Origin: Paucibacter sp. Y2R2-4 | GTDB taxonomy: Bacteria; Pseudomonadota; Gammaproteobacteria; Burkholderiales; Burkholderiaceae_C | Length of the DNA: 64,000 bases | NCBI RefSeq assembly: GCF_025717535.1 | Contig: NZ_JAJIRO010000003.1 | Span: 372,001 to 436,000, forward strand | Direction of reading: 5' to 3' | Notes under the pieces: model-generated | Told to the model about the DNA's origin: nothing | What the model saw: the letters and a program-made list of their open reading frames with translations, nothing else | The model's database searches: none | In this document: positions 1 to 64,000 of the stretch, piece after piece | How positions within the stretch are numbered: position 1 is the stretch's first letter | Layout of the letters: every line of letters starts with the position of its first letter | Position numbers and translations under genes: made by a program

Positions 1-21
1 AAACAAGGCGACCCAGCAGGC

Positions 22-1059
22 TCAGTGCATCGAGGTCTGCTGGCTCTCGCGCCAGCTGCTGGGGGCTTGGCCGGTCCAGCGACGGAAGGCGCGGGTGAAG
101 CTGGAAATCTCCGCAAAGCCCAGGATGAAGGCCACGTCTTGCACATCGTGCTCGGGGTCGCGCAAGAGGTTTTGCGCCAACTCCAGCCGGGTTTGCTGCA
201 GCAACTCGGCAAAGCCGAACTGCTCGGCTTCCAGGCGGCGCTGCAGGGTGCGCTCGGTCAGATGCATGCGGCGCGCCACAGCGGCGCGCGAAATCTCGCC
301 CGAAGGCAACATGTCCAGCAGATGAGCGCGCACCTGGCTGCTGGTGTCGCCGCTTTGCAGATTGGCGCGGGTAGCGGCCAGAATTTTCTCGGCGTTCAGC
401 GCCAGGGCGGGGTGTCCGCCTGGCAAGGGGGCATCGAGTTGTTCGGCCGTGAAGGCCACGCCGGTGAAGGGAGCGTCGGTCTGCACCGGGCTCGCCAGGT
501 AGTTCTGCAGCGCCGCAGTGCCCGCATCGCGTGGATGCGCCAGGCGGATACCCGCCGGTTGAAACAGACCGTTGTGCATCGTTGGGTGAGTTTTGCGGCA
601 GAGTGCCGTGATCACCCCCACCCACGCATCATGTGTGACGGGCAAGACCGCCGGTGCTGCCCGGTACTGCAACCACAACAAATCGCCCTCTTGCTCGGTG
701 CCCAGCAGCGCCACCGAGCTGACCAGATCGTAATAACGCACTAGGCGGCGGATCGCTTCGCGCAAGCTGGTGCTGGCCAGCCAGGCCATCCCCAGCACGC
801 CCAAAGCCCGCAGACTGAACTGCTGTGCCGTGGCAAGGGCCAGATCGCCCGCGGGACCATAAGCCTGCTCGGCCAAACGCCAAAACTGCAGCGAACTGGC
901 CTGACTGATACGGGCGCGGGAGTCCAAGAGTTGGGCGGGCTCGATGCGGGCCTGCCTCAGCAGGCCATCTGCATCCACGCCGTGGAAGCGCAGCGCTTGA
1001 TGCAAGGGCAGCAGCAGGCCGCTGGCCAATCCGTCGCGCTGTCGAGGGGAAGCATGCAC
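22..1059 (-). CDS. AraC-family transcriptional regulator with an N-terminal effector-sensing domain
   Basis: About 345 residues. The last ~85 residues form the double helix-turn-helix DNA-binding domain of the AraC family (AVARRMHLTERTLQRRL, then DVAFILGFAEISSFTRAFRRW). The preceding ~200 residues resemble the arabinose-binding-type domain of OruR/ArgR-like members, so it probably controls a catabolic or stress operon; the target is unknown. I chose the GTG start because a GGAG lies nine bases upstream. The frame stays open for 62 more codons to about 1245, but that stretch would run under the divergent promoter and does not resemble the family N terminus. The gene is divergent from the hypothetical protein at 1260. 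Confidence 0.85.
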   Translation of the reverse strand: MHASPRQRDGLASGLLLPLHQALRFHGVDADGLLRQARIEPAQLLDSRARISQASSLQFWRLAEQAYGPAGDLALATAQQFSLRALGVLGMAWLASTSLREAIRRLVRYYDLVSSVALLGTEQEGDLLWLQYRAAPAVLPVTHDAWVGVITALCRKTHPTMHNGLFQPAGIRLAHPRDAGTAALQNYLASPVQTDAPFTGVAFTAEQLDAPLPGGHPALALNAEKILAATRANLQSGDTSSQVRAHLLDMLPSGEISRAAVARRMHLTERTLQRRLEAEQFGFAELLQQTRLELAQNLLRDPEHDVQDVAFILGFAEISSFTRAFRRWTGQAPSSWRESQQTSMH

Positions 1060-1259
1060 CAAGTTCGACTCCAAGAGCTCTAGGCCCGTAACGACGATCT
1101 TAGCCGGAGCCAAGCGGGCGACTTGTGAACCCCATGCCAAAGAGGACGAATGTCTTTTCCGGTCAAACCCTTGGCCGTTTGGGATATGGGTCAACTGCGG
1201 GTATCTACCTAGTATCTGGGTGTGGCTGCATGAAGCGGCTTTCACCGCAAGGAGACCGG

Positions 1260-1937
1260 ATGTTCGACCCGTTGCTGAATCCCCAGGAACCGTTTGATGC
1301 CCGCATCGATGTTGTGCTGGCGCTGCTGAATCAGCGTCGTGAATTCATGCGTCGCGGGGCCGAGAATCTGTTCTCGCGGGCCGAGATCGCCGAATTGCTC
1401 AAGCTGTCGGGTGACCCCTGGACCAGCGCGCTGCTGGCCGAGTTGACCTTTGCCCGCCAGCGGGCTGAAGAGATCGCCGCGCACACGCCTTATGCCCGTG
1501 TGGTCACCGGTTTGGTCGGCACGGCGCGCACCCGCGACGCCTCGCTGCGTTTGATGCGGCGCGCCGTCAGTCGGCCTATTGAGTCAGCGATGCTGCAGGC
1601 GCAGGACCTGCTGGCTCGTATTCAGGCCGACAAGATGCCTTTGACCGCCGCCGCCAGCGAGCGATTGGACTCGCAATTGTTGGCCCTGCAGCAGGCCTGG
1701 ACTCAGTACAGCGACCGCCTCTTGAGCGCCTATCTGCGCTTGCGCGAGTCGCCCGCAAGCTTGATGCAAGAGCAGCCGGCGAATCCGCCGCTACCCACGC
1801 TACCCGCGCCGCATGCGACGACACAGCCGCTGAAGCAGGGGGAGTTGCCGCGTGAGCCGCAGCCCAGGTCTCCAGCGGAACCGGGCGCGGTGCGCTGGAA
1901 TCGACGCCGCAGCGATCAAGAACCAACGCTGCATTGA
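1260..1937 (+). CDS. hypothetical protein, mostly helical with a proline-rich tail
   Basis: A 225-residue protein I do not recognise. Residues 1-165 look helical, rich in Ala, Leu and Arg, with no signal peptide or membrane segment, suggesting a cytoplasmic coiled or bundle protein. The last ~60 residues are rich in Pro, Gln and Arg and look disordered, ending in a basic RWNRRRSD segment. The ATG has an AAGGAG ribosome site six bases upstream, which decides against an in-frame start about 135 bases earlier. It is divergent from the AraC regulator and precedes the MscS gene by ~65 bases. No function can be inferred. Confidence 0.7.
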   Translation: MFDPLLNPQEPFDARIDVVLALLNQRREFMRRGAENLFSRAEIAELLKLSGDPWTSALLAELTFARQRAEEIAAHTPYARVVTGLVGTARTRDASLRLMRRAVSRPIESAMLQAQDLLARIQADKMPLTAAASERLDSQLLALQQAWTQYSDRLLSAYLRLRESPASLMQEQPANPPLPTLPAPHATTQPLKQGELPREPQPRSPAEPGAVRWNRRRSDQEPTLH

Positions 1938-2003
1938 TCGCATTGCAGTGCTTGGGACAGACAGCGATATGCTCGGCGCTGACCCAAGCTCTGGTGATGC
2001 AAT

Positions 2004-3725
2004 ATGCGCGATGTGTTTGTCTCTGATGGCCGCTCTTTGACGGGCGACTTGTGCCGCTTCTTCCGCTGCCCGCATGCTGCCCTAGCTTTGATCTTCAGCG
2101 CATGCCTGATGCTGGCCCTGGCGCCGTCAAGGAGCTGGGCCGTTCCCTCTGCCCCCGCCCCTGCAGCATCGGCCCCGGCGGGCGCTGCGCCGGCCGAGGC
2201 GCCGGTGGTGATGTTCAATCGCACGGTGGCGGTCTACCGTGCGCCGTTCTTGGGCGTTAGCCCTGCCGAACGCGCGCGCCGCACCCATCTGTACATGAAT
2301 GAGGTGCTGGCCCGCTCCGGCGCAGGTGAAGTGACGATCCTGAAAGAGCCGCAAGGGCGGGTCTTGATGCTGGATGGCGAGATGGCTTTGATCTTGACAC
2401 TCGAAGACGTCGATGTGGCCAGCGGCGCCACCTTGGATCAGACCGCCGAGCAAGCGAAGCATCAGTTGCAACAGGTGATTGCCGAGACCCGCGAGAGCCG
2501 CGATGAGTCGCGGCTGCTGAGTGGACTGGCCCATGCGGCAGTGGCCAGCTTGATTTACATCGCCCTGGTCACCTTGGTGCTGCGCGGCCAGCGCGTGGCC
2601 AGCTTGGGTTTGGCCAAACGCGTCAGTCATCGAACGGACGTGATCTCGGTGGCCGGTACGCCGCTTTTGCAGCGTGAAAAGGTCTGGATGCTGGCGCGCT
2701 GGTTGGTGCGTGGCATCAGCTGGGTCTTGTTGGCCTTGCTCAGCTATCAATTCCTCGGCTATGTGCTGAGTCAATTTCCCTACACCCGGCCCTGGGGCGA
2801 GCAGCTCAGCGCCTATCTGCTGCAAGTGGCCGCAGGCATAGGCGGCGGTATTTTGCGGGCCTTGCCAGATCTCTTTGTGGCTCTGGTGATCTTCATGCTG
2901 GCGCGCGCTGTGATCAATGTGCTAACGCCGATTTTCAACCGCATCGAACGCGGCGAAGGCTCGCTGGCTTGGCTGGACCGCGACACGGTTCGGCCCTCGC
3001 GCCGCATCATCAGCACCGGCATCTGGTTGTTCGCCTTGGTGATGGCCTACCCCTATCTGCCCGGCTCGGGCAGCGAGGCGTTCAAGGGCGTGTCGGTCTT
3101 GCTAGGCTTGATGATTTCGCTGGGCGCTTCCAGCATCGTGGGCCAAGGCGCCAGTGGTTTGATTCTGATGTTCTCGCGCACCATCCGGGTCGGCGAGTTC
3201 GTGCGCATCGTCGATCACGAGGGCACCATCACCGAACTGGGCATGTTCACCACCCGCATCCGCACCGGGCTGGGCGAGGAGCTGACCCTGCCCAACTCCT
3301 TGGTGATGTGCTCGGTGACGAAGAACTACTCGCGCACCGTCAAAGGGCCGGGCTTTATCGTCGACACCACGGTCACGATTGGTTATGACACGCCTTGGCG
3401 GCAGGTGGAAGCGATGCTGATAGAAGCCGCCCACCGCACGCCGGGCGTGCTGAGCACGCCTTCGGCCCAGGTGTTCCAAACCGCTTTGTCAGACTTCTAC
3501 CCCGAGTACCGCCTGGTCTGCCAGGCCGTGCCCAGCCAGCCTCGCCCGCGTGCCGAGGTCTTGAGCCAGTTGCATGCCAATATTCAAGATGTGTTCAATG
3601 AATACGGCGTGCAGATCATGTCGCCGCACTATTTGGGCGACCCGGCGCAAGCCAAGTTCGTGCCCAAGAGCGCTTGGTTTGCCGCGCCGGCCAAAGCGCC
3701 GACGGATGACACCTCGGCGAGCTGA
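2004..3725 (+). CDS. mechanosensitive ion channel of the MscS family
   Basis: A 573-residue envelope protein. A hydrophobic leader ending near SRSWA is followed by an Ala/Pro-rich stretch and a periplasmic region of ~120 residues. Several membrane segments follow (near residues 175-195, 230-250, 275-310 and 335-350) before the MscS pore helix, with LGASSIVGQGASGLI from ~residue 370. The cytosolic beta domain has the usual VGEFVRI and LPNSLVM signatures. MscS proteins open under membrane tension and release solutes on osmotic downshock. It is longer than E. coli MscS because of the N-terminal extension. No strong ribosome site precedes the chosen ATG, so the start is uncertain. It converges with the cytochrome b561 gene. 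Confidence 0.9.
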   Translation: MRDVFVSDGRSLTGDLCRFFRCPHAALALIFSACLMLALAPSRSWAVPSAPAPAASAPAGAAPAEAPVVMFNRTVAVYRAPFLGVSPAERARRTHLYMNEVLARSGAGEVTILKEPQGRVLMLDGEMALILTLEDVDVASGATLDQTAEQAKHQLQQVIAETRESRDESRLLSGLAHAAVASLIYIALVTLVLRGQRVASLGLAKRVSHRTDVISVAGTPLLQREKVWMLARWLVRGISWVLLALLSYQFLGYVLSQFPYTRPWGEQLSAYLLQVAAGIGGGILRALPDLFVALVIFMLARAVINVLTPIFNRIERGEGSLAWLDRDTVRPSRRIISTGIWLFALVMAYPYLPGSGSEAFKGVSVLLGLMISLGASSIVGQGASGLILMFSRTIRVGEFVRIVDHEGTITELGMFTTRIRTGLGEELTLPNSLVMCSVTKNYSRTVKGPGFIVDTTVTIGYDTPWRQVEAMLIEAAHRTPGVLSTPSAQVFQTALSDFYPEYRLVCQAVPSQPRPRAEVLSQLHANIQDVFNEYGVQIMSPHYLGDPAQAKFVPKSAWFAAPAKAPTDDTSAS

Positions 3726-3737
3726 GCGCCTGAGTTC

Positions 3738-4298
3738 TCAGGTTTCGATGCGCTGGCCCAGCATGCGGCGCAGCACGCCGTCCTTGTAGACCCAGTGGTG
3801 TTTGAGGGCACCTGCCAGATGCAGCATGACGGTCAAAATCAGCAGATAGCCCAGCCATTCATGCAGCTCCTCGCCCCATTCGGCCACGTTTTGGTTGTAG
3901 GGCAAGGCCTCGCCCGGAGCGTCGGGCTTGTGCTGGCTGGGCAGCAGTTGCAGGCCAAAGATGGCAATGCCGTGGCCGCCAGCGCCCGAGTGCATCATGC
4001 CGGTGATGGGCATGGCCAGGGTCAGGCCGATCAACAGCCAGTGCACCAGCTGCGCCAAGCGGTGCTCCAAGGGCGACCCTTCCGCCACTTGTGCCGGCCA
4101 GCCATTGCGCAGGCGCCAGACCACCCGCAGCAAGATCAGTCCGAAGACCAAGACACCGATGGATTTGTGAATCGGGTAAAGAAACCAGACCTCAGCCCTG
4201 CTCATGTAAAGGCCCACCGCCGTGAGCCCGATCATGCCCAAGGCGACGAACCAATGAAGCAAAACGGTGCTGCGGCTGAGTTGTTGGGGGGAGTCCAT
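3738..4298 (-). CDS. cytochrome b561-family dihaem membrane protein
   Basis: A 186-residue protein with four hydrophobic segments and histidines placed as in bacterial cytochrome b561 (YodB/CybB type): H15 (LLHWF), H44 (PIHKS), H146 (EELHEWLG) and H160 (VMLHLAG). This family carries two b haems in the inner membrane and moves electrons between quinones and periplasmic acceptors; a superoxide:quinone role is known for E. coli CybB. Here the physiological partner is unknown. Length fits the family. It converges on the MscS gene with only 12 bases between stops and has no visible terminator. Confidence 0.88.
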   Translation of the reverse strand: MDSPQQLSRSTVLLHWFVALGMIGLTAVGLYMSRAEVWFLYPIHKSIGVLVFGLILLRVVWRLRNGWPAQVAEGSPLEHRLAQLVHWLLIGLTLAMPITGMMHSGAGGHGIAIFGLQLLPSQHKPDAPGEALPYNQNVAEWGEELHEWLGYLLILTVMLHLAGALKHHWVYKDGVLRRMLGQRIET

Positions 4299-4427
4299 GC
4301 GTTGATGCGGCTGAGGCCGGAAGTGATCAAAGGAAGGGGAAAAGCTGGGCGCAATTGTTGGCGACTGCCGCGGCTTGCCTGAAGGTCATGGGTAGACCTG
4401 GTGGTCTCCCTTCCCCCCCAAACAAGG

Positions 4428-4466
4428 GCTTTAGCGGATGCCTTCTGATTTGCACCAGCGCTAAAG
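4428..4466. promoter_or_regulatory. inverted repeat in a divergent promoter region
   Basis: CTTTAGCG and CGCTAAAG form perfect 8-base arms separated by 23 bases. They sit in the 208-base gap between cytochrome b561 (minus) and the PEP-CTERM gene (plus). The spacing suits a dimeric regulator binding both half sites, but no regulator is encoded next to it and no promoter hexamer is clear. Function is inferred only. Confidence 0.3.
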
Positions 4467-4506
4467 TGCGATTGATTCCATCATCCCAAATTTTCAAGGA
4501 GGACTC

Positions 4507-5160
4507 ATGACGGTTTGCGTGCGCTTCATATTGGGTCTGGCCACAATGGCAGCATCTTCGCTCTCGATGGCTTCGACCGTCGTTGTGGATCCAACTGCGT
4601 TTGGCCCCAGTGCCTCTGTGGTGACCTTTGAGACTGGCACGACGGCCTTGCCGGAAGTGCCGGGCTTGAACTTCGTGAGCTCCATCCCCGCGAGTGGCAC
4701 GTGGTTCGCCGCGGCGGGCAATTTCCCCGGCTTCTTTGGTGATCAAGGCGCGTCAAACTTGGTCAGCGCCAGCTATTCGGACATTGCGGTGAACTTCGCC
4801 AACTCGCAATATGTGGTGGGCGCCTGGCTGGGCAATATTCCTAACTTCACCCAGACCTCGGTGTCGAGCCTGACGGTGGAGGTGTTTGGTGCACAGGCGG
4901 TGAGCCTGGGCAGCTTCCAAGTAGCGATCCCAGCGGGTATTGGCCAAAGCGTGTTTTTTGGTGTGGCCTCAACCGAAGGCATTCAACGCGTGGAATGGCG
5001 AGGCGGCAATGTCGGCTTCTTCGGGCTCGACAACCTGAGCTACCAGGCCCAGCCTGTGCCCGAGCCCAGCTCGGCGGCATTGCTCCTGTCGGGTGCGGCC
5101 CTGTTGGCCTGTTTGCGGCGCCGGGCTGCTTCATGGGGACCTGCGCGTCCAGCCAACTGA
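4507..5160 (+). CDS. PEP-CTERM sorting-domain protein
   Basis: A 217-residue exported protein. Residues 1-23 are a signal peptide ending in SMASTV. The body is rich in Ser, Val, Phe and Gly and should be a beta-sandwich without recognisable catalytic residues. Residues ~179-203 are a complete PEP-CTERM tripartite signal: VPEPSS, a hydrophobic helix, then CLRRR. Such proteins are processed by exosortase and displayed or released with exopolysaccharide; the exosortase itself is not in this window. AAGGAGG ends four bases before the ATG. A strong terminator follows the stop codon. Confidence 0.85.
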   Translation: MTVCVRFILGLATMAASSLSMASTVVVDPTAFGPSASVVTFETGTTALPEVPGLNFVSSIPASGTWFAAAGNFPGFFGDQGASNLVSASYSDIAVNFANSQYVVGAWLGNIPNFTQTSVSSLTVEVFGAQAVSLGSFQVAIPAGIGQSVFFGVASTEGIQRVEWRGGNVGFFGLDNLSYQAQPVPEPSSAALLLSGAALLACLRRRAASWGPARPAN

Positions 5161-5183
5161 CACAGGCTCGGCTTGCGGAAATG

Positions 5184-5212
5184 AAAACGGCACCCTAGGG
5201 TGCCGTTTTTTG
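5184..5212. terminator. bidirectional intrinsic terminator
   Basis: A 26-base perfect palindrome (AAAACGGCACCC, TA, then the complementary arm) followed by a T run on the plus strand and preceded by A on the other. It ends the PEP-CTERM gene on plus and would also stop read-through from the tRNA-Arg gene on minus, whose CCA end lies about five bases away. Confidence 0.85.
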
Positions 5213-5216
5213 TATC

Positions 5217-5291
5217 TGGTGCGACCGGCAAGAATCGAACTTGCGCCTAAGCCTTCGGAGGGCCCAATGATATCCACTTCACCACGGTCGC
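5217..5291 (-). tRNA. tRNA-Arg, anticodon CCG
   Basis: On the minus strand the sequence folds as a full cloverleaf: a 7-bp acceptor stem GCGACCG/CGGTCGC with discriminator A and encoded CCA, a D arm, anticodon loop CTCCGAA (anticodon CCG, reading CGG codons), a four-base variable loop and a T arm GCAAG-TTCGATT-CTTGC. CGG is a frequent Arg codon at this GC content. The 3' end points toward the terminator at 5184; no integrase or repeated tRNA fragment was seen nearby. Confidence 0.93.
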
Positions 5292-5345
5292 CGGGTTGGA
5301 GCGGCATTCTAACCCGGCTGCGCAGCGGCTCGTGGGCCGCCGGAC

Positions 5346-6368
5346 TCAGTCGTCTTCCATCAGTCGACCGTTTTCGAGCAGGCGGCGGTTGCGTGCCGTG
5401 GCTTGGCTGATCAGGCGACTGAAATCAGCCGGGCTGCCCAGGGCGGGCAAATTGTCGATGCTGCGCAGACGGGCTTGCATCTCGCTGTGCTGCAGCGCGA
5501 GGTTGATCTCGTGGTTGACCCGTTGCAGCAGGACAGGGCTAAGCCCCGCGGGCGCGAACACGCCGAACAAGGAAGCCAGGTTCGCGTTTGGGTAGCCCAG
5601 TTCGGCAAAGCTGGGCACCTCCGGCAGACTGCTCAAGCGCTGCGGTGCGCCAATTGCCAAAGCTCTCAGTTGGCCTTTGCGCAGGTATTGCAATTGCTGC
5701 GGCCCCAGATTGGTGGACAGCAGTTCAAACTGGCCCGAGATTGCGTCGCCCAGTTGTTGCCCGCCGCCCTTGTAAGGGATGTGAGAAAAGCGAACGCCTT
5801 CCGCGGCTTGCAATTGTTCCAGCACCAAATGCCCGGTGGTACCCATGCCTGAACTGGCCCAGCGCAGGCGCCCGGGCTGGTCTCGCGCGGTGCGCAGCAC
5901 TGCCGCCAGGTCTCGCCCGGAGAAAGCGGGCGTGGCGACCAGCAGCATGGGCGTATGCATGACACCGGCCACCGGCAAGATGTCGCGCAGCGGGTCGTAA
6001 TGGGTGCGGCGCAGCAGCGGCGTCAGGCTCAGCGGCGTGATGGCCGAGAACGCGAAGGTGTAGCCGTCGGCGGGGGCGCGAGCCAGTTCTTCGATGCCGG
6101 TTGCGCCTCCTGCGCCGGGGCGATGTTCGATCAAAACGGCCTGGCCTAAACGCGCACTCAGTGTGGCCGCTAGGCTGCGGGCCACCAGGTCGCTGATGCC
6201 GCCCGCTGGGTAGACCAGCAAGACCCGGATGGGCCGATTGGGCCAGTTGGGCCAGGCTTCTTCGGCGTGGCTTGTCGCGCTGGAGGCCCGGGCTTGGGTG
6301 AGCTGCGGCAGGCTCAGTGCTGCCCAGGGCAAGAGCAACACCTGCCGGCGCTGTGAGCCCGAGCTCAT
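5346..6368 (-). CDS. Bug-family (TctC-like) tripartite tricarboxylate transporter receptor
   Basis: About 340 residues. The Bug fold is shown by the N-terminal PIRVLLVYPAGGISDLVAR segment, GAGGATG near residue 85 and FSHIPYKGGG near residue 195, typical of periplasmic receptors for carboxylates and aromatic acids. The N terminus has QRRQVLLLPWAALSLP, a plausible signal peptide with twin arginines. The ATG used here overlaps the stop of the upstream LysR gene as ATGA, so the two are coupled; a start eight codons upstream is possible but weaker. No TctA/TctB membrane subunits are present, which is usual for the expanded Bug families of Burkholderiales. Ligand unknown. Confidence 0.88.
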   Translation of the reverse strand: MSSGSQRRQVLLLPWAALSLPQLTQARASSATSHAEEAWPNWPNRPIRVLLVYPAGGISDLVARSLAATLSARLGQAVLIEHRPGAGGATGIEELARAPADGYTFAFSAITPLSLTPLLRRTHYDPLRDILPVAGVMHTPMLLVATPAFSGRDLAAVLRTARDQPGRLRWASSGMGTTGHLVLEQLQAAEGVRFSHIPYKGGGQQLGDAISGQFELLSTNLGPQQLQYLRKGQLRALAIGAPQRLSSLPEVPSFAELGYPNANLASLFGVFAPAGLSPVLLQRVNHEINLALQHSEMQARLRSIDNLPALGSPADFSRLISQATARNRRLLENGRLMEDD

Positions 6369-7315
6369 GAGGGCGCGGCGCCGGTCTTCCACGGCAGGGC
6401 CAGTTCCCGCAGCAAGGCAATGAAGGTGGCGTTGGCGCCAGCGGCCTCGCCGCGGCGTCGCACCAGGGTCATGGGCGCGTCCAGTTCTTGGGCGTCGCGC
6501 AGAGGCAGATAGCAGATGGCGTCGGCGTGAACGCCTTGCATCGAGGCCGGCACCACGCTGATGCCGGCGCCGGCTGCGACCAGATTCAAATTGCTCATCA
6601 TGCGCGGAACTTCTTGGGCAATCTTGGGCTTGAAGCCGCGCGCTTCGCAGAGGCTGAGCAGATTGGCATAGAGCCCGGGAGCTCCGCTTTGACGAGCCAG
6701 AATCCAGGCTTCGTCTTGCAAGGCGCTCAGGCGCAGCGAACGGGGTCGGGTCTTGCCTTTCAGCAAAGGGTGATCGACGGGCATGGCCAAGACTACGCCC
6801 TCGCTGAACAAGGGCTCGAACTGCAAGTCTTCATGGCGCGCGACCGGCACCCGCAGCAGGCCGCAGTCGAGTCGATGCGCCAGCACGGCCGCCGTCAAGT
6901 CCGCTGCGTTGTCTTCGCTCAGTTGGAGGCGGATGTCCGGATAGCGGTGACGGCATTCGCGCAAGGCGGCTGGCGTGAAGCGATGAGCCGCAGCCGAACT
7001 GGTGAAGCCCACGGATACGGCGCCTTGCTCACCGAGGGCCACGCGGGCCATATGGCGCTGCAGCGCGGCGGCATCGAGCAAGAGCTGGCGGCTCTCGGCC
7101 TGGAACAGCCGGCCCGCATCGGTCAGTCGCACGCCTTTGGGGTGGCGCTCAAACAATCGCAAGCCGAGTTGCTGCTCCAACTGCTTGATCTGTTGGCTCA
7201 AGGGCGGCTGCTGCATCCCCAGCTTGGCGGCGGCCCGCGTCATATGGCCTTCCTCGGCCACGGCCTGAAAGTAGCGCAGTTGACGCAGTTCCAATGCAGG
7301 GCTTGGGGTGTTCAT
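6365..7315 (-). CDS. LysR-family transcriptional regulator coupled to a Bug receptor
   Basis: 316 residues: an N-terminal winged helix-turn-helix (LRYFQAVAEEGHMTRAAAKL, then QQPPLSQQIKQLEQQLG) followed by a ~200-residue periplasmic-binding-like effector domain. The next gene, encoding the Bug receptor, overlaps its stop by four bases, so one mRNA makes both. A LysR sensing the same carboxylate that the Bug protein binds is the natural reading. The gene is divergent from the SGNH PEP-CTERM gene at 7465 and may control it through the shared 150-base promoter region. No good ribosome site precedes the ATG. Confidence 0.9.
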   Translation of the reverse strand: MNTPSPALELRQLRYFQAVAEEGHMTRAAAKLGMQQPPLSQQIKQLEQQLGLRLFERHPKGVRLTDAGRLFQAESRQLLLDAAALQRHMARVALGEQGAVSVGFTSSAAAHRFTPAALRECRHRYPDIRLQLSEDNAADLTAAVLAHRLDCGLLRVPVARHEDLQFEPLFSEGVVLAMPVDHPLLKGKTRPRSLRLSALQDEAWILARQSGAPGLYANLLSLCEARGFKPKIAQEVPRMMSNLNLVAAGAGISVVPASMQGVHADAICYLPLRDAQELDAPMTLVRRRGEAAGANATFIALLRELALPWKTGAAPS

Positions 7316-7355
7316 GGCATACGCAAAAAGTATTGAACAAGGCGATTCAGTGTAT

Positions 7356-7385
7356 TTGACGGAATGAGGCTTCCGTCCTCATAGT
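7356..7385 (+). promoter_or_regulatory. candidate promoter with an inverted repeat in its spacer
   Basis: TTGACG (7356-7361) and CATAGT (7380-7385) are 18 bases apart and point toward the PEP-CTERM gene at 7465. Between and overlapping them lies ATGAGG-N7-CCTCAT (7364-7382), well placed to be an operator, possibly for the divergent LysR. Evidence is pattern only. Confidence 0.4.
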
Positions 7386-7464
7386 CTGCCGCTGGCCGCG
7401 CATGCCCGGGGTGACCCTTGGCGATGGTGTCCTGAGCCGGCCCACGAAACCAAGGAGACAAACC

Positions 7465-8766
7465 ATGAAGCATGTTTCAACGAAGTCCGCTGCGGGCCGC
7501 CACCTCAAACGGGGGCTGGGTCTTTGCTTGGCCTGGGCTGCCGTATCGGTGAGTGCAGCCGAGCCCATCAGCATCTTGTTTGTCGGCAACAGCTACACAT
7601 TTGCTCGCGTGGATCCGGTGATGAGCTACAACGCCGCCAATGTGCATGACCTCACCGCGGCCTTCAATGCGGTCAATCCCTCCGGCACCAACAGTTATCC
7701 CATCGGCACTGCGCCCAGCGTCGGCGGTTCCTTCGAACAACATCCCTGGGGCGGGGTGCCGGGTGTGTTCAAGAAGATGACGGATCAAGCGGGGCTGAAT
7801 TACGACGTTTCGCTGTCCGCCCGCAACGCTGCCTCCTTGCGCGGCCAGTTCTTGAACACCGCCAACAGCGATTGGAAGCTGCGCGAAAACGTGGCCAGCA
7901 AGACTTGGGGCAAGGTGGTGCTGCAAGAGCAAAGCGATGCGGCGCTTCCTCCGGGCATGGGCAAGAACGCGAACTTGGCCACCTTCAATGCCTATGCAGA
8001 CCAGTTCGAGCGCTTTATTCATCAAGGCGCGGCGCAGAGCTATACCGAGGCCCAGTTGTTTGGCAGCTTGAGCAACTGCACCGCCACCGGTCTGTCCACG
8101 GGGAGTTGCAACACGGTCAGAAATATCGCGGCCAACCCCAATGCCAGCAGTTCGACCCAGGTCTATCTGGAGCAAACCTGGGCCCGGCCCGATATGGTTG
8201 AGGCTCACAAAATCACCACGCCAGACAAGACCACCAGCGACGGCCGGCCGATAGTGGACACCAGCTCCGCCGGCGGCGATGCCAAGCTGTATTACCAAGA
8301 CCTGGCCGGCATGACGAGTGATCTGCACAAGTCCTTTTATGACAAGGCCAGCAGCAATACCGGCTTTGCCGGGGTGGTGCCGGTGGGCGACGCTTTTCAG
8401 CGCGCAGTGGATCTGGGTTTGGCCAAGGGCAGCGATTTCTACAACGCTGCCGGGACTTTTGAAGAAAGCGGCAATTTGCTCGATTTGTGGTGGTTGGATC
8501 GCACCCATGCCAGCAAATACGGCTCCTATCTGAGTGCGCTGACCCTGTTCGGTAGCATCACCGGCTTGGACCCGCAGTCTTTGGGGGCCAAGGAACAGGC
8601 CGCGTTTGATCTGGGCATCAGTGAGGCGCAGGCTTGGACCTTGCAACAGGTGGCTGCGGCCCAGCTGGGCTTTGCGGTGGCGGTGCCAGAGCCCGGCACT
8701 TGGGCCTTGATGGCCGCCGGTTTGGGTCTGCTGGCCTGGCGCGGACGTCAGCGCATGGCGGGCTGA
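7465..8766 (+). CDS. PEP-CTERM protein with an SGNH-hydrolase-like domain
   Basis: 433 residues. The signal peptide ends near residue 32 (SVSAAEP). An SGNH-type domain is suggested by ILFVGNSYTF (G41-N42-S43, block I), a central VVLQEQSD strand, and LDRTHASKYGSYL with D345 and H348 as block V. That gives a plausible Ser-Asp-His triad as in DUF4886-like members, so it may be an esterase acting on surface glycans. The C terminus is a PEP-CTERM signal (VPEPGTWALMAAGLGLL, then RGRQR). The ATG follows a good AAGGAG. The lipoprotein hydrolase gene begins 20 bases downstream, so they probably form an operon. Confidence 0.82.
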   Translation: MKHVSTKSAAGRHLKRGLGLCLAWAAVSVSAAEPISILFVGNSYTFARVDPVMSYNAANVHDLTAAFNAVNPSGTNSYPIGTAPSVGGSFEQHPWGGVPGVFKKMTDQAGLNYDVSLSARNAASLRGQFLNTANSDWKLRENVASKTWGKVVLQEQSDAALPPGMGKNANLATFNAYADQFERFIHQGAAQSYTEAQLFGSLSNCTATGLSTGSCNTVRNIAANPNASSSTQVYLEQTWARPDMVEAHKITTPDKTTSDGRPIVDTSSAGGDAKLYYQDLAGMTSDLHKSFYDKASSNTGFAGVVPVGDAFQRAVDLGLAKGSDFYNAAGTFEESGNLLDLWWLDRTHASKYGSYLSALTLFGSITGLDPQSLGAKEQAAFDLGISEAQAWTLQQVAAAQLGFAVAVPEPGTWALMAAGLGLLAWRGRQRMAG

Positions 8767-8786
8767 GCTTGGCGCAAAGGGAGCGT

Positions 8787-10208
8787 ATGCGCACTGCATC
8801 TGTTCAGCGGGGACGACTCCGGCCGCAGGCTGGGTCGCTGGTTTTTGCTTGGGCCATGACCTTGTTGGTGGCCGGCTGCGCAACGCCGGATACACCGCCG
8901 CCCGCGGCAGTGGCTCAAGCGAATCAGACGGCCGAAGCGCCGCCGCAGGGGCAGGTGTGCCCGGCGGAATTGCCGCCCGATGCCCGTTGCCTGTCAGGTC
9001 AAGACTCGGCGGGTGCCTATTACTGGATTGCCATGCCCAAGGCCTGGAGCGGCGTCTTGGTGCTGCATGCCCACGGCGGGCCGGAGTTGGGGGCGCCCAA
9101 GCCTGAGCGCAGCGCGGAGGATTTGAAGCGCTGGGCCATCATGGTCAAGGCCGGGCATGCTTGGGCGGGTTCCACTTTTCGACAGGGTGGCGTGGCGGTG
9201 CGAGCTGCCGCAGAAGATACCGAACGGCTGCGGCGCCTCTTTGTGCAGCATGTAGCCCGGCCGCAGGTGACCGTGTTGCACGGCCAGTCTTGGGGGGCCA
9301 GCGTGGCGGCCAAGGCGGCCGAGATGTACGCCGCACCGGGGGCGACCCAGCCGGCCTATGACGCGGTGCTGCTCAGCAATGGGGTCTTGGGCGGTGGTAC
9401 GCGCTCCTACGATTTCAGGCTTGATTTGCGCGTGGTCTACCAAGCGCTGTGTGCCAATCATCCCAAGATGGATGAGCCGCAATACCCGCTTTGGATGGGG
9501 CTGCCGCCGGACGCCAAACTGAGTCGTGCGGATCTGGCCGAACGGGCCGAGGCCTGCTTGGGCCTGCGCCAATCGGCCGAGCGCCGCACACCCGAACAAA
9601 CCCAGCGTTTGAAGACCCTGGTCGATGTGATTCGTATCCCCGAATCCTCGGTCTTGGGGCATCTGAATTGGGCGACTTGGCATTTCCAAGATGTGGTGCA
9701 AAAGCGTACGCAGGGGCTCAACCCCTGGGGCAACGTCGGCGCGCAGTACCGGGGCTCGATGGATGATCGCGCGCTCAATGCCGCCGTGGCTCGCTATGCG
9801 GCCGACCCGCAGGCGGTGCAGCACTTTGGCCGAGACAGCGATCCCAATGGCCAAATCGGCGTGCCGGTATTGACGGTTCATGGGGTCCACGACCCGATTG
9901 CTTTTGTCGAGTTGGAAACACAATTCCGCCACACCATGGTGCAAGCCGGACAGGGGCAACGCTTGGTGCAGGTGTTCAGCGACGACAAGGAGCACAGCTA
10001 CTTGAGTGACCCGGTCTACCCGGCTTTGCTGGAGTCATTGTTGGCCTGGGCGAAAGCCGGGGGGGAAGCGCTGAACAAGCCCACGCCGGCCTTGGTGGCT
10101 GAGCGATGCAATCGCTGGGAAGCGCAATTTGGCCCAGGATGTCGGGTTCTCCCCGACTACCGACCGGCAGAACTTGACGCTCGGGTGGTAAAGCGCCAAC
10201 GCCCCTGA
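8787..10208 (+). CDS. alpha/beta-hydrolase lipoprotein
   Basis: 473 residues from an ATG preceded by AAAGGGAG. Residues 20-31 form a lipoprotein signal with lipobox LVAGC (C31). The mature part contains an oxyanion-type HAHGG near residue 94, a nucleophile elbow HGQSWG (S168), an acid in HGVHDP (D369) and a histidine in DDKEHSYL (H403), a full Ser-Asp-His order for alpha/beta hydrolases. It should act in the periplasm as an esterase or peptidase of unknown substrate. It follows the SGNH PEP-CTERM gene by 20 bases, which hints at a joint role in trimming exported polymers. The reading frame stays open upstream, but that part overlaps the previous gene and is not credible. Confidence 0.8.
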   Translation: MRTASVQRGRLRPQAGSLVFAWAMTLLVAGCATPDTPPPAAVAQANQTAEAPPQGQVCPAELPPDARCLSGQDSAGAYYWIAMPKAWSGVLVLHAHGGPELGAPKPERSAEDLKRWAIMVKAGHAWAGSTFRQGGVAVRAAAEDTERLRRLFVQHVARPQVTVLHGQSWGASVAAKAAEMYAAPGATQPAYDAVLLSNGVLGGGTRSYDFRLDLRVVYQALCANHPKMDEPQYPLWMGLPPDAKLSRADLAERAEACLGLRQSAERRTPEQTQRLKTLVDVIRIPESSVLGHLNWATWHFQDVVQKRTQGLNPWGNVGAQYRGSMDDRALNAAVARYAADPQAVQHFGRDSDPNGQIGVPVLTVHGVHDPIAFVELETQFRHTMVQAGQGQRLVQVFSDDKEHSYLSDPVYPALLESLLAWAKAGGEALNKPTPALVAERCNRWEAQFGPGCRVLPDYRPAELDARVVKRQRP

Positions 10209-10231
10209 GCTCAGCGAGCCTTTGGCCTAGA

Positions 10232-10237
10232 TATAAT
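10232..10237 (+). promoter_or_regulatory. -10 box TATAAT upstream of the cytochrome c gene
   Basis: A perfect TATAAT lies 83 bases before the start codon of the membrane cytochrome c. No convincing -35 hexamer lies at the right distance, so this is a partial promoter call. Confidence 0.45.
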
Positions 10238-10319
10238 CTGCCGGTTTTGCGCCCTGCGTTTGTGCGGGGCACAGCCCATCTGTCTGCCATCTCCCTGACG
10301 ACACGCCAACGAGGATTTC

Positions 10320-10877
10320 ATGAGCGCAAACCACGACCAAGCCCAAGCGCACGATCACGCACATGACGAGGCTCATGAGGGCCCGATCAAGACGCCTAAG
10401 CAACTGGCCTGGGCTGTGTTCTTTGCCCTGGTGGTGCCGGTCGTCGTCATCATCATGTTGGCCAACTATGTGACCAGCAATGTCAAGCCTTCGGCCGGTA
10501 CTGAGGCCTTGGAGGCCATGGCCGTGGCAGCGCGCATCCAGCCGGTGGGCTCGATCGAACTGAAAGACCTGAACAACGCTGCCGCACTGAAGACCGGCGA
10601 GCAAGTGTTCCAAGCGCAGTGCTCGGCTTGCCACGCAACCGGCGCTGCCGGTGCTCCTAAGGTTGGCGACCAAGCAGCCTGGGGCCCGCGCGTGAAGACC
10701 GGCTTTGAAGCGCTGCTGAACTCGGCCTTGAAGGGCAAGGGCGCCATGGGCGCACAAGGCGGCGGCGATTTCAGCGATTTCGAAATCTCCCGCGCTGTGG
10801 TGTACATGGCCAACCAAGGCGGTGCCAAGTTTGACGAGCCCAAGGCTCCGGCAGCTGCCGCCTCTGCCGCCAACTGA
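10320..10877 (+). CDS. membrane-anchored monohaem cytochrome c (c5-like)
   Basis: 185 residues. The N terminus is rich in His and Asp (AHDHAHDEAHE), followed by one membrane anchor at ~30-52 and a periplasmic haem domain with C101-S-A-C104-H105. The distal Met is probably in GKGAMGAQGGG. This resembles cytochromes c5/CycB-type carriers that pass electrons to a terminal oxidase. The His-rich tail lies on the cytoplasmic side if the anchor is N-in, and might bind metal. It ends in Ala-rich sequence and is followed by a strong terminator, so it is likely monocistronic. Confidence 0.88.
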   Translation: MSANHDQAQAHDHAHDEAHEGPIKTPKQLAWAVFFALVVPVVVIIMLANYVTSNVKPSAGTEALEAMAVAARIQPVGSIELKDLNNAAALKTGEQVFQAQCSACHATGAAGAPKVGDQAAWGPRVKTGFEALLNSALKGKGAMGAQGGGDFSDFEISRAVVYMANQGGAKFDEPKAPAAAASAAN

Positions 10878-10894
10878 TCCGGCCTCGCCGTCAG

Positions 10895-10925
10895 AAAAAC
10901 CGACCCCAGTGGGTCGGTTTTTTTT
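10895..10925 (+). terminator. intrinsic terminator after the cytochrome c gene
   Basis: A 12-bp stem (AAAAACCGACCC / GGGTCGGTTTTT) with a CAGT loop, continuing into a T run. It follows the cytochrome stop codon by 18 bases. Confidence 0.9.
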
Positions 10926-10975
10926 CGTCTGAAGCCCGGCGATTGGGACGTTATGCTTGCCTCATGTGGAGTTTG

Positions 10976-11785
10976 ATGCACAGAGTGGTCAGCCGGTGGT
11001 GGTGCAAATCGCTATGCGCCGCGCTCTGCTTTTTCAGCCTCGACCTCGCCCATGCGCAGGCCAGCACGGCTGAATCCACTCAGCCGCCCAGCCGGCATTG
11101 GCGTGTTTGTTTGGCGCCGGTTCCCATTCCGCCCTATTTGACGCTGGACGAAAAGCAACCCGGTGTGGCCGAGCGTTTGCTGCTGGACGCCGCCAAACAA
11201 GTGGGTTTGACCATGGCCTTCGAGGTGTACCCGGCCAAGCGCTGTCGGCTGCGACTGGCTCAGGGACAGTCCGATGCCCTGCCGCTGGCCGCAACGGAAA
11301 GCAATTTGCCTGACTTCCAGTTCCCGATGCGAGGGGAGGCGGTCGATACCAGTCGTCGGATTGCCAGCGCTCAGCTGGTTTGGGTCAAGCGCAAGGACTC
11401 GATGTTCGACTGGGATGGTCATCGCGTGCAGGGCTTGGACCCCAGTGCCTTGCTGGTCGGAACGCGAGCCAGTGTGCGCATTGCCACCGATACCTTGAAA
11501 CCCTTGGGGCTGCGCGTCGATGACTCTGCGTTCGATGTGGCGCAACTGCTTCGCAAGCTGCTGGCCCAGCGCATCGATGTGGCAGTGATGCTGCGCGAAG
11601 AAGCCCAGGCTCAATTGCCCGACCCTGGGCGCCAGGCCTTGCAGATTGTGCCCATCCCCTTGCTGAACAGCGACTTCTATCTGGGCATTCGTTCCGGTCT
11701 GCCGGCCGAGCGGCAGGCCCAGGCCGAAGCCTGGTGGGACGCCATCGGCAAGTTGCGCGACAAGCCAGAGTATCGGCCGCGTTAG
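10976..11785 (+). CDS. periplasmic solute-binding protein, family 3-like
   Basis: About 269 residues. Residues 1-27 are a signal peptide ending in LAHAQAS. The mature protein resembles family 3 (amino-acid-type) binding proteins: PPYLTLDEKQPGVAERLLLDAA near the N terminus and a later LRKLLAQRIDVAVMLREE segment. No matching ABC permease is next to it; the ABC genes at 11819-13566 converge and are of the exporter type, so it may be an orphan receptor or a signalling input. The start is uncertain: this ATG has GGAG only four bases away, and another ATG lies four codons upstream without a ribosome site. Confidence 0.72.
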   Translation: MHRVVSRWWCKSLCAALCFFSLDLAHAQASTAESTQPPSRHWRVCLAPVPIPPYLTLDEKQPGVAERLLLDAAKQVGLTMAFEVYPAKRCRLRLAQGQSDALPLAATESNLPDFQFPMRGEAVDTSRRIASAQLVWVKRKDSMFDWDGHRVQGLDPSALLVGTRASVRIATDTLKPLGLRVDDSAFDVAQLLRKLLAQRIDVAVMLREEAQAQLPDPGRQALQIVPIPLLNSDFYLGIRSGLPAERQAQAEAWWDAIGKLRDKPEYRPR

Positions 11786-11818
11786 CGCAAGACTGCGGGT
11801 CGGGGCCGACCGTTGCCC

Positions 11819-12583
11819 TCAGAAATGCCCTAGCACCCCGAGTTGGCGGGCGCGGCCTGAGGCCCATTGGAATACGGTGGCGCCCAGCAGCAGATAGATC
11901 AGGCTGTTCAAGCCAACGAGGGCCCAGCTGAGCAGTTCGGGCTGGACGCCGGCCGCCATGGCCCGCGCCGCAGCGGCGCTCAGTGCATAGGGCAGCGCTG
12001 CCCAGCCGTTGATGGGGTAGGCCGGCAAGGCCACCAAGCCCATCACCACCGGGTAGCTGGCCACCATCAGCAATTCGCCGCGCTTGACCATCAACATGGC
12101 GCCGGCCAGTGCAAAGCTGACGCCGACCAAGGCGGGTGCACCCGCCAAGGCCATGGCCAAGACGCCGACGCTGAAATGAACCCGGCCCTCGGTGAGCCCA
12201 ACAATCAAGGCCAGAGTCAGCGCCGTCAGCAACAAGCTGCTCATCAGCGACAGGCCGCAGCGCAGCGCCAAGAGGCTGCGCAAAGGTAGCGGCGCCAGGC
12301 TCAGCTGTTCCAGCGTGCGTTGCTCGGTTTCTTGCTGAATGTCTTTGCAGATGCCATGCGTGGCCGAACTGGCAAACAGCCAAACTGCGAAGCCGACGAT
12401 CAGCCCGTCCGCACCGCCTTGATCCAAGCTTTGGCCGCTGGCCTTCAGCACGGCCAGCAAGAGCCCGCCGAACAAGGACAACATAAAGCCCAGGCCGAGC
12501 AGGGTCTCGACCCAATAGCGACGTGCCAGCCAAACGCTGCGCCGCATTTCGTTGACGAGGTGGGCGATCCAGGGCGTGCTCAT
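11819..12583 (-). CDS. ABC transporter permease, ABC-2/CcmB-like exporter subunit
   Basis: 254 residues with about six hydrophobic helices (near 25-45, 58-75, 105-130, 135-160, 170-190 and 225-245). It has a cytosolic loop after the second helix (HGICKDIQQETEQRTLEQLSL fragment) resembling the coupling region of CcmB and ABC-2 permeases. Its ATG overlaps the stop of the ATPase gene as ATGA, so the two subunits are translationally coupled and form an export complex. The substrate is unknown. It converges with the solute-binding protein gene, separated by 33 bases. Confidence 0.8.
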   Translation of the reverse strand: MSTPWIAHLVNEMRRSVWLARRYWVETLLGLGFMLSLFGGLLLAVLKASGQSLDQGGADGLIVGFAVWLFASSATHGICKDIQQETEQRTLEQLSLAPLPLRSLLALRCGLSLMSSLLLTALTLALIVGLTEGRVHFSVGVLAMALAGAPALVGVSFALAGAMLMVKRGELLMVASYPVVMGLVALPAYPINGWAALPYALSAAAARAMAAGVQPELLSWALVGLNSLIYLLLGATVFQWASGRARQLGVLGHF

Positions 12584-13566
12584 GGCTGCACCTCGTCCAA
12601 GCGCTGCGGCAGTGATTCCAGCAGGCGCAAATAGTGTTCGCGCAAATCAATCGGGCGCAGATCGATGGCTTTGCAGGCCGGTAACTCGGCGCGCCAAGCG
12701 TCCAGCAGGGCGCAGGCTTCGGCATGGTCCCGCAATGGCAGCTGGCCAATGCCTTCGGCATCGGTTTGCCATTGGCGTCCGCTCAGCCAAGCGGGTAGGG
12801 CGGGCAGGCCGGCGCTGCCGGCTTGCAGCCGCAGCTGGTAATGGTGTTCTTGCTGGACAAAACGTTGGCGCGGCCCATCGAAGACTTTTTGCCCCTGGCG
12901 GATGCAGACGATGCGGCCGCACAGCCGTTCGATGAAGTGCAGATCGTGCGAGCTTAGCAAGAAGCTCATGCCTTGCGCCGTACCGTGCCGCAGCAAGGCC
13001 TGCAGGCGCTCCACGCCCTCCAGATCGAGCCCGAGCGTCGGTTCATCCAGCAGCGCCAGCGTGGGTTTGTGGATCAAGGCGCCCAGCAGCGCCGCGCGCA
13101 GCTTGTTGCCGGTGGAGAGCTGACGCAGCGGCGCATGAACATCCGGCAGGTCCAACAAGTCGGCCAAGGTCTTGAAGTGCACCGGGTCGAAGCGAGCTTC
13201 GCGCAAGCCGCAGAAGTAACGTGCATTTTCCAGGGTGCTCAGACGCTCATAGGCCGCGCCGCGCCCTTCCAGCAAGGCGCCGATTTCGCGCAAGTGGCGG
13301 CCAGGCTCGCCCGCTGCCATCCAGGGGCCTTGGCGCCAGGCCATCTGCCCGCTATCGGCCTTGCACAAGCCGGTCAAGAGCTTGATCAGCGTGGTCTTGC
13401 CTGAGCCATTGGGGCCGAGCAGACCGACCATCTCGCCGGGCTGCAGTTGCAGCGAAAAATCCTGCAGAGCTGCGACTTGATGCTCGCCTCGGCGATAGGT
13501 CTTGCTGGCTTGCTGCAGTTGCAGCAGCACCTCGCTGGCTGTGGAGTTGGGGTGTTCACTGCTCAT
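12580..13566 (-). CDS. ABC transporter ATP-binding protein (exporter type)
   Basis: 328 residues. Walker A is GPNGSGKT (51-58), the signature is LSTGNK near residue 145 and Walker B is LALLDEPTLGLD near residue 165, with an H-loop in LLSSHDLHF. The ~120-residue C-terminal extension after the core is typical of DrrA/CcmA-like ATPases that drive ABC-2 permeases. It pairs with the permease through an ATGA overlap. The signature has N-K in place of the usual Q-R/Q-K after LSTG, seen in some exporter ATPases. Substrate not predictable: drug, lipid or polymer export are all possible. Confidence 0.88.
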   Translation of the reverse strand: MSSEHPNSTASEVLLQLQQASKTYRRGEHQVAALQDFSLQLQPGEMVGLLGPNGSGKTTLIKLLTGLCKADSGQMAWRQGPWMAAGEPGRHLREIGALLEGRGAAYERLSTLENARYFCGLREARFDPVHFKTLADLLDLPDVHAPLRQLSTGNKLRAALLGALIHKPTLALLDEPTLGLDLEGVERLQALLRHGTAQGMSFLLSSHDLHFIERLCGRIVCIRQGQKVFDGPRQRFVQQEHHYQLRLQAGSAGLPALPAWLSGRQWQTDAEGIGQLPLRDHAEACALLDAWRAELPACKAIDLRPIDLREHYLRLLESLPQRLDEVQP

Positions 13567-13663
13567 GCGCCCATGCTAGAGACGCATGTCGATTGACGGT
13601 AGAGGCGTGGGATGAACTGCCGCCGCTTGTGTTGAATGGCTGCCCGCGGCGTTGAGCGGTGGC

Positions 13664-14233
13664 TCAGGCTTGTTGAACTGCCGTGGCGGCCTTGGGCTGT
13701 AGCTGAAAGCCATAGCGCACCTGTAGCGCCGCCCAAGTGCTGGTCTGCGGCGACCACAGACCGGCTTCCACGGCTTCGGCGGCCAAGCCCATGTCCATGC
13801 TGTGCACCAGGCCCAACACCAGCTGCCCCTGCCATTCGCAGGCCAGGAACAGCCGGTCGGCTTCGTCCAGCCAAACGCTTTCTACCCGTGCGGCGCCGCC
13901 GTTATGGCTGAACACCAAAGGCGCCCAAGCGGCGCCCCGAGGATCGGCGTTCAAGCGCCAGATGTGTGGTGCGGCTTCCAGCTGCACATAAACCCGCTGC
14001 GGGCCGTTTTGAAAAAACCAGCAGCCCGCCTCATCCACCGCGTAATTGCGCTCAATGAACTGGCGCAGCTTCTCATGCGTGATGCGGCTGCCCTTGACTT
14101 GCGGGAAGGGGCCGGCCGCTTGGATGCGATCGTCGCGCATATACCAATCGCCTCGGGCATCCAAGGCCAGCCAGCCGTAGCAGTGCGGCACATTCGGCCA
14201 TTTCTTCAAGGCCGCTTCGACGATTGCATCCAT
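13664..14233 (-). CDS. conserved hypothetical protein with a PNVPHCYGW motif
   Basis: 189 residues, cytoplasmic, beginning MDAIVEAALKKWPNVPHCYG. The N-terminal ~115 residues (KGSRITHEKLRQFIERNYA, WFFQNGPQRVYVQLE) match a DUF family I recall as common in Burkholderiales, though I am not sure of its number. No catalytic motif is obvious. It lies 25 bases downstream of the YheT-like hydrolase and is the last gene of the ilvE group. The chosen ATG removes an implausible 69-residue extension that overlaps the hydrolase gene. Confidence 0.75.
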   Translation of the reverse strand: MDAIVEAALKKWPNVPHCYGWLALDARGDWYMRDDRIQAAGPFPQVKGSRITHEKLRQFIERNYAVDEAGCWFFQNGPQRVYVQLEAAPHIWRLNADPRGAAWAPLVFSHNGGAARVESVWLDEADRLFLACEWQGQLVLGLVHSMDMGLAAEAVEAGLWSPQTSTWAALQVRYGFQLQPKAATAVQQA

Positions 14234-14258
14234 GCGCGCAGTGTAGGGGGGTGACGCT

Positions 14259-15254
14259 TCAGAGCGAGCGTGCCAGCCAGTCGCAAACCTGCTCCGGCAT
14301 GCCAAAGACATGGCCGGGCGGGCGCCCTTGGGCAAAGCCGACATGGCCGCCTTGCGCGGGTTGCCACAGGGTGACGTAGGCGCTGGCGTCTTGGGGTCGC
14401 GGCAGGCAGTCGGCCGGCACAAAGGGATCGTTGCGGGCATTCAGCACCAGGGCTGGCATGCGGATGCGCTTCAGGTGCGGCTTGGCCGAGGCGCGGCTCC
14501 AGTAGTCTTCGGTATTGCGAAAACCATGCAGCGGCGCGGTGAAGAGATTGTCGAACTCGTAGAGATCGCGGGCCGCGCGCAGGCGCTCGCCGTCGAAGAG
14601 GCCGGGGTGTTGTTCCAGTTTCTTCAGCGCCTTGGGCACCATGGTCTTGAGGAACATGCGGGTGTAAAGCAAGCGGTTGACGCCGCTGCCGATGGCGTGG
14701 CCCGCCGCCGCCAGGTCCACCGGCGAGCAGATCGAGCAGATGGCGCGGGCGGTGGCCGAGGCGCTTTGCCCATGCTCTTGCGCCCAACGCAGCAGCGCAT
14801 TGCCGCCCAGCGAGACGCCGGCTGCCAGCAGCGGGCCGCTGTGCAATGCTTTGAAGCGCGCCAGCATCCAGCCCACTTCTTCAAAGTCGCCTGAGTGATA
14901 GGCGCGCGGCGCCAGATTCAGCTCGCCCGAGCAGCCGCGGAAATGCGGCAGCGCAAAGGCCCAACCGCGCGAGCGTGCCACCGTGGCAAAGGCTTGGGAG
15001 GAATGGCTTTCGGAGCTGCCCTCCAGGCCGTGAAAGAGCACCAGCAAGGGCCGCTCGACCTCGCCCTGGTCGGGGTAGTCCAGCCAATCGACGTCGACAA
15101 AATCGCCATCCGGCGTGTCCCAGCGCTCACGCCGGAAGCTCAGCGCAGGCCCGCCGTTATGGCGAGAGAACAGCGCGGGCCAGATGGTTTGCGCATGGCC
15201 GCCGGGCAACCAACGGGGGGCTTGGTACTGCATCACTCGGGCGGATCGCTGCAT
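14259..15254 (-). CDS. alpha/beta-fold hydrolase, YheT family
   Basis: 331 residues close to E. coli YheT in length and motifs: WLPGGHAQTIWP near the N terminus, LVLFHGLEGSSES as the oxyanion loop, PHFRGCSGE, the nucleophile elbow AAGVSLGGN near residue 145, NARNDPFVP for the acid and QGGHVGF for the histidine. YheT proteins are probably esterases or lipases of unknown substrate. It is in a minus-strand cluster with the NTF2-like gene upstream (39 bases) and the PNVPHCYGW protein downstream. An in-frame ATG seven codons in is an equally possible start. Confidence 0.88.
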   Translation of the reverse strand: MQRSARVMQYQAPRWLPGGHAQTIWPALFSRHNGGPALSFRRERWDTPDGDFVDVDWLDYPDQGEVERPLLVLFHGLEGSSESHSSQAFATVARSRGWAFALPHFRGCSGELNLAPRAYHSGDFEEVGWMLARFKALHSGPLLAAGVSLGGNALLRWAQEHGQSASATARAICSICSPVDLAAAGHAIGSGVNRLLYTRMFLKTMVPKALKKLEQHPGLFDGERLRAARDLYEFDNLFTAPLHGFRNTEDYWSRASAKPHLKRIRMPALVLNARNDPFVPADCLPRPQDASAYVTLWQPAQGGHVGFAQGRPPGHVFGMPEQVCDWLARSL

Positions 15255-15293
15255 GCGGGGAGGGCGCGAGGCGCCATCAGCGCCCCGAAAGAA

Positions 15294-15743
15294 TCAATGC
15301 AAAGTGGCCGGCTCTTCCACCACTTCTTGGATGTCGTGGGCGGTGCCGGGACTGGCATGGTGCACCACCATGCGCCAGCCAAAGGCGGTTTTCAGATACA
15401 CATTGGTGGCAATCACCCAAGCGCTTTGCTGGCCGTCCGCGCCTTCGACGATGACGCGCTCCAGCACCTGATGGATGGCGGTTTCGCCGGTGTGAATGCG
15501 CCGCACCCGCTCAGGCGTGACCGCGATGGCGCCTTGCGCAAACACCACTTCAAAGGCGGCGCGAATCGCACCCATGCCCACCACGCGAGGCCCACCGGGG
15601 TGGACGCAGGAGATCTCCTCGTCCTCGGCCCAGATGGCCATCAGCCGACTCAGATCGGCCTGCTGCAGCGCTTCGTAAAACTGCGCTTCCGTGTCCTCGG
15701 GGGAGGACAACAGAGCGGCGGCTTGGGCTTTGCTGCGCTGCAT
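15294..15743 (-). CDS. SnoaL/NTF2-like family protein
   Basis: 149 residues with a cone-shaped NTF2-like fold predicted from FYEALQQADLSRLMAIWAED, SCVHPGGPRVVGMGAIRAAF and WRMVVHHASPG, the usual blocks of SnoaL_3/DUF4440-type proteins. Members are isomerases, dehydratases or ketosteroid-type binders, or only bind ligands; the substrate is unknown. It starts two bases after the stop of the zinc-finger gene, without its own ribosome site, so it is likely coupled to it. Confidence 0.8.
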   Translation of the reverse strand: MQRSKAQAAALLSSPEDTEAQFYEALQQADLSRLMAIWAEDEEISCVHPGGPRVVGMGAIRAAFEVVFAQGAIAVTPERVRRIHTGETAIHQVLERVIVEGADGQQSAWVIATNVYLKTAFGWRMVVHHASPGTAHDIQEVVEEPATLH

Positions 15744-15744
15744 T

Positions 15745-15951
15745 TCAGTGGTGGCTGTGTAGCACTTCACCAGCCTTGAGCTGATAGACGGTGCCGCAGT
15801 AGGGGCACTTGCCGCCGCCTTCGTGGGTGACGTCGATGAAGACCTTGGGGTGGCTGCTCCACAAGCTCATCTTGGGGTTGGGGCAGGCCACCACGCCAGG
15901 GCCTTGCACGTCGGCGGCAGTGACTTCAACAACAGATTGGGTATTGCTCAT
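15745..15951 (-). CDS. small CHCC zinc-finger protein (NDUFS6-like)
   Basis: 68 residues. C23, H34, C49 and C52 give the CHCC pattern of the zinc-finger domain found in the mitochondrial complex I subunit NDUFS6 and in stand-alone bacterial proteins (VACPNPKMSLWSSHPKVFI, then GKCPYCGTVYQL). The tail LHSHH adds histidines. Bacterial versions are often next to ilvE in Burkholderiales, as here, 40 bases downstream. Role unknown; zinc binding is expected. Confidence 0.87.
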   Translation of the reverse strand: MSNTQSVVEVTAADVQGPGVVACPNPKMSLWSSHPKVFIDVTHEGGGKCPYCGTVYQLKAGEVLHSHH

Positions 15952-15991
15952 TGGGGGCTTTCGATACAGACAGGGCGGGAGCTGACGCGGT

Positions 15992-16915
15992 TTAAACCAG
16001 GGTCAGCCAGTGCGCATACTTGGGGTTGCGGCCATTGACGATGTCAAAGAACGCAGTTTGGATTTTCTCGGTGATGGGGCCGCGCGAACCCGAGCCCAGC
16101 TCGATGCGGTCCAGCTCGCGGATGGGGGTCACTTCGGCGGCGGTGCCGGTGAAGAAGGCTTCGTCGCAGATATAGACCTCATCGCGGGTGATGCGTTTTT
16201 CCACCAGCTTGAGCCCTAGGTCTTCGCAGATGTGGAAGATGGTGTTGCGGGTGATGCCGTTCAAGGCACCGGCCGACAGATCGGGGGTGTAGACCACGCC
16301 GTTCTTGATGACGAAGAGGTTCTCGCCCGCGCCTTCGGAGACAAAGCCCGAGGCATCCAGCAGCATGGCTTCGTCGTAGCCGTCGTCCGTGGCTTCCATG
16401 TTCGCCAGGATGGAGTTGGTGTAGTTGCTCACCGTCTTGGCCTGCGTCATCGTGATGTTGACGTGGTGGCGGGTGTAGCTGCTGGTCTTGACGCGGATGC
16501 CGCGCTTCATGCCCTCTTCGCCGAGGTAAGCCCCCCAGGCCCAGGCCGCCACCATCAGGTGGATCTTGTTGCCCTTGGGGCTGACGCCCAGCTTTTCGGA
16601 GCCGATCCAGGTCAGCGGGCGCAGGTAGCAGCTTTCCAGCTGGTTGGCGCGCACCACTTCTTTTTGCGCCTCGGCGATCTGCTCATGCGTGAAGGGGATC
16701 TTCATGCGCAGGATCTTGGCGCTGTTGAGCAAACGCTCGGTGTGCTCTTTCAGGCGGAAGATGGCCGGGCCTTTGTCGGTCTTGTAGGCGCGCACGCCTT
16801 CGAAGGCACCGCAGCCGTAATGCAGGGTGTGGCTCAGCACATGGATCTTGGCGTCGCGCCATTCCACCAGTTCGCCGTCCATCCAAATCTTGCCGTCGCG
16901 GTCGTCCAAAGACAT
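15992..16915 (-). CDS. ilvE: branched-chain amino-acid aminotransferase
   Basis: 307 residues, the normal IlvE length. This PLP fold-IV enzyme transfers amino groups between glutamate and the 2-oxo acids of Leu, Ile and Val. Visible motifs are HVLSHTLHYGCGAFEGVRAY near residue 28, the PLP lysine K160 in MTQAKTVSNY, and SEGAGENLF and GITRNT in the C-terminal half. The ATG is preceded by AAGGAG at seven bases and is preferred over an ATG six codons upstream. It heads a minus-strand group with the CHCC zinc finger, the NTF2-like protein, the YheT hydrolase and the PNVPHCYGW protein. Confidence 0.95.
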   Translation of the reverse strand: MSLDDRDGKIWMDGELVEWRDAKIHVLSHTLHYGCGAFEGVRAYKTDKGPAIFRLKEHTERLLNSAKILRMKIPFTHEQIAEAQKEVVRANQLESCYLRPLTWIGSEKLGVSPKGNKIHLMVAAWAWGAYLGEEGMKRGIRVKTSSYTRHHVNITMTQAKTVSNYTNSILANMEATDDGYDEAMLLDASGFVSEGAGENLFVIKNGVVYTPDLSAGALNGITRNTIFHICEDLGLKLVEKRITRDEVYICDEAFFTGTAAEVTPIRELDRIELGSGSRGPITEKIQTAFFDIVNGRNPKYAHWLTLV

Positions 16916-17019
16916 AAGGCTCTCCTTGCCCAAATAAAAGCTTGCTGAGCGCTCTTGGCCGCGGCCAGCATTGAATGGGTGCCAATTCTAGCGGCCAGGC
17001 CCTGCGGGGCCGGGCTTTC

Positions 17020-17463
17020 TCAGAGCTCCACAGCCGTTGCGGGTCGCGTCGCCGCCTGGGTGTCAATCTCGGTGTCGGCGTTGCTGAAAGACTCGGGGCG
17101 CACCATGCTCCAGCTCTGCACCTTGCCGCCGGCCATCACCACTTCGACCTGAATGCCGCCGGGGTCGATCCAGCCATAGGTTTCTGGCGCATCGCTGAGC
17201 TTGCGGCCGAGGCTGCGCGTCATCGGCAGCAGCTCGATCAGCTTCATGCCCGCTTGCAGCTTGGCATTGAGCATGACCGCGCTTTCGATATGCCCGACCG
17301 GTGCTTCCGAAGCGATGCGCATGATGCGCATCAGCTTGGCGAACTGCAGCAGCAGCCAAAAGACCACCACCGTCAGCGCCAGGATCACGCCCTTCCAGCC
17401 ATACAGCAGGCCGCCCGAAATCAGCGCGGCTAGGGCCAACGCACTACCAATCCAAGTATTCAT
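17020..17463 (-). CDS. membrane-anchored hypothetical protein near radA
   Basis: 147 residues with two N-terminal hydrophobic segments (6-22 and 25-42) and a soluble C-terminal domain (PVGHIESAVMLNAKLQAGMK, GWIDPGGIQVEVVMAGGKV). I recognise no named family, though similar proteins are common beside radA in related genomes as far as I recall. It starts 11 bases after the monooxygenase-like gene and likely belongs to the radA transcript. Location would be inner membrane with the domain on one face. Confidence 0.75.
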   Translation of the reverse strand: MNTWIGSALALAALISGGLLYGWKGVILALTVVVFWLLLQFAKLMRIMRIASEAPVGHIESAVMLNAKLQAGMKLIELLPMTRSLGRKLSDAPETYGWIDPGGIQVEVVMAGGKVQSWSMVRPESFSNADTEIDTQAATRPATAVEL

Positions 17464-17474
17464 GGGGGCGAATG

Positions 17475-17876
17475 CTAACTGGCCTGCGCGGCAGGGTTCA
17501 GCATCGGGTCGGCGCTGCCGTCCAGATGGTCCCAGCCGTAGTTGCGCTCCACCTTGGCGATGCGCAGCGCGTAATGCAAATACCAATCGGCGCGGCCCTG
17601 GTCGCGAGCCGTCTGGTGTTGCCCTTCGCGGCGCCAGGCGGCGATGTCTTGCAGGCTGCGCCAGTAAGAGACGGTGATGCCCAGACCCTCGGCGCCGCGC
17701 GTGCTTTCTACGCCGAGGTAACCTGGCTGCTGGGCGGCCAGGGCCACCATGCGATCGGCGGTTTCGGCATAGCCCAGCGCCACCGAGTTGCGCTGGCTGG
17801 TGAAGATCACCGCGTAATACGGGGTCTCGAACAAGGGCGCGAGGCCGGGGTGTGTGGCGGTGTTGTGGCTGCTCAT
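17475..17876 (-). CDS. antibiotic biosynthesis monooxygenase-domain protein
   Basis: 133 residues with a dimeric ferredoxin-like fold suggested by YYAVIFTSQRNSVALGYAETADRM, GYLGVESTRGAEGLGITVSYWRS and AWRREGQHQTARDQGRADWYLHY, as in YgiN/ABM-type proteins. Members are cofactor-free oxygenases or haem-degrading enzymes, or have unknown roles. Its ATG shares one base with the radA stop (TGATG), so translation is coupled to radA. No known functional link to recombination exists; expression may simply be shared. Confidence 0.83.
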   Translation of the reverse strand: MSSHNTATHPGLAPLFETPYYAVIFTSQRNSVALGYAETADRMVALAAQQPGYLGVESTRGAEGLGITVSYWRSLQDIAAWRREGQHQTARDQGRADWYLHYALRIAKVERNYGWDHLDGSADPMLNPAAQAS

Positions 17877-19243
17877 CAAAGTCCTCGCGCCATTTCCATG
17901 GCTTCCTCAATCCGCTCGACCGCATGCACGGTCAAGCCCTCAATCGGCTTCTTGGGCGCATTGGCCTTGGGCACGATGGCGACGGAAAAACCCAGCTTCG
18001 CCGCTTCCTTCAGCCGCTCCTGCCCGCGCGGCGCCGGCCGAATCTCGCCGGCCAGGCCGATCTCGCCAAAGGCGATGAAGCCTTTGGGCAAAGCCCGCCC
18101 GCGCAGCGAGCCTTGAATCGCCAGCAGCACCGCCAAGTCGGCCGCTGGCTCGCTGATGCGCACCCCGCCAACGGCGTTGATGAAAACATCCTGGTCCATG
18201 GTGGCCACGCCCGCGTGGCGATGCAGCACCGCCAGCAACATGGCCAGACGGTCCCGGTCCAAACCTACCGAGAGCCGGCGCGGGCTCGGCCCACCGCTGT
18301 CCACCAAAGCCTGTAGTTCCACCAGCATGGGCCTCGTGCCTTCCAAGGTCACCAGCACGCAGCTGCCCGGCACCGGCTCGCCATGGGTGCTCAAAAAGAT
18401 GGCGCTGGGGTTGGCCACGCCTTTGAGACCTTTTTCGGTCATGGCGAAAACGCCGATTTCATTCACTGCACCAAAGCGGTTTTTGATGGCTCGCACTAGG
18501 CGGAAGCTGCTGTGCGTGTCGCCCTCGAAGTACAGCACCGTGTCGACGATGTGCTCCAGCACGCGCGGGCCGGCAATCGCGCCCTCCTTGGTCACATGGC
18601 CGACCAGCACGATGGCGCAGCCGCTGGCCTTGGCGGTGCGGGTCAGCTGAGCCGCGCATTCGCGCACCTGGGCGACGGAGCCGGGGGCCGAGTTCAGGTG
18701 TTCGGAGTAGAGCGTCTGGATCGAGTCGATGACGCAAAAGGCCGGCTTCTCGGCCTCCAGCGTGGCGAGGATTTTTTCCAGGCTGATCTCGGCCAGCACC
18801 CGCACCTTGTTGCCGGCTAGGCCGAGGCGGCGCGAGCGCATGGCGATTTGCGCGCCCGATTCTTCGCCAGTCACATACAGCACTGGCAGTTTGTGTGAGA
18901 GGTCTTCAATCGCCTGCAGCAGCAGGGTGGACTTGCCGATGCCGGGGTCGCCTCCGATCAGCACCACGCCGCCGGCGACGATGCCGCCGCCCAGCACCCG
19001 GTCCAGCTCTTCTTGGCCAGTGGGGGTGCGCTCAAAGTCGGTGGCCTCAATCTCGCTCAGCGTGGCGACTGGCTGGCTCTTGGCCAGGGCTTGGTAGCGG
19101 TTGTTCTTGCCGCCGGCGCCGGGCGCTTCGGCCATGCCTTCCACCAAGGTGTTCCAGGCGCCGCAGCTGGGGCATTTGCCCAGCCATTTGGGGCTGATGC
19201 CGCCGCAGTCGGAGCAGGTGTAGATCGATTTTTCTTTGGCCAT
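17876..19243 (-). CDS. radA: DNA repair protein RadA (Sms)
   Basis: 455 residues, the usual RadA length. It has the N-terminal C4 zinc finger (C10, C13, C24, C27), a RecA-like ATPase core with Walker A GGDPGIGKST near residue 97, the RadA-specific KNRFG motif near residue 252, and a C-terminal Lon-like domain (VFINAVGGVRISEPAADLA, EIGLAGEIRPAPRG). RadA promotes branch migration of recombination intermediates and helps processing of stalled forks. The gene lies 12 bases downstream of a Gly-rich membrane protein gene and is followed by the ABM gene with a one-base overlap. Confidence 0.96.
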   Translation of the reverse strand: MAKEKSIYTCSDCGGISPKWLGKCPSCGAWNTLVEGMAEAPGAGGKNNRYQALAKSQPVATLSEIEATDFERTPTGQEELDRVLGGGIVAGGVVLIGGDPGIGKSTLLLQAIEDLSHKLPVLYVTGEESGAQIAMRSRRLGLAGNKVRVLAEISLEKILATLEAEKPAFCVIDSIQTLYSEHLNSAPGSVAQVRECAAQLTRTAKASGCAIVLVGHVTKEGAIAGPRVLEHIVDTVLYFEGDTHSSFRLVRAIKNRFGAVNEIGVFAMTEKGLKGVANPSAIFLSTHGEPVPGSCVLVTLEGTRPMLVELQALVDSGGPSPRRLSVGLDRDRLAMLLAVLHRHAGVATMDQDVFINAVGGVRISEPAADLAVLLAIQGSLRGRALPKGFIAFGEIGLAGEIRPAPRGQERLKEAAKLGFSVAIVPKANAPKKPIEGLTVHAVERIEEAMEMARGL

Positions 19244-19255
19244 GGGGCGATTGTC

Positions 19256-20092
19256 TTAGGCTTTGCCCATCAGCAGGTGCAGGGCCTGAGGCAAGGAGTC
19301 GGCGGCCGGCAGCCAGTGGTCGATGGCCAAGCCCAGCGCCACGCCCAGCAGCACCGTGATCAGGGCGCCGCGCCAGGTGTGGCTCAGCACGCGGCCCAGC
19401 CAACCGGCTCGCTCGGCTCGATAGGCCAAACCACCTGCCGTGGAAGCCAGCGCCACCTCGACGGCGACCGCCATCAAGACTTCCACGCCAAAGAGCATGA
19501 AGACCACGGTGCCCAGCAGTGCAGCCAAAAGCCCAATGATGGCGAGCACGGCGATCAGCGGCACCGCCACCACGGCGCCCTCGTCGGCGTCGCCCACCGC
19601 ACCCAAGGCCTTGCCGCTCAGGCTCAGTGTTTCTTTGCCCAAGTCGGCGGCGACCTCGCTGAAATCGCCGCTGGCGCCGGCGCCGCCAAAGTCACCTCCG
19701 CTGCCGCTGCTGAAGCCGCCGCCCGTGTGAGCACCACTGGTATTGATGCCGCCGGTATTGAAGCTGTTGATGTCGGGGACCAGGTCCAGACCATCGCCGT
19801 CCCACTTTCGTTTGCCAAGCAGAAAGTCGGCCCAGAGCCGCAGCAGGCCCAAATACAGCAGATAGCTGAGCGGCAAGGCGGCGGCATAGCGCCAGGCCAG
19901 CGACTCGATACCTGCCCAGCGCAGCAGGGCGCCGAAGAGCAAGAGCCCGGCGAGGCTGAGGCTGGCGATGACGAATACATGGGCCCGAAGTGCGTGTTGC
20001 TCGCGCAGCTCTTGACGCAATTGCTGAGTCCATTGCCGTTCGCGGCGCAAGCGGGGGGCGCGGGACTGAGGGGCTTTGGGGCTTGAATTCAT
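19256..20092 (-). CDS. multi-pass membrane protein with a Gly/Ser-rich cytosolic or periplasmic loop
   Basis: 278 residues. Two hydrophobic segments (near 38-58 and 68-88) are followed by a loop of ~35 residues dominated by Gly, Ser, Thr and Ala (NTGGINTSGAHTGGGFSSGS), then a helical stretch and at least three more membrane segments. I do not recognise the family. The loop looks like a flexible linker or low-complexity region. It is immediately upstream of radA with 12 bases between them, so they are probably co-transcribed. The start has no clear ribosome site and an upstream in-frame extension is unlikely. Confidence 0.65.
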   Translation of the reverse strand: MNSSPKAPQSRAPRLRRERQWTQQLRQELREQHALRAHVFVIASLSLAGLLLFGALLRWAGIESLAWRYAAALPLSYLLYLGLLRLWADFLLGKRKWDGDGLDLVPDINSFNTGGINTSGAHTGGGFSSGSGGDFGGAGASGDFSEVAADLGKETLSLSGKALGAVGDADEGAVVAVPLIAVLAIIGLLAALLGTVVFMLFGVEVLMAVAVEVALASTAGGLAYRAERAGWLGRVLSHTWRGALITVLLGVALGLAIDHWLPAADSLPQALHLLMGKA

Positions 20093-20248
20093 GCGGCAGC
20101 GATAGAGCAAAGCGACGGGATCGTCAGGGTCAGGGCCCACTGTAAAGCCGCTCAAGCCCTTGCCTCTGCAGCCTTGGCCGATAGCAGCGAGAATCAGGGC
20201 GAGCTTTGGCCGCTTTGGACGGGGCCTGAGAAACAAGGAGTCGTCGCA

Positions 20249-20878
20249 ATGGAATTCTCAACCTGGCTGGCCTTTTTCGCCGCTTCCTGGGCCATCAGCC
20301 TCTCGCCTGGCGCGGGCGCGATTGCGGCCATGAGCTCCGGCCTGAACCATGGTTTCCGCCTCGGCTACTTCACGACTTTTGGCCTGATCCTGGGCATCTT
20401 GACCCAGATCGTCTTGGTGGGTGCCGGCTTGGGCGCCTTGATCGCCACCTCTAGCCTGGGTTTTGCCATCGTCAAATGGCTGGGCGTGGCCTATCTCGTT
20501 TATTTGGGCGTTCAGCAGTGGCGGGCCCCGGCCACGCCGATGGTGGCCGCGGATGACGAGCCGCGGGTGGTGACGCGCCGCCAACTGGTTTTGCGCGGCT
20601 GGATGATCAATGCCGTCAACCCCAAGGGCACGGTCTTCCTCTTGGCCGTGGTGCCGCAGTTCCTGAACCTCAAGGCTGATCTGACCCAGCAGTATTTGGT
20701 GATCGCCGCCACGTTGGGCTTTACCGATCTGGTGGTGATGGCGGGCTACACCGTGCTGGCCGCGCGGGTGCTGTCGGCGCTGCGCTCCAGCCATCACATC
20801 AAGATGATGAATCGCACCTTTGGCGCTCTCTTTGTCGCGGCCGGCGCTTTGTTGGCGACCTTCAAACGCAGCGTTTGA
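20249..20878 (+). CDS. LysE/RhtB-family amino-acid exporter
   Basis: 209 residues with six hydrophobic segments and the family motif near the N terminus (SLSPGAGAIAAMSSGLNHG). RhtB-type proteins export homoserine, threonine, lysine or related metabolites from the inner membrane. AAGGAG lies nine bases before the ATG. A later loop, LVLRGWMINAVNPKGTVFLL, is the second conserved family region. It is followed 36 bases on by a MAPEG protein gene on the same strand. The substrate cannot be told from sequence. Confidence 0.9.
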   Translation: MEFSTWLAFFAASWAISLSPGAGAIAAMSSGLNHGFRLGYFTTFGLILGILTQIVLVGAGLGALIATSSLGFAIVKWLGVAYLVYLGVQQWRAPATPMVAADDEPRVVTRRQLVLRGWMINAVNPKGTVFLLAVVPQFLNLKADLTQQYLVIAATLGFTDLVVMAGYTVLAARVLSALRSSHHIKMMNRTFGALFVAAGALLATFKRSV

Positions 20879-20914
20879 CTCGCCTTGCGTTGACCCGTTC
20901 AAGGACCGTTCCTG

Positions 20915-21310
20915 ATGCCCATCGTTCCGTTTTTTGCAGCCCTTTTGGCTCTGCTGTTTTTCGCCTTGGGCGTGCGTACCTTGCGCCTGCGGCATCGGTT
21001 GAAGATCGGCCTGGGCGATGCGGGCAATAGCGAGATGCTGCGTGCGGTGCGGGTGCACTCGAACTTTGCCGAATATGTGCCCATCACGCTCTTGCTCTTG
21101 TTCTTTGCTGAGAACCTGGGCGCGCCGGCTTGGGCGATGCTGGCTTTGTGCGCGCTCTTGTTGCTGGGGCGTTGCTCGCATGCTTACGGTGTCAGCCAGA
21201 CGCGCGAGAACTACAACTTTCGCATCGCCGGCATGGCCATGACCTTCACCGCACTCTTGGCGGCTGCGGCCTATGTCTTTTGGGCCTATGGCCTGAGCCT
21301 GTTAGGCTGA
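20915..21310 (+). CDS. MAPEG-family membrane protein
   Basis: 131 residues with four membrane helices and the MAPEG core (RVHSNFAEYVPITLLLLFFAE, then RCSHAYGVSQTRENYNFRIAGM). MAPEG proteins include microsomal glutathione transferase and leukotriene synthases; bacterial members are poorly known but may conjugate or reduce lipophilic peroxides with glutathione. AAGGA precedes the ATG by nine bases. A terminator follows, so this and LysE may share a transcript. Confidence 0.88.
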   Translation: MPIVPFFAALLALLFFALGVRTLRLRHRLKIGLGDAGNSEMLRAVRVHSNFAEYVPITLLLLFFAENLGAPAWAMLALCALLLLGRCSHAYGVSQTRENYNFRIAGMAMTFTALLAAAAYVFWAYGLSLLG

Positions 21311-21349
21311 TTGCGGCCCGTCCTCGCTCCGTCCATCTCCTTCTTTTGA

Positions 21350-21381
21350 CAAACGCCTGAGTCAGGCGTTTTCGCTTTTTT
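21350..21381 (+). terminator. intrinsic terminator abutting the EamA start codon
   Basis: AAACGCCTGA and TCAGGCGTTT form a 10-base stem around a single G (the innermost pairs will open), followed by TCGC and a run of T that ends exactly at the next ATG. It should end the LysE-MAPEG transcript. Confidence 0.7.
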
Positions 21382-22263
21382 ATGCCCACCATTTCTACCC
21401 GCTGGTTATTCTGGGGCCCCATCCTGATTTGGGCCAGCACCTGGCATGTGATCCTGTATCAACTCGACAGCGGCGTGCCGGTGCTCAACTCGGTGGCTTG
21501 GCGCTTTGCCATTGCGGCCGTGCTGCTGCTGGGCTTGGCGCGGTGGCGGCGTGAGTCGATGAAGATGCCAATCTCGGCGCATCTTTTGATGCTGGCCACC
21601 GGCATCGTGCAGTACAGCGGCAACTACTACTCGGTCTACGAGGCCGAGCGCCACATCCCCACCGGCTTGGTGGCGGTCTTGTTCTGCTTGATGGTGTTTG
21701 GCAATGCGCTGAGCGGCCGGGTGTTTTTTGGCCAAACGGTGACGCGACGTTTTCTGCTGGCCGCCAGTGGCGGGGTGCTGGGCGTGGTGATGATCTTCTG
21801 GCCCGAGATCGCTGAGACCGGCGCGCGGCCTACCGCGGCACTCGGCTTGGGCCTGGGCTTGCTGGCGGTCTTGGCGGCCTGCGTGGGCAATGTGCTGACC
21901 TTGACGCTGACCCGGCGCGGCCTGGCTTTGGTGCCCATCCTGGCCTGGAGCATGGGTTATGGCTCGGCCTTTTTGCTTTTGATGTCGCTGATCAGCGGCC
22001 AGGGACTGCACTTCGACTGGCACGCGCCCTATGTCTTGAGCTTGCTGTATCTGGCGGTCTTTGGCTCCGTGACGGCCTTTGTGCTGTATTTCAAACTGGC
22101 GCAGTTGCAGGGCCCGGCCCGCGCGGCGCTGACCGGGGTGGTGATTCCGGTCATTGCCTTGGTGATCTCGGCCACCTTGGAGGGCTGGGTGCCCAGCGTG
22201 TTGTCAGTGGCCGGTATGGGCTTGTGCTTGGGCAGCATTTATTGGGCGACGCGGCCCAACTGA
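21382..22263 (+). CDS. EamA (DMT superfamily) transporter
   Basis: 293 residues with about ten membrane helices and two EamA repeats, the first beginning ILIWASTWHVILYQ and the second near residue 150. DMT exporters move amino acids, nucleobases or other metabolites out of the cell. The start ATG directly follows a T run of a terminator-like hairpin and lacks a Shine-Dalgarno sequence, so either translation is leaderless or weak, or the real start is internal. Substrate unknown. Confidence 0.86.
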   Translation: MPTISTRWLFWGPILIWASTWHVILYQLDSGVPVLNSVAWRFAIAAVLLLGLARWRRESMKMPISAHLLMLATGIVQYSGNYYSVYEAERHIPTGLVAVLFCLMVFGNALSGRVFFGQTVTRRFLLAASGGVLGVVMIFWPEIAETGARPTAALGLGLGLLAVLAACVGNVLTLTLTRRGLALVPILAWSMGYGSAFLLLMSLISGQGLHFDWHAPYVLSLLYLAVFGSVTAFVLYFKLAQLQGPARAALTGVVIPVIALVISATLEGWVPSVLSVAGMGLCLGSIYWATRPN

Positions 22264-22268
22264 TTCCA

Positions 22269-24482
22269 TCAAGCGCTGGCGTCCTTGGGCGCTGTGCGGG
22301 GCAGGGTCAGCGTGAAAGTGGTGCCCTCACCCAGTGTGCTGCGCAAGTCAATTTCGCCGCCCAGCACATTGCGCACCATGTTGTAGACCAGATGCAAGCC
22401 CAGGCCGCTACCGCCTTTGCCAAAGCGGGTGGTGAAGAAGGGTTTGAATACCTGATCCAGATGTTCAGGAGGGATGCCTTGGCCGTTGTCGCTGATGGTG
22501 ATCACCACCTGCTCGGTCGTGGCCTCTTGCAAACGAATTTCGATGCGGCCCGCCTGCCGACCTTCAAAGCCGTGAATCGCGGCGTTCTGAACCAGATTGG
22601 TCAAAATCTGACCGAAGGGGCCGGGGTAGCTGTCCAGGCTGAGGTCTTCCGGCAGGTCGATCAGCACCTCATGTTGCTCGGCCTTCAGGGCAAAGTGCAG
22701 CAGGTGCACCACTTCTTCGGTGACCTGTTTGAGTCCAAAAGATCGGCGTTGCAGGCTGGATCGGTCCATCGCCACCTGTTTGAAGTCCTGCACCAAGACC
22801 GCGCTGCGTCGCACATTGCCCAGCGCCAAATCCAGCGACTTCTGGGCCAGATCCAAGGCTGAAGACAGGTCGCTGCGGCGAACCGTCGCGCATTCCAACA
22901 TCACACGGGCTTGGCTCACGGCGCCGGTCGCCGTGTCCACGGCCATCAAGGCGTTGCCAATCGGCGTGTTCAACTCATGCGACACACCCGCCACCAGCGA
23001 GCCCAGACCCGCCAGCGTTTCGCGCTGCACCAATTCTTCTTGGGCTTGTTGCAGGGCCAAGCTGCGTTCGCGAACGCGGGCCTCGAGTGAGAGGTTGAGC
23101 AGCCGGACCTCTTCTTCGGCTTGCCGGCGCTCGGACACCTCTCCCTCCAAGGCCAGCAGCGCCGCCTGTTCTTGGCGACGGTGTGCAGCCAATTCAGCCG
23201 CCATGGTGTCAAACGCTTGATTCAAGCGGTGCAGGTCGCGCGAGGATTGCGGCGGCAGCGCTTCGGGCTCCTCACCGCGCAGCACCCGCGCGGCCAAGGC
23301 CTCGGTCGAAACCGTGACGGCATTCAAGGGCTGCTGCAGGCGCCGGCGGATTACGCCGCGCAAGAGCCACAAGGTCAAGAACAGCGTGCCGCCGCCCAGC
23401 GCCAACATGATGCCGACCAACTGCTCAAGCAAGGCGTCGACCGCCGATTGCGGCAATACCTGCACCGACCACCAATCCGGGCCGGCTATGGGGGCCCAGA
23501 CCAGGCGATATCGGCCGTCTGGCGTGCGCGCGCTGTAGGTGCCTGAGTCGGCCTGGCTGATCAGCGCATACACGGAATTCAGCAGCGGGTCCTTCAGCTC
23601 TTTCAGGGACAACTGGCCCTGAGCCGCGGCAATGCGTTCGCGCAATTCGGGGTGCGCGATCAAATGGCCGTCGCGGCTGACGATCATGGAAACGCCGTCC
23701 AAGGGCACTTGGGTTTCGGCGATTTGCTTGAGCAAGCCGTCGATGGTGATGTCGTGCCCCAGGGTGCCCATCCAGCGGCCCCGCCAGTCCAAGGGTTGGA
23801 TCACCGACACCATCCAGGCCTTGGCTTCGTCGTCGAAGTAGACCGGCGTCCAAAACACCTGACGCGACGGATTGGCTGCCGGATCTGAGCCGGTCATCGT
23901 TGGGTAGTTGAAGTTGTCCGTCGCCGGGGTCGCCCCCTTGCCCCAGTCAATGCCGGGTGAGAAAACCATCAGCCCTTTCTCGACAAAATCCGTGTAGGCC
24001 GAGAAATAGGGCGGCACCAGGGCCGGGCCTTGTTCAGCCAGCAATTGGTAACTCACCACGGCGCGCCGGCGCACGGAAGCGTCGGGGCCGGTCGCGCCAT
24101 GTTGGAGGTAGAAGGTGGGGGCGCGTCGCGTGTCGATGTGTTCGGGCTTGACGCGCCACAGGCCATCGGCCTGGCGTTCAAACAAGTCTTTGAAACGCCG
24201 TTCGACCTCGGCATCGCTCGGCAATTCGATGCGATGCAGCCATTCTTGGGACAGTCGCTTGACGCTGTCTTGGGCCTGCAAAAAGCTGCGCCCTTGTTCA
24301 GCCGCCTGCAAAGCCACGCTGCGCTGCATGATGGGCGGCACTGTTTGGTCGGCCAGCCGCGCAATCAAGACGTAGGCAATCCCGGCCAATGACAAAAGCA
24401 TCAAAACAACCAGAGCGCTCAACTGGGTGAGCAACTGGCGTGAGAGCGACTGTTTACGAAAGGCGCTGAGCCATGATTTCAT
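22269..24482 (-). CDS. membrane sensor histidine kinase with a periplasmic Cache-like domain
   Basis: 737 residues. TM1 is at ~17-42, followed by a ~310-residue periplasmic sensor with Cache-like features (MVSVIQPLDWRGRWMGTLGHD, SRDGHLIAHPEL, YRLVWAPIAGPDWW). TM2 is near 360-380, then HAMP, a coiled coil of ~60 residues and a kinase core with the phospho-accepting H502 in GVSHELNTPIGNAL. The catalytic domain has the N box NLVQNAAIHGF, G1 DNGQGIP and G2 GGSGLGL. No response regulator gene is adjacent, so it is an orphan kinase. A 59-base dyad lies in its leader. Ligand unknown. Confidence 0.9.
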   Translation of the reverse strand: MKSWLSAFRKQSLSRQLLTQLSALVVLMLLSLAGIAYVLIARLADQTVPPIMQRSVALQAAEQGRSFLQAQDSVKRLSQEWLHRIELPSDAEVERRFKDLFERQADGLWRVKPEHIDTRRAPTFYLQHGATGPDASVRRRAVVSYQLLAEQGPALVPPYFSAYTDFVEKGLMVFSPGIDWGKGATPATDNFNYPTMTGSDPAANPSRQVFWTPVYFDDEAKAWMVSVIQPLDWRGRWMGTLGHDITIDGLLKQIAETQVPLDGVSMIVSRDGHLIAHPELRERIAAAQGQLSLKELKDPLLNSVYALISQADSGTYSARTPDGRYRLVWAPIAGPDWWSVQVLPQSAVDALLEQLVGIMLALGGGTLFLTLWLLRGVIRRRLQQPLNAVTVSTEALAARVLRGEEPEALPPQSSRDLHRLNQAFDTMAAELAAHRRQEQAALLALEGEVSERRQAEEEVRLLNLSLEARVRERSLALQQAQEELVQRETLAGLGSLVAGVSHELNTPIGNALMAVDTATGAVSQARVMLECATVRRSDLSSALDLAQKSLDLALGNVRRSAVLVQDFKQVAMDRSSLQRRSFGLKQVTEEVVHLLHFALKAEQHEVLIDLPEDLSLDSYPGPFGQILTNLVQNAAIHGFEGRQAGRIEIRLQEATTEQVVITISDNGQGIPPEHLDQVFKPFFTTRFGKGGSGLGLHLVYNMVRNVLGGEIDLRSTLGEGTTFTLTLPRTAPKDASA

Positions 24483-24497
24483 GCAGCGGATTCGGTC

Positions 24498-24556
24498 AAG
24501 GTTGCCGGGGCTAAGGAGCGCATGCTCCCACTGAGCATGCTAACCCCGGAAACCTT
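24498..24556. repeat. 59-base interrupted palindrome between pspC-like and kinase genes
   Basis: AAGGTT-CCGGGG-TA-GCATGCTC on the left pairs with the complementary blocks on the right around CCACT. The left arm has one 6-base bulge (AGGAGC) and two single mismatches. There is no T run on either strand, so it is not a standard terminator. It lies 15 bases from the histidine kinase start codon and 26 bases from the stop of the PspC gene, both on minus. Confidence 0.75.
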
Positions 24557-24582
24557 GTGTCAAACCCGTGAGGTGGTCACGC

Positions 24583-24999
24583 TTAACGCTCGGTGTGGCT
24601 GCTGCCGTTCCACTCCAGCGCCGGCAACGGAGCCGGCCGCTCGGGCACCAAGGCCCAGAGCAAGAGATAGACCACCAGGCTGATCGCATGGCAGGGCAAC
24701 ATCAGCACAAAAATCAGGCGCCAGATCCAGGAGGCCAAGCCGCTGATCTGGCTCAGGCCGCCGCAGACACCGCCCAGCCAGCGGTCTTCGCGGCTGCGTT
24801 GCAAGCCATTGATGGCACCACCCAGGCCAGCCTGGGCGGGCTGTTGCGCCGTGCTGCCACTCTTGCTGGCCTTTGCGCGCTGAGCTTCAGCCTCGGCTTG
24901 CCCGAGCAAACGTGCCTTGGCGCGGCTGAATTCCTCGTCGGTGAGATGACCGCGCTGGTGCAAGTCGGACAGGCGTTCGAATTCGTTGCTGAGTGACAT
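24583..24999 (-). CDS. SHOCT-PspC domain membrane protein
   Basis: 138 residues. An N-terminal SHOCT-like helix pair (LSDLHQRGHLTDEEFSRAKARLL) is followed by a polar linker and a PspC domain near 68-125 (RSREDRWLGGVCGGLSQISGLASWIWRL, hydrophobic helix to VYLLLWALVPE). PspC-type proteins belong to the phage-shock envelope stress response. The ATG has AAGGAG upstream. The gene lies alone between a LysR gene and the kinase gene, with no pspA or pspB in the window. Confidence 0.88.
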   Translation of the reverse strand: MSLSNEFERLSDLHQRGHLTDEEFSRAKARLLGQAEAEAQRAKASKSGSTAQQPAQAGLGGAINGLQRSREDRWLGGVCGGLSQISGLASWIWRLIFVLMLPCHAISLVVYLLLWALVPERPAPLPALEWNGSSHTER

Positions 25000-25159
25000 G
25001 AGAGGCTCCTTGCCGACAGGGGAAATGGATCTGTCTTGCGAGCAAGTCTGCCCAGCACCGGCGCACGCAACCAGCATGATGCGATGAACTGCAGCGGGCG
25101 CCGTATGGTCGGCAAAATCAAGGGTATTCCCGAGTGCTTTGGCTCGGGTGGCGAGAGGC

Positions 25160-26059
25160 TCAGTCCTGAGCATTCAAGAGTGGGTGAGCCGCAGTGCAGG
25201 CAATCAAATGGTCCAGCAAGGCTCGCACCCGCGCGGGCATGCTGCGGCTGTGCGGCCAGACAGCGCTGATGACGCGCAGCTCACCTGCCCATTCCGGCAA
25301 GGCCTCGACCAGGCGCCCGGCCTGCAACTCGGCCGCCACCTGGGTCAGCGGGCAGTAGATCAGGCCAATGCCGCTGCAAGCCATGTGGACGGCCAACTGG
25401 GTCTCGTTGACGCGAAAGTGCCCTGGCGGCACGAACTTCACCTCCGCGCCGCTGCTGCGATGGGTGAGGCGCCACTGGGTCACGGGTTCGTTGATGATGA
25501 AGGCGTGCTGGCCGAAGTCATCCGGGCTTTTGAGTGCCGGCTTTTGTGCCAAGTAGTTGGGTGCGGCGACCAAGACGTTTTGTACCGCCCCCAGCCGCCG
25601 CTGGCCGAAGGACGAGTCATTCAGTGTGCCGGCCCGAATCGCCAGATCGGCGGCGTTGCCGAGCAGGTCTTCGGTCAGATTGCTCAGTTGCAATTCAAGG
25701 TGGATCTCGGGGTGGCGCAGCAGAAACTGGCTCCACATCTCCCGCAGCGGTCCATTGGCCAGATTGATGGGTGCCAAGACCCGGACCGTGCCGCGCAGCT
25801 GATTCAGATTGGCGTCCAGCGATTGGGTGGTTTGCTGCAAGGCCTGCAGCAGAGGTCGGCATTGTTCGTAGTACTGCAGTCCCTCGGGCGTGGGTAGCAG
25901 GCGGCGGGCGCTGCGGTGCAGCAGCCGGCAACCCAGCGAGGCCTCGAGCGCCTGCAGGCGGCGCGTCACTTTGGCCGCAGGCAGACCGGCGCCGAGGGCC
26001 GCGGCGCGCAAGCTGCCGGCCTCAACAATCGCCACGAACAGGGCCAGATCGTCCAGCAT
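25160..26059 (-). CDS. LysR-family transcriptional regulator, divergent from a DUF2798-AhpD operon
   Basis: 299 residues: an N-terminal helix-turn-helix (DLALFVAIVEAGSLRAAALGAG, AAKVTRRLQALEASLG) and a substrate-binding-type effector domain (VLAPINLANGPLREMWSQFLL). The motif order matches the CrgA/AaeR-like LysR group. It is divergent from the small membrane protein and AhpD-like genes, the classic LysR arrangement, and a perfect palindrome lies six bases upstream of its ATG, suggesting it represses itself and acts on the divergent operon. Confidence 0.9.
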   Translation of the reverse strand: MLDDLALFVAIVEAGSLRAAALGAGLPAAKVTRRLQALEASLGCRLLHRSARRLLPTPEGLQYYEQCRPLLQALQQTTQSLDANLNQLRGTVRVLAPINLANGPLREMWSQFLLRHPEIHLELQLSNLTEDLLGNAADLAIRAGTLNDSSFGQRRLGAVQNVLVAAPNYLAQKPALKSPDDFGQHAFIINEPVTQWRLTHRSSGAEVKFVPPGHFRVNETQLAVHMACSGIGLIYCPLTQVAAELQAGRLVEALPEWAGELRVISAVWPHSRSMPARVRALLDHLIACTAAHPLLNAQD

Positions 26060-26064
26060 GTGAG

Positions 26065-26081
26065 TTAAATTTGAAATTTAA
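26065..26081. promoter_or_regulatory. candidate LysR operator palindrome TTAAATTT-G-AAATTTAA
   Basis: A perfect 17-base palindrome with a single central G, in an A/T-rich island between the divergent LysR and DUF2798 genes. It contains T-N11-A as expected for LysR boxes and sits next to the LysR start, where binding would autoregulate. Confidence 0.6.
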
Positions 26082-26157
26082 GATTTGGATTTTGAGTGTA
26101 GTTTCTATTTCAGACATTGATTAGCCTAGAGCCCTGTTTGAGATTCAGGAGTATTCG

Positions 26158-26415
26158 ATGTCTGCCGCCACCCGCTCTCGCTTGGTTTTCGCCTTGCTGA
26201 TGTCTTTGGAAATGTCTTTGCTGATGACCGGCTGGGTCACTTGGGTGAATCTGGGCTTTGGCGAGCAGTTCCTGGCCCGTTGGGTGCATGCTTTTGTGCT
26301 GGCTTGGCCGGCCGCTTGTGTGATCGTGCTGGCCACCGCCCCCAGCGTGCAGCGCCTCAGTCAGCGCCTGTTGGCCGCATGGTCTTCGGCCGCAAGGCAG
26401 GAGCCACGGCCATGA
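26158..26415 (+). CDS. small membrane protein, DUF2798 family
   Basis: 85 residues with two membrane segments (near 8-30 and 45-65). The pattern RLVFALLMSLEMSLLMTGWVTWVNLG is typical of DUF2798. Function unknown. Its stop overlaps the start of the AhpD-like gene (ATGA), so both are made from one message divergent from the LysR gene. AGGAG precedes its ATG. Confidence 0.82.
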   Translation: MSAATRSRLVFALLMSLEMSLLMTGWVTWVNLGFGEQFLARWVHAFVLAWPAACVIVLATAPSVQRLSQRLLAAWSSAARQEPRP

Positions 26416-26858
26416 GTGCAAATGTGCAAACCCGCTTGCGCCTGCCATATGCCGAGCTTTCGAGCGCGGCCCTGCAAGGCCTGCGCGAGGCCAAAAAGGC
26501 GCTGGCTCAGAGCGCCGTCGGGCTGAGTCTGATCGAGTTGCTGTACCTGCGGGTTTCGCAAATCAATGGCTGCGCCTTTTGCCTTGAAATGCACAGCAAA
26601 GCCTTGCGAGCGCGGGGTGAAAGCCAGGAACGCCTGGATGCACTGGCGGGTTGGAAGGCCAGTGCACGGTTCAGCGCGGCTGAAAGGGCAGCGCTGCGCT
26701 GGGCCGAATCTTTGACCGATATCGCCACCGCGCAGGCCAGCGATGCGGACTTCGAATCCATGCAGGCGCACTTTGATGCACAGGCCATCTCCGATCTGAC
26801 TCTGGCCGTGGCCACGATGAATGCGCTCAACCGGGTGGCGATTGCCATGCGGCACTGA
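26412..26858 (+). CDS. AhpD-like carboxymuconolactone decarboxylase-family protein
   Basis: 148 residues, all helical. The peroxidase-type centre is complete: C54-A-F-C57 followed by H61 in INGCAFCLEMHSK, with a Glu about 12 residues upstream (E42). AhpD-type proteins reduce peroxiredoxin partners or act as alkylhydroperoxidases. A LysR regulator lies divergently, suggesting oxidative stress or a xenobiotic inducer. The ATG overlaps the DUF2798 stop by four bases. Confidence 0.9.
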   Translation: MSANVQTRLRLPYAELSSAALQGLREAKKALAQSAVGLSLIELLYLRVSQINGCAFCLEMHSKALRARGESQERLDALAGWKASARFSAAERAALRWAESLTDIATAQASDADFESMQAHFDAQAISDLTLAVATMNALNRVAIAMRH

Positions 26859-26864
26859 GTTTGA

Positions 26865-27269
26865 TCAGAACACCGTCTTGGCGCGCCCGGCCTTGATGCC
26901 GCTGCGCAGGCTCTTGCCTTCGAGGCGGCGCTGCTGGGAGCCCCAGCTTGGCTTGGTCGCCCGGCGAGCCTTGGGCGTGTGGGCCACGCTTTGCACCAAG
27001 TCGACCAGGCGCGCGACCGCGTCGGCGCGGTTTTGCTCTTGGCTGCGTGACTCTTGCGCCTTGATGACGATCACGCCGTCTAGGGTGAGGCGTTGATCGG
27101 ACAGAGCGAGCAGGCGCTCTTTGATGACCGGCGGCAGTGTCGAGCGGCGGATGTCAAAGCGCAGATGCACCGCGCTGGAGACCTTGTTGACGTTTTGGCC
27201 GCCCGGGCCGCTGGCGCGGATGAAGCTGAAGTCCAACTCCCAGTCGGCCGGGGCCCAGTGCAGGTTCAC
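26865..27269 (-). CDS. arfB: alternative ribosome-rescue factor ArfB (YaeJ)
   Basis: 134 residues with the GGQ motif at 23-25 (RASGPGGQNVNKVSSAVHL), which hydrolyses peptidyl-tRNA on stalled ribosomes, and a basic C-terminal tail (RRLEGKSLRSGIKAGRAKT) that enters the empty mRNA channel. Length matches ArfB. It follows alr by three bases on the same strand, so it is likely the second gene of an alr-arfB operon. It converges with the AhpD gene, six bases away. Confidence 0.93.
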   Translation of the reverse strand: MNLHWAPADWELDFSFIRASGPGGQNVNKVSSAVHLRFDIRRSTLPPVIKERLLALSDQRLTLDGVIVIKAQESRSQEQNRADAVARLVDLVQSVAHTPKARRATKPSWGSQQRRLEGKSLRSGIKAGRAKTVF

Positions 27270-27272
27270 CGC

Positions 27273-28385
27273 TCAGACCATGGGCTCGATGGTCACCGGC
27301 ACCCGCTTGGCCAGCGCGCACATCAGCTCATAGCCGATGGTGCCGGCGGCCTTGGCCACTTCGTCGATGGGCAAAACCTGAGCCTTGGGGCCGCGGCCCC
27401 AGAGCGTGACTTCGCTGTCAAAGCTGGCGCTGGCGGGCAGGGCGGTCAAATCGACGGCCAACATATCCATGGACACCCGTCCGACGGTGGTGGTGCGCTG
27501 GCCGTCGACCAAGATCGGTGAGCCACTGGGCACATGGCGTGGGTAGCCGTCGGCATAACCGCAGGCGACGATGCCGATTCGCATGGCCTGGCTGGCGGTG
27601 AAACTGCTGCCGTAGCCCACGGTGTCGCCAGGCTGCAGATGCTGCACGCCAATGATCTTGGAGCGCAGCGTCATGCCGGGTCGCAGGTCCCAATGCTCGG
27701 GGCCATGTTCCGGGTAGTCGGGTACGCCGCCGTAAGTCATGATGCCGGCACGCACCCAGTCGCTGGCCACGCGCGCGGTGTGGCGCAGGGTGGCGGCGCT
27801 GTTGGAGACGGTGCGTTCGCCCGGCAGGTCGGCGCAGACCTGCTTGAAGATGTCGAGTTGGTGCTGGATGCCGTCTTTGCCGAAGCGCAAGGCATCGGCG
27901 TCCGAGAAATGCGTCATCAGCGAGATTTCGTCGACCTGGGGCAGGGCGTTCAGCCGGGTCCAGGCGGCGCGGAAGGCTTGCGGCGCAAAGCCGAGCCGGT
28001 TCATGCCGCTGTTCAACTTGAGGAAGACGCGGTGTGGCTCGTGCGTCTTGTGCATGGCCAACCAGTCGATCTGCTGCTCGCAATGCACGGCATGCCAGAG
28101 CTTCAGCCGCGAGCACAGCTCCAGGTCGCGGGTTTCGAAGCAGCCTTCCAGCAGCAGAATAGGGCCGCGCCAACCGAGCGCACGGATGCGTTGCGCTTCA
28201 TCCAGGTCCAGCAGCGCAAAGCCATCGGCCGCGCGCAGGCCTTCGTAAACATTCTCAATCCCATGGCCATAGGCATTGGCCTTGACGACGGCCCAGACCT
28301 GCGCGTCCGGGGCGCAAGCGCGCGCGCGGGCCAGGTTATGGGCCAGATTAGGGACGTGGATCAGGGCTTCAATAGGACGTGGCAT
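27273..28385 (-). CDS. alr: alanine racemase
   Basis: 370 residues of a fold-III PLP enzyme that interconverts L- and D-alanine for peptidoglycan. The PLP lysine is K35 in AVVKANAYGHG and the second catalytic Tyr is Y258 in GYGSSF. A central SLMTHFSDAD, and VSMDMLAVDL toward the C terminus, fit the family. The ATG used is MPRPIEALIHVPN; an extension of 12 codons upstream is unlikely. It has no D-Ala ligase nearby and is divergent from lplT. Confidence 0.94.
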   Translation of the reverse strand: MPRPIEALIHVPNLAHNLARARACAPDAQVWAVVKANAYGHGIENVYEGLRAADGFALLDLDEAQRIRALGWRGPILLLEGCFETRDLELCSRLKLWHAVHCEQQIDWLAMHKTHEPHRVFLKLNSGMNRLGFAPQAFRAAWTRLNALPQVDEISLMTHFSDADALRFGKDGIQHQLDIFKQVCADLPGERTVSNSAATLRHTARVASDWVRAGIMTYGGVPDYPEHGPEHWDLRPGMTLRSKIIGVQHLQPGDTVGYGSSFTASQAMRIGIVACGYADGYPRHVPSGSPILVDGQRTTTVGRVSMDMLAVDLTALPASASFDSEVTLWGRGPKAQVLPIDEVAKAAGTIGYELMCALAKRVPVTIEPMV

Positions 28386-28450
28386 GGGGCGAATTGTGGC
28401 ACTGCCTCGGGACACTGGCATGACTTCGGCCAGGCCCGCGCAAGCCCTGC

Positions 28451-28463
28451 ATGCTATAAACCC
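28451..28463 (+). promoter_or_regulatory. extended -10 element ATGCTATAAACCC upstream of lplT
   Basis: TGCTATAAA gives an extended -10 (TGn plus TATAAA) 87 bases before lplT. The same 13 bases occur at 31004-31016 before an EamA gene. No good -35 is visible in either. Confidence 0.5.
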
Positions 28464-28546
28464 GGCGCAGCGCTTGTTGTGAGCCCGGTCTCCAGCAGCC
28501 CCCGCATGGGTGCCGGCGCGAATCTCTCGCAGTATCGATTGGGTTC

Positions 28547-29827
28547 ATGAAAAAAGGCTTTTCCACCATCATGTCAGCGCAGTTCTTCAGCTCGCTGGCT
28601 GATCAGGCTTTGCTGGTCGGAGCGATCGAACTGCTCAAGAGCACCGGCTCGCCGGCCTGGCAGATTCCCGCCTTGGGGCCGATGTTTGCGTTGTTTTACG
28701 TGGTGTTGGCGCCCTTTGTCGGCGCTTTTGCCGACGCTGTGCCCAAGGGCAAGGTCATGTTCTATTCGAACCTGATCAAGATTGCCGGTTGCTTGATGAT
28801 GCTGTTCGGCACCCATCCGCTCTTGTCTTATGCCATCGTTGGCTTGGGCGCCGCGGCCTATTCGCCGGCCAAGTACGGCATCTTGACCGAGCTCTTGCCG
28901 CCCTCGCAATTGGTCAAGGCCAATGGTTGGATGGAAGGTTTGACGATTGCCTCCGTCGTCTTGGGCATCTTGCTCGGCGGCCAGTTGGTGGGGCCGCATC
29001 TGGCGCCAGCACTGCTGGGTCTGGAACTGCCCTTTATTGACACCGGTATCGACACCCCGCCCGAGGCGGCCATCGCCAGCATCGTTTTCCTGTACATCAT
29101 TGCGGCGGTTTTCAATCTTTACATCCCGCGCACCGAAGCGCCGCTGCAGCCGCTGGGTCATGGCTTGGTCGGACTGGTGCGCGATTTTGCCGACTGCAAT
29201 TCACGGCTGTGGAAAGACAAGCTGGGCCAAATCTCCTTGGCCACCACCACCTTGTTCTGGGGTGTGTCCGGCAATATGCGCATCATCGTCTTCCCCTGGG
29301 CGGCCGTGGCGCTGGGTTACACGACCACACAGGCCTCAAATCTGGCCGGCGTGGTGGCGATTGGCACCGTCGCTGGCGCGGTGATCGCCGCATCGGTCAT
29401 GCGTCTGGACGCAGCCACCAAGGTCATTCCTCTGGGCATTGGCATCGGCATCTTGGTGACGGGCCTGAATTTGGTCACCAATGTTTGGTTGGCCGTGCCC
29501 TTCTTGGTGGTGTTGGGCCTGATTGGTGGCTTCTTGGTGGTGCCGATGAATGCCTTGCTGCAGCATCGCGGCCATAACCTGATGGGTGCCGGGCGCTCGA
29601 TCGCGGTGCAGAACTTCAATGAGCAGGCCTGCATCTTGGGCCTGGGCGCGCTCTACACCGGCATGGCCAAGCTGGGCCTGTCCACCTTCACCGCCATCGG
29701 CATCTTCGGCATGATCGTGGCGCTGACCATGTACAGGGTCTACCGCTGGCACCAAAGCAATTTGAAGCACCATGGTGCTGAGGTGGCGCGGCTGGAAGCA
29801 CTGGCACGCTGCGACGAGTGCCACTGA
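28547..29827 (+). CDS. lplT: lysophospholipid transporter LplT
   Basis: 426 residues, 12 membrane helices, MFS fold. The N terminus (GFSTIMSAQFFSSLADQALL) and SYAIVGLGAAAYSPAKYGIL are characteristic of LplT, which flips lysophospholipids across the inner membrane for re-acylation. The usual partner acyltransferase/ACP synthetase Aas is not adjacent. The gene is divergent from alr, has an extended -10 upstream and ends at a strong bidirectional terminator. Confidence 0.92.
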   Translation: MKKGFSTIMSAQFFSSLADQALLVGAIELLKSTGSPAWQIPALGPMFALFYVVLAPFVGAFADAVPKGKVMFYSNLIKIAGCLMMLFGTHPLLSYAIVGLGAAAYSPAKYGILTELLPPSQLVKANGWMEGLTIASVVLGILLGGQLVGPHLAPALLGLELPFIDTGIDTPPEAAIASIVFLYIIAAVFNLYIPRTEAPLQPLGHGLVGLVRDFADCNSRLWKDKLGQISLATTTLFWGVSGNMRIIVFPWAAVALGYTTTQASNLAGVVAIGTVAGAVIAASVMRLDAATKVIPLGIGIGILVTGLNLVTNVWLAVPFLVVLGLIGGFLVVPMNALLQHRGHNLMGAGRSIAVQNFNEQACILGLGALYTGMAKLGLSTFTAIGIFGMIVALTMYRVYRWHQSNLKHHGAEVARLEALARCDECH

Positions 29828-29863
29828 AACGAGCCTCTGAAGCGAAATCAATTCCTTCAATAG

Positions 29864-29903
29864 AAAACGGCGGGAGGCCAGCCAAGCCTCCCGCCGTTTT
29901 TTT
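29864..29903. terminator. strong bidirectional terminator
   Basis: A 15-bp perfect stem (AAAACGGCGGGAGGC / GCCTCCCGCCGTTTT) with a 7-base loop and T run on plus. The A-rich other side lets it act for the convergent SGNH gene on minus too. Confidence 0.93.
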
Positions 29904-29923
29904 AATGCCCATGTTGGCCGGGT

Positions 29924-30865
29924 TCAGCCTTTGCGACGGCCGTTGCTCGGTTCCACATGTTTGACGCCGTTCAGCACGTCTTCGATGTTCTCTGACCAAG
30001 CGCGTGCGATCTTGAAGCAGCCGCTGTGGTTCAGGTGGATCTCGTTGTGCCAGTCGCCGCTGCTGCCGCTGGAGCCTGGGGTGGCCGGAGCCAAGGGCAC
30101 GGCCGTGGAGTCGAAGACATGCAGGCCGGGGAACTGCTCTTTGTCGGCTGCCATGCTCTTGAGCAGCAAGGCCAGGTGGAAGACCATCAGTCGGCTGACG
30201 GCCGCCCAATCGGCCGCGGGCAGGGCACAAGCCTTCAGCGCCGGGTAGAGCCAGGGGCCGGAAGCACCCAAACCGGCATCCTCGGCACCGGCGGGCCGCG
30301 GCATCGGCACGGCGTAGCAATGCATGAAGACCGGCTTGCCGGCCGAAGGCCCCTGGTCGCGCAGCGTCAGCAGGTGCCGAACATTGGTGCGCAGATAGTC
30401 GCTGTAAGTGGCCCAGCCGGGCTCGGAAAAATAGCGGGCCACGCCGGCAGACGGTGGGCCCCACTCGGTTTGGCGGCGCAGCAAGCGCAGGTGCAAAGGC
30501 ACGTCTTGGCCGTCGGCGGTGTGTGCCGGGGTTTGCGCGGCCGCGATCAGGTCATTGCCGCCGACCGACAGCAGCACGCCGTCCCAGGTCGGCGCATCGT
30601 CGCTGCTGAGCAGGCGCACGAAGTCGGGGGCCGACTCCAAATCCACCATATGGCTGAGCGCTTCGCCCGAGCCGGCGCAATTGATGGCGCAAACGGGCTG
30701 CTTGAAAACCATTTCTTGCAGCAGATTGGCATGCGCATTCAGTTTCGCGGCTGCCGTTGAAAACCAGGAATCCCCTTGCGCCAGCAGACGCCAGCGGAAG
30801 TTGCTCAGGTCAGGTGCCGACGCGGACGCCAGGTCCCCCGGGGTGAAGCAGGCCAGATGATCCAA
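29924..30865 (-). CDS. SGNH/GDSL-type hydrolase
   Basis: 313 residues. Block I is AQGDSWFST (S33), block III is LSVGGNDL (102-105) and block V is DWHNEIHLNHSG with D271 and H277 as the likely acid and base, the order of an SGNH esterase or acylhydrolase. No signal peptide is obvious, so it may be cytoplasmic. The TTG start has GGGAGAG six bases upstream and is preferred over an ATG 30 codons earlier without ribosome site. Substrate unknown. Confidence 0.82.
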   Translation of the reverse strand: MDHLACFTPGDLASASAPDLSNFRWRLLAQGDSWFSTAAAKLNAHANLLQEMVFKQPVCAINCAGSGEALSHMVDLESAPDFVRLLSSDDAPTWDGVLLSVGGNDLIAAAQTPAHTADGQDVPLHLRLLRRQTEWGPPSAGVARYFSEPGWATYSDYLRTNVRHLLTLRDQGPSAGKPVFMHCYAVPMPRPAGAEDAGLGASGPWLYPALKACALPAADWAAVSRLMVFHLALLLKSMAADKEQFPGLHVFDSTAVPLAPATPGSSGSSGDWHNEIHLNHSGCFKIARAWSENIEDVLNGVKHVEPSNGRRKG

Positions 30866-31003
30866 GAGAGACTCTCCCTTTTTTGCAAAAAGCGACAAGC
30901 GTTGCGGAAGCCATGCGAAAGCGCGCTGAGGAACTGCATTTGACGCGCCGCGCAAGCCTATCTCAAAAGTGCGACGCCAATGCCCGACTCGGCAGTTTTC
31001 ACC

Positions 31004-31016
31004 ATGCTATAAACCC
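31004..31016 (+). promoter_or_regulatory. extended -10 element ATGCTATAAACCC upstream of an EamA gene
   Basis: Identical 13-base element to that at 28451, located 114 bases before the EamA start. Suggests the two transporter genes use the same promoter type. Confidence 0.5.
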
Positions 31017-31129
31017 TGGGCATTGTTGGCCGGCCCAGCACTCTTTGTCAGCGTCTTTTTGGGGTCAGGTGTTGCTAGCGACCAACCCAAGGCGACCCAG
31101 CCGCCTGTTCCTCTCCAGTCCACCTCCCC

Positions 31130-32014
31130 ATGCCTGTTCTTGCTCTGATGTTCAACGCCCTGGTTTGGGGGCTGTCTTGGTGGCCGTTTCGGCAGTTTTC
31201 AGAGGCGGGTCTGCACCCTTTGTGGACCACGGTCACGCTCTACATCCTGTCCTTGCTGGTGATCAGCCTGAGTCAATGGCGCGCTTGGCGTGAGTTTCTG
31301 AGCACGCCAACGCTGTGGATGATCATGCTGGCGGCCGGCGTCACCAATACTGCTTTCAACTGGGGCGTGGCCCTCGGTGATGTGGTGCGCGTGGTCTTGC
31401 TGTTCTATCTGATGCCTTTGTGGGCGGTGCTGTTGGCGCGCCTGATCCTGGGCGAGCGGCTGACCGCCTTGGCCGGCTTGCGCATGGCCCTGGCCTTGGG
31501 CGGCGCGGCTTTTGTGTTGGCGCCCGAGGGCGGTGGCCTGCCTTGGCCGTCCAGCCTGGCTGACGGCTTGGGCCTTTTGGGCGGTTTTACCTTTGCCTTG
31601 AACAATGTGATGTTGCGCCGCGAGGCCCATCGCGGCGCGCATGCGCGAGCCCTGGCCATGTTCAGCGGCGGCGTGTTGGTGGCCGGGCTGTCGGCCAGCT
31701 TGATGGCAGGTGCTGGCTTGGTGAGCTGGCCCAGCCTGCCCGGACCGATCTGGTTGCTGCCCCTGGTCGGCATGGCGGTGCTGTTCTTCTTGTCGAATTT
31801 GTCCCTGCAATATGGCGCCGGCCGTTTGCCGGCCAATGTGACGGCCATCGTCATGTTGACCGAGGTGCCGGTGGCGGCCATCTCCGCGATCTGGCTGGGC
31901 GGCGGGCATTTGGATCTGAAAACCGGCGTGGGCGGGGCCTGCATCTTGGCTGCAGCGCTGCTGGCAACCCTGGAGCGGCACAAAAACGCTAGCGCCGCTA
32001 CTATCGAAAGCTGA
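31130..32014 (+). CDS. EamA (DMT superfamily) transporter
   Basis: 294 residues, about ten membrane helices, two EamA repeats (first FNALVWGLSWWPFRQFSEAG, second near residue 145). Conserved LPANVTAIVMLTEVPVAAIS near the C terminus is typical of the family. Likely metabolite exporter of unknown substrate. It is not closely related by eye to the EamA at 21382. Glutathione peroxidase follows 28 bases downstream on the same strand. Confidence 0.88.
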   Translation: MPVLALMFNALVWGLSWWPFRQFSEAGLHPLWTTVTLYILSLLVISLSQWRAWREFLSTPTLWMIMLAAGVTNTAFNWGVALGDVVRVVLLFYLMPLWAVLLARLILGERLTALAGLRMALALGGAAFVLAPEGGGLPWPSSLADGLGLLGGFTFALNNVMLRREAHRGAHARALAMFSGGVLVAGLSASLMAGAGLVSWPSLPGPIWLLPLVGMAVLFFLSNLSLQYGAGRLPANVTAIVMLTEVPVAAISAIWLGGGHLDLKTGVGGACILAAALLATLERHKNASAATIES

Positions 32015-32042
32015 TTTCAAACGATCACCAGGAGCATCCGAT

Positions 32043-32540
32043 ATGGCGAAGAGCGTGTATGACTTTCAAGCGGTGTCCATCCAGGGCCAGCCGGCCGACC
32101 TGGCCAGCCAGCGAGGCAAGGTCTTGCTGATCGTCAATACCGCCAGCGCCTGCGGCTTCACCCCGCAGTTCAAGGGCCTGGAGCAGCTGTGGAAAGACTA
32201 TGCCGAGCAGGGCTTGGTGGTGGTGGGCTTTCCCAGCAATGAGTTCGGCGGACAAGATCCGGGCAGCAACGAAGAGATCTCCTCTTTTTGTGAGCTGAAC
32301 TACGGCGTCAGCTTCCCGATGATGGCCAAGGTGCAGGTCAATGGCGCCGAGGCGCATCCCTTGTGGCAATGGCTGAAGGGCGAAGCGCCCGGCATCTTGG
32401 GCACCCAGGGCATCAAATGGAACTTCACCAAGTTTCTGGTCGGACGCGATGGCCAGGTGATCAAGCGTTATGCGCCCAATGATGAACCGCAGAAGCTGCG
32501 CGGAGATATCGAGGCAGCCTTGAAGGCAGCGGCGGCCTGA
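32043..32540 (+). CDS. glutathione peroxidase family protein (Cys type)
   Basis: 165 residues. The peroxidatic C37 is in NTASACGFTPQ, with Q71 (FGGQDPG), W126 and N127 (KWNFTKF) completing the catalytic tetrad. C83 is in the position of the resolving cysteine of thioredoxin-dependent members, so it may use thioredoxin rather than glutathione. It reduces hydrogen and lipid peroxides in the cytoplasm. AGGAG precedes the ATG. DUF2332 starts four bases after its stop. Confidence 0.92.
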   Translation: MAKSVYDFQAVSIQGQPADLASQRGKVLLIVNTASACGFTPQFKGLEQLWKDYAEQGLVVVGFPSNEFGGQDPGSNEEISSFCELNYGVSFPMMAKVQVNGAEAHPLWQWLKGEAPGILGTQGIKWNFTKFLVGRDGQVIKRYAPNDEPQKLRGDIEAALKAAAA

Positions 32541-32544
32541 GCCG

Positions 32545-33651
32545 GTGATTCCGACCGCTGCCGCGCTTGCCGATTTGGCGGCTCGCTTCCGGCACTTTGC
32601 AGCCGTCGAGTGCACGCAGGATCCCCTCTATGTGGCGCTGTGCTTGGCCGTGGCCGACTCACCGGAGATGCTGGCGCTGTTGGCCGAAGCGCCCAAGACG
32701 CAGGCCCACCCCAATCTCTTGTTGGCAGCGCTGCATGAGCGCGTCTTGGCCGGGGTCGCGCATCCTTTGGCTTCTTACTACCCCAGCGTGGGCGGCCAGC
32801 GCATGCCGGATGCCGAACTGCCCGCTGTGCTCTTGGACTTCGCCCGCCGCGAGCGCGTGAGCTTGGTGGCGCATTTGCGCACGCGCAGCACGCAAACCAA
32901 TGAGATCGGGCGCTGCGCGGTGCTGTGGCCGGCGCTGCAACACATCGCCGCGAGCACCGGCAAGCCGGAGTTGGCCTTGTTTGACTTTGGCAGCAGTGCC
33001 GGATTGAACTTGGGCGTGGATGACTATCGCTACCGCTACCTGAGGGCCAAGGGCTGCTTTGAAGCGGGCGCGCTCGCCGCAGCGCAGCGCCCCTTGATTG
33101 AATGCCAATGGCTGGGCTCGGCGCCACCGCTGTCAGTGGGCGACTGGCGTTTGGTCGAGCGCATTGGCGCGGACCCCGCCGCCATTGATGTTCAGGATGC
33201 GCATGCGCGGCGCTGGTTGGCCGCTTGTCTATGGCCGCATGACCGAGAGCGCGCGGCGCGCTTGCAGCAAGCGCTGGCCTTGGCGCAGCAACGGCCGCGC
33301 CGGGTGCTGCAAGCGGACGATTGCCTCGACGCTTTGGAGGACTGGCTGCATGAGCTGCCGAGCGGCCTGCAGCCCATTGTGTTCAACAGCTGGGTCTTGC
33401 ATTACCTGGACCCTTCAGCACTGGCTCAGATGCGCCAACGCCTTGCCGCTTTGATGCAGCAAGGCGATCTGGTTTGGCTCAGCGCTGAGGCTCCGCAGCT
33501 GCGACCGGCCGGGCTTGAATTGCCCGACCTCGCCGAAGGTGCGACGGCCTCGACATTGTGGACCCTGCAGTGGGCCGAGTCGGGCGCGCTGCAGCAGCGT
33601 GCCCTGGCCTGGTCACACCCACATGGACGCTGGCTGCAGTGGCTGGCTTGA
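32545..33651 (+). CDS. DUF2332-family protein
   Basis: 368 residues. The family is indicated by HPNLLLAALHERVLAG, RSTQTNEIGRCAVLWPAL, ALFDFGSSAGLNLGVD and the later FNSWVLHYLDP. The DFGSSAGLNL segment resembles a methyltransferase-type glycine-rich loop, and such proteins may bind SAM, but no activity is established. A GTG start immediately after the glutathione peroxidase gene implies co-translation. Confidence 0.85.
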   Translation: MIPTAAALADLAARFRHFAAVECTQDPLYVALCLAVADSPEMLALLAEAPKTQAHPNLLLAALHERVLAGVAHPLASYYPSVGGQRMPDAELPAVLLDFARRERVSLVAHLRTRSTQTNEIGRCAVLWPALQHIAASTGKPELALFDFGSSAGLNLGVDDYRYRYLRAKGCFEAGALAAAQRPLIECQWLGSAPPLSVGDWRLVERIGADPAAIDVQDAHARRWLAACLWPHDRERAARLQQALALAQQRPRRVLQADDCLDALEDWLHELPSGLQPIVFNSWVLHYLDPSALAQMRQRLAALMQQGDLVWLSAEAPQLRPAGLELPDLAEGATASTLWTLQWAESGALQQRALAWSHPHGRWLQWLA

Positions 33652-33669
33652 CGCAGCCGGCCTGAGTGC

Positions 33670-34113
33670 TCAGCGGCTCAGCAGGGCGACGGTTTGCGCG
33701 CCGCTTGTATCGCTGGGCTCTTTGAACTGAACTTCAAAGGCGTAGAGCTGGTTAACGCCGCTACCGTCCGAGCAGCTCAAATGGCGCATGGCTTTGAGGA
33801 TGGGCTGACGGTAACTTTCCGGGCCACCCCGGGTTGCGATGGAATTCACAAGATCGCCTTGCAGACGGAACTGAACATTGACCAGACCGGTTTCACCCTG
33901 TCGACTCCAGACTGGGGTGAGCGCTGCCTTCATGGCCCTCTCAATGCCGGGGCAGGCGCTGGCGACATTCAGCTTGGCGATGTCCGGGTTGGATTGCCCC
34001 GCAACTTCCACGCGATTCATGGTCACGGGTGACTCGGCGTGGGCGGCGCCCATGCTCAAAGTCATGGGCAAAAGGGCGGCAATAGCGAGCTTGGAAAAAG
34101 ACGTGCGGTTCAT
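33670..34113 (-). CDS. small periplasmic protein with a TonB C-terminal-like domain
   Basis: 147 residues. Signal peptide ends near residue 26 (GAAHAESP). The mature part GLVNVQFRLQGDLVNSIATR and QPILKAMRHLSC resembles a TonB_C domain but there is no N-terminal membrane anchor, so it is not a normal TonB energy transducer. Cysteines C54 and C113 may pair. Role unknown. It converges with the DUF2332 gene. The 219 bases upstream show no clear regulatory structure. Confidence 0.62.
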   Translation of the reverse strand: MNRTSFSKLAIAALLPMTLSMGAAHAESPVTMNRVEVAGQSNPDIAKLNVASACPGIERAMKAALTPVWSRQGETGLVNVQFRLQGDLVNSIATRGGPESYRQPILKAMRHLSCSDGSGVNQLYAFEVQFKEPSDTSGAQTVALLSR

Positions 34114-34332
34114 GAGTTACTCCTAGTGTTCATCGGGCCAAGATGCAACCGCTTCCGCTCCCTTTGTTTGGCGTGAAACAGTGCTGATCTGGGTTCAGAA
34201 TAGGAGTCGCCGTCGCTCGAACCAAGCCTCAGAAGACCAACGTCGGTTTTTGTGCGATGAGAAGCTGGAATCAGCGACGAACTGCGGAAAGACCTTAAGG
34301 GTTTGCACCCGAGTCTTGAGCAGGAATGGCCT

Positions 34333-35925
34333 TCAGGCCAGCGTGTAGGCGGCGCGCGGCCCTTCGCGGCCGAGTGCGTCCAGTGCCGAAACGACCATGA
34401 CTTCCAGCTCAGGCGCAGCGATCAAGAGCTCGCTGCCGCTGCTGAACACCCAGCCGGAGCCGGCATAGCGCAGCCAGACGGCATAGCGTTGCAGTCCGAC
34501 TTTGCCTTCAGAAGGCTTGCCAAGCTGCAAGGCATAACTTTCGACATAGGCGGTGCGGCTCAGCTGCACCAAGGGGAGCACCTCTGAGGCTTGCGCAGCG
34601 CCGGTACCCAGCCAGGGCGTCGCGGGCACCAAGGCCGGCGTCGCATAAGGCCCGGCCTGCAAGGCCTCGCTGATGCCGCGCCGGTTCTGCTTCAAGGCCA
34701 CCATGCTGAAGTGCAGATGACCGATGCTGGGCTTGCGTGGGCGCAGCTCGCGGCTCAGCGCAATCTGGTTCAGGATTTCTTCACTGGGCCAGCTGTCCGG
34801 CTTGTCGGTGATCTTGCTGGTGAACAGGCCCGGCCAGATGTGGCGTTGCAGCGGGTTCTGGGCCTGCCAATAGTCACGCAGCACTTCAAAGGCTTGGGCT
34901 TTTTGCGCAATTGGCCAGTACAGCTGAGGCGCCAGATAGTCCAACCAGCCTTCGGCCAGCCAACGCTCTACGTCGGCATACAGCTTGTCGTACTGGCTGA
35001 AGCCGGCAATGCCGGGCGGGCGCAAGCTCGGCTTGCCCAGGCCGAAAGGGCTGATGCCAAAGCGCACGCTCGGCTTGGTGGCGCGGATCAATTGAGACAT
35101 GCGCTGCACCAATTGATCGACGTTCTGGCGCCGCCAATCGTGGCGCTTGAGCAGGCCGCCGGCTTGCACATAACGTTGCCACGCAGGCTCATCGGGGAAG
35201 TCGAGCTCCTGCTTGCTCTGCGGGTCTTGCACCGGGTAGGGGTAGAAGTAGTCGTCGATGTGCACCGCATCGATGTCATAGCGCTGCAGTACATCTTGAA
35301 TGACGGCCAGCGTGTGATCGGCTGCGGCCGGCTCGCCAGGGTCGATCCAGAGCTGGTCCCCGTAACGCTTCACCCATTGCGGCTGGCTGCGGCTGAGATG
35401 GCGGGCGTCGGTGTTCGAGGCGGCATGGCTTTGCCGTGCCCGGAAGGGGTTGAACCAGGCATGCAGCTCCAGCCCACGGCGATGCGCCTCTTCCACCCAG
35501 AAGCTCAGCGGGTCGTAAAAAGGCTCCGGCGCCTGGCCCTGCTTGCCGCTCAGGTATTCGCTCCAGGGCTCCAGCGTCGAGGTGTAGAGCGCATCGGCGC
35601 TGGTGCGCACCTGCAGGACGATGGCATTGAGCTTGAGGGCGGCCGCTTGGTCCAGCAGAGCGAGGGCTTCGGCTTGCTGCGCGGCGCTGCTCAGGCCTTT
35701 GCGGCTGGGCCAGTCGATATTGGCGACGGTGGCCACCCAGGCGGCGCGGAATTCGCGGGGGGCCGGTGGGGCCGAGTCAGCCAACTCAGGTGCGGGTTTG
35801 AGTCGCAGCAAATCACCCGGCTCGCCGCTCCTGGGCTTGAGTGTTTGGGTGGCGTTGCTGCACGCGGCCAGCCCCAAGAGGCTGCCGCTGCTGCCGATCA
35901 AGAAACGCCGCCGCGCCGAGCTCAT
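34333..35925 (-). CDS. GHL10-family glycosyl hydrolase lipoprotein (DigH/YddW-type)
   Basis: 530 residues. The N terminus has RRRFLIGSSGSLLGLAAC: a twin-arginine-like start and lipobox LAAC (C22), suggesting an outer-membrane lipoprotein. The catalytic TIM-barrel of GHL10 begins RAAWVATVANIDWPSRKGLS, with LQVRTSADALY, HAWFNPFRARQSHA and the putative acid pair in AVHIDDYFYPYP. E. coli DigH (YddW) of this family cleaves denuded peptidoglycan strands at the septum. The ATG overlaps the stop of the AmpG-like permease gene, so export of cleavage and import of fragments may be linked. Confidence 0.87.
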   Translation of the reverse strand: MSSARRRFLIGSSGSLLGLAACSNATQTLKPRSGEPGDLLRLKPAPELADSAPPAPREFRAAWVATVANIDWPSRKGLSSAAQQAEALALLDQAAALKLNAIVLQVRTSADALYTSTLEPWSEYLSGKQGQAPEPFYDPLSFWVEEAHRRGLELHAWFNPFRARQSHAASNTDARHLSRSQPQWVKRYGDQLWIDPGEPAAADHTLAVIQDVLQRYDIDAVHIDDYFYPYPVQDPQSKQELDFPDEPAWQRYVQAGGLLKRHDWRRQNVDQLVQRMSQLIRATKPSVRFGISPFGLGKPSLRPPGIAGFSQYDKLYADVERWLAEGWLDYLAPQLYWPIAQKAQAFEVLRDYWQAQNPLQRHIWPGLFTSKITDKPDSWPSEEILNQIALSRELRPRKPSIGHLHFSMVALKQNRRGISEALQAGPYATPALVPATPWLGTGAAQASEVLPLVQLSRTAYVESYALQLGKPSEGKVGLQRYAVWLRYAGSGWVFSSGSELLIAAPELEVMVVSALDALGREGPRAAYTLA

Positions 35926-37217
35926 GCCGGATCTTCCTTCTTGCCGAACTCGGCCGGCACGCGAATCAAGGCCGTCATCGCCAGCGAAGGCAGCGTGGCC
36001 ACGAGCACCCAAGCGAAGAACAGGGTGTAGCCCAGTTGCTGCTGCAGCCAGCCGCTCCACATACCCGGCACCATCATGCCCAGGGCCATGAAGCCGGTGC
36101 AGATGGCGTAGTGCGCCGTCTTGTGCGGGCCATCGGCCACCAAAATCATGTACATCAAATAGGCGGTGAAGCCCAGGCCGTAGCCGAACTGCTCGACCGC
36201 CAGGCCGGCACTGATCAAGGCCAGATGGCCCGGCATGGTCAGGGCCAGCAGCAAGAAGATGACGTTCGGCACATGCATGGCCAAGACCAAAGGCCAGAGC
36301 GCCCGTTTGAGGCCGACGCGCGAGATGATCCAGCCGCCCAAGAGTCCGCCCAGCGTCAGCGCGATCAGGCCCACCGTGCCATAAGCAATGCCCACCTGTT
36401 TGGTGCTCAGGGCCAGGCCGCCTTGTTCGGCGCTGTCGAGCAAAAAGGGCGTGGCCAGTTTCAGCAACTGCGCTTCTGGAAAACGGTAGAGCAGCAAGAA
36501 GCCGATGCTGATGCTGATGCCCGGCTTGCGGAAGAACTCGGCGAAGACGCGCAAGAACTCAGTCATCAGCCCGCCCGCCGCACGTCGGCCCGCGCCGGGG
36601 GTATCGGCTGTCGGGCGTGGCAGCAGGGCCAAATGGAAGCAGCCCAGCAAGACAAAGGCGGCGGCCATCAGCCCGAAGACCAAGGACCAAGCGGTTTGCA
36701 CGCTGCCGCTGCGTTCTTGCAGTTCACCGGCCAGATAGACCAGGCCGCCTTGGCCGCCAATATTGGCCAAACGATAAAAGGTGGAGCGCACGCCGACAAA
36801 AGCCGCCTGGCTGCGCTGCGGTAAGGCCAGCAAATAGAAGCCATCGGCCGCGATGTCATGCGAGGCCGAGGCAAAAGCCATCAGCCAAAACACCGCCAGC
36901 GTCATCTGAAAAGCCTTGGGGCCGGGAATGGTCAGCGCCACCAGGGCCAGGGCCGCGCCGATCAAGAACTGCAGGGCCCAAATCCAAGCGCGCTTGGTGT
37001 GGAACAGCTCGACCAGTGGCGACCACAGCGGCTTGATCACCCAGGGCAGATAGAGCCAGCTGGTGTAGAGCGCGATATCGGTATTCGACAGCCCCAGGTT
37101 CTTGTACATGATGACCGACAGCGTCATCACCACCACATAGGGCAGGCCTTGCGCAAAGTAGAGCGAGGGCACCCAGGCCCAAGGGTTGCGGCTGAGGGAA
37201 GAAGAGGAGTCGGACAT
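35922..37217 (-). CDS. AmpG-like MFS permease coupled to a GHL10 hydrolase
   Basis: 431 residues and 12 membrane segments. The N terminus (WVPSLYFAQGLPYVVVMTLSV) and SHDIAADGFYLLALPQRSQA match the AmpG group, which imports anhydromuropeptides for recycling; other members carry different solutes, so the substrate is inferred. It is shorter than Pseudomonas AmpG but has the typical motif pattern. Its stop overlaps the start of the DigH-type hydrolase. The upstream 240 bases are shared with the divergent bufferin gene. Confidence 0.85.
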   Translation of the reverse strand: MSDSSSSLSRNPWAWVPSLYFAQGLPYVVVMTLSVIMYKNLGLSNTDIALYTSWLYLPWVIKPLWSPLVELFHTKRAWIWALQFLIGAALALVALTIPGPKAFQMTLAVFWLMAFASASHDIAADGFYLLALPQRSQAAFVGVRSTFYRLANIGGQGGLVYLAGELQERSGSVQTAWSLVFGLMAAAFVLLGCFHLALLPRPTADTPGAGRRAAGGLMTEFLRVFAEFFRKPGISISIGFLLLYRFPEAQLLKLATPFLLDSAEQGGLALSTKQVGIAYGTVGLIALTLGGLLGGWIISRVGLKRALWPLVLAMHVPNVIFLLLALTMPGHLALISAGLAVEQFGYGLGFTAYLMYMILVADGPHKTAHYAICTGFMALGMMVPGMWSGWLQQQLGYTLFFAWVLVATLPSLAMTALIRVPAEFGKKEDPA

Positions 37218-37458
37218 GCGCAGGCGGTGGCTAGGAGCGTAAGACGGATGGAACCGAAGTGGCGGCGAGGGCCGTGCGACTGTAGCGCGCCGCTTGCTTG
37301 AAAATTTTTTGCATGGCCTTGTAAGTTTGCGCGTGCTGGCGGCGACTGAAGTGAGCAGGTCCATGGGTCTATCGGTTCATCGATCAGATGGCCGGATCTG
37401 CAGCAGTCACACCGTGGCTGTGAACTCAAACGATTCATCACCTTTTCAGGAGCATTCC

Positions 37459-37716
37459 ATGCAAGCAACTTTCAAGACCGGCCTGAGCATCGCCGCCGCA
37501 GCCGCCGCCCTGTTCGCCACCACCGGCATCGCCACCGTGGCCCATGCGCAAGACGGCATGGTCAAGTGCAGCGGCACCAACAGCTGCAAAGGCACGTCGG
37601 AGTGCAAGACCGCCAAGAGCGAGTGCAAGGGCCACAACAGCTGCAAGGGCCAGGGCTGGGTCAGTGCCAAGACGGCCGCCGAGTGCACCAAGGCCGGCGG
37701 CAAGGTGGAGAAGTAA
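37459..37716 (+). CDS. bufA: bufferin precursor, BufA2-type periplasmic metallophore
   Basis: 85 residues. A signal peptide ends near residue 30 (VAHA). The mature 55 residues hold six cysteines (37, 43, 49, 56, 62, 76) in a Lys- and Gly-rich frame with repeated NSCKG units, the pattern of BufA2 bufferins. Bufferins are ribosomal peptides whose cysteines are modified by a DUF692/MNIO enzyme and that buffer copper outside the cytoplasm. AGGAG is seven bases from the ATG. The modifying genes lie directly downstream after a stem-loop. The exact modified residues cannot be read from sequence. Confidence 0.87.
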   Translation: MQATFKTGLSIAAAAAALFATTGIATVAHAQDGMVKCSGTNSCKGTSECKTAKSECKGHNSCKGQGWVSAKTAAECTKAGGKVEK

Positions 37717-37734
37717 AAAAAGCTCAGCGGCCCG

Positions 37735-37769
37735 GGAGGGTTGGCAAGGTTCAGACTTGCCGACCCTCC
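37735..37769 (+). promoter_or_regulatory. intercistronic stem-loop between bufA and bufB
   Basis: A 14-bp stem (GGAGGGTTGGCAAG / CTTGCCGACCCTCC, one U-G pair in RNA) with a 7-base loop. It is 18 bases after the bufA stop, without a U run, so it should act as a partial terminator or 3' stabiliser that raises precursor over enzyme expression. Confidence 0.8.
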
Positions 37770-37806
37770 GAGCCCCTTGTATTCAAAGCAGACTAGGGAG
37801 ACTCCC

Positions 37807-38736
37807 GTGCCCACCCGTTCTTTGCAAGGCTTTGGACTCGGACTCAGAACCGAGCACTATGCGGATATTGCCGATCCTCTCGCGCCTTTGCCGGCCGCAT
37901 TGCGTCCGGATTGGCTGGAGGTGATCTCTGAAAACTATCTGGTGGCCGGCGGCAAGCCCTTGCAGCATCTGCTGCGCATTCGCCGCGATTACCCCATGGT
38001 CATGCATGGGGTTTCGATGTCGATCGGCAGCACCGATTCTTTGAACCTTGCCTATCTGCACGAGCTGAAGGATTTGGCCGACCGGGTGGAGCCGGCCTGG
38101 GTCTCCGACCATTTGTGTTGGACCGGGGTGGATCACCGCAATCTGCACGATCTCTTGCCCATGCCCTATACCGCGGCGGCCTTGCAGCATCTGCTGCCGC
38201 GCATCGATCAGGTGCAAACGCTCTTACAGCGGCCGCTGGTTTTGGAGAACGTGTCCAGCTATGTTCGCTTTGCTGCTGATGAAATGAGCGAAGCCGAGTT
38301 CGTGGTCGAACTGCTGCGCCGCAGCGGTTGTTACCTGCTGCTGGATGTCAACAACGTCTACGTTTCCAGTCGCAACCACGGCTTCGACGCGCGCGACTAC
38401 ATCGACCGCTTGCCGCCAGAACAGATTGTGCAAATCCATCTGGCCGGCCATGAGGATCGGGGGGACTGCCTGGTCGACACGCATGATCACCCGGTCAGCG
38501 ATGCGGTCTGGCAGCTCTATTGCTACACCTTGATGCGCATCGGCGCGCGGCCGACCATGATCGAGCGAGATGACAAGATCCCGCCTTTGCTTGATTTGCT
38601 ACAAGAGCTGGATCAAGCCCGGCGGCTGACCCAGACGGTTTGCGGCAAGACCCCAAACCTGGCACGCGCCTCTCGACCCCTACGCCCTCTGCTTCCCTCA
38701 CAAAGGCCGGGTCAGCCCCTGGCCCTGCAGCCATGA
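37807..38736 (+). CDS. bufB: bufferin-modifying DUF692/MNIO-family iron enzyme
   Basis: 309 residues, TIM-barrel of the multinuclear non-haem iron oxidase family. Visible ligand motifs include HGVSMSIGS, SDHLCW, LENVSSY, DVNNVYVSSRNHG, HLAGHEDRG and DTHDHPV. MNIOs oxidise cysteine residues of a precursor peptide to heterocycles or thiol-derived groups with help from a DUF2063 partner. The GTG start has GGGAG six bases before it. It overlaps the next gene by ATGA, so enzyme and partner are made in equal amounts. Confidence 0.92.
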   Translation: MPTRSLQGFGLGLRTEHYADIADPLAPLPAALRPDWLEVISENYLVAGGKPLQHLLRIRRDYPMVMHGVSMSIGSTDSLNLAYLHELKDLADRVEPAWVSDHLCWTGVDHRNLHDLLPMPYTAAALQHLLPRIDQVQTLLQRPLVLENVSSYVRFAADEMSEAEFVVELLRRSGCYLLLDVNNVYVSSRNHGFDARDYIDRLPPEQIVQIHLAGHEDRGDCLVDTHDHPVSDAVWQLYCYTLMRIGARPTMIERDDKIPPLLDLLQELDQARRLTQTVCGKTPNLARASRPLRPLLPSQRPGQPLALQP

Positions 38737-39533
38737 GCGCCATGCCGGGCCTGGATCTGCTGCGCCAGCAGCAACAAGACTTGCAAGCTTTGATCCTGGG
38801 CCAGCCGTCTGCGCGTCGAGAGCGCCTGCTGGCGGGCGGCGCGCCATCCGTCTATCAAGAAGCTTATGGCGCGAGGCTGCTTTCTGCTTTGCGTGACAAC
38901 TACGCCGTGCTGCATCTGGCCATGGGCGCTGAGGCCTTCGATGCGCTGGGAAGCGCCTATCTGGCCGCACATCCTTCAAACCAGCCGTCTATCCGCTGGT
39001 TTGGCGATCAATTGGCGGCTTACATGAGCGGGCCTTTTGCTGAGCGCTTGCCGCATCCGGCCTTGGTGGACTTGGCGCGCATGGACTGGGCTTTGCGTGC
39101 GGCCTTTGACGGGCCCGACGCGGCGCCGATGACCCGGTCTCAGTTGGCCGCGCTCGCGCCGCAAGCCTGGGCCGCTTTGCAACTGCGGCTGCAGCCCACC
39201 GCACAAGTATTGAGCCTGGACTGGACGGTTGAACCCACTTACTTGGCTTTGAGTCGCAGTGAGATCGAGGGCCAGGGCGAAGCCCCCGAGCCGCAAGCCC
39301 TGAAACACGCCTTGTTGGTCTGGCGCGAGGGCGATGAAACCCGCTGGCGCTCGCTGGAGGCTTGGGAGGCCGAACTGCTGGTGGCCACGCATGCAAACAG
39401 CAGTTTTGCAGACTTGGGTGAGCTGGCGGCCCAGACCTTTGGCGCAGAGGCCGCAGCCGGCCAACTGGTGCAGGCCCTGCAGACCTGGGTGGCGCAGGGC
39501 TTGCTCGCAGAGCCAGAGCTCAGTGCTGCGTAG
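38733..39533 (+). CDS. bufC: DUF2063-family partner of the MNIO enzyme (BufC/HvfC type)
   Basis: 266 residues. The N-terminal ~95 residues match DUF2063 (QQDLQALILGQ, VYQEAYGARLLSALRDNYAVL, HPSNQPSIRWFGD). The C-terminal half is helical and variable, as in BufC/HvfC. This subunit recruits the precursor to the MNIO. It ends the operon: the next gene is a convergent lipoprotein three bases from its stop. A DoxX-like fourth gene (BufD type) often found in bufferin clusters is absent here. Confidence 0.9.
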   Translation: MSAMPGLDLLRQQQQDLQALILGQPSARRERLLAGGAPSVYQEAYGARLLSALRDNYAVLHLAMGAEAFDALGSAYLAAHPSNQPSIRWFGDQLAAYMSGPFAERLPHPALVDLARMDWALRAAFDGPDAAPMTRSQLAALAPQAWAALQLRLQPTAQVLSLDWTVEPTYLALSRSEIEGQGEAPEPQALKHALLVWREGDETRWRSLEAWEAELLVATHANSSFADLGELAAQTFGAEAAAGQLVQALQTWVAQGLLAEPELSAA

Positions 39534-39536
39534 AAC

Positions 39537-40439
39537 TCAGAGCCGCGCGTCGTAACTGGCTTTGTGTGTGGCGCTGCGCAAAGACTGGATCCAGCCCGAG
39601 CGATTCATGCCCGAGGCGGTGGTGCCGGTGATGCGGTGCGTCCAGTTGAAGGTCAGATCGCAGCTTTGCACCAGCGAGCTGTTGGGGCTGTTCGGGTTGT
39701 AATTCTTGCTGGCGTTGTTCAGCGCCAGATCCAGGTCCAGGGTGCTGATGCGGTAGCTGTTGCCATCGATGGTGTTGCCCAGAAACAGGTCATTGCTGTC
39801 GAAGCTGGTGCCGTCCGCTCGTTTGCAAAGCGCCGATACCAAGACCCCCATGCCGCTGCTCGCGGGCTGGCTCATTTGCACCTTGAAGGCGCCGGTGGAC
39901 CGAGCGATCACAGGCACGCCGCTGGGCGAGACCACGCTGAAAGGCTTTTGCATCGTGATGCTGCTGGTATAGACCTCGCCGCCACGATGAAAATTGACGA
40001 ACACGCTGGGCTGCTCGGTGGCATCAGCCAGTTTGCCTACATAGGTGATGCCCTTGCCGGTGTCGTCCGTCATGTCGACGCGCAGTGCGCCGATGCCGGC
40101 GGAGAGGCGGTCACTGCCGCTGCGGTAGACCACCGAGAAGGGGTTGTCCCCAAAACCCAGCCGCGATTCGATGCGCACCTGGCTCCCCTCTTGGGTGACT
40201 TTGTATTCGGGGCGAATGTCTTCAATGCGCAGCGTGTCCGACTGCTTGCAATTGCTGATGGCGCAGCCGGCGCTGTCAACGAAGTCGTTGATTTGATCTT
40301 GCAAGCCGCCGCCGCCACAGGCGCTGAGCATCAGGCTGCCGAGCAGGCTGAGGCCCAGGGCATGGGTTCGCAGTGTGGTCGATCGGGTCTGGCCGGTGGC
40401 GGGCAGTGCGCATGTCGGAGTCTTGTCGGTTGCGTCCAT
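39537..40439 (-). CDS. hypothetical lipoprotein
   Basis: 300 residues. The long N terminus leads to lipobox LMLSAC (C41) followed by a short Gly tract, as in surface lipoproteins. The rest is beta-rich with no known catalytic motif; four cysteines besides the lipid-bearing one (NCKQS, ALCKRADG and others) could form disulfides. The ATG has GGGAGA eight bases upstream and is preferred over an upstream ATG. It converges with bufC and is divergent from aqpZ. Confidence 0.68.
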   Translation of the reverse strand: MDATDKTPTCALPATGQTRSTTLRTHALGLSLLGSLMLSACGGGGLQDQINDFVDSAGCAISNCKQSDTLRIEDIRPEYKVTQEGSQVRIESRLGFGDNPFSVVYRSGSDRLSAGIGALRVDMTDDTGKGITYVGKLADATEQPSVFVNFHRGGEVYTSSITMQKPFSVVSPSGVPVIARSTGAFKVQMSQPASSGMGVLVSALCKRADGTSFDSNDLFLGNTIDGNSYRISTLDLDLALNNASKNYNPNSPNSSLVQSCDLTFNWTHRITGTTASGMNRSGWIQSLRSATHKASYDARL

Positions 40440-40717
40440 GTTGGGTTCTCCCTGTGGATAAGGCGGCGGGCGGGTGAGGACCTGAGCGCCAGGAATCGTG
40501 TCCCTTGTTATCAGCGCCGCCGCAGTGTCTCCGTTTGCAGGCTTTGTCTGTGCTGTGCTGCCGCGAGTGTTGAAAGCTGCGCCTCGGCGGCTCATCTGGC
40601 GCTACCTTTCTAGGGGTCAGTCCCCGCTTTCTGTGACATATTTCTCGGGCATCATGGCGTGCCGTCGCGCCGTTAGAGGACGGCCGGACGGTTTGACACA
40701 TCTAGAGAGGAAAAATA

Positions 40718-41407
40718 ATGAAAGCATTTGGCGCCGAGTTTCTGGGCACGTTTTGGTTGGTCCTGGGCGGCTGTGGCAGTGCCGTGTTGGCGGCTGCCTT
40801 CCCTGAGTTGGGCATTGGTTTCACCGGCGTGTCGCTGGCCTTCGGCTTGACCGTGCTGACCATGGCTTATGCCGTGGGTCATATCTCGGGCGGGCATTTC
40901 AACCCGGCCGTGTCGGTGGGTCTGTTCGTCGGCGGTCGTTTCCCGGCGTCCAAGCTGCTGCCCTATATCGTGGCTCAAGTGCTGGGTGGTCTGGCTGCCG
41001 GTGGCGTGCTCTACCTGATTGCCAGCGGCAAGGCCGGTTTTGATCTGGCCGGCGGCTTCGCTTCCAACGGCTTTGGCGAGCATTCGCCGGGCAAGTTCTC
41101 CATGCAGTCCGCGCTGATCATTGAAGTGGTGCTCACCGCCTTCTTCCTGATCGTCATTCTGGGCTCGACCGACAAGCGCGCGCCGGCCGGCTTTGCGCCC
41201 ATCGCCATCGGCCTGTGCCTGACGCTGATTCACCTGATCAGCATCCCCGTCACCAACACCTCGGTCAACCCGGCCCGCAGCACGGCCGTGGCCTTGTATG
41301 TGGGTGGTTGGGCTGTTGAGCAGTTGTGGCTGTTCTGGGTTGCGCCCATCGTCGGCGCCATCATCGGTGCGCTGGCCTACAAGTTTGTGGGCAGCAGCGA
41401 GCGCTGA
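40718..41407 (+). CDS. aqpZ: aquaporin Z
   Basis: 229 residues, six helices, two NPA motifs: FNPAVSV (N62) and [10 protein letters not shown] (N184). The arginine after the second NPA and narrow-pore residues are those of the water-specific AqpZ subgroup rather than glycerol facilitators. It controls rapid water flux across the inner membrane. It is followed by two hairpins, the second with a U run. Confidence 0.94.
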
Positions 41408-41424
41408 ACCCTCGACGGACTGAA

Positions 41425-41480
41425 GGGGCCGCTGCGTCGGCCCCTCACCTGGAGAAGCCGGCCTAGCGCCGGTTTTTTTG
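41425..41480 (+). terminator. tandem hairpins ending the aqpZ transcript
   Basis: GGGGCCG-N6-CGGCCCC (41425-41444) is followed by CCGGC-CTAGC-GCCGG and seven T. The second is a normal intrinsic terminator; the first may stabilise the mRNA end. Confidence 0.75.
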
Positions 41481-41563
41481 CGCTTTGGCTCGGGGTTTGC
41501 GGTGTTAGATTGACCGAACCCTTGTCGGCCGTCCTTGTCCGCCAGGGCTGGAGATCACCCATC

Positions 41564-42214
41564 ATGTTTTTCGACCTGCCGGATTTGTTAGGCCCCTACT
41601 TGCTGCCGCTGTTGATTGCGGTGCCGCTGGCCATTGTGGTGTTCATCATCAGCACCCGCCGTGGTGATGATCGCGATGTAGGCGCTGCACCTCCTGTGCC
41701 CAGCCGCCCAGCACTTCCAAAAGCTCAGGACCTTCCAGCCGTGCCGGTGGCTCCAGCTCAGGCGCCAGCGCCATTCGCCAATGAATCGGCTCCCGCTGTT
41801 CCCGCTGCCACCCAAGCCGAACCTGCAAAGCCTGCTCCTGCCGTGCTGCTGGTGGACGACTCCGCCGTGGCCCGCGCCAAGCTGGGCAAGTTGTTTGAAG
41901 GTGCCGGCTACCGCGTCACCCTGGCCAAGGACGGGCTGGAAGCGCTGGATCGTTTGGCCGAACAGCATTTCTCCGTCATGGTGACCGACCTGGAAATGCC
42001 CAATAAAGACGGCTTCGAGCTGATTGCCGATGTGCAAGGCAGCATGGCTACCGAAGACTTGCCCATCATCGCCATCACCGGCCATGACGAAATGCAAGCG
42101 CGCGTGCATCAGGTGCAAGGCCTCTACGGCATCTTCAAAAAGCCCTGGAACGACCGCGAGTTGCTCAAGCGTGTGGAGACGCTCTCCAACTTGAGGCCGG
42201 CTGCGCGGCAGTAA
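41564..42214 (+). CDS. membrane-tethered response regulator (receiver only)
   Basis: 216 residues. Residues ~8-30 are a membrane segment (LLGPYLLPLLIAVPLAIVVF), residues 35-88 are a Pro/Ala-rich linker, and 92-208 form a receiver domain with D98-D99, phospho-accepting D142 (VTDLEMP) and K192/K193 (FKKPW). No output domain follows. The start ATG has GGAG about 11 bases away and could be one of several, but the hydrophobic stretch is in frame either way. It likely works as a membrane-bound phosphate sink or a chemotaxis-like effector. No kinase is adjacent. Confidence 0.8.
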   Translation: MFFDLPDLLGPYLLPLLIAVPLAIVVFIISTRRGDDRDVGAAPPVPSRPALPKAQDLPAVPVAPAQAPAPFANESAPAVPAATQAEPAKPAPAVLLVDDSAVARAKLGKLFEGAGYRVTLAKDGLEALDRLAEQHFSVMVTDLEMPNKDGFELIADVQGSMATEDLPIIAITGHDEMQARVHQVQGLYGIFKKPWNDRELLKRVETLSNLRPAARQ

Positions 42215-42412
42215 ACCATTACTGCGACGGACGCTTCGCCGTAGCTCTGCACGCGTCCTTTCGCTCCTCATCGATGGCGGCCACACCGCCAAGCTCTGGT
42301 ACAAGCTCGAAGCTTGCGCGCAACATTGCGCAGAAGTGCGCGAGGCCAGCCATTCCCGCTCGATGCAAAGTCACATCTCGACTGAGCCGGCGGGCGTCAC
42401 CGGAGACATCGT

Positions 42413-42838
42413 TTGAAGATTGAGACCACCCTGTCGGCGACCGAGGAGGAGCGAGCGCTTCTCAGTGAAGGCATCGTTCGCTTCAATCATGAAGTGGTGC
42501 CCGATCTTGAACCCGAGAGCGCCGAGGTCCGCTTCTTCGTTCTCGCACGCAATGACGCCGATGCGCTCGTCGGAGGCATCCGCGCCATCTGCTTCTGGAA
42601 CGCCCTGCACATCGAGCTGCTGTGGCTGTCGCCCGAATGCCGCGGCACCGGACTGGGCTCCGAATTGCTCAAGGCCGCGGAAGCCAAGGCCAAATCGCTC
42701 GGCATGGGCCTCGCCCTGGTCATGACCACCAGCTGGCAAGCCAAACCCTTTTACGAGAAACACGGCTACGTGCTGCTCTCCACCATCGAGGATCTGCCCA
42801 AGGGGCATTCATCGCACCATCTTCAGAAGCGGCTGTAG
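42413..42838 (+). CDS. GNAT-family N-acetyltransferase
   Basis: 141 residues. The acetyl-CoA loop is LSPECRGTGLGSELL and the C-terminal core YEKHGYVLLSTIEDLP is usual for the family. The target is unknown; the size suits small-molecule or protein N-terminal acetylation. A TTG start with GGAG seven bases upstream. It leads into an S41 peptidase gene 32 bases later, in an accessory-looking stretch. Confidence 0.85.
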   Translation: MKIETTLSATEEERALLSEGIVRFNHEVVPDLEPESAEVRFFVLARNDADALVGGIRAICFWNALHIELLWLSPECRGTGLGSELLKAAEAKAKSLGMGLALVMTTSWQAKPFYEKHGYVLLSTIEDLPKGHSSHHLQKRL

Positions 42839-42870
42839 GGGCACCGGGCCTTTGTTCTGGGGTTAGAGCC

Positions 42871-43881
42871 ATGCACGGAAAAGCCAATCGCTTGAAAGGA
42901 TTGTTGCTCCTGCTGATGGTGATGCTGCCCATTGGTTACTTTGTTTTTTCTGAAGACCCCAAGGTCGAAGGACCCGAAGAGGCCGTTCTTGAGGCAGCAG
43001 AGATTTTGCGAGTGCATGCACTCGCTTCGGCCTCGGTCGATTGGCCAGCGGCGATCGATCGAGCGCTCAGCCTTGTCAAAGAGTCTGGCCGTCGCAAAGG
43101 CCTTGACCAGGCCTTGAGGGGACTTGTCTACGAAGTCCAGGACGGACACTCTTTCTACATGCCGCCGGATCAGGCGAAGGCGTTTCAGGCGGGGCCGCAA
43201 GAGCCAGGAGCGCCCTCTGCGCTGTTTCACATGGCCTCGAGCCCAGCTCCTGTCCCTGTCGTGCAGGTTCATGGCTTTTTGTCGATGAACCCGTTGGTTT
43301 CTGTGCAGGCGGCAGAGCGGCTCGATCAGGCACTCAAATTCGCCCGCAAAGAATTCTCTTGCGGCCTTGTCGTCGATCTGTCTAACAACGGGGGCGGCAA
43401 TATGTGGCCCATGCTTTGGGGCCTGAACGCTGTCCTTCCGTCGACACCGCTGGGCTATTTTGTGTATGGCAATGGGGAGCGGCAGCCCATTTCGTCGGCG
43501 TGGCCCGATCCTGGCATCAAGGCCGAGAAGCAAGACGCCAAAGCCATTGCAGTGCTTGTCAGTGGACGCACCGCCAGTTCGGGAGAGTTTGTCGCCGCCT
43601 CATTTCTGGCGCATCCCAATGCGCGGCTCTTTGGCGAACCCACCGCAGGCCTCACGACGGGCAATCAGGTGTTTCCGCTGAAGAGCGGCGGTCTGCTGGC
43701 CGTGGCAACGACGAGGCTGCTGACTGCTGACGGGACGCTGGTCAAGGGCGCGCTTGTGCCGTCGGTTCGAGCCGGGCCCCATGAAGCGCTTCGCTTGGCG
43801 ACGGCTTGGGTGCAGAAGGAATGCAAGGGCAGTGCAGACCCAAGCCTTCTATCAAGCGGAGCGCCGAGGACTGTCCACTAG
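42871..43881 (+). CDS. S41-family peptidase, membrane-anchored or secreted
   Basis: 336 residues. The N terminus has a hydrophobic segment (LKGLLLLLMVMLPIGYFVF) that anchors or exports the protein. The catalytic S236 is in GRTASSGEFVA; the following GEPTAGLTTGNQ has N where CtpA-type enzymes have a catalytic Lys, so it belongs to the S41 branch with a different general base, or is altered. No PDZ domain is obvious. Codon choice is somewhat less G/C-ending than neighbours, suggesting transfer. Substrate unknown. Confidence 0.8.
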   Translation: MHGKANRLKGLLLLLMVMLPIGYFVFSEDPKVEGPEEAVLEAAEILRVHALASASVDWPAAIDRALSLVKESGRRKGLDQALRGLVYEVQDGHSFYMPPDQAKAFQAGPQEPGAPSALFHMASSPAPVPVVQVHGFLSMNPLVSVQAAERLDQALKFARKEFSCGLVVDLSNNGGGNMWPMLWGLNAVLPSTPLGYFVYGNGERQPISSAWPDPGIKAEKQDAKAIAVLVSGRTASSGEFVAASFLAHPNARLFGEPTAGLTTGNQVFPLKSGGLLAVATTRLLTADGTLVKGALVPSVRAGPHEALRLATAWVQKECKGSADPSLLSSGAPRTVH

Positions 43882-43941
43882 ACCTGGTCTTGCGGTACTC
43901 GGCACACCGACGCAGGCCTGTGGCGGCCTGCATTTCCTCGC

Positions 43942-44355
43942 TCACTCCGCCAAATGGCACACCGCCTCGATATTATTGCCCTCGGGGTCGATGACGAAGG
44001 CGCCGTAGTAGTTGGGGTGGTAGTCGGGGCGCAGACCCGGAGCGCCGTTGTCGCGTCCGCCGGCGGCCAGGGCGGCTTGGTAGAAGGCGTCGACCTGGGC
44101 GCGGCTTTGAGCGCGCCAGGCCAGATGGCAGCCGGTGGTGGCAGGGGGACCGCCGTAGGGCGAGGGGCCATCGATGAACCAGACATCGGCTTTCTTGCCG
44201 TCGGGCTCTGCAGCGTCAGGGAAAGCAAATCCGACGATATTGGAACCATAGTGGCCATCAAAGGCGAGGCTGTAGCCCAGCGGCGCAAGGGCCGCGCTGT
44301 AGAAGGCTTTGGCGCGGGCGATGTCCGTCACGCGGAAGGTCATGTGGTCGAGCAT
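43942..44355 (-). CDS. VOC-family (glyoxalase/bleomycin-resistance fold) protein
   Basis: 137 residues with two beta-alpha-beta-beta-beta modules. Metal ligands are likely H4 (LDHMTFRV), H77 (TTGCHLAWR) and E129 (EGNNIEAVCH). VOC members are lyases, dioxygenases or sequestering proteins for DNA-damaging antibiotics. The LexA-type palindrome 52 bases upstream of its ATG suggests DNA-damage induction. Substrate unknown. It converges with the S41 gene. Confidence 0.85.
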   Translation of the reverse strand: MLDHMTFRVTDIARAKAFYSAALAPLGYSLAFDGHYGSNIVGFAFPDAAEPDGKKADVWFIDGPSPYGGPPATTGCHLAWRAQSRAQVDAFYQAALAAGGRDNGAPGLRPDYHPNYYGAFVIDPEGNNIEAVCHLAE

Positions 44356-44406
44356 GATGATGAAGCCAGGAGCGAGTCCTGTTTGGCTTGAAGTGTTGCG
44401 GGCAGG

Positions 44407-44430
44407 ATAACTGTATATTTATACAGTTAT
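44407..44430. promoter_or_regulatory. LexA (SOS) box in the VOC promoter
   Basis: ATAACTGTATA-TT-TATACAGTTAT is an 11-base perfect inverted repeat and contains CTGT-N8-ACAG, the LexA consensus of gamma and beta proteobacteria. It lies between the TMEM175 stop and the VOC start, both on minus, so VOC is its only downstream gene. On minus, a TTGCGC lies upstream and A/T-rich -10-like sequence overlaps the box. Confidence 0.8.
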
Positions 44431-44518
44431 CGGCGCAAGTGGCCTAACGTTTCAAGTCCTTGGACTTGGGTTCTAGTTTCAATGAAATTGGGCGGTCCAC
44501 ACCGCTCTAGCCCCCAAC

Positions 44519-45100
44519 TCAAGGCTCGGCGAGGAAAAAACGTTCAATGCGCTGGTCCGGCAAGATCCACAGCAAAGCCACGCCAAAGTAGATCGCCAGC
44601 GAGAGGCGCGGGTCCAAGAAGGTGAGCAAAATGGCTGCGAAGTAAAGGGCTGGCGAGGCCTTGCCCTTCCAATCGCTGCCAACGGCGCGCTTGAGCAGAG
44701 AGTCAGCGCCTTGCGAGGCAATGATGGCCTGTTGCAGCAGCCAGTAGGAGAGGGCGGAGATCAGCAGCACCACGCCATAGAGCGCCGAGGGCGTGGCAGC
44801 AAAGTGGTTCTCGCCCATCCAACCGGTGGCAAAGGGCAAGAGCGATAACCAAAAAAGCAGGTTCAGATTCGCCCACAAGATGCGGCTGGTCACCTGCTTG
44901 CAGGTGTGCAGCATGTGGTGGTGATTGTTCCAATAAATGCCCACATACAAAAAGCTCAACACATAGCTGAGGAACACCGGCAGCAGAGCCATCAGCGCGC
45001 TGGGAGAGGCGTCATGCGGCACCTTCAACTCCAGCACCATGATGGTGATGATGATGGCCAGCACGCCGTCGCTGAAGGCTTCGAGTCGGGTCTTTCCCAT
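44519..45100 (-). CDS. TMEM175-family potassium channel (DUF1211)
   Basis: 193 residues with six membrane helices. The signature FSDGVLAIIITIMVLEL is at 9-25, placing the FSD motif in the pore-lining helix; YVGIYWNNHHHMLH near residue 52 is also typical. Bacterial TMEM175 proteins are tetrameric potassium leak channels with one domain per chain. It is divergent from an AmpG-like MFS gene. Confidence 0.9.
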   Translation of the reverse strand: MGKTRLEAFSDGVLAIIITIMVLELKVPHDASPSALMALLPVFLSYVLSFLYVGIYWNNHHHMLHTCKQVTSRILWANLNLLFWLSLLPFATGWMGENHFAATPSALYGVVLLISALSYWLLQQAIIASQGADSLLKRAVGSDWKGKASPALYFAAILLTFLDPRLSLAIYFGVALLWILPDQRIERFFLAEP

Positions 45101-45296
45101 GGTGTGTGTTTCTAGGATTGAGGTCGAAAGGGGAGGGGGCTGGAGCGCCGCCCCGCGCAGTTTGCCACCGCCTTGCCGGCAATGCGGGCCTGCCGTCCGG
45201 GCCGGGTAAACCGCCTAACCCTGGCCCAGGCCTCGCCCCCGATAATTCCGTCAACTGAGAACATGGATGGTGCAGCAGCTACGCACCAGGCACGCG

Positions 45297-47033
45297 ATGA
45301 AACTTCCTAATTTGTTGGGCACAAAGAATGGCCGCTTGTCGGCCTTTTTCTTTTTGTACATGACCGAGGGCATACCGCTCGGTTTTGCCGCTATTGCGGT
45401 GGCCACCCAACTGCGCCGCATGGGCGTGGGGCCGGCCGAGATTGGCGCCTTCGTGGCGGCCTTTTATCTGCCCTGGGCTTTCAAATGGGCGTTTGGTCCG
45501 CTGGTGGACGTGTTCCGCTCGCAGCGCTTTGGCCATCGGCGTGCCTGGATCATTGGCACCCAGCTGATGATGGCCGCCACCTTGGCGGTGCTGATCTTCC
45601 TCAAACTGCCCGAGCAACTGGCTTTGTTCACCGCCATTCTCTTGGTGCACAACAGCTTTGCGGCGATTCAAGACGTGGCGATTGACTCCCTGGCTTGCAA
45701 TGTCTTGCATGAGAACGAGCGGGGCCTCGCCAATGGTTTGATGTTTGCTGGCGCGGCCATCGGCCAGGCGGTGGGCGGCAGCGGGGTTTTGTTCTTGATC
45801 CCTTATCTGGGCTTCCAGTCCAGCTTCATCTTTGTGGCTTTGTGCATCTTGGCGGTCACCGGTCTGGTGGTGTTGCCGATGAAGGAGGCCTTGGTTCAAG
45901 CCAGCGCCGAGACGGTCCAAAAAGCCGGTTCGGGCTTGCGTCAAGCCGGGGCCGAAATGCGTGACTTCGCCGTGGCCGCCTTTCGTTCTTTCCTGGGCAC
46001 GCGTGGCGCTTTTGTCGGCGTCTTCTTTGCCTTGCTGCCCGCGGGGGCCATGTCTTTGAGTCTGGCCTTGCAATCCAATCTCTCGGTGGAACTGGGCCTG
46101 AACGACGATCAGGTGGCCTGGCTGCAACTGGCCTCCACGGTCTCCAGCGCGGTGGCCATGGTGATCGGTGGCATCTTGTCGGACCACTTTGGGCGCCGCC
46201 GCGTCTTGACGATCTTTATCGCTTTGATGATTGTGCCGGTGCTCTATCTGATGGTGGAGCTTCTAAAAGCTGGCTACGTGATGCCGCGCCAGCCCGGCAG
46301 CGGTGGGCCGGCGGTGCCGCAGGCCCTGGTGACGGCGCTCTGGCTGGCCACCATCAGCTTCAATATCTTCATGGGCTTGATGTACGGCGTGCGCTCGGCC
46401 CTATTCATGGATGTGACCAACCCCCGCGTGGCCGCCACCCAGTTCACTGCTTATATGGCCTTGATGAATGTGGCGATTGCCTACACCGCCACCTGGCAGG
46501 GCCTGGCCATCGAAGCCTGGGGTTATCCGGTCACGCTGGCGGTGGATGCGGTGTTCGGCTTGGTCGGCCTGGCTTTGTTGCCCTGGATGAAAAAGCCCGC
46601 CAGCGAAGCCGAACAAATTGGCGATGCGCATGCCGCTGGCCGCGCCAGCCGCAGCGCCTTGGGCCTGGGGATTCTCTGTTTGGCCTGGCTGCCCTTTTGG
46701 ACCTGGCGCGCCGAAACTGGCTCGGCTGAGGCTATCTTCAACACCTTCTTCACCCTGGTCTTTGTGGTGGCGGCGCTCTTCATGCTGGCTGGCCGTGAGG
46801 TCTTGGGCGCGCAAGCAGGGGCTGCGCTGCGCCGCGCTTGCCTGTGGTTGGCGCCCTTGTTGTTGGCGCTGTACTTGCGCAAGTATTTGGACGTTTTGGG
46901 CGCTTGGGCGACGCCGGCCTTGCACGGCCTGGCTCAAGGTTTGATCTATGCGGTGCCCATGGCGGCGGGCGCGGTCTTGCTGCTGCTGGCCCGTCGCAAC
47001 TGGGGCGCTTTGTCGGAGACATCTGCAAGATGA
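45297..47033 (+). CDS. AmpG-like MFS permease coupled to a penicillin acylase
   Basis: 578 residues. A standard 12-helix MFS core with AmpG-like sequence (FFLYMTEGIPLGFAAIAVAT, QDVAIDSLACNVLHENERGL) is followed by ~150 residues with additional hydrophobic helices, so it is close to Pseudomonas-type AmpG with 14 segments. It may import murein fragments or other peptides. The stop overlaps the penicillin-acylase start (ATGA). It is the second AmpG-like gene in the window, the first being at 35922. A weak ribosome site precedes the ATG. Confidence 0.84.
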   Translation: MKLPNLLGTKNGRLSAFFFLYMTEGIPLGFAAIAVATQLRRMGVGPAEIGAFVAAFYLPWAFKWAFGPLVDVFRSQRFGHRRAWIIGTQLMMAATLAVLIFLKLPEQLALFTAILLVHNSFAAIQDVAIDSLACNVLHENERGLANGLMFAGAAIGQAVGGSGVLFLIPYLGFQSSFIFVALCILAVTGLVVLPMKEALVQASAETVQKAGSGLRQAGAEMRDFAVAAFRSFLGTRGAFVGVFFALLPAGAMSLSLALQSNLSVELGLNDDQVAWLQLASTVSSAVAMVIGGILSDHFGRRRVLTIFIALMIVPVLYLMVELLKAGYVMPRQPGSGGPAVPQALVTALWLATISFNIFMGLMYGVRSALFMDVTNPRVAATQFTAYMALMNVAIAYTATWQGLAIEAWGYPVTLAVDAVFGLVGLALLPWMKKPASEAEQIGDAHAAGRASRSALGLGILCLAWLPFWTWRAETGSAEAIFNTFFTLVFVVAALFMLAGREVLGAQAGAALRRACLWLAPLLLALYLRKYLDVLGAWATPALHGLAQGLIYAVPMAAGAVLLLLARRNWGALSETSAR

Positions 47034-49459
47034 GCAAGCCATCGAAAGTGAAGAAGTGGGCGCTGCGAAGCGGCGTGGTCTTGTTGGTGAGCGCCGGCGT
47101 GCTGGCGGCAGCGGTGACTTGGCATTTGCGCTCCTTGCGCCCGCTGCGTTCGGGGGACTTGCCGCTGCAAGGCCTGCAAGCCGCCGTGTCGGTGCGTTAT
47201 GACGAATGGGGCGTGCCGCATATCGAGGCGCAGAACGAGGCCGACCTCTATCGCGCGCTGGGTTATGTGCATGCGCAAGACCGCTTGTTCCAGATGGAGA
47301 TGCTGCGGCGCTTGTCGCGCGGCGAGCTGGCGGCAATCTTGGGCCCAAAGCTGGTGGAGACCGACCGGCTGTTCCGCACCCTGGGCATTCGCGCCCATGC
47401 CGATGCCTATGTGGCCCGCGAGTTCGCCGCTGCAGACACCCCCGCCAAGCAGGCCCTGCTGGCTTATCTGGATGGCGTCAACCAATACCAGGCCACGCGC
47501 CCGGCGCCACTGGAGTTTGAGATTCTGGGCATCCCCAAGCGGCCCTTCACGCCAGCTGACACCGTCAGCATTGGCGGTTACCTGGCTTATAGCTTTGCAG
47601 CCGGTTTTCGCACCGAGCCGGCGTTGACGCAGATTCGCGACCAACTCGGCCCCACCTATCTGAAGATCTTTGATGAAGCCTGGCGGCCCGATGGCGTGCT
47701 GCGCCAAAACCTGCGCCCCGGTGATTGGCAAGACCTGGGCCGCCTGGCCCAGCTGAGCCACAGCGCGCTGGAGCTGGCGGGCCAGCCACTCTTCGAAGGC
47801 AGCAATGCCTGGGCCGTCTCGGGCGCGCGCACCGCCAGCGGCAAGCCGCTGTTGGCCGGCGATCCGCACATTCAATTCGCCACGCCCGCCGTTTGGTATG
47901 AGGCGCATCTGAAAGCGCCGGGCTTTGAGCTCTATGGCCATCACCAGGCCCTCAATCCGCTGGCGCTGCTCGGCCATAACCAGCAATTCGCCTGGAGCTT
48001 GACCATGTTCCAGAACGACGACGTCGATCTGGTGGCGGAGAAGCTGAACCCGGCCAATCCGAACGAAGTCTGGCGCAAGACCGCCAGCGGTGGCGAATGG
48101 GTGGCGCTGCAAAGCCGCGAGGAGACGATCGAGGTCAAGGGTGCCGCGCAGTTGTCGCTGAAGCTGCGCCGCTCGCCCCATGGCCCCATCATCAACGACG
48201 CCTTAGCCGGCGCGGTGGGCGAGACGCCAATAGCCCTTTGGTGGGGTTTCTTGGAAACCGAGAACCCGGTGCTGGAGGCTTTTTACGCGCTCAACCGGGC
48301 CGATACGCTGTCGTCCGCGCGCAAGGCGGTGAGCCAGATCCACGCTCCGGGCCTGAATGTGGTCTGGGCCAATGCGGCCGGCGATATTGGTTGGTGGGCC
48401 GCAGCTAAATTGCCGATTCGCCCGAAGGGAGTGAACCCCAACCTGATTCTGGACGGCGCCAGCGGCGAGGCCGAAAAACTCGGCTGGCTGCCTTTTGAGA
48501 AGAACCCGCAGGAAGAAAACCCCGCACGTGGCTATATCTTGTCGGCCAACCATCAGCCGGCCGCAGCGGAGCCGGTGCCGGGTTACTACAACCTTTGGGA
48601 CCGGGCCGAGCGGCTCGACTCGTTGCTACGCGACCCATCCATCAAATGGGCGCCGGCCAACACCCGTGCGCTGCAGCTCGATGTGCAAAACGGCTACAGC
48701 GCCCGGGTGCTCAAGCCTTTGCTGCCGCTGCTGCAGGCCGCGGCCAAGAGCGAGGAAGATCGCACCCTGATCGCTGAGCTGGCCGCCTGGAGTGGTGCCT
48801 ACAGCAGCGAGGCCCGCGCGCCGGTCTTGTTCCAGCAGTTCTTGTTTGAACTGACCCGTCTGGCCCTGCAAGACGAAGTGGGCGAGAAGACCTTCAACAA
48901 TCTGCGCCTGACCCGTGCCCTCGACCACGCGCTGCCGCGCCTGATGGCCGACCCGAGCTCGCCCTGGTGGGACAAGCGCGGCACCCCCGAGGTGGAAACG
49001 CAGGCGCAGCTGGTGGCTGAGGCCTGGGGCCTGACGCTCGCCCACTTGCGCACAGCGCTGGGCAGCGACAGCAAGCAATGGCGCTGGGGTTTCGCCCACA
49101 CCGTCACTCACGGCCACCCGCTGGGTCTGCAAAAGCCGCTGGACAAGATCTTCAATGTCGGCCCCTTCGCGGCGCCCGGAAGCCATGAGACGCCTAACAA
49201 TATGGCTGCACGCATAGGCCCAGCGCCCTGGGCGGTGGTCTACGGGCCCTCGACCCGCCGCATCATCGACCTGGCCGCGCCCGCCAAAGGCCTGGGCATC
49301 AATCCGGTCGGGCAGAGTGGTGTTTACGGCGACCCGCATTACGCCGATCAGGCGCTGATGCATGCGGCCGGCCAGTACCGTCAGCAATACTTGGCGGCCG
49401 AGGATGTGCAGGCCCACACCCGTAGCACCTTGACCCTCAAGCCGGCGGCCGCCAAATAG
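47030..49459 (+). CDS. penicillin acylase-family Ntn hydrolase
   Basis: 809 residues. An N-terminal hydrophobic segment (18-32) serves as an anchor or signal. The precursor should self-cleave before S258 in FEGSNAWAVSG, giving alpha (to 257) and beta (from 258) chains, as in penicillin G, cephalosporin and AHL acylases. NVVWANAAGDIGWW and later HTVTHGHPLG are conserved regions. It hydrolyses an amide in the periplasm; AHL signals, beta-lactam side chains or peptide-like compounds are possible. It is coupled to the AmpG-like permease by ATGA. Confidence 0.92.
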   Translation: MSKPSKVKKWALRSGVVLLVSAGVLAAAVTWHLRSLRPLRSGDLPLQGLQAAVSVRYDEWGVPHIEAQNEADLYRALGYVHAQDRLFQMEMLRRLSRGELAAILGPKLVETDRLFRTLGIRAHADAYVAREFAAADTPAKQALLAYLDGVNQYQATRPAPLEFEILGIPKRPFTPADTVSIGGYLAYSFAAGFRTEPALTQIRDQLGPTYLKIFDEAWRPDGVLRQNLRPGDWQDLGRLAQLSHSALELAGQPLFEGSNAWAVSGARTASGKPLLAGDPHIQFATPAVWYEAHLKAPGFELYGHHQALNPLALLGHNQQFAWSLTMFQNDDVDLVAEKLNPANPNEVWRKTASGGEWVALQSREETIEVKGAAQLSLKLRRSPHGPIINDALAGAVGETPIALWWGFLETENPVLEAFYALNRADTLSSARKAVSQIHAPGLNVVWANAAGDIGWWAAAKLPIRPKGVNPNLILDGASGEAEKLGWLPFEKNPQEENPARGYILSANHQPAAAEPVPGYYNLWDRAERLDSLLRDPSIKWAPANTRALQLDVQNGYSARVLKPLLPLLQAAAKSEEDRTLIAELAAWSGAYSSEARAPVLFQQFLFELTRLALQDEVGEKTFNNLRLTRALDHALPRLMADPSSPWWDKRGTPEVETQAQLVAEAWGLTLAHLRTALGSDSKQWRWGFAHTVTHGHPLGLQKPLDKIFNVGPFAAPGSHETPNNMAARIGPAPWAVVYGPSTRRIIDLAAPAKGLGINPVGQSGVYGDPHYADQALMHAAGQYRQQYLAAEDVQAHTRSTLTLKPAAAK

Positions 49460-49485
49460 GCCGAGGACGCCGTCTGACCTCAAAG

Positions 49486-49535
49486 CTAGGGGGGATGCGG
49501 CCCAAGGATGGCTTGGGCCGCATCCCGCTGCCTAG
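49486..49535 (+). terminator. strong hairpin without U run after the penicillin acylase gene
   Basis: GGGATGCGGCCCAAG / CTTGGGCCGCATCCC form a 15-bp perfect stem with a GATGG loop, flanked by CTAGG and CCTAG arms. No T run follows, so termination would need Rho or the hairpin is an mRNA stabiliser. Confidence 0.6.
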
Positions 49536-49603
49536 AATGAGTTGAAACCCTGCGCCTTCGCGCAGCGTTTGCTCTGTTCTCGACTCACTTTGGAGCCCTT
49601 GCG

Positions 49604-50221
49604 ATGATCCGTCTTGCTGTTTCTCTTTCCTCTACCGCGCTGGCTTGTGCGGTGGCCGCTTTATTGGCTTTGCCAGCGAAGGCGCAGTCGGTGGCTAGCG
49701 AAGTGGCGACGCTGTCTGCCAGCGCAAAAGACGCGCGGCTGAAGGCCGGCGAGGCGGTGGTCCGTGCCAAGGTGGTCGAGGTGGACTATGCAAATCGCAC
49801 GACGACTTTGCGCGGCCCCAAGGGCGGGCTGCAAACGGTGCATGTGCCTGCCGATGTGAAGAACTTTGAGCAGGTTCGCGTGGGAGACGAGCTGGTGCTG
49901 CGTTATGCCGTGGCCGTGGCTGCACAGTTGGAGCGTGTCAGCAAGTCCGGCATTCGCGAGCGCGTGGAATCGTCCAGCTTGGCTGGCGCCCCAGCCGGGG
50001 CACTGCCCGGCGTGGCCTCGGCGCGCACGGTGGAAGTCTTGGGCGAGATTCGCGCTCTGGATCCCAAGACTGGCACCGTGCGTTTGCGCGGCGCGACCCG
50101 AAGCTTCAACTTGGCCGTGCCGGTTGATCTGGACATCAGCAAGCTGAAGGTCGGTGATGAAGTGCGCGCGGTGTTCACCGAGGCGGTGGCGCTCAATATC
50201 GAGCGGCCCGCCGCGAAATAA
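49604..50221 (+). CDS. secreted protein with two similar beta-rich domains
   Basis: 205 residues. Signal peptide ends near residue 28 (PAKAQSV). Two ~55-residue modules resemble each other: residues ~52-105 (AKVVEVDYANRTTTLRGPKG, VRVGDELVLRYAVAVAAQLE) and ~142-198 (GEIRALDPKTGTVRLRGA, LKVGDEVRAVFTEAVALNIE). Each looks like a small OB-like barrel, as in copper- or ligand-binding periplasmic domains such as CusF. I do not assign a function. The c-type cytochrome gene follows 78 bases later. Confidence 0.65.
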   Translation: MIRLAVSLSSTALACAVAALLALPAKAQSVASEVATLSASAKDARLKAGEAVVRAKVVEVDYANRTTTLRGPKGGLQTVHVPADVKNFEQVRVGDELVLRYAVAVAAQLERVSKSGIRERVESSSLAGAPAGALPGVASARTVEVLGEIRALDPKTGTVRLRGATRSFNLAVPVDLDISKLKVGDEVRAVFTEAVALNIERPAAK

Positions 50222-50299
50222 GCGGGGGCGACGAAAGTCGGGGCTTGCTTTGTGTTGCAATCAAGTCGCTTTGCCCGGTAAGCAAAGAGGGAGCCCCGC

Positions 50300-51151
50300 A
50301 TGACCAGACCCAGTTTCAAATTTGGGCGCCAGCTCTGTGCATTGATCGCTGTGGGTGTGCTCTTGAGTTTGGGCATGCCTGCGCAAGCCGAGCTGCTTCC
50401 AACGCCGGCTGACTTGCAGGCACGAATGCCTGTCAAACCGCAAGAGTTCACGGTGATCGAGCCCCACCTTAGCTTCAAGGGCGAGCCACCGGTGCGGCGC
50501 CTTTACCGTGGCTATTCAGCGGATCAAGTGCTGGGCTTGTTGCTCGGCCCTGACTGGCGTAAGCGCTCGCAACAGGAGTTGGAGTTCAGGGCGCTTGACG
50601 GTTATGTCTCGCGCATTCCCGTCGAGCGCTTTGCCCGCTACAAGGCTTCGCTGGTGTTCGCCTTGGCTGATGCTTCGCAGTCCTTCACGGTGGACAACAA
50701 GGGCCAGAACGAAAAGAACGTGCCGCTCGGCCCTTACTACCTGGTATGGGACAACATCGGTGCACCCGAGTTGCTGGCCGAGGGCGCCTCGTACTGGCCG
50801 TACCAAATCACCCAGATCACCCTTCGTCAGGCCGACTCGGCGGCCCTATTGCCGGCCAGCCTTGGCGAGGGCGCGGCTCAGCGCTGGGGCGAGCATGCGC
50901 AGCTGGCGCAGAAGTACTGTTTGAGTTGTCACCAGATCAACGGCTTTGGCGGCGACAAGATGCCGCTGAATCTGGCTGTTCGTGCCAAGCTGCTGGACGA
51001 TCGCAGCTGGCACGTTTGGCTGCTGACGCCGCAAGCCTTCAAGCCCGGCACCAGCATGCCGCCGCTGCCCGAAGCTTTGCCTCATGCGGAGCGTGAAGCT
51101 ATTGCGGCCAAGCTGCACGCGTACTTGAAGGCGCTGCCGGTCTTGCCCTGA
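50300..51151 (+). CDS. secreted monohaem cytochrome c with an extra N-terminal domain
   Basis: 283 residues. Signal peptide ends near residue 30 (AQAELLP). Residues ~45-195 are a beta-rich domain with LPTPADLQARMPVKP and a molybdoenzyme-partner look (LGPYYLVWDNI). The haem domain has C207-L-S-C210-H211 and M253 (GTSMPPLP). A GGGAG precedes the ATG. The order of an unknown domain plus cytochrome c suggests a partner of a periplasmic oxidoreductase not present here. Confidence 0.75.
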   Translation: MTRPSFKFGRQLCALIAVGVLLSLGMPAQAELLPTPADLQARMPVKPQEFTVIEPHLSFKGEPPVRRLYRGYSADQVLGLLLGPDWRKRSQQELEFRALDGYVSRIPVERFARYKASLVFALADASQSFTVDNKGQNEKNVPLGPYYLVWDNIGAPELLAEGASYWPYQITQITLRQADSAALLPASLGEGAAQRWGEHAQLAQKYCLSCHQINGFGGDKMPLNLAVRAKLLDDRSWHVWLLTPQAFKPGTSMPPLPEALPHAEREAIAAKLHAYLKALPVLP

Positions 51152-51155
51152 GGGC

Positions 51156-52562
51156 TCAACGCAGGTTCTTGCGCAAAAATTCCAGCAGCTTGGGGTAGGC
51201 GTCACCCTGCGCCTGGGCGTCGGCTGCTGGCGTGCCGCCCATCTTCATCGGGCCGCGATTGCTTTGGGTGGTGGGGGCATAGCCGTTGCCGCTGATGGCG
51301 TGGCCGGCACCTTCATAGACCAGGCTGAGGGTGGGCAAGCCGAGTTTGGCGCGGCTGGCTTCGATATTGCGGGCCATGCCGCCGGAGTCCCAGACCTGGT
51401 CGTCGCTGCCGCCGACCAGCATCACCGGGCCTGCGTAGTTCTCGATCGGAATGCGCGCTGCGGGGACGCGCTCGGGGTGGGCTGCGCGGCCTGCGTCTTG
51501 CGGGCGACGGATGATGATGGGCTGACCGGACGCAGCATTGGCGAACTCTTCTGCAAAGCCTTTGTAGGGCACCCATGGCAAGGCCTGACCCTTCCAGCTG
51601 AAGGAGGAGGCGCTGTCCAAGCCTTTGACATCGGGCCCCCAGCCTTCCCAGACCACATCGGTGGGAACCACCGCGACCACGGCCTTGATCCAGGGCATGC
51701 GAGCGGCCGCGTTCAAGGCAAACTCAGCGCCCTTGGAGATGCCGTAGACGCCGATGCGTTGAGCGTCCACCTCGGCTTGCTGGGCCAACCAGTCGCGTGC
51801 TTTTTCCAGCAACTCCAGCTCGATGTTCTTGAAGGACGCAGGCAGTGCCGGCAACTCGGCGGGCGTGGGACCTTGGGCGCTCCAGCCGGCGGGTGAGTAG
51901 TAGGGCAGGCCCAGTACGGCATAGCCTTGCGAGGCCAACTCCGGCGCCATGGTCTTGGCCATATAGCTGCCGCCTTCGGAACCGCCGAGGAGGATCAGTG
52001 CTGCACGCTTGGCGCCGCCCGTTTGAGAGGAGAACTGCGCGCCGGGGAAGGTTTCGACCGTGCGGGTTTGCACATCTTTGGCGACGCGGCGCAGTGTCAC
52101 AGTTTGCTCGCTCACCAAGCTTTCTTTGCCGCCGGCATCCAAGGCAAAGGCTTGCAGTTGCACGCGTTCGCTGTCGATAGCCGCAGGCTTGGCGCCTGAC
52201 GGCACAGGGCTTGTCGGCACCGGCTGCATCGCCCAGAACAGGCCGCGCCCGTCAACCCCCTGGTAGCTACCCGCGATTGGTGCCTGCGTCGTCAGGTCGA
52301 TGCGGCCGTTCGCATCCGCCTTGAAGCGCGCTTCGGACTCGAAAGCCATGGGCCCCATGAAGGTGGCCAAGCTGCGGCTGGCGCGCAGGCGCAACTCGCT
52401 GCCGGGCTTGAGTTGCTCGACGCTGATGCGCAGCGGGGTGCCCGCCAACACTTCGGCGCTGGGCAAGACGCGGATGCTTTGCGCGTGGCTGGGCAGAGCT
52501 AGGGCCAGGGCCGCTGCCAGACAGAGGCGGCGCAGGGTGGCGATGGGAGCGGTCGTCGACAT
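51156..52562 (-). CDS. acyl-CoA thioesterase/BAAT-like secreted hydrolase
   Basis: 468 residues. A signal peptide ends near residue 28 (PSHAQS), an N-terminal beta-sandwich (BAAT N domain, ~35-150) is followed by an alpha/beta hydrolase domain (BAAT_C). The nucleophile is S276 in YGISKGAEF, the acid is likely in GGSDDQVWDSG and the histidine in EGAGHAISGNGY. Relatives are acyl-CoA thioester hydrolases and bile-acid conjugating enzymes; a secreted version may act on esters or thioesters instead. It converges with the cytochrome gene. Confidence 0.86.
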   Translation of the reverse strand: MSTTAPIATLRRLCLAAALALALPSHAQSIRVLPSAEVLAGTPLRISVEQLKPGSELRLRASRSLATFMGPMAFESEARFKADANGRIDLTTQAPIAGSYQGVDGRGLFWAMQPVPTSPVPSGAKPAAIDSERVQLQAFALDAGGKESLVSEQTVTLRRVAKDVQTRTVETFPGAQFSSQTGGAKRAALILLGGSEGGSYMAKTMAPELASQGYAVLGLPYYSPAGWSAQGPTPAELPALPASFKNIELELLEKARDWLAQQAEVDAQRIGVYGISKGAEFALNAAARMPWIKAVVAVVPTDVVWEGWGPDVKGLDSASSFSWKGQALPWVPYKGFAEEFANAASGQPIIIRRPQDAGRAAHPERVPAARIPIENYAGPVMLVGGSDDQVWDSGGMARNIEASRAKLGLPTLSLVYEGAGHAISGNGYAPTTQSNRGPMKMGGTPAADAQAQGDAYPKLLEFLRKNLR

Positions 52563-52625
52563 GGAAAGTCCTTTCAAAAAGAGGTGTTCGAGCGGTTGGA
52601 AGATCAAAGCCAAGGCATGCCGAGC

Positions 52626-52970
52626 TCAGGCGCTCAGGGCCTTCAAACCCAAGATGCCGATCACGATCAACGCGATGCAGCCGATCCGGGCCAGGCTGGC
52701 GGGTTCGTTGAAGAAGAGCAGGCCCAGAGTGGCCACGCCCACGGCGCCGACGCCGGTCCACACCGCATAGGCAGTGCCAACCGGCAAGGTCTTCAAGGCC
52801 AGGCCCAGCAGCCAGAAGCTGCCCCAGGCGGCGGTGAAGGTGAGGGCGGTGTAGGGCAGCTTGGTGAAGCCTTCCGAGGCCTTCATGGCGCTGGCCCAAA
52901 CGACTTCCAAAAGGCCGGCGATGAAGAGCAGGCCCCAGGCGAGGGCGGCGGGAGAGATCGATGTGAACAT
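52626..52970 (-). CDS. small multidrug resistance (SMR) transporter, SugE/Gdx-like
   Basis: 114 residues, four helices. The sequence GLLEVVWASAMKASEGFTKL has the conserved Glu in helix 1 needed for proton coupling and a Gdx/SugE-like pattern; WTGVGAVGVATLGLLFF is the family helix 3. Such pumps export guanidinium or quaternary ammonium ions. No guanidine riboswitch was found upstream. It is divergent from a GNAT gene and follows from the same strand as the BAAT hydrolase. Confidence 0.88.
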   Translation of the reverse strand: MFTSISPAALAWGLLFIAGLLEVVWASAMKASEGFTKLPYTALTFTAAWGSFWLLGLALKTLPVGTAYAVWTGVGAVGVATLGLLFFNEPASLARIGCIALIVIGILGLKALSA

Positions 52971-53168
52971 GGTGTTTGGCTTGAGACTTCTTGAGTTGAG
53001 ATCGGTGCTTGATGAAGGGCGGCAGCTGCTTGATGTGTGCTGCGAATCTTCGCGGGCAGTACTTGCGGCGCGCAGCGCTTTGCGACGAATGGCGAGCCGG
53101 CGCGACGTTTGGTGGCTGAAGGGCTCAAGTAGCATGGCCCCCGTCCTCAATACCCAAGCCTTTTGCCC

Positions 53169-53600
53169 ATGAGTGCCGTTCTAGACATCAGCACCGATCC
53201 CACTCGGCTGAACCTGCCCCTGATCCATCGTTTCTTGAGCGAGCAATCGACCTGGGCCTTGGGCATCCCCTTGGCCACGGTGCAGCGGGCCGTGCAGGGT
53301 TCCCTGTGTTTTGGCGCTTACCTGAGCGGAGCCCAGGTCGGCTTTGCTCGCGTCATCACGGATGGCGCCACCTTCGCCTATCTCTGCGATGTTTTCGTCT
53401 TGCCCGAGCATCAAGGCCGGGGCTATAGCAAGCGCTTGATGGAGGCCGTGATGGCGCACCCCGAGCTGCAAGACCTGCGCCGCTTTGTATTGGTTACCAG
53501 CACTGCACCGCTGCTGTATGCGCAGTTTGGTTTTGCGCCGGTGGCGAAGCCGCAGAGCTATATGGAGCGGCTGGATTCAGAGGTCTATCAGCGTTCTTGA
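53169..53600 (+). CDS. GNAT-family N-acetyltransferase
   Basis: 143 residues. The acetyl-CoA loop is LPEHQGRGYSKRLMEAV and YAQFGFAPVAKPQSYMER closes the domain. It resembles small-molecule acetyltransferases of unknown substrate. The ATG is used; a TTG two codons upstream is less likely. Divergent from the SMR gene and convergent with egtD. Confidence 0.85.
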   Translation: MSAVLDISTDPTRLNLPLIHRFLSEQSTWALGIPLATVQRAVQGSLCFGAYLSGAQVGFARVITDGATFAYLCDVFVLPEHQGRGYSKRLMEAVMAHPELQDLRRFVLVTSTAPLLYAQFGFAPVAKPQSYMERLDSEVYQRS

Positions 53601-53621
53601 GCCTGGATCGCGCCGCTGGCC

Positions 53622-54584
53622 TCAGTCGATGGGTGAGTGCAACCAATGCAGGCTGAACCAGTGTTGTTCATCGGTCCAGACCGGCCCAGGCCGGTAGCCG
53701 GCTTGGCCGGCCAATGCTTGAAAGCTGGCTACGCTGTACTTGTAGGAGTTTTCGGTGTGCAGCGTTTCACCGGCCTCAAACGTGTATTCCACGCCTTGCA
53801 GTTCGACGACCTGTTTGCGCAAGCTCAATAAGTGCATCTCGATACGCTGCAAGGGAGCGTTGTAAAACGCACTGTGGCTGAAGCCGTCTGCGGGGAATCG
53901 GGCGCCGAGTTCGCGCCGCGCGCGCTCCAGGATGTTCAGATTGAAGCGCGCGGTCACGCCTTCGCTGTCGTTGTATGCCGCATGCAGCAGGGCCGGGTCC
54001 TTGATCAAATCAACACCAATTAACAGGCCGCCGCCGCGCAGTTGTGAGGCGCTCAAACGCAAGAAATCCAAGGCCTGTTCGGGGCTGAAATTGCCGATGC
54101 TGGAGCCGGGGAAGAAGCCGAACCGGCGACCCCTGCCCGGCGTTGGCGCTGCGGGCAGCCGCAGCTCGCCGGTGAAATCGCCCACCTGCGCTTCAATGGC
54201 CAAAGTGGGGAACTCGGCCTGCAGCTTGCTACAGGCCTGCAAGAGGTGGGGGCCGGAGATGTCGATGGGCACAAAGCTGTGCGGCTGCCGCATCTGCTTG
54301 AGCAAGCAGCGCACCTTGTTCAGCGCACCCGCGCCGTACTCCAACAGTTGCGCGCCCGGGCCCATCAGATCGGCGATGTCGGTCGCATGCTGACGCAGCA
54401 GCGCCATCTCGGTGCGCGTCGGGTAGTACTCGCGCAACTGGCAGATGTGTTCAAACAGGGCTGAGCCCGCTTCGTCATAGAAATACTTGGGCGAAATGCT
54501 GCGAGGCTTGTGGCCAAGGGCCTGATGCAGGTCCTCCGCAAAGCCCTGGCGTTCAATCAGCTTCAGGCTTGGGGCTGCACTCAT
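53622..54584 (-). CDS. egtD: L-histidine N-alpha-methyltransferase EgtD
   Basis: 320 residues. EgtD makes hercynine (trimethylhistidine) from histidine and SAM, the first step of ergothioneine synthesis. Motifs include SPKYFYDEAGSALFEHICQL, EYYPTRTE, LEYGAGALNKVRCLL for SAM and FPGSSIGNFSPEQA. Length is standard. It overlaps the stop of egtB by four bases. The operon contains only egtB and egtD; EgtA, EgtC and EgtE are absent, as in many proteobacteria, so the sulfur donor is probably cysteine directly. Confidence 0.94.
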   Translation of the reverse strand: MSAAPSLKLIERQGFAEDLHQALGHKPRSISPKYFYDEAGSALFEHICQLREYYPTRTEMALLRQHATDIADLMGPGAQLLEYGAGALNKVRCLLKQMRQPHSFVPIDISGPHLLQACSKLQAEFPTLAIEAQVGDFTGELRLPAAPTPGRGRRFGFFPGSSIGNFSPEQALDFLRLSASQLRGGGLLIGVDLIKDPALLHAAYNDSEGVTARFNLNILERARRELGARFPADGFSHSAFYNAPLQRIEMHLLSLRKQVVELQGVEYTFEAGETLHTENSYKYSVASFQALAGQAGYRPGPVWTDEQHWFSLHWLHSPID

Positions 54585-55846
54585 GGCCGAGCTCCGGTGT
54601 CGATGTCGCGGGCCAGGCGCAGGCCGCTGAACTGCCAGCGCGCCTGCGGCGGGAAAAAATTGCGGTAGCTCAGCCGGGCATGGCCTGGCGGTGTGGCCAA
54701 GCTGCCGCCGCGCAGCACCATCTGGCCGACCATGAATTTACCGTTGTACTCGCCCACGGCGCCGGGCCAGGGTCGGTAGCCGGGGTAGGGGTGATAAGCC
54801 GAGTAGGTCCACTGCCAGGCCTGGTCTTGCAGCTCCAGCAACTGCCTGCCGAACTCAGCAGCTGCCCCCTCCCATTCGGCCTCAGTCGGCAAGCGGGCGC
54901 CGGCCCATTCGGCATAGGCGGTGGCTTCATAAAAACTCAGATGCATGACGGGCGCATGGCGGTCCAGCGGCTGCAGGCCGCCCAGACCAAACACCTGCCA
55001 TTCGTCCGCACCGGCATGCTTGGCTTCGCAGGGGCGCCAATACAGGGGGTGGCGCCAGCCTTGGCTTTGCAGCAGCGCCCAGCCGTCGGACAGCCAAAGT
55101 CTGGGCTTGGCATAGCCGCCGTCACGGATGAAATCGGCGTACTCGCCGCAGCTCACCAAGCGATTGGCGATCTCAAAACTATGCAGCTGCAGTGTGTGGC
55201 GAGGACCTTCGTTGTCGAAAGAGAAGTCTTCAGGCGGGGCGCCGATTTGGCCCAGGCCGCCGGGGTGCCGCAGCCAGATCAGGGCTTGTTCGGGACGAGC
55301 CGCCGAGGCCTTGCTTTGGTAGGCCGGCGCCAGGGGGTTGAGGCTGAAGGCGTGCAGGATGTCAGTCAGGATCAACTCCTGGTGCTGCTGCTCATGCTGA
55401 ATCCCCAACTCCAGCAGCGCGTGCGCTTGGCGCCAGATGTCTTCTTCTGCTTGCAAGATGAAGTCGTGCAGCGCCTGGTCGATGTGGGCCCGGTAGGCCT
55501 GCACTTCGGCCAGCGAGGGCCGACTCAGCAGGCCGCGCTGCGGGCGCGGATGACGTGCGCCCAGCGATTCGTAATAGGAGTTGAACAGTTGCGCAAAGAC
55601 CGGGTCAAAGACCTGATAGCCGGGCGACCAAGCTTGCAAGATCAAGGTTTCGAAAAACCAGCTGGTATGGGCTTGGTGCCATTTGCAGGGGCTGGCATCG
55701 GGCATGGACTGCAGCGCCTGGTCCTCGGCTGAAAGCGCTGCGGCCAGGGCGGTGGTGTGCTGGCGAACGGCTTGCAGCCGCTGCAAACAAGCCCGCCGGG
55801 GGGCGGAGCGGCTTTCGCTGGAGTCGTCGGCTGGGCTGGGTCTCAC
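54581..55846 (-). CDS. egtB: ergothioneine biosynthesis sulfoxide synthase EgtB
   Basis: 421 residues. A non-haem iron enzyme joining hercynine and a thiol. The DinB-like domain supplies the iron ligands H60 (HQAHTSWFFE), H151 and H155 (IQHEQQHQELILTD). The C-terminal FGE-sulfatase-like domain runs from ~210 (FSFDNEGPRHTLQL, LPTEAEWEGAA, LRGGS). The GTG start has AGGAGA seven bases upstream; an earlier TTG lacks a ribosome site. It precedes egtD with an ATGA overlap. Confidence 0.94.
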   Translation of the reverse strand: MRPSPADDSSESRSAPRRACLQRLQAVRQHTTALAAALSAEDQALQSMPDASPCKWHQAHTSWFFETLILQAWSPGYQVFDPVFAQLFNSYYESLGARHPRPQRGLLSRPSLAEVQAYRAHIDQALHDFILQAEEDIWRQAHALLELGIQHEQQHQELILTDILHAFSLNPLAPAYQSKASAARPEQALIWLRHPGGLGQIGAPPEDFSFDNEGPRHTLQLHSFEIANRLVSCGEYADFIRDGGYAKPRLWLSDGWALLQSQGWRHPLYWRPCEAKHAGADEWQVFGLGGLQPLDRHAPVMHLSFYEATAYAEWAGARLPTEAEWEGAAAEFGRQLLELQDQAWQWTYSAYHPYPGYRPWPGAVGEYNGKFMVGQMVLRGGSLATPPGHARLSYRNFFPPQARWQFSGLRLARDIDTGARP

Positions 55847-56018
55847 GCTTCGGTCTCCTGTCAGCGGGGCCAAGTCACCATAGCCTAGATTTACGAAAAC
55901 TGCATGAAGCTTTGCCAGACCGGCCCGCCGGCTAGCGCGGCTTGCTGACAGGACGGTGGCAGCAGTGCCGCCGAAGTTTGGCCTAGCATTGCACTTCCAC
56001 TGACTTCTGGGGATATGC

Positions 56019-56387
56019 GTGGCCGCGAAATCCGTTCAAACCTGGCTGGAAGACATTCGCTTGATGAGCGAGCTGAACTTTCAGATCGTCGAAGCCGTGC
56101 GAGCGCTGCTGAAGACGCAGTGCCAGCCCCTGAGCGAGGAACTGAAGTACGGCGGCATCTTGTTCAGCTCGGGGCTGCAGTTCTGTGGCGTGTTCGCCTA
56201 CAAGGCCCATGTCTCGGTGGAGTTCGGCCAGGGCGCCTTGATCCAAGACCCTTGGGGCCACTTGGAAGGCGAGGGCAAAGGGCGCCGCCATCTCAAGCTG
56301 CGCAGCTTGGACGACATTCAAAGCAAGTCGCTCGCCGGTTACTTGCCCTTGGCCTTGGCGGCCGCCAAGCAAGCGCAGGCGGCTTGA
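56019..56387 (+). CDS. DUF1801-family protein
   Basis: 122 residues. Pattern EVRA-less DUF1801 core: SELNFQIVEAVRALLKTQ, EELKYGGILFS, HVSVEFGQGALI, KLRSLDDIQSKSLAGYL. The family (YdhG-like) is uncharacterised. A GTG start with a weak GGGG upstream. It is divergent from egtB and convergent with an alpha/beta-hydrolase gene. Confidence 0.8.
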   Translation: MAAKSVQTWLEDIRLMSELNFQIVEAVRALLKTQCQPLSEELKYGGILFSSGLQFCGVFAYKAHVSVEFGQGALIQDPWGHLEGEGKGRRHLKLRSLDDIQSKSLAGYLPLALAAAKQAQAA

Positions 56388-56403
56388 CTGAGCTTTGCGG
56401 GGC

Positions 56404-57369
56404 TCAGCCGACCGCCAGGCTTTGCCGCAAGACCGGCGTGGCCTGCTCCACCGGCCCCAGCAGCAGCGGCCAGATGCGCTCGCCCAGGTCGCGGCGGAAC
56501 ATGCCGAAATGGCCAATGGCGCGCAGGCCGAGTTGCTGCGGGTCCAGCGTCAGGCGCTGAACCTGGGCGGCGCTGAATTGCAAGCCTAGGTGATCGACGG
56601 CCGGGCCGGGGCCGAACAAGGTGTCGTCCGTCACATTCCACAAATGCACCGGGCCGGTGAAACGGTCGTAGCCCAGCTCGGCTTGCAGCTGCGGGTCGGT
56701 GAACAAATAGCCTTTGCGGCGGCCCCAGCGGGCCCAGTCCAGCGCGGCCGCTTTGGGCAGGCCCTGGGCGCGCGGGCCCAGCAGCCAGCCGGGCGCATGG
56801 CCCAAGGCATGGCCAAAAGCCGGCAGCAGCGCATGGAAGAACAGCGCCGCCTTGATGCGTTGCAGCCCGGCCCAGAAGCGCCAGTCGGCGGCTTGCGCGG
56901 CCACGCCCAGCAAGGCATCGGCCTGCTCAAAGCCCTCGGCCAGACCAATCGCCTGGCCGCCAAAAGAATGGCCAATCATCAGCAGGCCGAGCTTCTGGCC
57001 TTGCGCTTCTTTGGCTTCTTGCGCGGCCAGCCGCCGCTTGTGGCCAGCGCGCAGGGCGGCGGCCATGTCCAGGCGCGCCCAGTCGCGCAGCCCAGCGGAT
57101 TCTTGCCGCACATGGCCCCGCAGATTGGGGCCGATGCCGCGGTAGTCATAGCTGAGCACCGCATAGCCGCGCCCGGCCAGCCACTCGGCAAAGCCTTTGT
57201 AAAAAGGGCTGGCCACGGCCATGGCCGGGCTGATCACCGCCACCGCCCGCACTGGACCTTGAGGGTTTTGCCAACGCGCCTGCAGCAGCCGGCCATCGGC
57301 GCAGCGCAGCTGGATGGCGCTGCTGTGGCCACTGCTCGGGCTGTCGGGTGTTGTTGATGTTCGAGACAT
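56404..57369 (-). CDS. alpha/beta-fold hydrolase of the serine aminopeptidase-like group
   Basis: 321 residues. Motifs: AVISPAMAVASPFY, LSYDYRGIGPNLRG, LLMIGHSFGGQ with S135 as nucleophile, VTDDTLFGPG and AIGHFGMFR for acid and His. This is a known group of cytosolic hydrolases without assigned substrate. AGAGGAA lies upstream of the ATG. It is divergent from a LysR gene, with an ATTGATATCAAT palindrome between them, so LysR control is likely. Confidence 0.86.
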   Translation of the reverse strand: MSRTSTTPDSPSSGHSSAIQLRCADGRLLQARWQNPQGPVRAVAVISPAMAVASPFYKGFAEWLAGRGYAVLSYDYRGIGPNLRGHVRQESAGLRDWARLDMAAALRAGHKRRLAAQEAKEAQGQKLGLLMIGHSFGGQAIGLAEGFEQADALLGVAAQAADWRFWAGLQRIKAALFFHALLPAFGHALGHAPGWLLGPRAQGLPKAAALDWARWGRRKGYLFTDPQLQAELGYDRFTGPVHLWNVTDDTLFGPGPAVDHLGLQFSAAQVQRLTLDPQQLGLRAIGHFGMFRRDLGERIWPLLLGPVEQATPVLRQSLAVG

Positions 57370-57463
57370 GGCGGGTTCCTCTTCGGAGTCTTCTGGGGGC
57401 TGTTCAATGGCGCTCAGTCTAGATTGGCAATGAAGGAGCGAATAGACTGCGGCAACGCCACAC

Positions 57464-57475
57464 ATTGATATCAAT
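57464..57475. promoter_or_regulatory. ATTGATATCAAT palindrome between LysR and hydrolase genes
   Basis: A perfect 12-base palindrome immediately upstream of the LysR start and within the 109-base divergent region. Candidate core of a LysR operator. Confidence 0.5.
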
Positions 57476-57478
57476 CGG

Positions 57479-58429
57479 TTGACAATCAAGCCGCCCCCCA
57501 CCATCCCACGCAGCCGCCGAACCGCAGCCGACCAGGCCTTGGACGCCAATGCGCTGGAACTCTTCGCCCGCATTGCGCAGGCCGGCAGCTTTGCGCGTGC
57601 CGCCCGCGAGCTGGGCCTGACCCGGGCGGCGGTCAGCCGCAAGGTGGCAGCCATTGAGACGGCGGTAGGCCTGGCCTTGTTTGCCCGCAGCACCCGCAGC
57701 CTGAGCTTGACCGAAGCCGGCCGGCGCCTGCAGGCCAAGGCCCGCGCCGTTCTGGAGGCCGCCGAGGGCGCCCGCCTGGCCTTGCGCAGTGAGCGCGACC
57801 AGCTCAGCGGCACTCTGCGCATCAGCACCGCGCCGGTGTTCGGCAACCATGTGCTGGCGCCTTTGTTGGCGCGCTTTCAAAGCCTGCACCCGGCGCTGCG
57901 CTATGAGTTGTTGATGACCTATCGGCGGGTGGATCTGCTGCGCGAAGGCGTGGACCTGGCCTTTCGCGCCACCGCCCAGCCGCCTGAGGATTGGGTGGCG
58001 CAGCCGGTCATGCGCTATGCGGTGCGTGCGTATGGCGCGGCTGGGCGGGCGCCGCTGGCCGGCCTCCAAGACTTGGCGCAGCAGCCTTGTCTTTTGATCG
58101 GCACCCATGAAGAAGGCGGCCACAGTGTCTGGGTGCGAGATGACGCGGCCGAGGCTGACGATAGGCATGAACTGCATTTGCGCGCCAGCGCCTGGGGCAA
58201 TGATTTGGACACCTTGCTGGCGATGGCGCGGCATGGCGAGGGCGTGGTGCTGTGCCCAGACTTTTGTGTTGGCCCGCAGTCCGGTCTGGTTGATTTGCTG
58301 CCCGGTTGGCGCATGGCGGTGAATGAGGGCGAGTGGATTCAAGCGCTGACCCTGCCCATGCCGGTGGGCTCGGAGACCGCGCGGGCCTTGGTGCGCTTTG
58401 TGCGCGAGGCGCTGGCGGCTTCGGCTTGA
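57479..58429 (+). CDS. LysR-family transcriptional regulator
   Basis: 316 residues: helix-turn-helix (LFARIAQAGSFARAARELGL, RAAVSRKVAAIETAVG) and effector-binding domain (LRISTAPVFGNHVLAPLLAR). It belongs to the CrgA-like group by eye. A TTG start overlapping a TTGACA-like string is uncertain, since that string could be a -35; the true start may be a few codons downstream. Divergent from the hydrolase gene. Confidence 0.88.
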   Translation: MTIKPPPTIPRSRRTAADQALDANALELFARIAQAGSFARAARELGLTRAAVSRKVAAIETAVGLALFARSTRSLSLTEAGRRLQAKARAVLEAAEGARLALRSERDQLSGTLRISTAPVFGNHVLAPLLARFQSLHPALRYELLMTYRRVDLLREGVDLAFRATAQPPEDWVAQPVMRYAVRAYGAAGRAPLAGLQDLAQQPCLLIGTHEEGGHSVWVRDDAAEADDRHELHLRASAWGNDLDTLLAMARHGEGVVLCPDFCVGPQSGLVDLLPGWRMAVNEGEWIQALTLPMPVGSETARALVRFVREALAASA

Positions 58430-58563
58430 TTGGCTGATCGCCTGATCCGCTCAAACCTGCTGTTGATGACAAGGAATCTGCAGCTCGGCGCCTGAGGCTG
58501 CCGCGCGGGGAGGGGGCTGGCTATTCTGCCGACCATTCCTTTCAAACCCAGTGGAGCCGCAAC

Positions 58564-60453
58564 TTGAACAGCACGTCATCGACTCACTTCTTCAGCCCTC
58601 TGACCGCAGTGGCCTCAGCCGCCTTGCTGTGCGCCGCGAGCTTGTCGGCTGTGCCTGCCTTGGCGCAAACCGCAGCCTCGCCAACAAGCACGGCTGCGGC
58701 GCCAGCCGAGCGCAAGGTCATCACCAGTGCCGATCAACTGCCGCGCCGCACGTACACCCTGGCCCAACTGCCCAGCGCTTATCTGAGCGCGCCACTGGCC
58801 TCGCTGAAGCCCCTGGGCGCGCAGCTGGAAGCTGATATTCAGGCCGACTTGGCCGCCTATGACATCAAGGACGCTGCCACCTTGCGTGAAGCCTATGGCG
58901 CTCTGGCCAGCCTGGCGCAGCTGCGTGGTGACTGGGCTGCCGTGCCCGGCTGGACCGCCAAGGCCCGCGCCCTGCAAGAAAAGCCCGCCGGCAAGCAGAC
59001 CAGCGGCGTGCTGACCGATTTGCTGGCGCAGCAACAGTTAGAGAAGCGCGACGCCGCCTGGCTCAGCGCCGAGGTGGCGCGACGTTATGGGGCGATGAAC
59101 TGGGCCGAGGTGCAAGACACCCTCAAGGCCAATCGCGGCGGGGTCGAGACCTTCAACCCCGAGCTGATGATTGGCAGCTTCAAGGCCCAGCTCGATGTGA
59201 TGGCGCAAAACGGCCAGATGGTGGTGCCCGCGCAGCTGGCGCAAGCCATCGTCAGCACCCGCATGCAGATGGAACTGTTAGGCCCCAACAAGGCCGCCAT
59301 CGTGGCCGGCCTGCAGCAGGTGCTGGACGCCAACAGCAAAACTGTGGCCAAGGCCGACATTTGGACGCCGCGCACCTTCAGCATTCCGGCCGACGCCAAG
59401 GCCAAGCCGGTGCTGATCGGCGTGTGGGATTCGGGCGTGGATCTGACCTTGTTCAAGACCGGCGCCGCCAAGGGCCTGGCCTTCACCGATGAAGGCCAGG
59501 CCTCCAAAGACCTCTTGCGCCCGCTGGGTGAGGCCGAGCCGCGCTGGCCGCAGCTGCGCAGCATGATCAAGGGCGCCATGGACCAACGCGCCGCGCTCGA
59601 TACGCCCGACTCGCGCCAGTTCCGCGCCACCCTGGGCGGCCTGAAGGCCGAGCAGGCCAAGGGCTTTGGCGAAGACATGGCCCTGGCTGGCCTGTATGTG
59701 CACGGCACCCATGTGGCCGGCATCGCGGTGGAGGGCAACCCCTTCGCCCAGGTCTATGCCGCCACCATGCTGTGGAGCCACAAGACCGAGCCGTCTAAAC
59801 CGTCGGAAGCGCGCTCGCGCCTCACGGCGGCCAATTACGGCACGTTGGTACAGGGCTTCAAGAGTGCCGGGGTGCGCGTGGTCAATATGAGCTGGCGCTA
59901 TGGCCCCAGCGCTTACGAGATGATGATGGCGTATCACAACCTCGGCGGCACGCCCGAGCAGCGCAAGGCCGAGGCGCTTCGCCTGTTCAAGATCGAACGC
60001 GATGCCCTGAACGCGGCCATTGCCGGGGCGCCCGAGATCTTGTTCGTGGCCGGGTCCGGCAATGAAGACAACAGCGCCGACTTCGAGGAGTACATCCCCG
60101 CCGGCCTGTCCTTGCCCAACTTGATCACCGCCGGCGCGGTGGATCGCTCGGGCAGCGAGACCAGCTTCTCGACCTTTGGCAAGACCGTGGTGGTGCATGC
60201 CAATGGCTTTGAGGTGGATGCCCCCATCCCCGGCGGTGTGCGCATGAAGCTCAGCGGCACCAGCATGGCCAGCCCGCAAGTGGCCAATCTGGCCGCCAAG
60301 CTGATCGCCTTGAAGCCGGAGCTCAAGCCCACCGAAGTCAAGGCCTTGATCTTGCAAGGCGCCGAGCGCATGAACGGCGCCGACGGCAAGCCGGGTCGGG
60401 TCAATTTGATCAACCCACGCAAGAGCGCGGAGCTGGCCGGCCTCAAGCTCTGA
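58564..60453 (+). CDS. secreted S8 (subtilisin-like) serine peptidase
   Basis: 629 residues. A signal peptide ends near residue 36 (PALAQTA). A long helical N-terminal region (~45-280) has no match that I recognise, then the S8 domain with D289 (GVWDSGVD), H383 (HGTHVAGI) and S567 (SGTSMASPQ) in the usual order. The wide spacing between D and H (94 residues) reflects an insert. TTG start with GGAG eight bases before. Terminal hairpins follow. It is an extracellular or periplasmic protease. Confidence 0.9.
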   Translation: MNSTSSTHFFSPLTAVASAALLCAASLSAVPALAQTAASPTSTAAAPAERKVITSADQLPRRTYTLAQLPSAYLSAPLASLKPLGAQLEADIQADLAAYDIKDAATLREAYGALASLAQLRGDWAAVPGWTAKARALQEKPAGKQTSGVLTDLLAQQQLEKRDAAWLSAEVARRYGAMNWAEVQDTLKANRGGVETFNPELMIGSFKAQLDVMAQNGQMVVPAQLAQAIVSTRMQMELLGPNKAAIVAGLQQVLDANSKTVAKADIWTPRTFSIPADAKAKPVLIGVWDSGVDLTLFKTGAAKGLAFTDEGQASKDLLRPLGEAEPRWPQLRSMIKGAMDQRAALDTPDSRQFRATLGGLKAEQAKGFGEDMALAGLYVHGTHVAGIAVEGNPFAQVYAATMLWSHKTEPSKPSEARSRLTAANYGTLVQGFKSAGVRVVNMSWRYGPSAYEMMMAYHNLGGTPEQRKAEALRLFKIERDALNAAIAGAPEILFVAGSGNEDNSADFEEYIPAGLSLPNLITAGAVDRSGSETSFSTFGKTVVVHANGFEVDAPIPGGVRMKLSGTSMASPQVANLAAKLIALKPELKPTEVKALILQGAERMNGADGKPGRVNLINPRKSAELAGLKL

Positions 60454-60471
60454 ACTGGGCTTGAGCCGACT

Positions 60472-60489
60472 GCCCCCGATCTAGGGGGC
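60472..60489 (+). terminator. GC hairpin after the subtilase gene
   Basis: GCCCCC-GATCTA-GGGGGC, 19 bases after the stop, without U run. A weak or Rho-aided end for the subtilase transcript. Confidence 0.4.
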
Positions 60490-60497
60490 GCCCTCTA

Positions 60498-60523
60498 GGT
60501 GAAAACTCACCGAACTCTATAAT
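60498..60523 (+). promoter_or_regulatory. promoter with operator-like repeat for a possible small RNA
   Basis: A perfect -10 TATAAT at 60518-60523 is preceded by GGTGA-AAAC-TCACC (60498-60511), a 5-base inverted repeat where the -35 to spacer region would be. No good -35 hexamer overlaps. Confidence 0.5.
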
Positions 60524-60529
60524 TGCTGG

Positions 60530-60581
60530 TTTTCTCGAACAGCCGCACAGCAAGCTTTGTTGTGCGGCTGTCTAGTTTTTT
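60530..60581 (+). ncRNA. possible short transcript or leader ending in a terminator
   Basis: Transcription from the TATAAT at 60518 would begin near 60530 and end in an 11-bp hairpin (ACAGCCGCACA / TGTGCGGCTGT, 60539-60571) with a T run at 60576-60581, giving an RNA of ~52 bases. It could be a small RNA or an attenuated leader for the acyltransferase gene at 60695. No expression evidence. Confidence 0.35.
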
Positions 60582-60694
60582 GGGCTTGTAGAAGGCGCGT
60601 CACCTCGCGTGCTTGCTGCGGTCCATCAATCCGCTCTTTCCCAGCAATAGAAGAAAGTCGTCCCCCGCAGAGCCAGGCTGCAGGGGCCTGCCCG

Positions 60695-61834
60695 ATGAGT
60701 TCCGCCGATCAAGCCAAGACCCCGCGCCCCAAGATCCAACGCTTGCTGCATGTCGATGCCATGAAGGCCTTGGCGGCGCAACTGATCGTCTTGCACCATC
60801 TTTCGGCTTACGGGCCTATCTCGGAGAGTGTGCATGCGGTCTTGCCGCAGCTGATGGATTGGCTCTATCACTACGGCCGCATGGCGGTGCAGGTCTTTCT
60901 GGTGGTGGGTGGCTTTCTGAGTGCGCGGGCCTTGTCTGCCCAGGGCCAACTGCTCGACGGACGCTTGCCGGAGTTGCTCTGGCGTCGCTACCAACGTCTG
61001 GTTCTGCCATTCATGGCGGCGGTGGCCATCACGCTCTTGGTCTCGGCCCTGGTGGCGCATTGGTTGCCTGAACTGGTGCCGGCCTCGCTGAGCCTGCCGC
61101 AGCTTTTGGCCCATGCCACGCTATTGCATGGCGTCTTGGGTTATGACTCGCTGACGGTGGGTGCTTGGTATGTGGCCATCGACCTGCAACTCTTCGCGCT
61201 GTTGATGGCCCTGCTGTGGGTGGCGCGCCAGCTGGCTTTGCCGCGCGCCTGGCGCCGGGTGATTGGCCCTGGCTTGGTGATGCTGCTGACGGTGGCCTCG
61301 CTGTGGCTCTTCAATCGCATCGCCGCGCTGGACAGCTGGGCTTTGTACTTCTTTGGCGCTTATGGCCTGGGTGCCATGGTGCATTGGCTGGGCCTGATCC
61401 GCTATCGGCGCCTGGGCCTGGCCTTGTTGTCGGCCGCTGTGGTGCTGGCTTTGATGATGGACTTCCGTGAGCGGCTGCTGCTGGCGCTGCTCACCGCGCT
61501 GGTGCTGGCCGCTTTGCAGCAGCGCCATCAAATCGGCCGTTGCTTGCTGGCCGATTGCCCGCGTGCGCCCTATATTGCACCCTTGATTGCGCATCTGGGC
61601 ACGCATTCTTTCGCGCTCTTCCTGGTGCACTTCCCCATTTGCCTGCTGGTCAATGCCTTGTTCGAGCACCGCGATCCCGAGTTCGGATGGCAAGCCTTGC
61701 TGGCGCTGCTGTCCGCTTGGGCCTTGAGCAATATGGCCGCCGTGCCTTTTTATCGCTGGATTGAGGCGCCTGCCGGTCGCCTGCGCCTTTTGCCTTTGCT
61801 GGCACGCCTGCTGCCCAAGGCTTTGCGCGCCTGA
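60695..61834 (+). CDS. acyltransferase 3-family membrane protein
   Basis: 379 residues with about ten membrane helices. The N terminus has the family LHVDAMKALAAQLIVLHHLSAYG with the catalytic His (LHH), then VFLVVGGFLSARAL and a later HSFALFLVHFPI. These proteins O-acetylate or acylate sugars of exopolysaccharide, LPS or peptidoglycan. The ATG follows a G-rich patch without clear Shine-Dalgarno. It is separated from the subtilase by the small promoter-terminator unit. Confidence 0.87.
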   Translation: MSSADQAKTPRPKIQRLLHVDAMKALAAQLIVLHHLSAYGPISESVHAVLPQLMDWLYHYGRMAVQVFLVVGGFLSARALSAQGQLLDGRLPELLWRRYQRLVLPFMAAVAITLLVSALVAHWLPELVPASLSLPQLLAHATLLHGVLGYDSLTVGAWYVAIDLQLFALLMALLWVARQLALPRAWRRVIGPGLVMLLTVASLWLFNRIAALDSWALYFFGAYGLGAMVHWLGLIRYRRLGLALLSAAVVLALMMDFRERLLLALLTALVLAALQQRHQIGRCLLADCPRAPYIAPLIAHLGTHSFALFLVHFPICLLVNALFEHRDPEFGWQALLALLSAWALSNMAAVPFYRWIEAPAGRLRLLPLLARLLPKALRA

Positions 61835-61852
61835 AGGGTCGAGTCCCCCCCC

Positions 61853-62383
61853 TCAGTCCAGCGGCTGGGTCTGCGGGGTGCGCTGAAAGGCCTGCTTGTT
61901 GAAGCCCAGCTCCGCAGCTCGGTCCAAGAGTTTTTGCAGTTGCGCCTCGTCCATCTGCGGCGTGCGCGACAAGACCCAGGCGTATTTGCGGCTGGGCTCG
62001 CCAATCAAGACATGGCGGTAGTCGCTGTCCAGGTCCAGCACCCAGTAGTCGCCATAAAACGGCCAGAAGAAGGTCACGCGCAGCTTGGCATTGCCGCTGC
62101 CGTCCACCGTCTTGGCATGGCCCGCCGTGCGATCCACCTCGCCATTGGCGATGCGGCAGCGGTTGATCACCTCCACGCGATTGCCATCGAGCCGGTAGCG
62201 CGCCTGCGTGTCTGCCACGCATTGCTTTTGAAAACGATTTGGCAGCAGCGCGATCTCATACCAAGCGCCCGCATAGCGCTGCAGATCGACGGCAGCCACC
62301 GTCGGCAAATGCGCGGTTTCAGCCGCGCGCGGGGTGCTGGCAAAGGCGCTCAAGCAGAGCAGGGCCAGAAGGTGTCGATTCAT
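61853..62383 (-). CDS. blc: lipocalin (Blc family), periplasmic
   Basis: 176 residues. A signal peptide ends near residue 20 (STPRAAE) without a lipobox, so it is soluble rather than a lipoprotein, unlike E. coli Blc. The lipocalin motif is YAGAWYEIALLPNRFQ with CVADTQARY, then FFWPFYGDYWVLDLDSDY and VLSRTPQMDEAQLQKLL. It should bind lysophospholipids or other lipids in the periplasm. Convergent with the acyltransferase gene. Confidence 0.92.
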   Translation of the reverse strand: MNRHLLALLCLSAFASTPRAAETAHLPTVAAVDLQRYAGAWYEIALLPNRFQKQCVADTQARYRLDGNRVEVINRCRIANGEVDRTAGHAKTVDGSGNAKLRVTFFWPFYGDYWVLDLDSDYRHVLIGEPSRKYAWVLSRTPQMDEAQLQKLLDRAAELGFNKQAFQRTPQTQPLD

Positions 62384-62462
62384 GAGTGAGTCCGGGATGT
62401 GCGCCGGGGTGTGCAAGGATCGGCAATCCCTGACCGTAGCAGAGCCGACAAAAGCTTAGCGC

Positions 62463-62657
62463 TTAACGGTCTTTCATCGCGCAGGTGTTCATGCCCAGCA
62501 GTGGGTAGGCCGGGCAGAAGCGGAAGATGCCGGTCAGCAAAGGCACGATGCCGATATAGCCCCAGGCACCCACGGTGCCGGTGGCGGCCAGCACGATCAG
62601 CGCCAAACCGGCGCTGATGCGCAAGACACGATCGGTGGTCCCAACATTGATCTTCAT
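62463..62657 (-). CDS. DUF2892 small membrane protein
   Basis: 64 residues with two hydrophobic segments (14-27 and 31-46) and the YgaP-TM-like pattern MKINVGTTDRVLRISAG and FRFCPAYPLLGMNTC. Two cysteines, C48 and C59, lie after the second helix. Function unknown; related domains accompany rhodaneses. It is on the same strand as the lipocalin gene, 79 bases upstream. Confidence 0.88.
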   Translation of the reverse strand: MKINVGTTDRVLRISAGLALIVLAATGTVGAWGYIGIVPLLTGIFRFCPAYPLLGMNTCAMKDR

Positions 62658-62761
62658 GGCAAGCCTTTCATGGGGAGCCGAGTCTGGCTCTGCGCCTGAT
62701 TCTGATCCCTGCGCTACACCCAGCCTTGCGCCAGATCAAGCCCAGCCAAGGCCCGCGCAGT

Positions 62762-63478
62762 TCAAGGCGCCGAGGCTTCCCATTCGGCGGTTTGCGCGGC
62801 GGCGGCGCGGTTCATGTCCGCCAGGGTCTTGCCCGGCTCATCGCGGAAGCGCTCGTCCAGCACCTGCAAATCCTGGATGCGGTCAACGCGGAAGCTGCGG
62901 AAGTCCTGCCGCAGCTCGCACCAAACCGCCAGTGTCCAGACCTGGCCCCAGAACAAGCAGGCCAACGGTCGCACCCGGCGCTGGCTGCGGGCCTCGCTCA
63001 AGTCCAGATAGTCCAGCTGCAAAACCTGTCGCCTTTCGGTGGCCTCGCGCAGCAGGGCCAGGCGCTCGCGCATCTCGGGGCTCAGACCGGTCAGCGGGGC
63101 GAACAGGGCCAGGCTTTCGGCGGCGGCCCGCTCGGCGCTGGGCAGCACGCCCAGGATCTTCAGCATCGCGTTCTCGGCCTGGCGCGCCAAGCCGCTGTCC
63201 AGCTGACCCTGGGCCAGGCGCACCGCGGCCACCAGCGCCTGGGCTTCGTCCTTGGTGAACATCAGCGGCGGCAGGTCGAAGCCGGCGCGCATGCGGTAGC
63301 CCACGCCGGCCTCGCCCTCGATGGGCACGCCTTGCCCTTGCAAGGCCGCCACATCGCGGTAGACGGTGCGCGGCGACACCTCCAGGCGCTGGGCCAGGAA
63401 ATCGGCGGTGGACAGGCGGCGTCCCCGGATCAAGTGGACGAGTTGAAACAAACGATCGGCGCGGCGCATGGTCGCCAT
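62762..63478 (-). CDS. YafY-family regulator with HTH and WYL domains
   Basis: 238 residues. N-terminal HTH_11 (RADRLFQLVHLIRGRRLSTADFLAQ, SPRTVYRDVAAL) and a C-terminal WYL domain (LQLDYLDLSEARSQRRVRPL, FWGQVWTLAVWCELR). WYL domains bind nucleic-acid or nucleotide ligands. Such regulators are often divergent from their target; here the divergent gene is the partial GNAT at 63638. Confidence 0.9.
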   Translation of the reverse strand: MATMRRADRLFQLVHLIRGRRLSTADFLAQRLEVSPRTVYRDVAALQGQGVPIEGEAGVGYRMRAGFDLPPLMFTKDEAQALVAAVRLAQGQLDSGLARQAENAMLKILGVLPSAERAAAESLALFAPLTGLSPEMRERLALLREATERRQVLQLDYLDLSEARSQRRVRPLACLFWGQVWTLAVWCELRQDFRSFRVDRIQDLQVLDERFRDEPGKTLADMNRAAAAQTAEWEASAP

Positions 63479-63637
63479 TGTGCAGGTCCCTCAGGCGTGG
63501 GTGGCCGACATGGCACGCCATTTGCGTGTCTTGCTCATCCCCAAGTGCCTATGAAGAGAACGACCTTGGCCATTTTCGCTATCCCCGCTGCGGCTCAAGC
63601 CCGCCCTCATCTACCCCTTGGACTGGGAGCATTGCCC

Positions 63638-64000
63638 ATGCGTACCGCCTACACGGGTTCCCCTCAAGCCTTGCATGTGAACCAGCGCTGCCCGGGCCAG
63701 ATCTGGGTAGCAAGGGCCAGCGACAGCGCTGCTGCAGTCCATTCGCAAGCCCGCATTGAAGCCTTGGGCCCGAGCAGCCGCAGCGATTTGGCCGCCTTGC
63801 TCGCCGCTCTGAATGACGCTGAAGCGCGGCATTACCCCAGCGCCCACCCGCTGGCGCAGCGGCATGTTGATGCACTGGATCGGCCCAATTTGCGCCTGGC
63901 CGTGGTGCGTGATGCACGTCAGCGTGCCCTGGGGCTGGCTGGTTTGCAGCTCTTTGATGAGAGCGCCGAGCTGAGCAGCTGGGTGGTTACGCCCAGCCAG
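63638..64000 (+). CDS. GNAT-family N-acetyltransferase, 5' part (runs off the window)
   Basis: 121 codons are present before the window ends, without a stop. The start of a GNAT domain is visible (SSRSDLAALLAALNDAEARHYPSA fragment, then NLRLAVVRDARQRALGLAGLQLF and ELSSWVV). The ATG has GGGAG eight bases upstream; an in-frame ATG 29 codons earlier (63551) lacks one and gives a signal-like N terminus that would be odd for a GNAT. Divergent from the YafY regulator. Confidence 0.65.
   Translation, partial: MRTAYTGSPQALHVNQRCPGQIWVARASDSAAAVHSQARIEALGPSSRSDLAALLAALNDAEARHYPSAHPLAQRHVDALDRPNLRLAVVRDARQRALGLAGLQLFDESAELSSWVVTPSQ

Follow-up and report, generated by a model that had tools for sequence, protein, structure and literature searches.

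Among the closest described systems is the Caulobacter operon CC2907-2906-2905 (CCNA_03001-02999; Buf_6/12Cys, NF050166), which, in the available text of PMC12452194, PMC3511200, and PMC8224329, encodes an exported Cys-rich precursor, an MNIO, and a DUF2063 partner. SigF controls two such operons in Caulobacter, both of which are copper induced (PMC3511200, PMC8224329), and the second of these, CC2907-2906-2905, consists of three genes without DoxX (PMC3511200). We infer that CC2907 is the Caulobacter Buf2; it is listed as DUF2282 in PMC3511200, and a search of the Caulobacter control genome with NF050166 gave no match. A Buf1 system is encoded in Cupriavidus metallidurans by gigPABT-rpoQ-rsqA, where a four-gene operon, induced by copper and gold, lies divergent to an ECF sigma/anti-sigma pair (PMC10304878). 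Deletion of rpoQ, which raised gig expression, gives no support to control by RpoQ; the portions of PMC10304878 that treat this operon report that no RpoQ-dependent start was found, and they mention no Buf2 operon.

The EGKCG or oxazolin captophorins (fontiphorin, HvfABC, and gonophorin) likewise combine an MNIO with a DUF2063 partner, and theirs is a thiooxazole chemistry with copper binding (available text of PMC13097082). A regulatory parallel is provided by neisserial sigmaE-ZAS, for which the available text of PMC2893595 describes a -35 of GTMAGBWTT, a -10 of CGTCTAAH, an AT-rich UP element, the anti-sigma factor ZAS, and a target operon with a DoxX-like gene.

The locus examined here lies in a 64,000-nucleotide stretch of Paucibacter sp. 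Y2R2-4 DNA (the window) and, judged from its sequence, is a complete Buf2-type bufferin operon, bufA2-bufB-bufC, belonging to the Cys-Lys group of captophorins. It shares with the Caulobacter operon the three kinds of product, the order A-B-C, the lack of both DoxX and a local sigma gene, and, probably, dependence on an ECF sigma factor. It differs in its putative promoter, TGTAAG-N17-CGAC here and GTAACC-N16-CGAA in Caulobacter, and in the zf-HC2 protein gene that stands beside the candidate sigma gene, where Caulobacter has SigF-NrsF. The operon type is thus already known; what is added here is a likely switch-on element and, in the gap separating bufA2 from bufB, an RNA hairpin.

Gene content and active-site residues

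The features of the locus are as follows.

37300..37310, plus strand: A/T-rich stretch GAAAATTTTTT, UP-element-like, read from the sequence; adjoins the -35 on its upstream side
37320..37346, plus strand: putative ECF-type promoter; -35 TGTAAG, 17-nt spacer, -10 CGAC; ends 112 nt from the bufA2 ATG
37459..37716, plus strand: bufA2, Buf2 bufferin precursor of 85 aa with six Cys and a Sec-like leader (NF050166)
37735..37769, plus strand: intercistronic hairpin; 14-bp stem, 7-nt loop, no T tract, inside the 90-nt bufA2-bufB gap
37807..38736, plus strand: bufB, MNIO (formerly DUF692) maturase of 309 aa, GTG start (NF050167 and PF05114)
38733..39533, plus strand: bufC, DUF2063 partner of 266 aa (PF09836)

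The original prediction of a complete three-gene bufferin locus was borne out. The three genes were found in the order A-B-C, the 85-aa precursor reads as a six-Cys protein with NSCKG twice, and the MNIO gene is coupled to that of the DUF2063 partner by an ATGA overlap of stop and start at 38733-38736. The BufA2 and BufB matches exceed the curated NCBIfam cut-offs, and the gene identities are no accident: bufA2 scored 88.5 bits against the BufA2 model NF050166 (cut-off of 60), as the prediction had supposed, and bufB scored 369.6 bits against the BufB model NF050167 (cut-off of 310) and 358 bits against PF05114. A DUF2063 domain is present in BufC at residues 12-98 (PF09836, 57 bits, cut-off of 27.2), which scored below the cut-off of the HvfC equivalog NF050145 (44.9 bits; cut-off of 142). 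A profile of the BufC family matched PDB 3DEE weakly (whole-sequence E of 3e-4; the best stretch, in the C-terminal half, had 0.049 alone). A class-wide search for further 3-Cys mini-precursors gave matches in 26 of 369 genomes, including the source genome.

The DoxX-like fourth gene that the prediction described as lacking is truly absent, but its absence is no deviation. Among the 64 Buf2 loci whose sequence extends 1 kb or more past bufC, none had a DoxX match within 1 kb 3' of that gene (a count made with a profile seeded from a single sequence, leaving out five further loci that were too short), and loss of a fourth gene was rejected because Buf2 loci are normally without DoxX. A PF07681 search, in which 30 of the 80 named loci were represented, detected DoxX somewhere in 29 of the 30 genomes, a result that speaks to presence in the genome and not to position relative to the loci. 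The same genome carries a Buf1 (DUF2282) locus (L002) that, like bufA2BC, includes a precursor, related by profile comparison, with an MNIO, a DUF2063 partner, and the same promoter element. It differs in having four Cys, DoxX as a fourth gene, and adjoining genes for an ECF sigma factor and a zinc-finger (zf-HC2) protein, and it lacks the intercistronic hairpin (z of 0.3). Its layout, with the operon divergent to the sigma and zf-HC2 genes, resembles that of the C. metallidurans gig region, although RsqA there is predicted to be a membrane-bound anti-sigma factor, unlike the zf-HC2 protein.

The active-site residues of BufB are intact: H67, H102, E147, D180, N183, H211, D224, H226, and D255 are identical in all 104 aligned sequences, including that from the window. 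The iron ligands among these were assigned from motif position rather than structure, and BufB was also aligned to PDB 3BWW. In the motif IERDD, Asp255 is followed by Asp256 at the position that marks specificity for Cys-Lys substrates, where the oxazolin MNIOs have Phe, and the Arg15-Arg16 pair of FonB corresponds to Arg14-Thr15, so that the second Arg is lost. Both features agree with the Cys-Lys MNIOs of PMC13097082, in whose available text the Asp after the catalytic Asp is a mark of that group and is modeled in contact with the substrate Lys. An Asp directly after the catalytic Asp is present in 75 of the 82 MNIOs from distinct BufA2-MNIO pairs. The eight BufA1-linked MNIOs have four Thr, one Ala, and no Asp, with three unreadable; this count excludes the MNIO of L078, a mini-BufA2 locus, where the residue is Asp. 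The association of Asp with Cys-Lys precursors has a Fisher p value of 0.0026, a figure that involves only seven non-Asp loci and ignores kinship.

Putative promoter element and intercistronic hairpin

The element TGTAAG-N17-CGAC has a single match in the window and three in the 5.13-Mb genome, two of which lie upstream of bufA2 and bufA1; its position before both genes suggests that a single sigma factor may serve the two. The columns GTAAG and CGAC are invariant in 12 aligned upstream regions, including that of the window. Of the 16 sites that were read in front of bufA1 or bufA2, 14 have, by eye, a similar A/T stretch before them (the exceptions are L163 and L175). Among 97 BufA2 upstream regions, the strict element is present in 36 and a looser form in 24 more, while 37 have neither. 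A relaxed pattern (N15-18, CGWC) has 15 genome sites, one of them inside the sigma gene, versus 53 for the reversed control. The element is lineage bound: when BufA genes were sampled across the class, only 2 of 30 had a related form.

The ECF sigma gene was found in 24 of 25 BufA2-positive versus 23 of 54 BufA2-negative related genomes. It lies on contig C1 and bufA2BC on contig C3; in the neisserial system, by comparison, the rpoE operon itself is one of the main targets. In two genomes (G001 and G003), bufA1 is apart from the sigma gene and still keeps the element, and the strict element is missing at 6 of the 18 bufA1 genes that adjoin a sigma gene. Gene neighborhood should in any case be taken with caution as a sign of control, as shown by the RpoQ case of C. 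metallidurans, also a member of the Burkholderiales.

The region of the bufA2-bufB hairpin folds with -38.5 kcal/mol over 93 nt (z of -3.1). A strong hairpin is present in this gap in 44 of 60 Buf2 loci, versus 0 to 7 of 60 in five controls, and the many hairpins that occupy the same place vary in sequence. The z value exceeds -2 in four close relatives (L035, L039, L041, and L042; -1.8 in L042 and -1.6 in L035), the gap of L040 measures 31 nt, the gap is too short in 12 of 77 cases, and 5 of 26 Buf1 loci, duplicates among them, fall below -2. Within 37000-39700, no known RNA family was matched at E of 1. A REP-like repeated element was ruled out, the hairpin sequence being present in a single copy in the genome. 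The hairpin may set the ratio of precursor to maturase.

Predicted modification of the precursor cysteines

BufA2 begins with MQATFK, and its leader, read by eye, has n-, h-, and c-regions of Sec type that end in AHA; the remainder opens with QDGMVKCSG and continues with TNSCKG, TSECKT, AKSECKG, and HNSCKG (AECTKAGGKVEK). It had no Pfam match at E of 0.001 and nothing meaningful among solved structures, and with six Cys it is distinct from the four-Cys DUF2282 (Buf1) precursors. The EGKCG repeats of the oxazolin captophorins, in which Lys precedes Cys, are likewise absent; Lys follows Cys in the motifs NSCKG, SECKT, and SECKG.

All six Cys are invariant across a 76-sequence BufA2 alignment. 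Lys directly follows Cys1 to Cys6 in 0, 89, 79, 85, 87, and 11, respectively, of 91 six-Cys precursors, a set that excludes four ten-Cys proteins and two (with counts of 9 and 7) in which the first Cys was called too early. Class-wide, the core has six Cys in 19 of 29 retrieved loci, and the other 10 escaped the simple pattern. The variants, four precursors with ten Cys and one with three (L078), vary in how many Cys lie between the first and the last. The 3-Cys mini-BufA2 was seen only once, in a metagenome-assembled genome.

When the BufA1 and BufA2 profiles are aligned (hhalign probability of 97.4), their first Cys coincide and Cys6 of BufA2 falls on the final Cys of BufA1. The Cys modified in Buf1 are the central ones, and a disulfide joins the first and last (Fig. 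3 legend in the available text of PMC12452194). The Cys/Lys pattern, taken with this precedent, predicts a Cys1-Cys6 disulfide and four thiooxazoles on BufA2. The computed neutral monoisotopic mass of residues 31-85 is 5604.45 with these changes (loss of 4 H at each of four Cys and of a further 2 H through the disulfide) and 5622.59 for the unmodified, reduced peptide. Comparison with relatives reduces the question of which Buf2 Cys are modified to one mass measurement.

Proposed course and alternative readings

The three genes very probably yield a small exported peptide whose Cys are chemically altered and that takes up surplus copper. The prediction of a Cys-modified, copper-binding periplasmic peptide is supported by the family matches, the order of the genes, the residues of the active site, and the literature, the copper role being drawn from characterized relatives. 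Envelope, metal, or oxidant stress would cause an ECF sigma factor to start transcription at TGTAAG-N17-CGAC before bufA2; the most likely candidate is that encoded beside the Buf1 locus of the same genome, with the zf-HC2 protein taken as its anti-sigma factor. The hairpin 3' of bufA2 would hold the precursor mRNA above the bufBC portion. A BufB-BufC complex would bind the precursor with its Sec leader in the cytoplasm and convert the four inner Cys (Cys43, Cys49, Cys56, and Cys62), each followed by Lys, to 5-thiooxazoles with the loss of 4 H each. After export via Sec, Cys1 and Cys6 would be joined by a disulfide, and copper would be sequestered in the periplasm by the mature peptide, which is some 55 aa long. 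The sequence itself establishes what the genes are, that the active-site residues are intact, that the promoter element is shared, that the hairpin stands out statistically, and how Cys and Lys are arranged; the acting sigma factor, the role of the hairpin, the choice of modified Cys, the disulfide, and copper binding are inferred. This course as a whole is considered likely.

It is quite improbable that bufA2BC has a local or housekeeping promoter of its own and that the element is coincidental or belongs to another sigma factor. The element is short, both of its forms are missing from the 37 upstream regions noted above, and gig expression in C. metallidurans does not require the adjoining ECF gene in the available text of PMC10304878 and PMC13192273; however, no sigma-70-like site was found within 37200-39700, and a sigma-70 promoter was rejected for this region. 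Of the 42 exact elements in 18 genus genomes, moreover, at least 19 precede bufA1 or bufA2 (the reversed pattern gave 153 matches, counted at any position). The hairpin, for its part, might serve to terminate transcription or to guide RNase processing and play no part in precursor dose, which appears rather unlikely. TTTT follows 11 of 59 stems, as in a rho-independent terminator, but the other 48, including that of the window, have no T run. The region 3' of bufC has a hairpin in 1 of 60 Buf2 loci and thus no enrichment, and the hairpin is therefore not simply a feature of operon ends. In L201, which has tandem precursors, it is found solely after the precursor gene adjoining bufB (z of -6.1 versus 1.4).

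Conversion of all six Cys to thiooxazoles, without a disulfide, would fit their common invariance and the Lys that follows Cys6 in 11 precursors, but it is unlikely given that Lys never follows Cys1, that the BufA1-BufA2 alignment sets Cys1 and Cys6 on the disulfide Cys of Buf1, and that the 10-Cys and 3-Cys variants change in Cys number between these two ends. As for the stimulus, the operon might serve mainly against oxidants, thiol stress, gold, or silver, the peptide being a general thiol/redox buffer and copper secondary. The pairing of the candidate sigma factor with a zf-HC2 protein is in keeping with such a role: the comparable H. influenzae pair RpoE2-HrsE acts in oxidant stress (available text of PMC7907618), neisserial sigmaE-ZAS controls msrA/msrB as well as the operon with the DoxX-like gene (PMC2893595), and the gig operons, which are bufferin loci, were named after gold induction (PMC12452194). 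This has only a modest chance of being correct, as the sigF mutant of Caulobacter, whose SigF regulon genes are induced by copper, is copper sensitive (PMC8224329), gig is induced by copper and contributes to copper resistance (PMC10304878), and thiooxazole peptides bind copper (PMC13097082), each according to the available text of these sources.

For an ECF-driven operon whose modified peptide sequesters copper, a wider reading is offered tentatively, at somewhat below an even chance. Buf2 operons may be a standard device. In this Burkholderiales group, both bufferins would form one regulon fired by an ECF sigma factor that acts in trans and in many cases has its gene at the Buf1 locus, possibly with a secreted Sel1-repeat protein as third member; a hairpin conserved in position and free in sequence would separate the precursor gene from the maturase genes and set their ratio, and a disulfide between the first and last Cys would enclose a variable number of thiooxazoles. 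If this is true, the thiooxazoles within a fixed disulfide would number one in the 3-Cys variant, two in Buf1, four in Buf2, and eight in the 10-Cys variants, and the ECF sigma factor and the hairpin would be two control parts of Buf2 operons so far undescribed. The locus is an ordinary representative of a large copper-protection family. The shared element suggests a route by which a Buf2 operon that carries no sigma gene of its own may be switched on, and the hairpin, which recurs across many of the Buf2 loci studied here, may be a simple dosage element that is open to testing.

The Buf2-type operon and its relatives

The original prediction of a three-gene bufferin locus was borne out when the sequence was read again, all three genes being present:

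37459-37716, + strand: bufA2, precursor; BufA2 model NF050166, 88.5 bits (cut-off, 60)
37807-38736, + strand: bufB, MNIO maturase; GTG start; NF050167, 369.6 bits (cut-off, 310); Pfam PF05114
38733-39533, + strand: bufC, DUF2063 partner; Pfam PF09836; ATG overlapping the bufB stop

The comparison of the precursor with the BufA families, which had been proposed as a check, thus places it above the BufA2 cut-off. BufA2 has no match in Pfam, and the sole NCBIfam model reached by BufC was HvfC, at 44.9 bits, under the cut-off of 142. The operon is a member of the already described Buf2 type; according to PMC12452194, Buf1 and Buf2 bufferins number in the thousands, and the chemical modification in Buf2 had not yet been identified. 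A study from 2026, cited in PMC13419390, deals with how the signal peptide serves as leader in bufferins. Upstream of the operon, on the opposite strand, is a gene for an AmpG-like transporter. Downstream, bufC lies tail to tail with a gene for a 352-aa protein (39537-40595, - strand), which matched nothing in Pfam or NCBIfam at an E value of 0.001, and an aquaporin Z gene lies beyond it.

The 5.13-Mb genome containing the window has two MNIO matches, namely, bufB and one in L002, a Buf1 locus. Besides this MNIO, L002 encodes a DUF2282 precursor, a DUF2063 protein, and DoxX; an ECF sigma gene points away from these genes, and behind it is a zf-HC2 gene whose match falls exactly at the Pfam cut-off. 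Species genomes were scanned with BufB, which yielded 197 relatives, the best 80 of which were used; because the window BufB was the bait, the sample leans toward its relatives. Among those 80, the closest named relatives of BufB are from Roseateles/Paucibacter; in the taxonomy, Roseateles oligotrophus (family Sphaerotilaceae, order Burkholderiales) also bears the name Paucibacter oligotrophus. The 114 sequences analyzed comprise loci from the scan, loci from genome searches, and the window, with some loci included twice and the window's own three times; start codons in the relatives were set by rule, and all counts ignore shared ancestry. Profile matches were found to BufA in 109, BufB in 111, and BufC in 110, most commonly in the order A-B-C. 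No DoxX profile match occurred within 1 kb downstream of bufC in the 64 loci having A2-B-C and at least 1 kb beyond bufC, a count that leaves out 5 further loci as too short. The DoxX matches, in 7 sequences, precede the Buf2 operon, apart from that in L002, which lies behind the Buf1 bufC. Three loci (L069, L087, and L109) have a Buf1-type operon with DoxX as its last gene immediately ahead of a Buf2 operon, and a DoxX gene also precedes the Buf2 operon of L013 and L072.

A putative ECF-type promoter at Buf1 and Buf2 genes

One candidate promoter was found upstream of bufA2:

37320-37346, + strand: putative ECF promoter, TGTAAG-N17-CGAC

With a spacer of N14-19 allowed, the window contains no second match, 0.17 matches being expected by chance, and the GTAAG and CGAC columns are invariant in an alignment of 12 upstream regions. 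The same motif precedes bufA1 in the Buf1 locus (L002:2899-2873), where one more match, with an N16 spacer, falls within the sigma gene. The whole genome contains 3 exact N17 sites (reversed control, 7) and 15 sites of a relaxed form (control, 53). The third exact site (L116; G000:C4:15280-15306) lies ahead of a gene for a secreted Sel1-repeat-like protein, which is adjoined by a lipB-like gene (both named by eye).

Across 18 genomes of the genus there were 42 exact sites versus 153 control matches, location being examined for the exact sites. Among the 31 site loci that were read, the element precedes bufA1 in 12, bufA2 in 4, and a gene for a Sel1-like protein in 6; 8 others have no recognized common target, and the target in the last, L170, is probably a truncated bufA1. 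By coordinates, 3 of the 11 unread sites sit 127 to 141 nt upstream of a bufA2 match, so that at least 19 of the 42 exact sites are at bufferin genes. In L116, L168, L172, L173, L174, and L177, the element is 15 to 50 nt upstream of the nearest Sel1-repeat-like start codon, and this secreted protein may belong to the sigma regulon as its third member.

Upstream of the 97 BufA2 genes, a strict form (N15-18) was present in 36, a looser form in 24, and neither in 37; the strict form occurred in 48 of 5,018 control segments, true sites among them. The sigma gene was present in 24 of 25 BufA2-positive versus 23 of 54 BufA2-negative genomes, counts that ignore phylogeny. bufA1 adjoins it in 18 of 30 sigma loci, with the strict element at 12 of those 18. 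Two genomes (G001 and G003) have no bufA1 beside the sigma gene, and bufA1 elsewhere still carries the element, in G003 on a contig other than that of the sigma gene (L186). In L122 (genome G005) and L124 (G003), an ECF sigma gene without an adjoining bufA1 is near a cytochrome-b561-like gene (by eye). In a class-wide sample, a related element was found at only 2 of 30 BufA genes, which argues that the promoter wiring is regional.

There are precedents for such control. Caulobacter SigF drives CC3254-3257, which includes DoxX, and the three-gene CC2907-2905 via GTAACC-N16-CGAA (PMC3511200), and both operons and sigF are induced by copper, the sigF mutant being copper sensitive (PMC8224329). 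The neisserial sigmaE promoter, GTMAGBWTT plus CGTCTAAH with an UP element, and its ZAS anti-sigma factor, as described in PMC2893595, are close in kind to the arrangement here. PMC12452194 reports sigma genes in Buf1 clusters and none in Buf2 clusters. In Cupriavidus metallidurans, deletion of rpoQ led to higher gig expression (PMC10304878), and RpoQ is described as not essential for gig (PMC13192273); these results urge caution in inferring sigma control simply from neighborhood. No report of a Burkholderiales element common to Buf1 and Buf2 was found in listings of the openly licensed literature.

A predicted hairpin between bufA2 and bufB

The bufA2-bufB gap in the window has a predicted fold of -38.5 kcal/mol (z score, -3.1). 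Of 77 such gaps (start codons by rule), the 60 that were 40 to 200 nt long were used, 12 being shorter and 5 longer; z was below -2 in 47 of the 60. With fixed 80-nt pieces, 44 of 60 gaps had z below -2, versus 7 upstream of bufA2, 1 downstream of bufC, 7 at random positions, 0 inside bufA2, and 3 inside bufB (n = 60 each). TTTT followed 11 of 59 stems of at least 8 bp. The gap after bufA1 gave the signal in 5 of 26 cases, duplicates included. In an independent class-wide set, it was present in 16 of 23 cases with an adjoining MNIO, 4 of 7 without one, and 0 of 30 within bufA. The close relatives L035, L039, L041, and L042 had z above -2, and the gap in L040 is 31 nt.

Similar hairpins lie behind the precursor genes of some lantibiotic operons; a literature search on that subject found no paper evidently on it. 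The words hairpin, stem-loop, and terminator are absent from the main texts of PMC12452194 and PMC13097082, and in the one paper found to pair "bufferins" with "stem-loop," the latter refers to another locus. One more paper from the literature searches contains neither "hairpin" nor "terminator."

Maturase residues and the cysteine pattern of the precursors

PDB relatives of BufB are 3BWW, 8HCI (a DUF692 protein, which we take to be TglH), and MbnB. His67, His102, Glu147, Asp180, Asn183, His211, Asp224, His226, and Asp255 are identical in all 104 aligned MNIOs, Buf1 maturases included, and His215 is replaced by Phe in 5 of the 104. PMC13097082 places Asp in Cys-Lys MNIOs at the position of FonB Phe250 and reports that neither these enzymes nor the DUF2282 MNIOs retain the second residue of the FonB pair Arg15-Arg16. 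Further on, the paper says the opposite for Cys-Lys, apparently a slip for Lys-Cys. The window BufB has Asp256 at the Phe250 position and Thr15 in place of the second Arg. In BufA2-linked MNIOs, repeat fetches included, the Asp256 position is Asp in 88 of 97, Ala in 6, Gly in 2, and unread in 1. Nine MNIOs with BufA1-like or weak precursors have Thr (4), Ala (1), or Asp (1, in L078), with 3 unread, and nine without a linked precursor have Asp (6), Thr (2), or Ala (1). Among 82 distinct linked pairs, inner Cys-Lys motifs averaged 3.85 with Asp (n = 75) versus 2.86 without it (n = 7), an association with a Fisher P value of 0.0026 in a test that ignores kinship.

Exactly six Cys were counted in the core of 91 of 97 distinct BufA2 proteins; four ten-Cys proteins and two that were miscounted were dropped. 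The spacing in the 91 is 6-6-7-6-14 in 59 and 6-6-7-6-13 in 32. Lys directly follows Cys2 in 89, Cys3 in 79, Cys4 in 85, and Cys5 in 87, in contrast to Cys1 (0) and Cys6 (11). The ten-Cys forms (L092:3598-3927, L093:3546-3890, L100:3571-3900, and L102:3551-3886) have added CK units between the first and last Cys and apparently grew by internal repeats, whereas 12-Cys forms have been described as products of domain duplication. At the other extreme, a BufA2-like precursor of 68 aa in one metagenome-assembled genome (L078:3665-3868) has only three Cys (the first, one CKG, and the last) and adjoins open bufB and bufC frames; it would be a natural minimal substrate. Profiles of BufA1 (8 sequences) and BufA2 (76 sequences) aligned with a probability of 97.4, first Cys on first and last on last. 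In Buf1, according to PMC12452194, the central Cys are modified and the first and last are joined by a disulfide. Together, the Cys/Lys pattern, its variants, the BufA1-BufA2 alignment, and the Buf1 precedent suggest that bufferins have a disulfide bracket enclosing a variable number of modified Cys.
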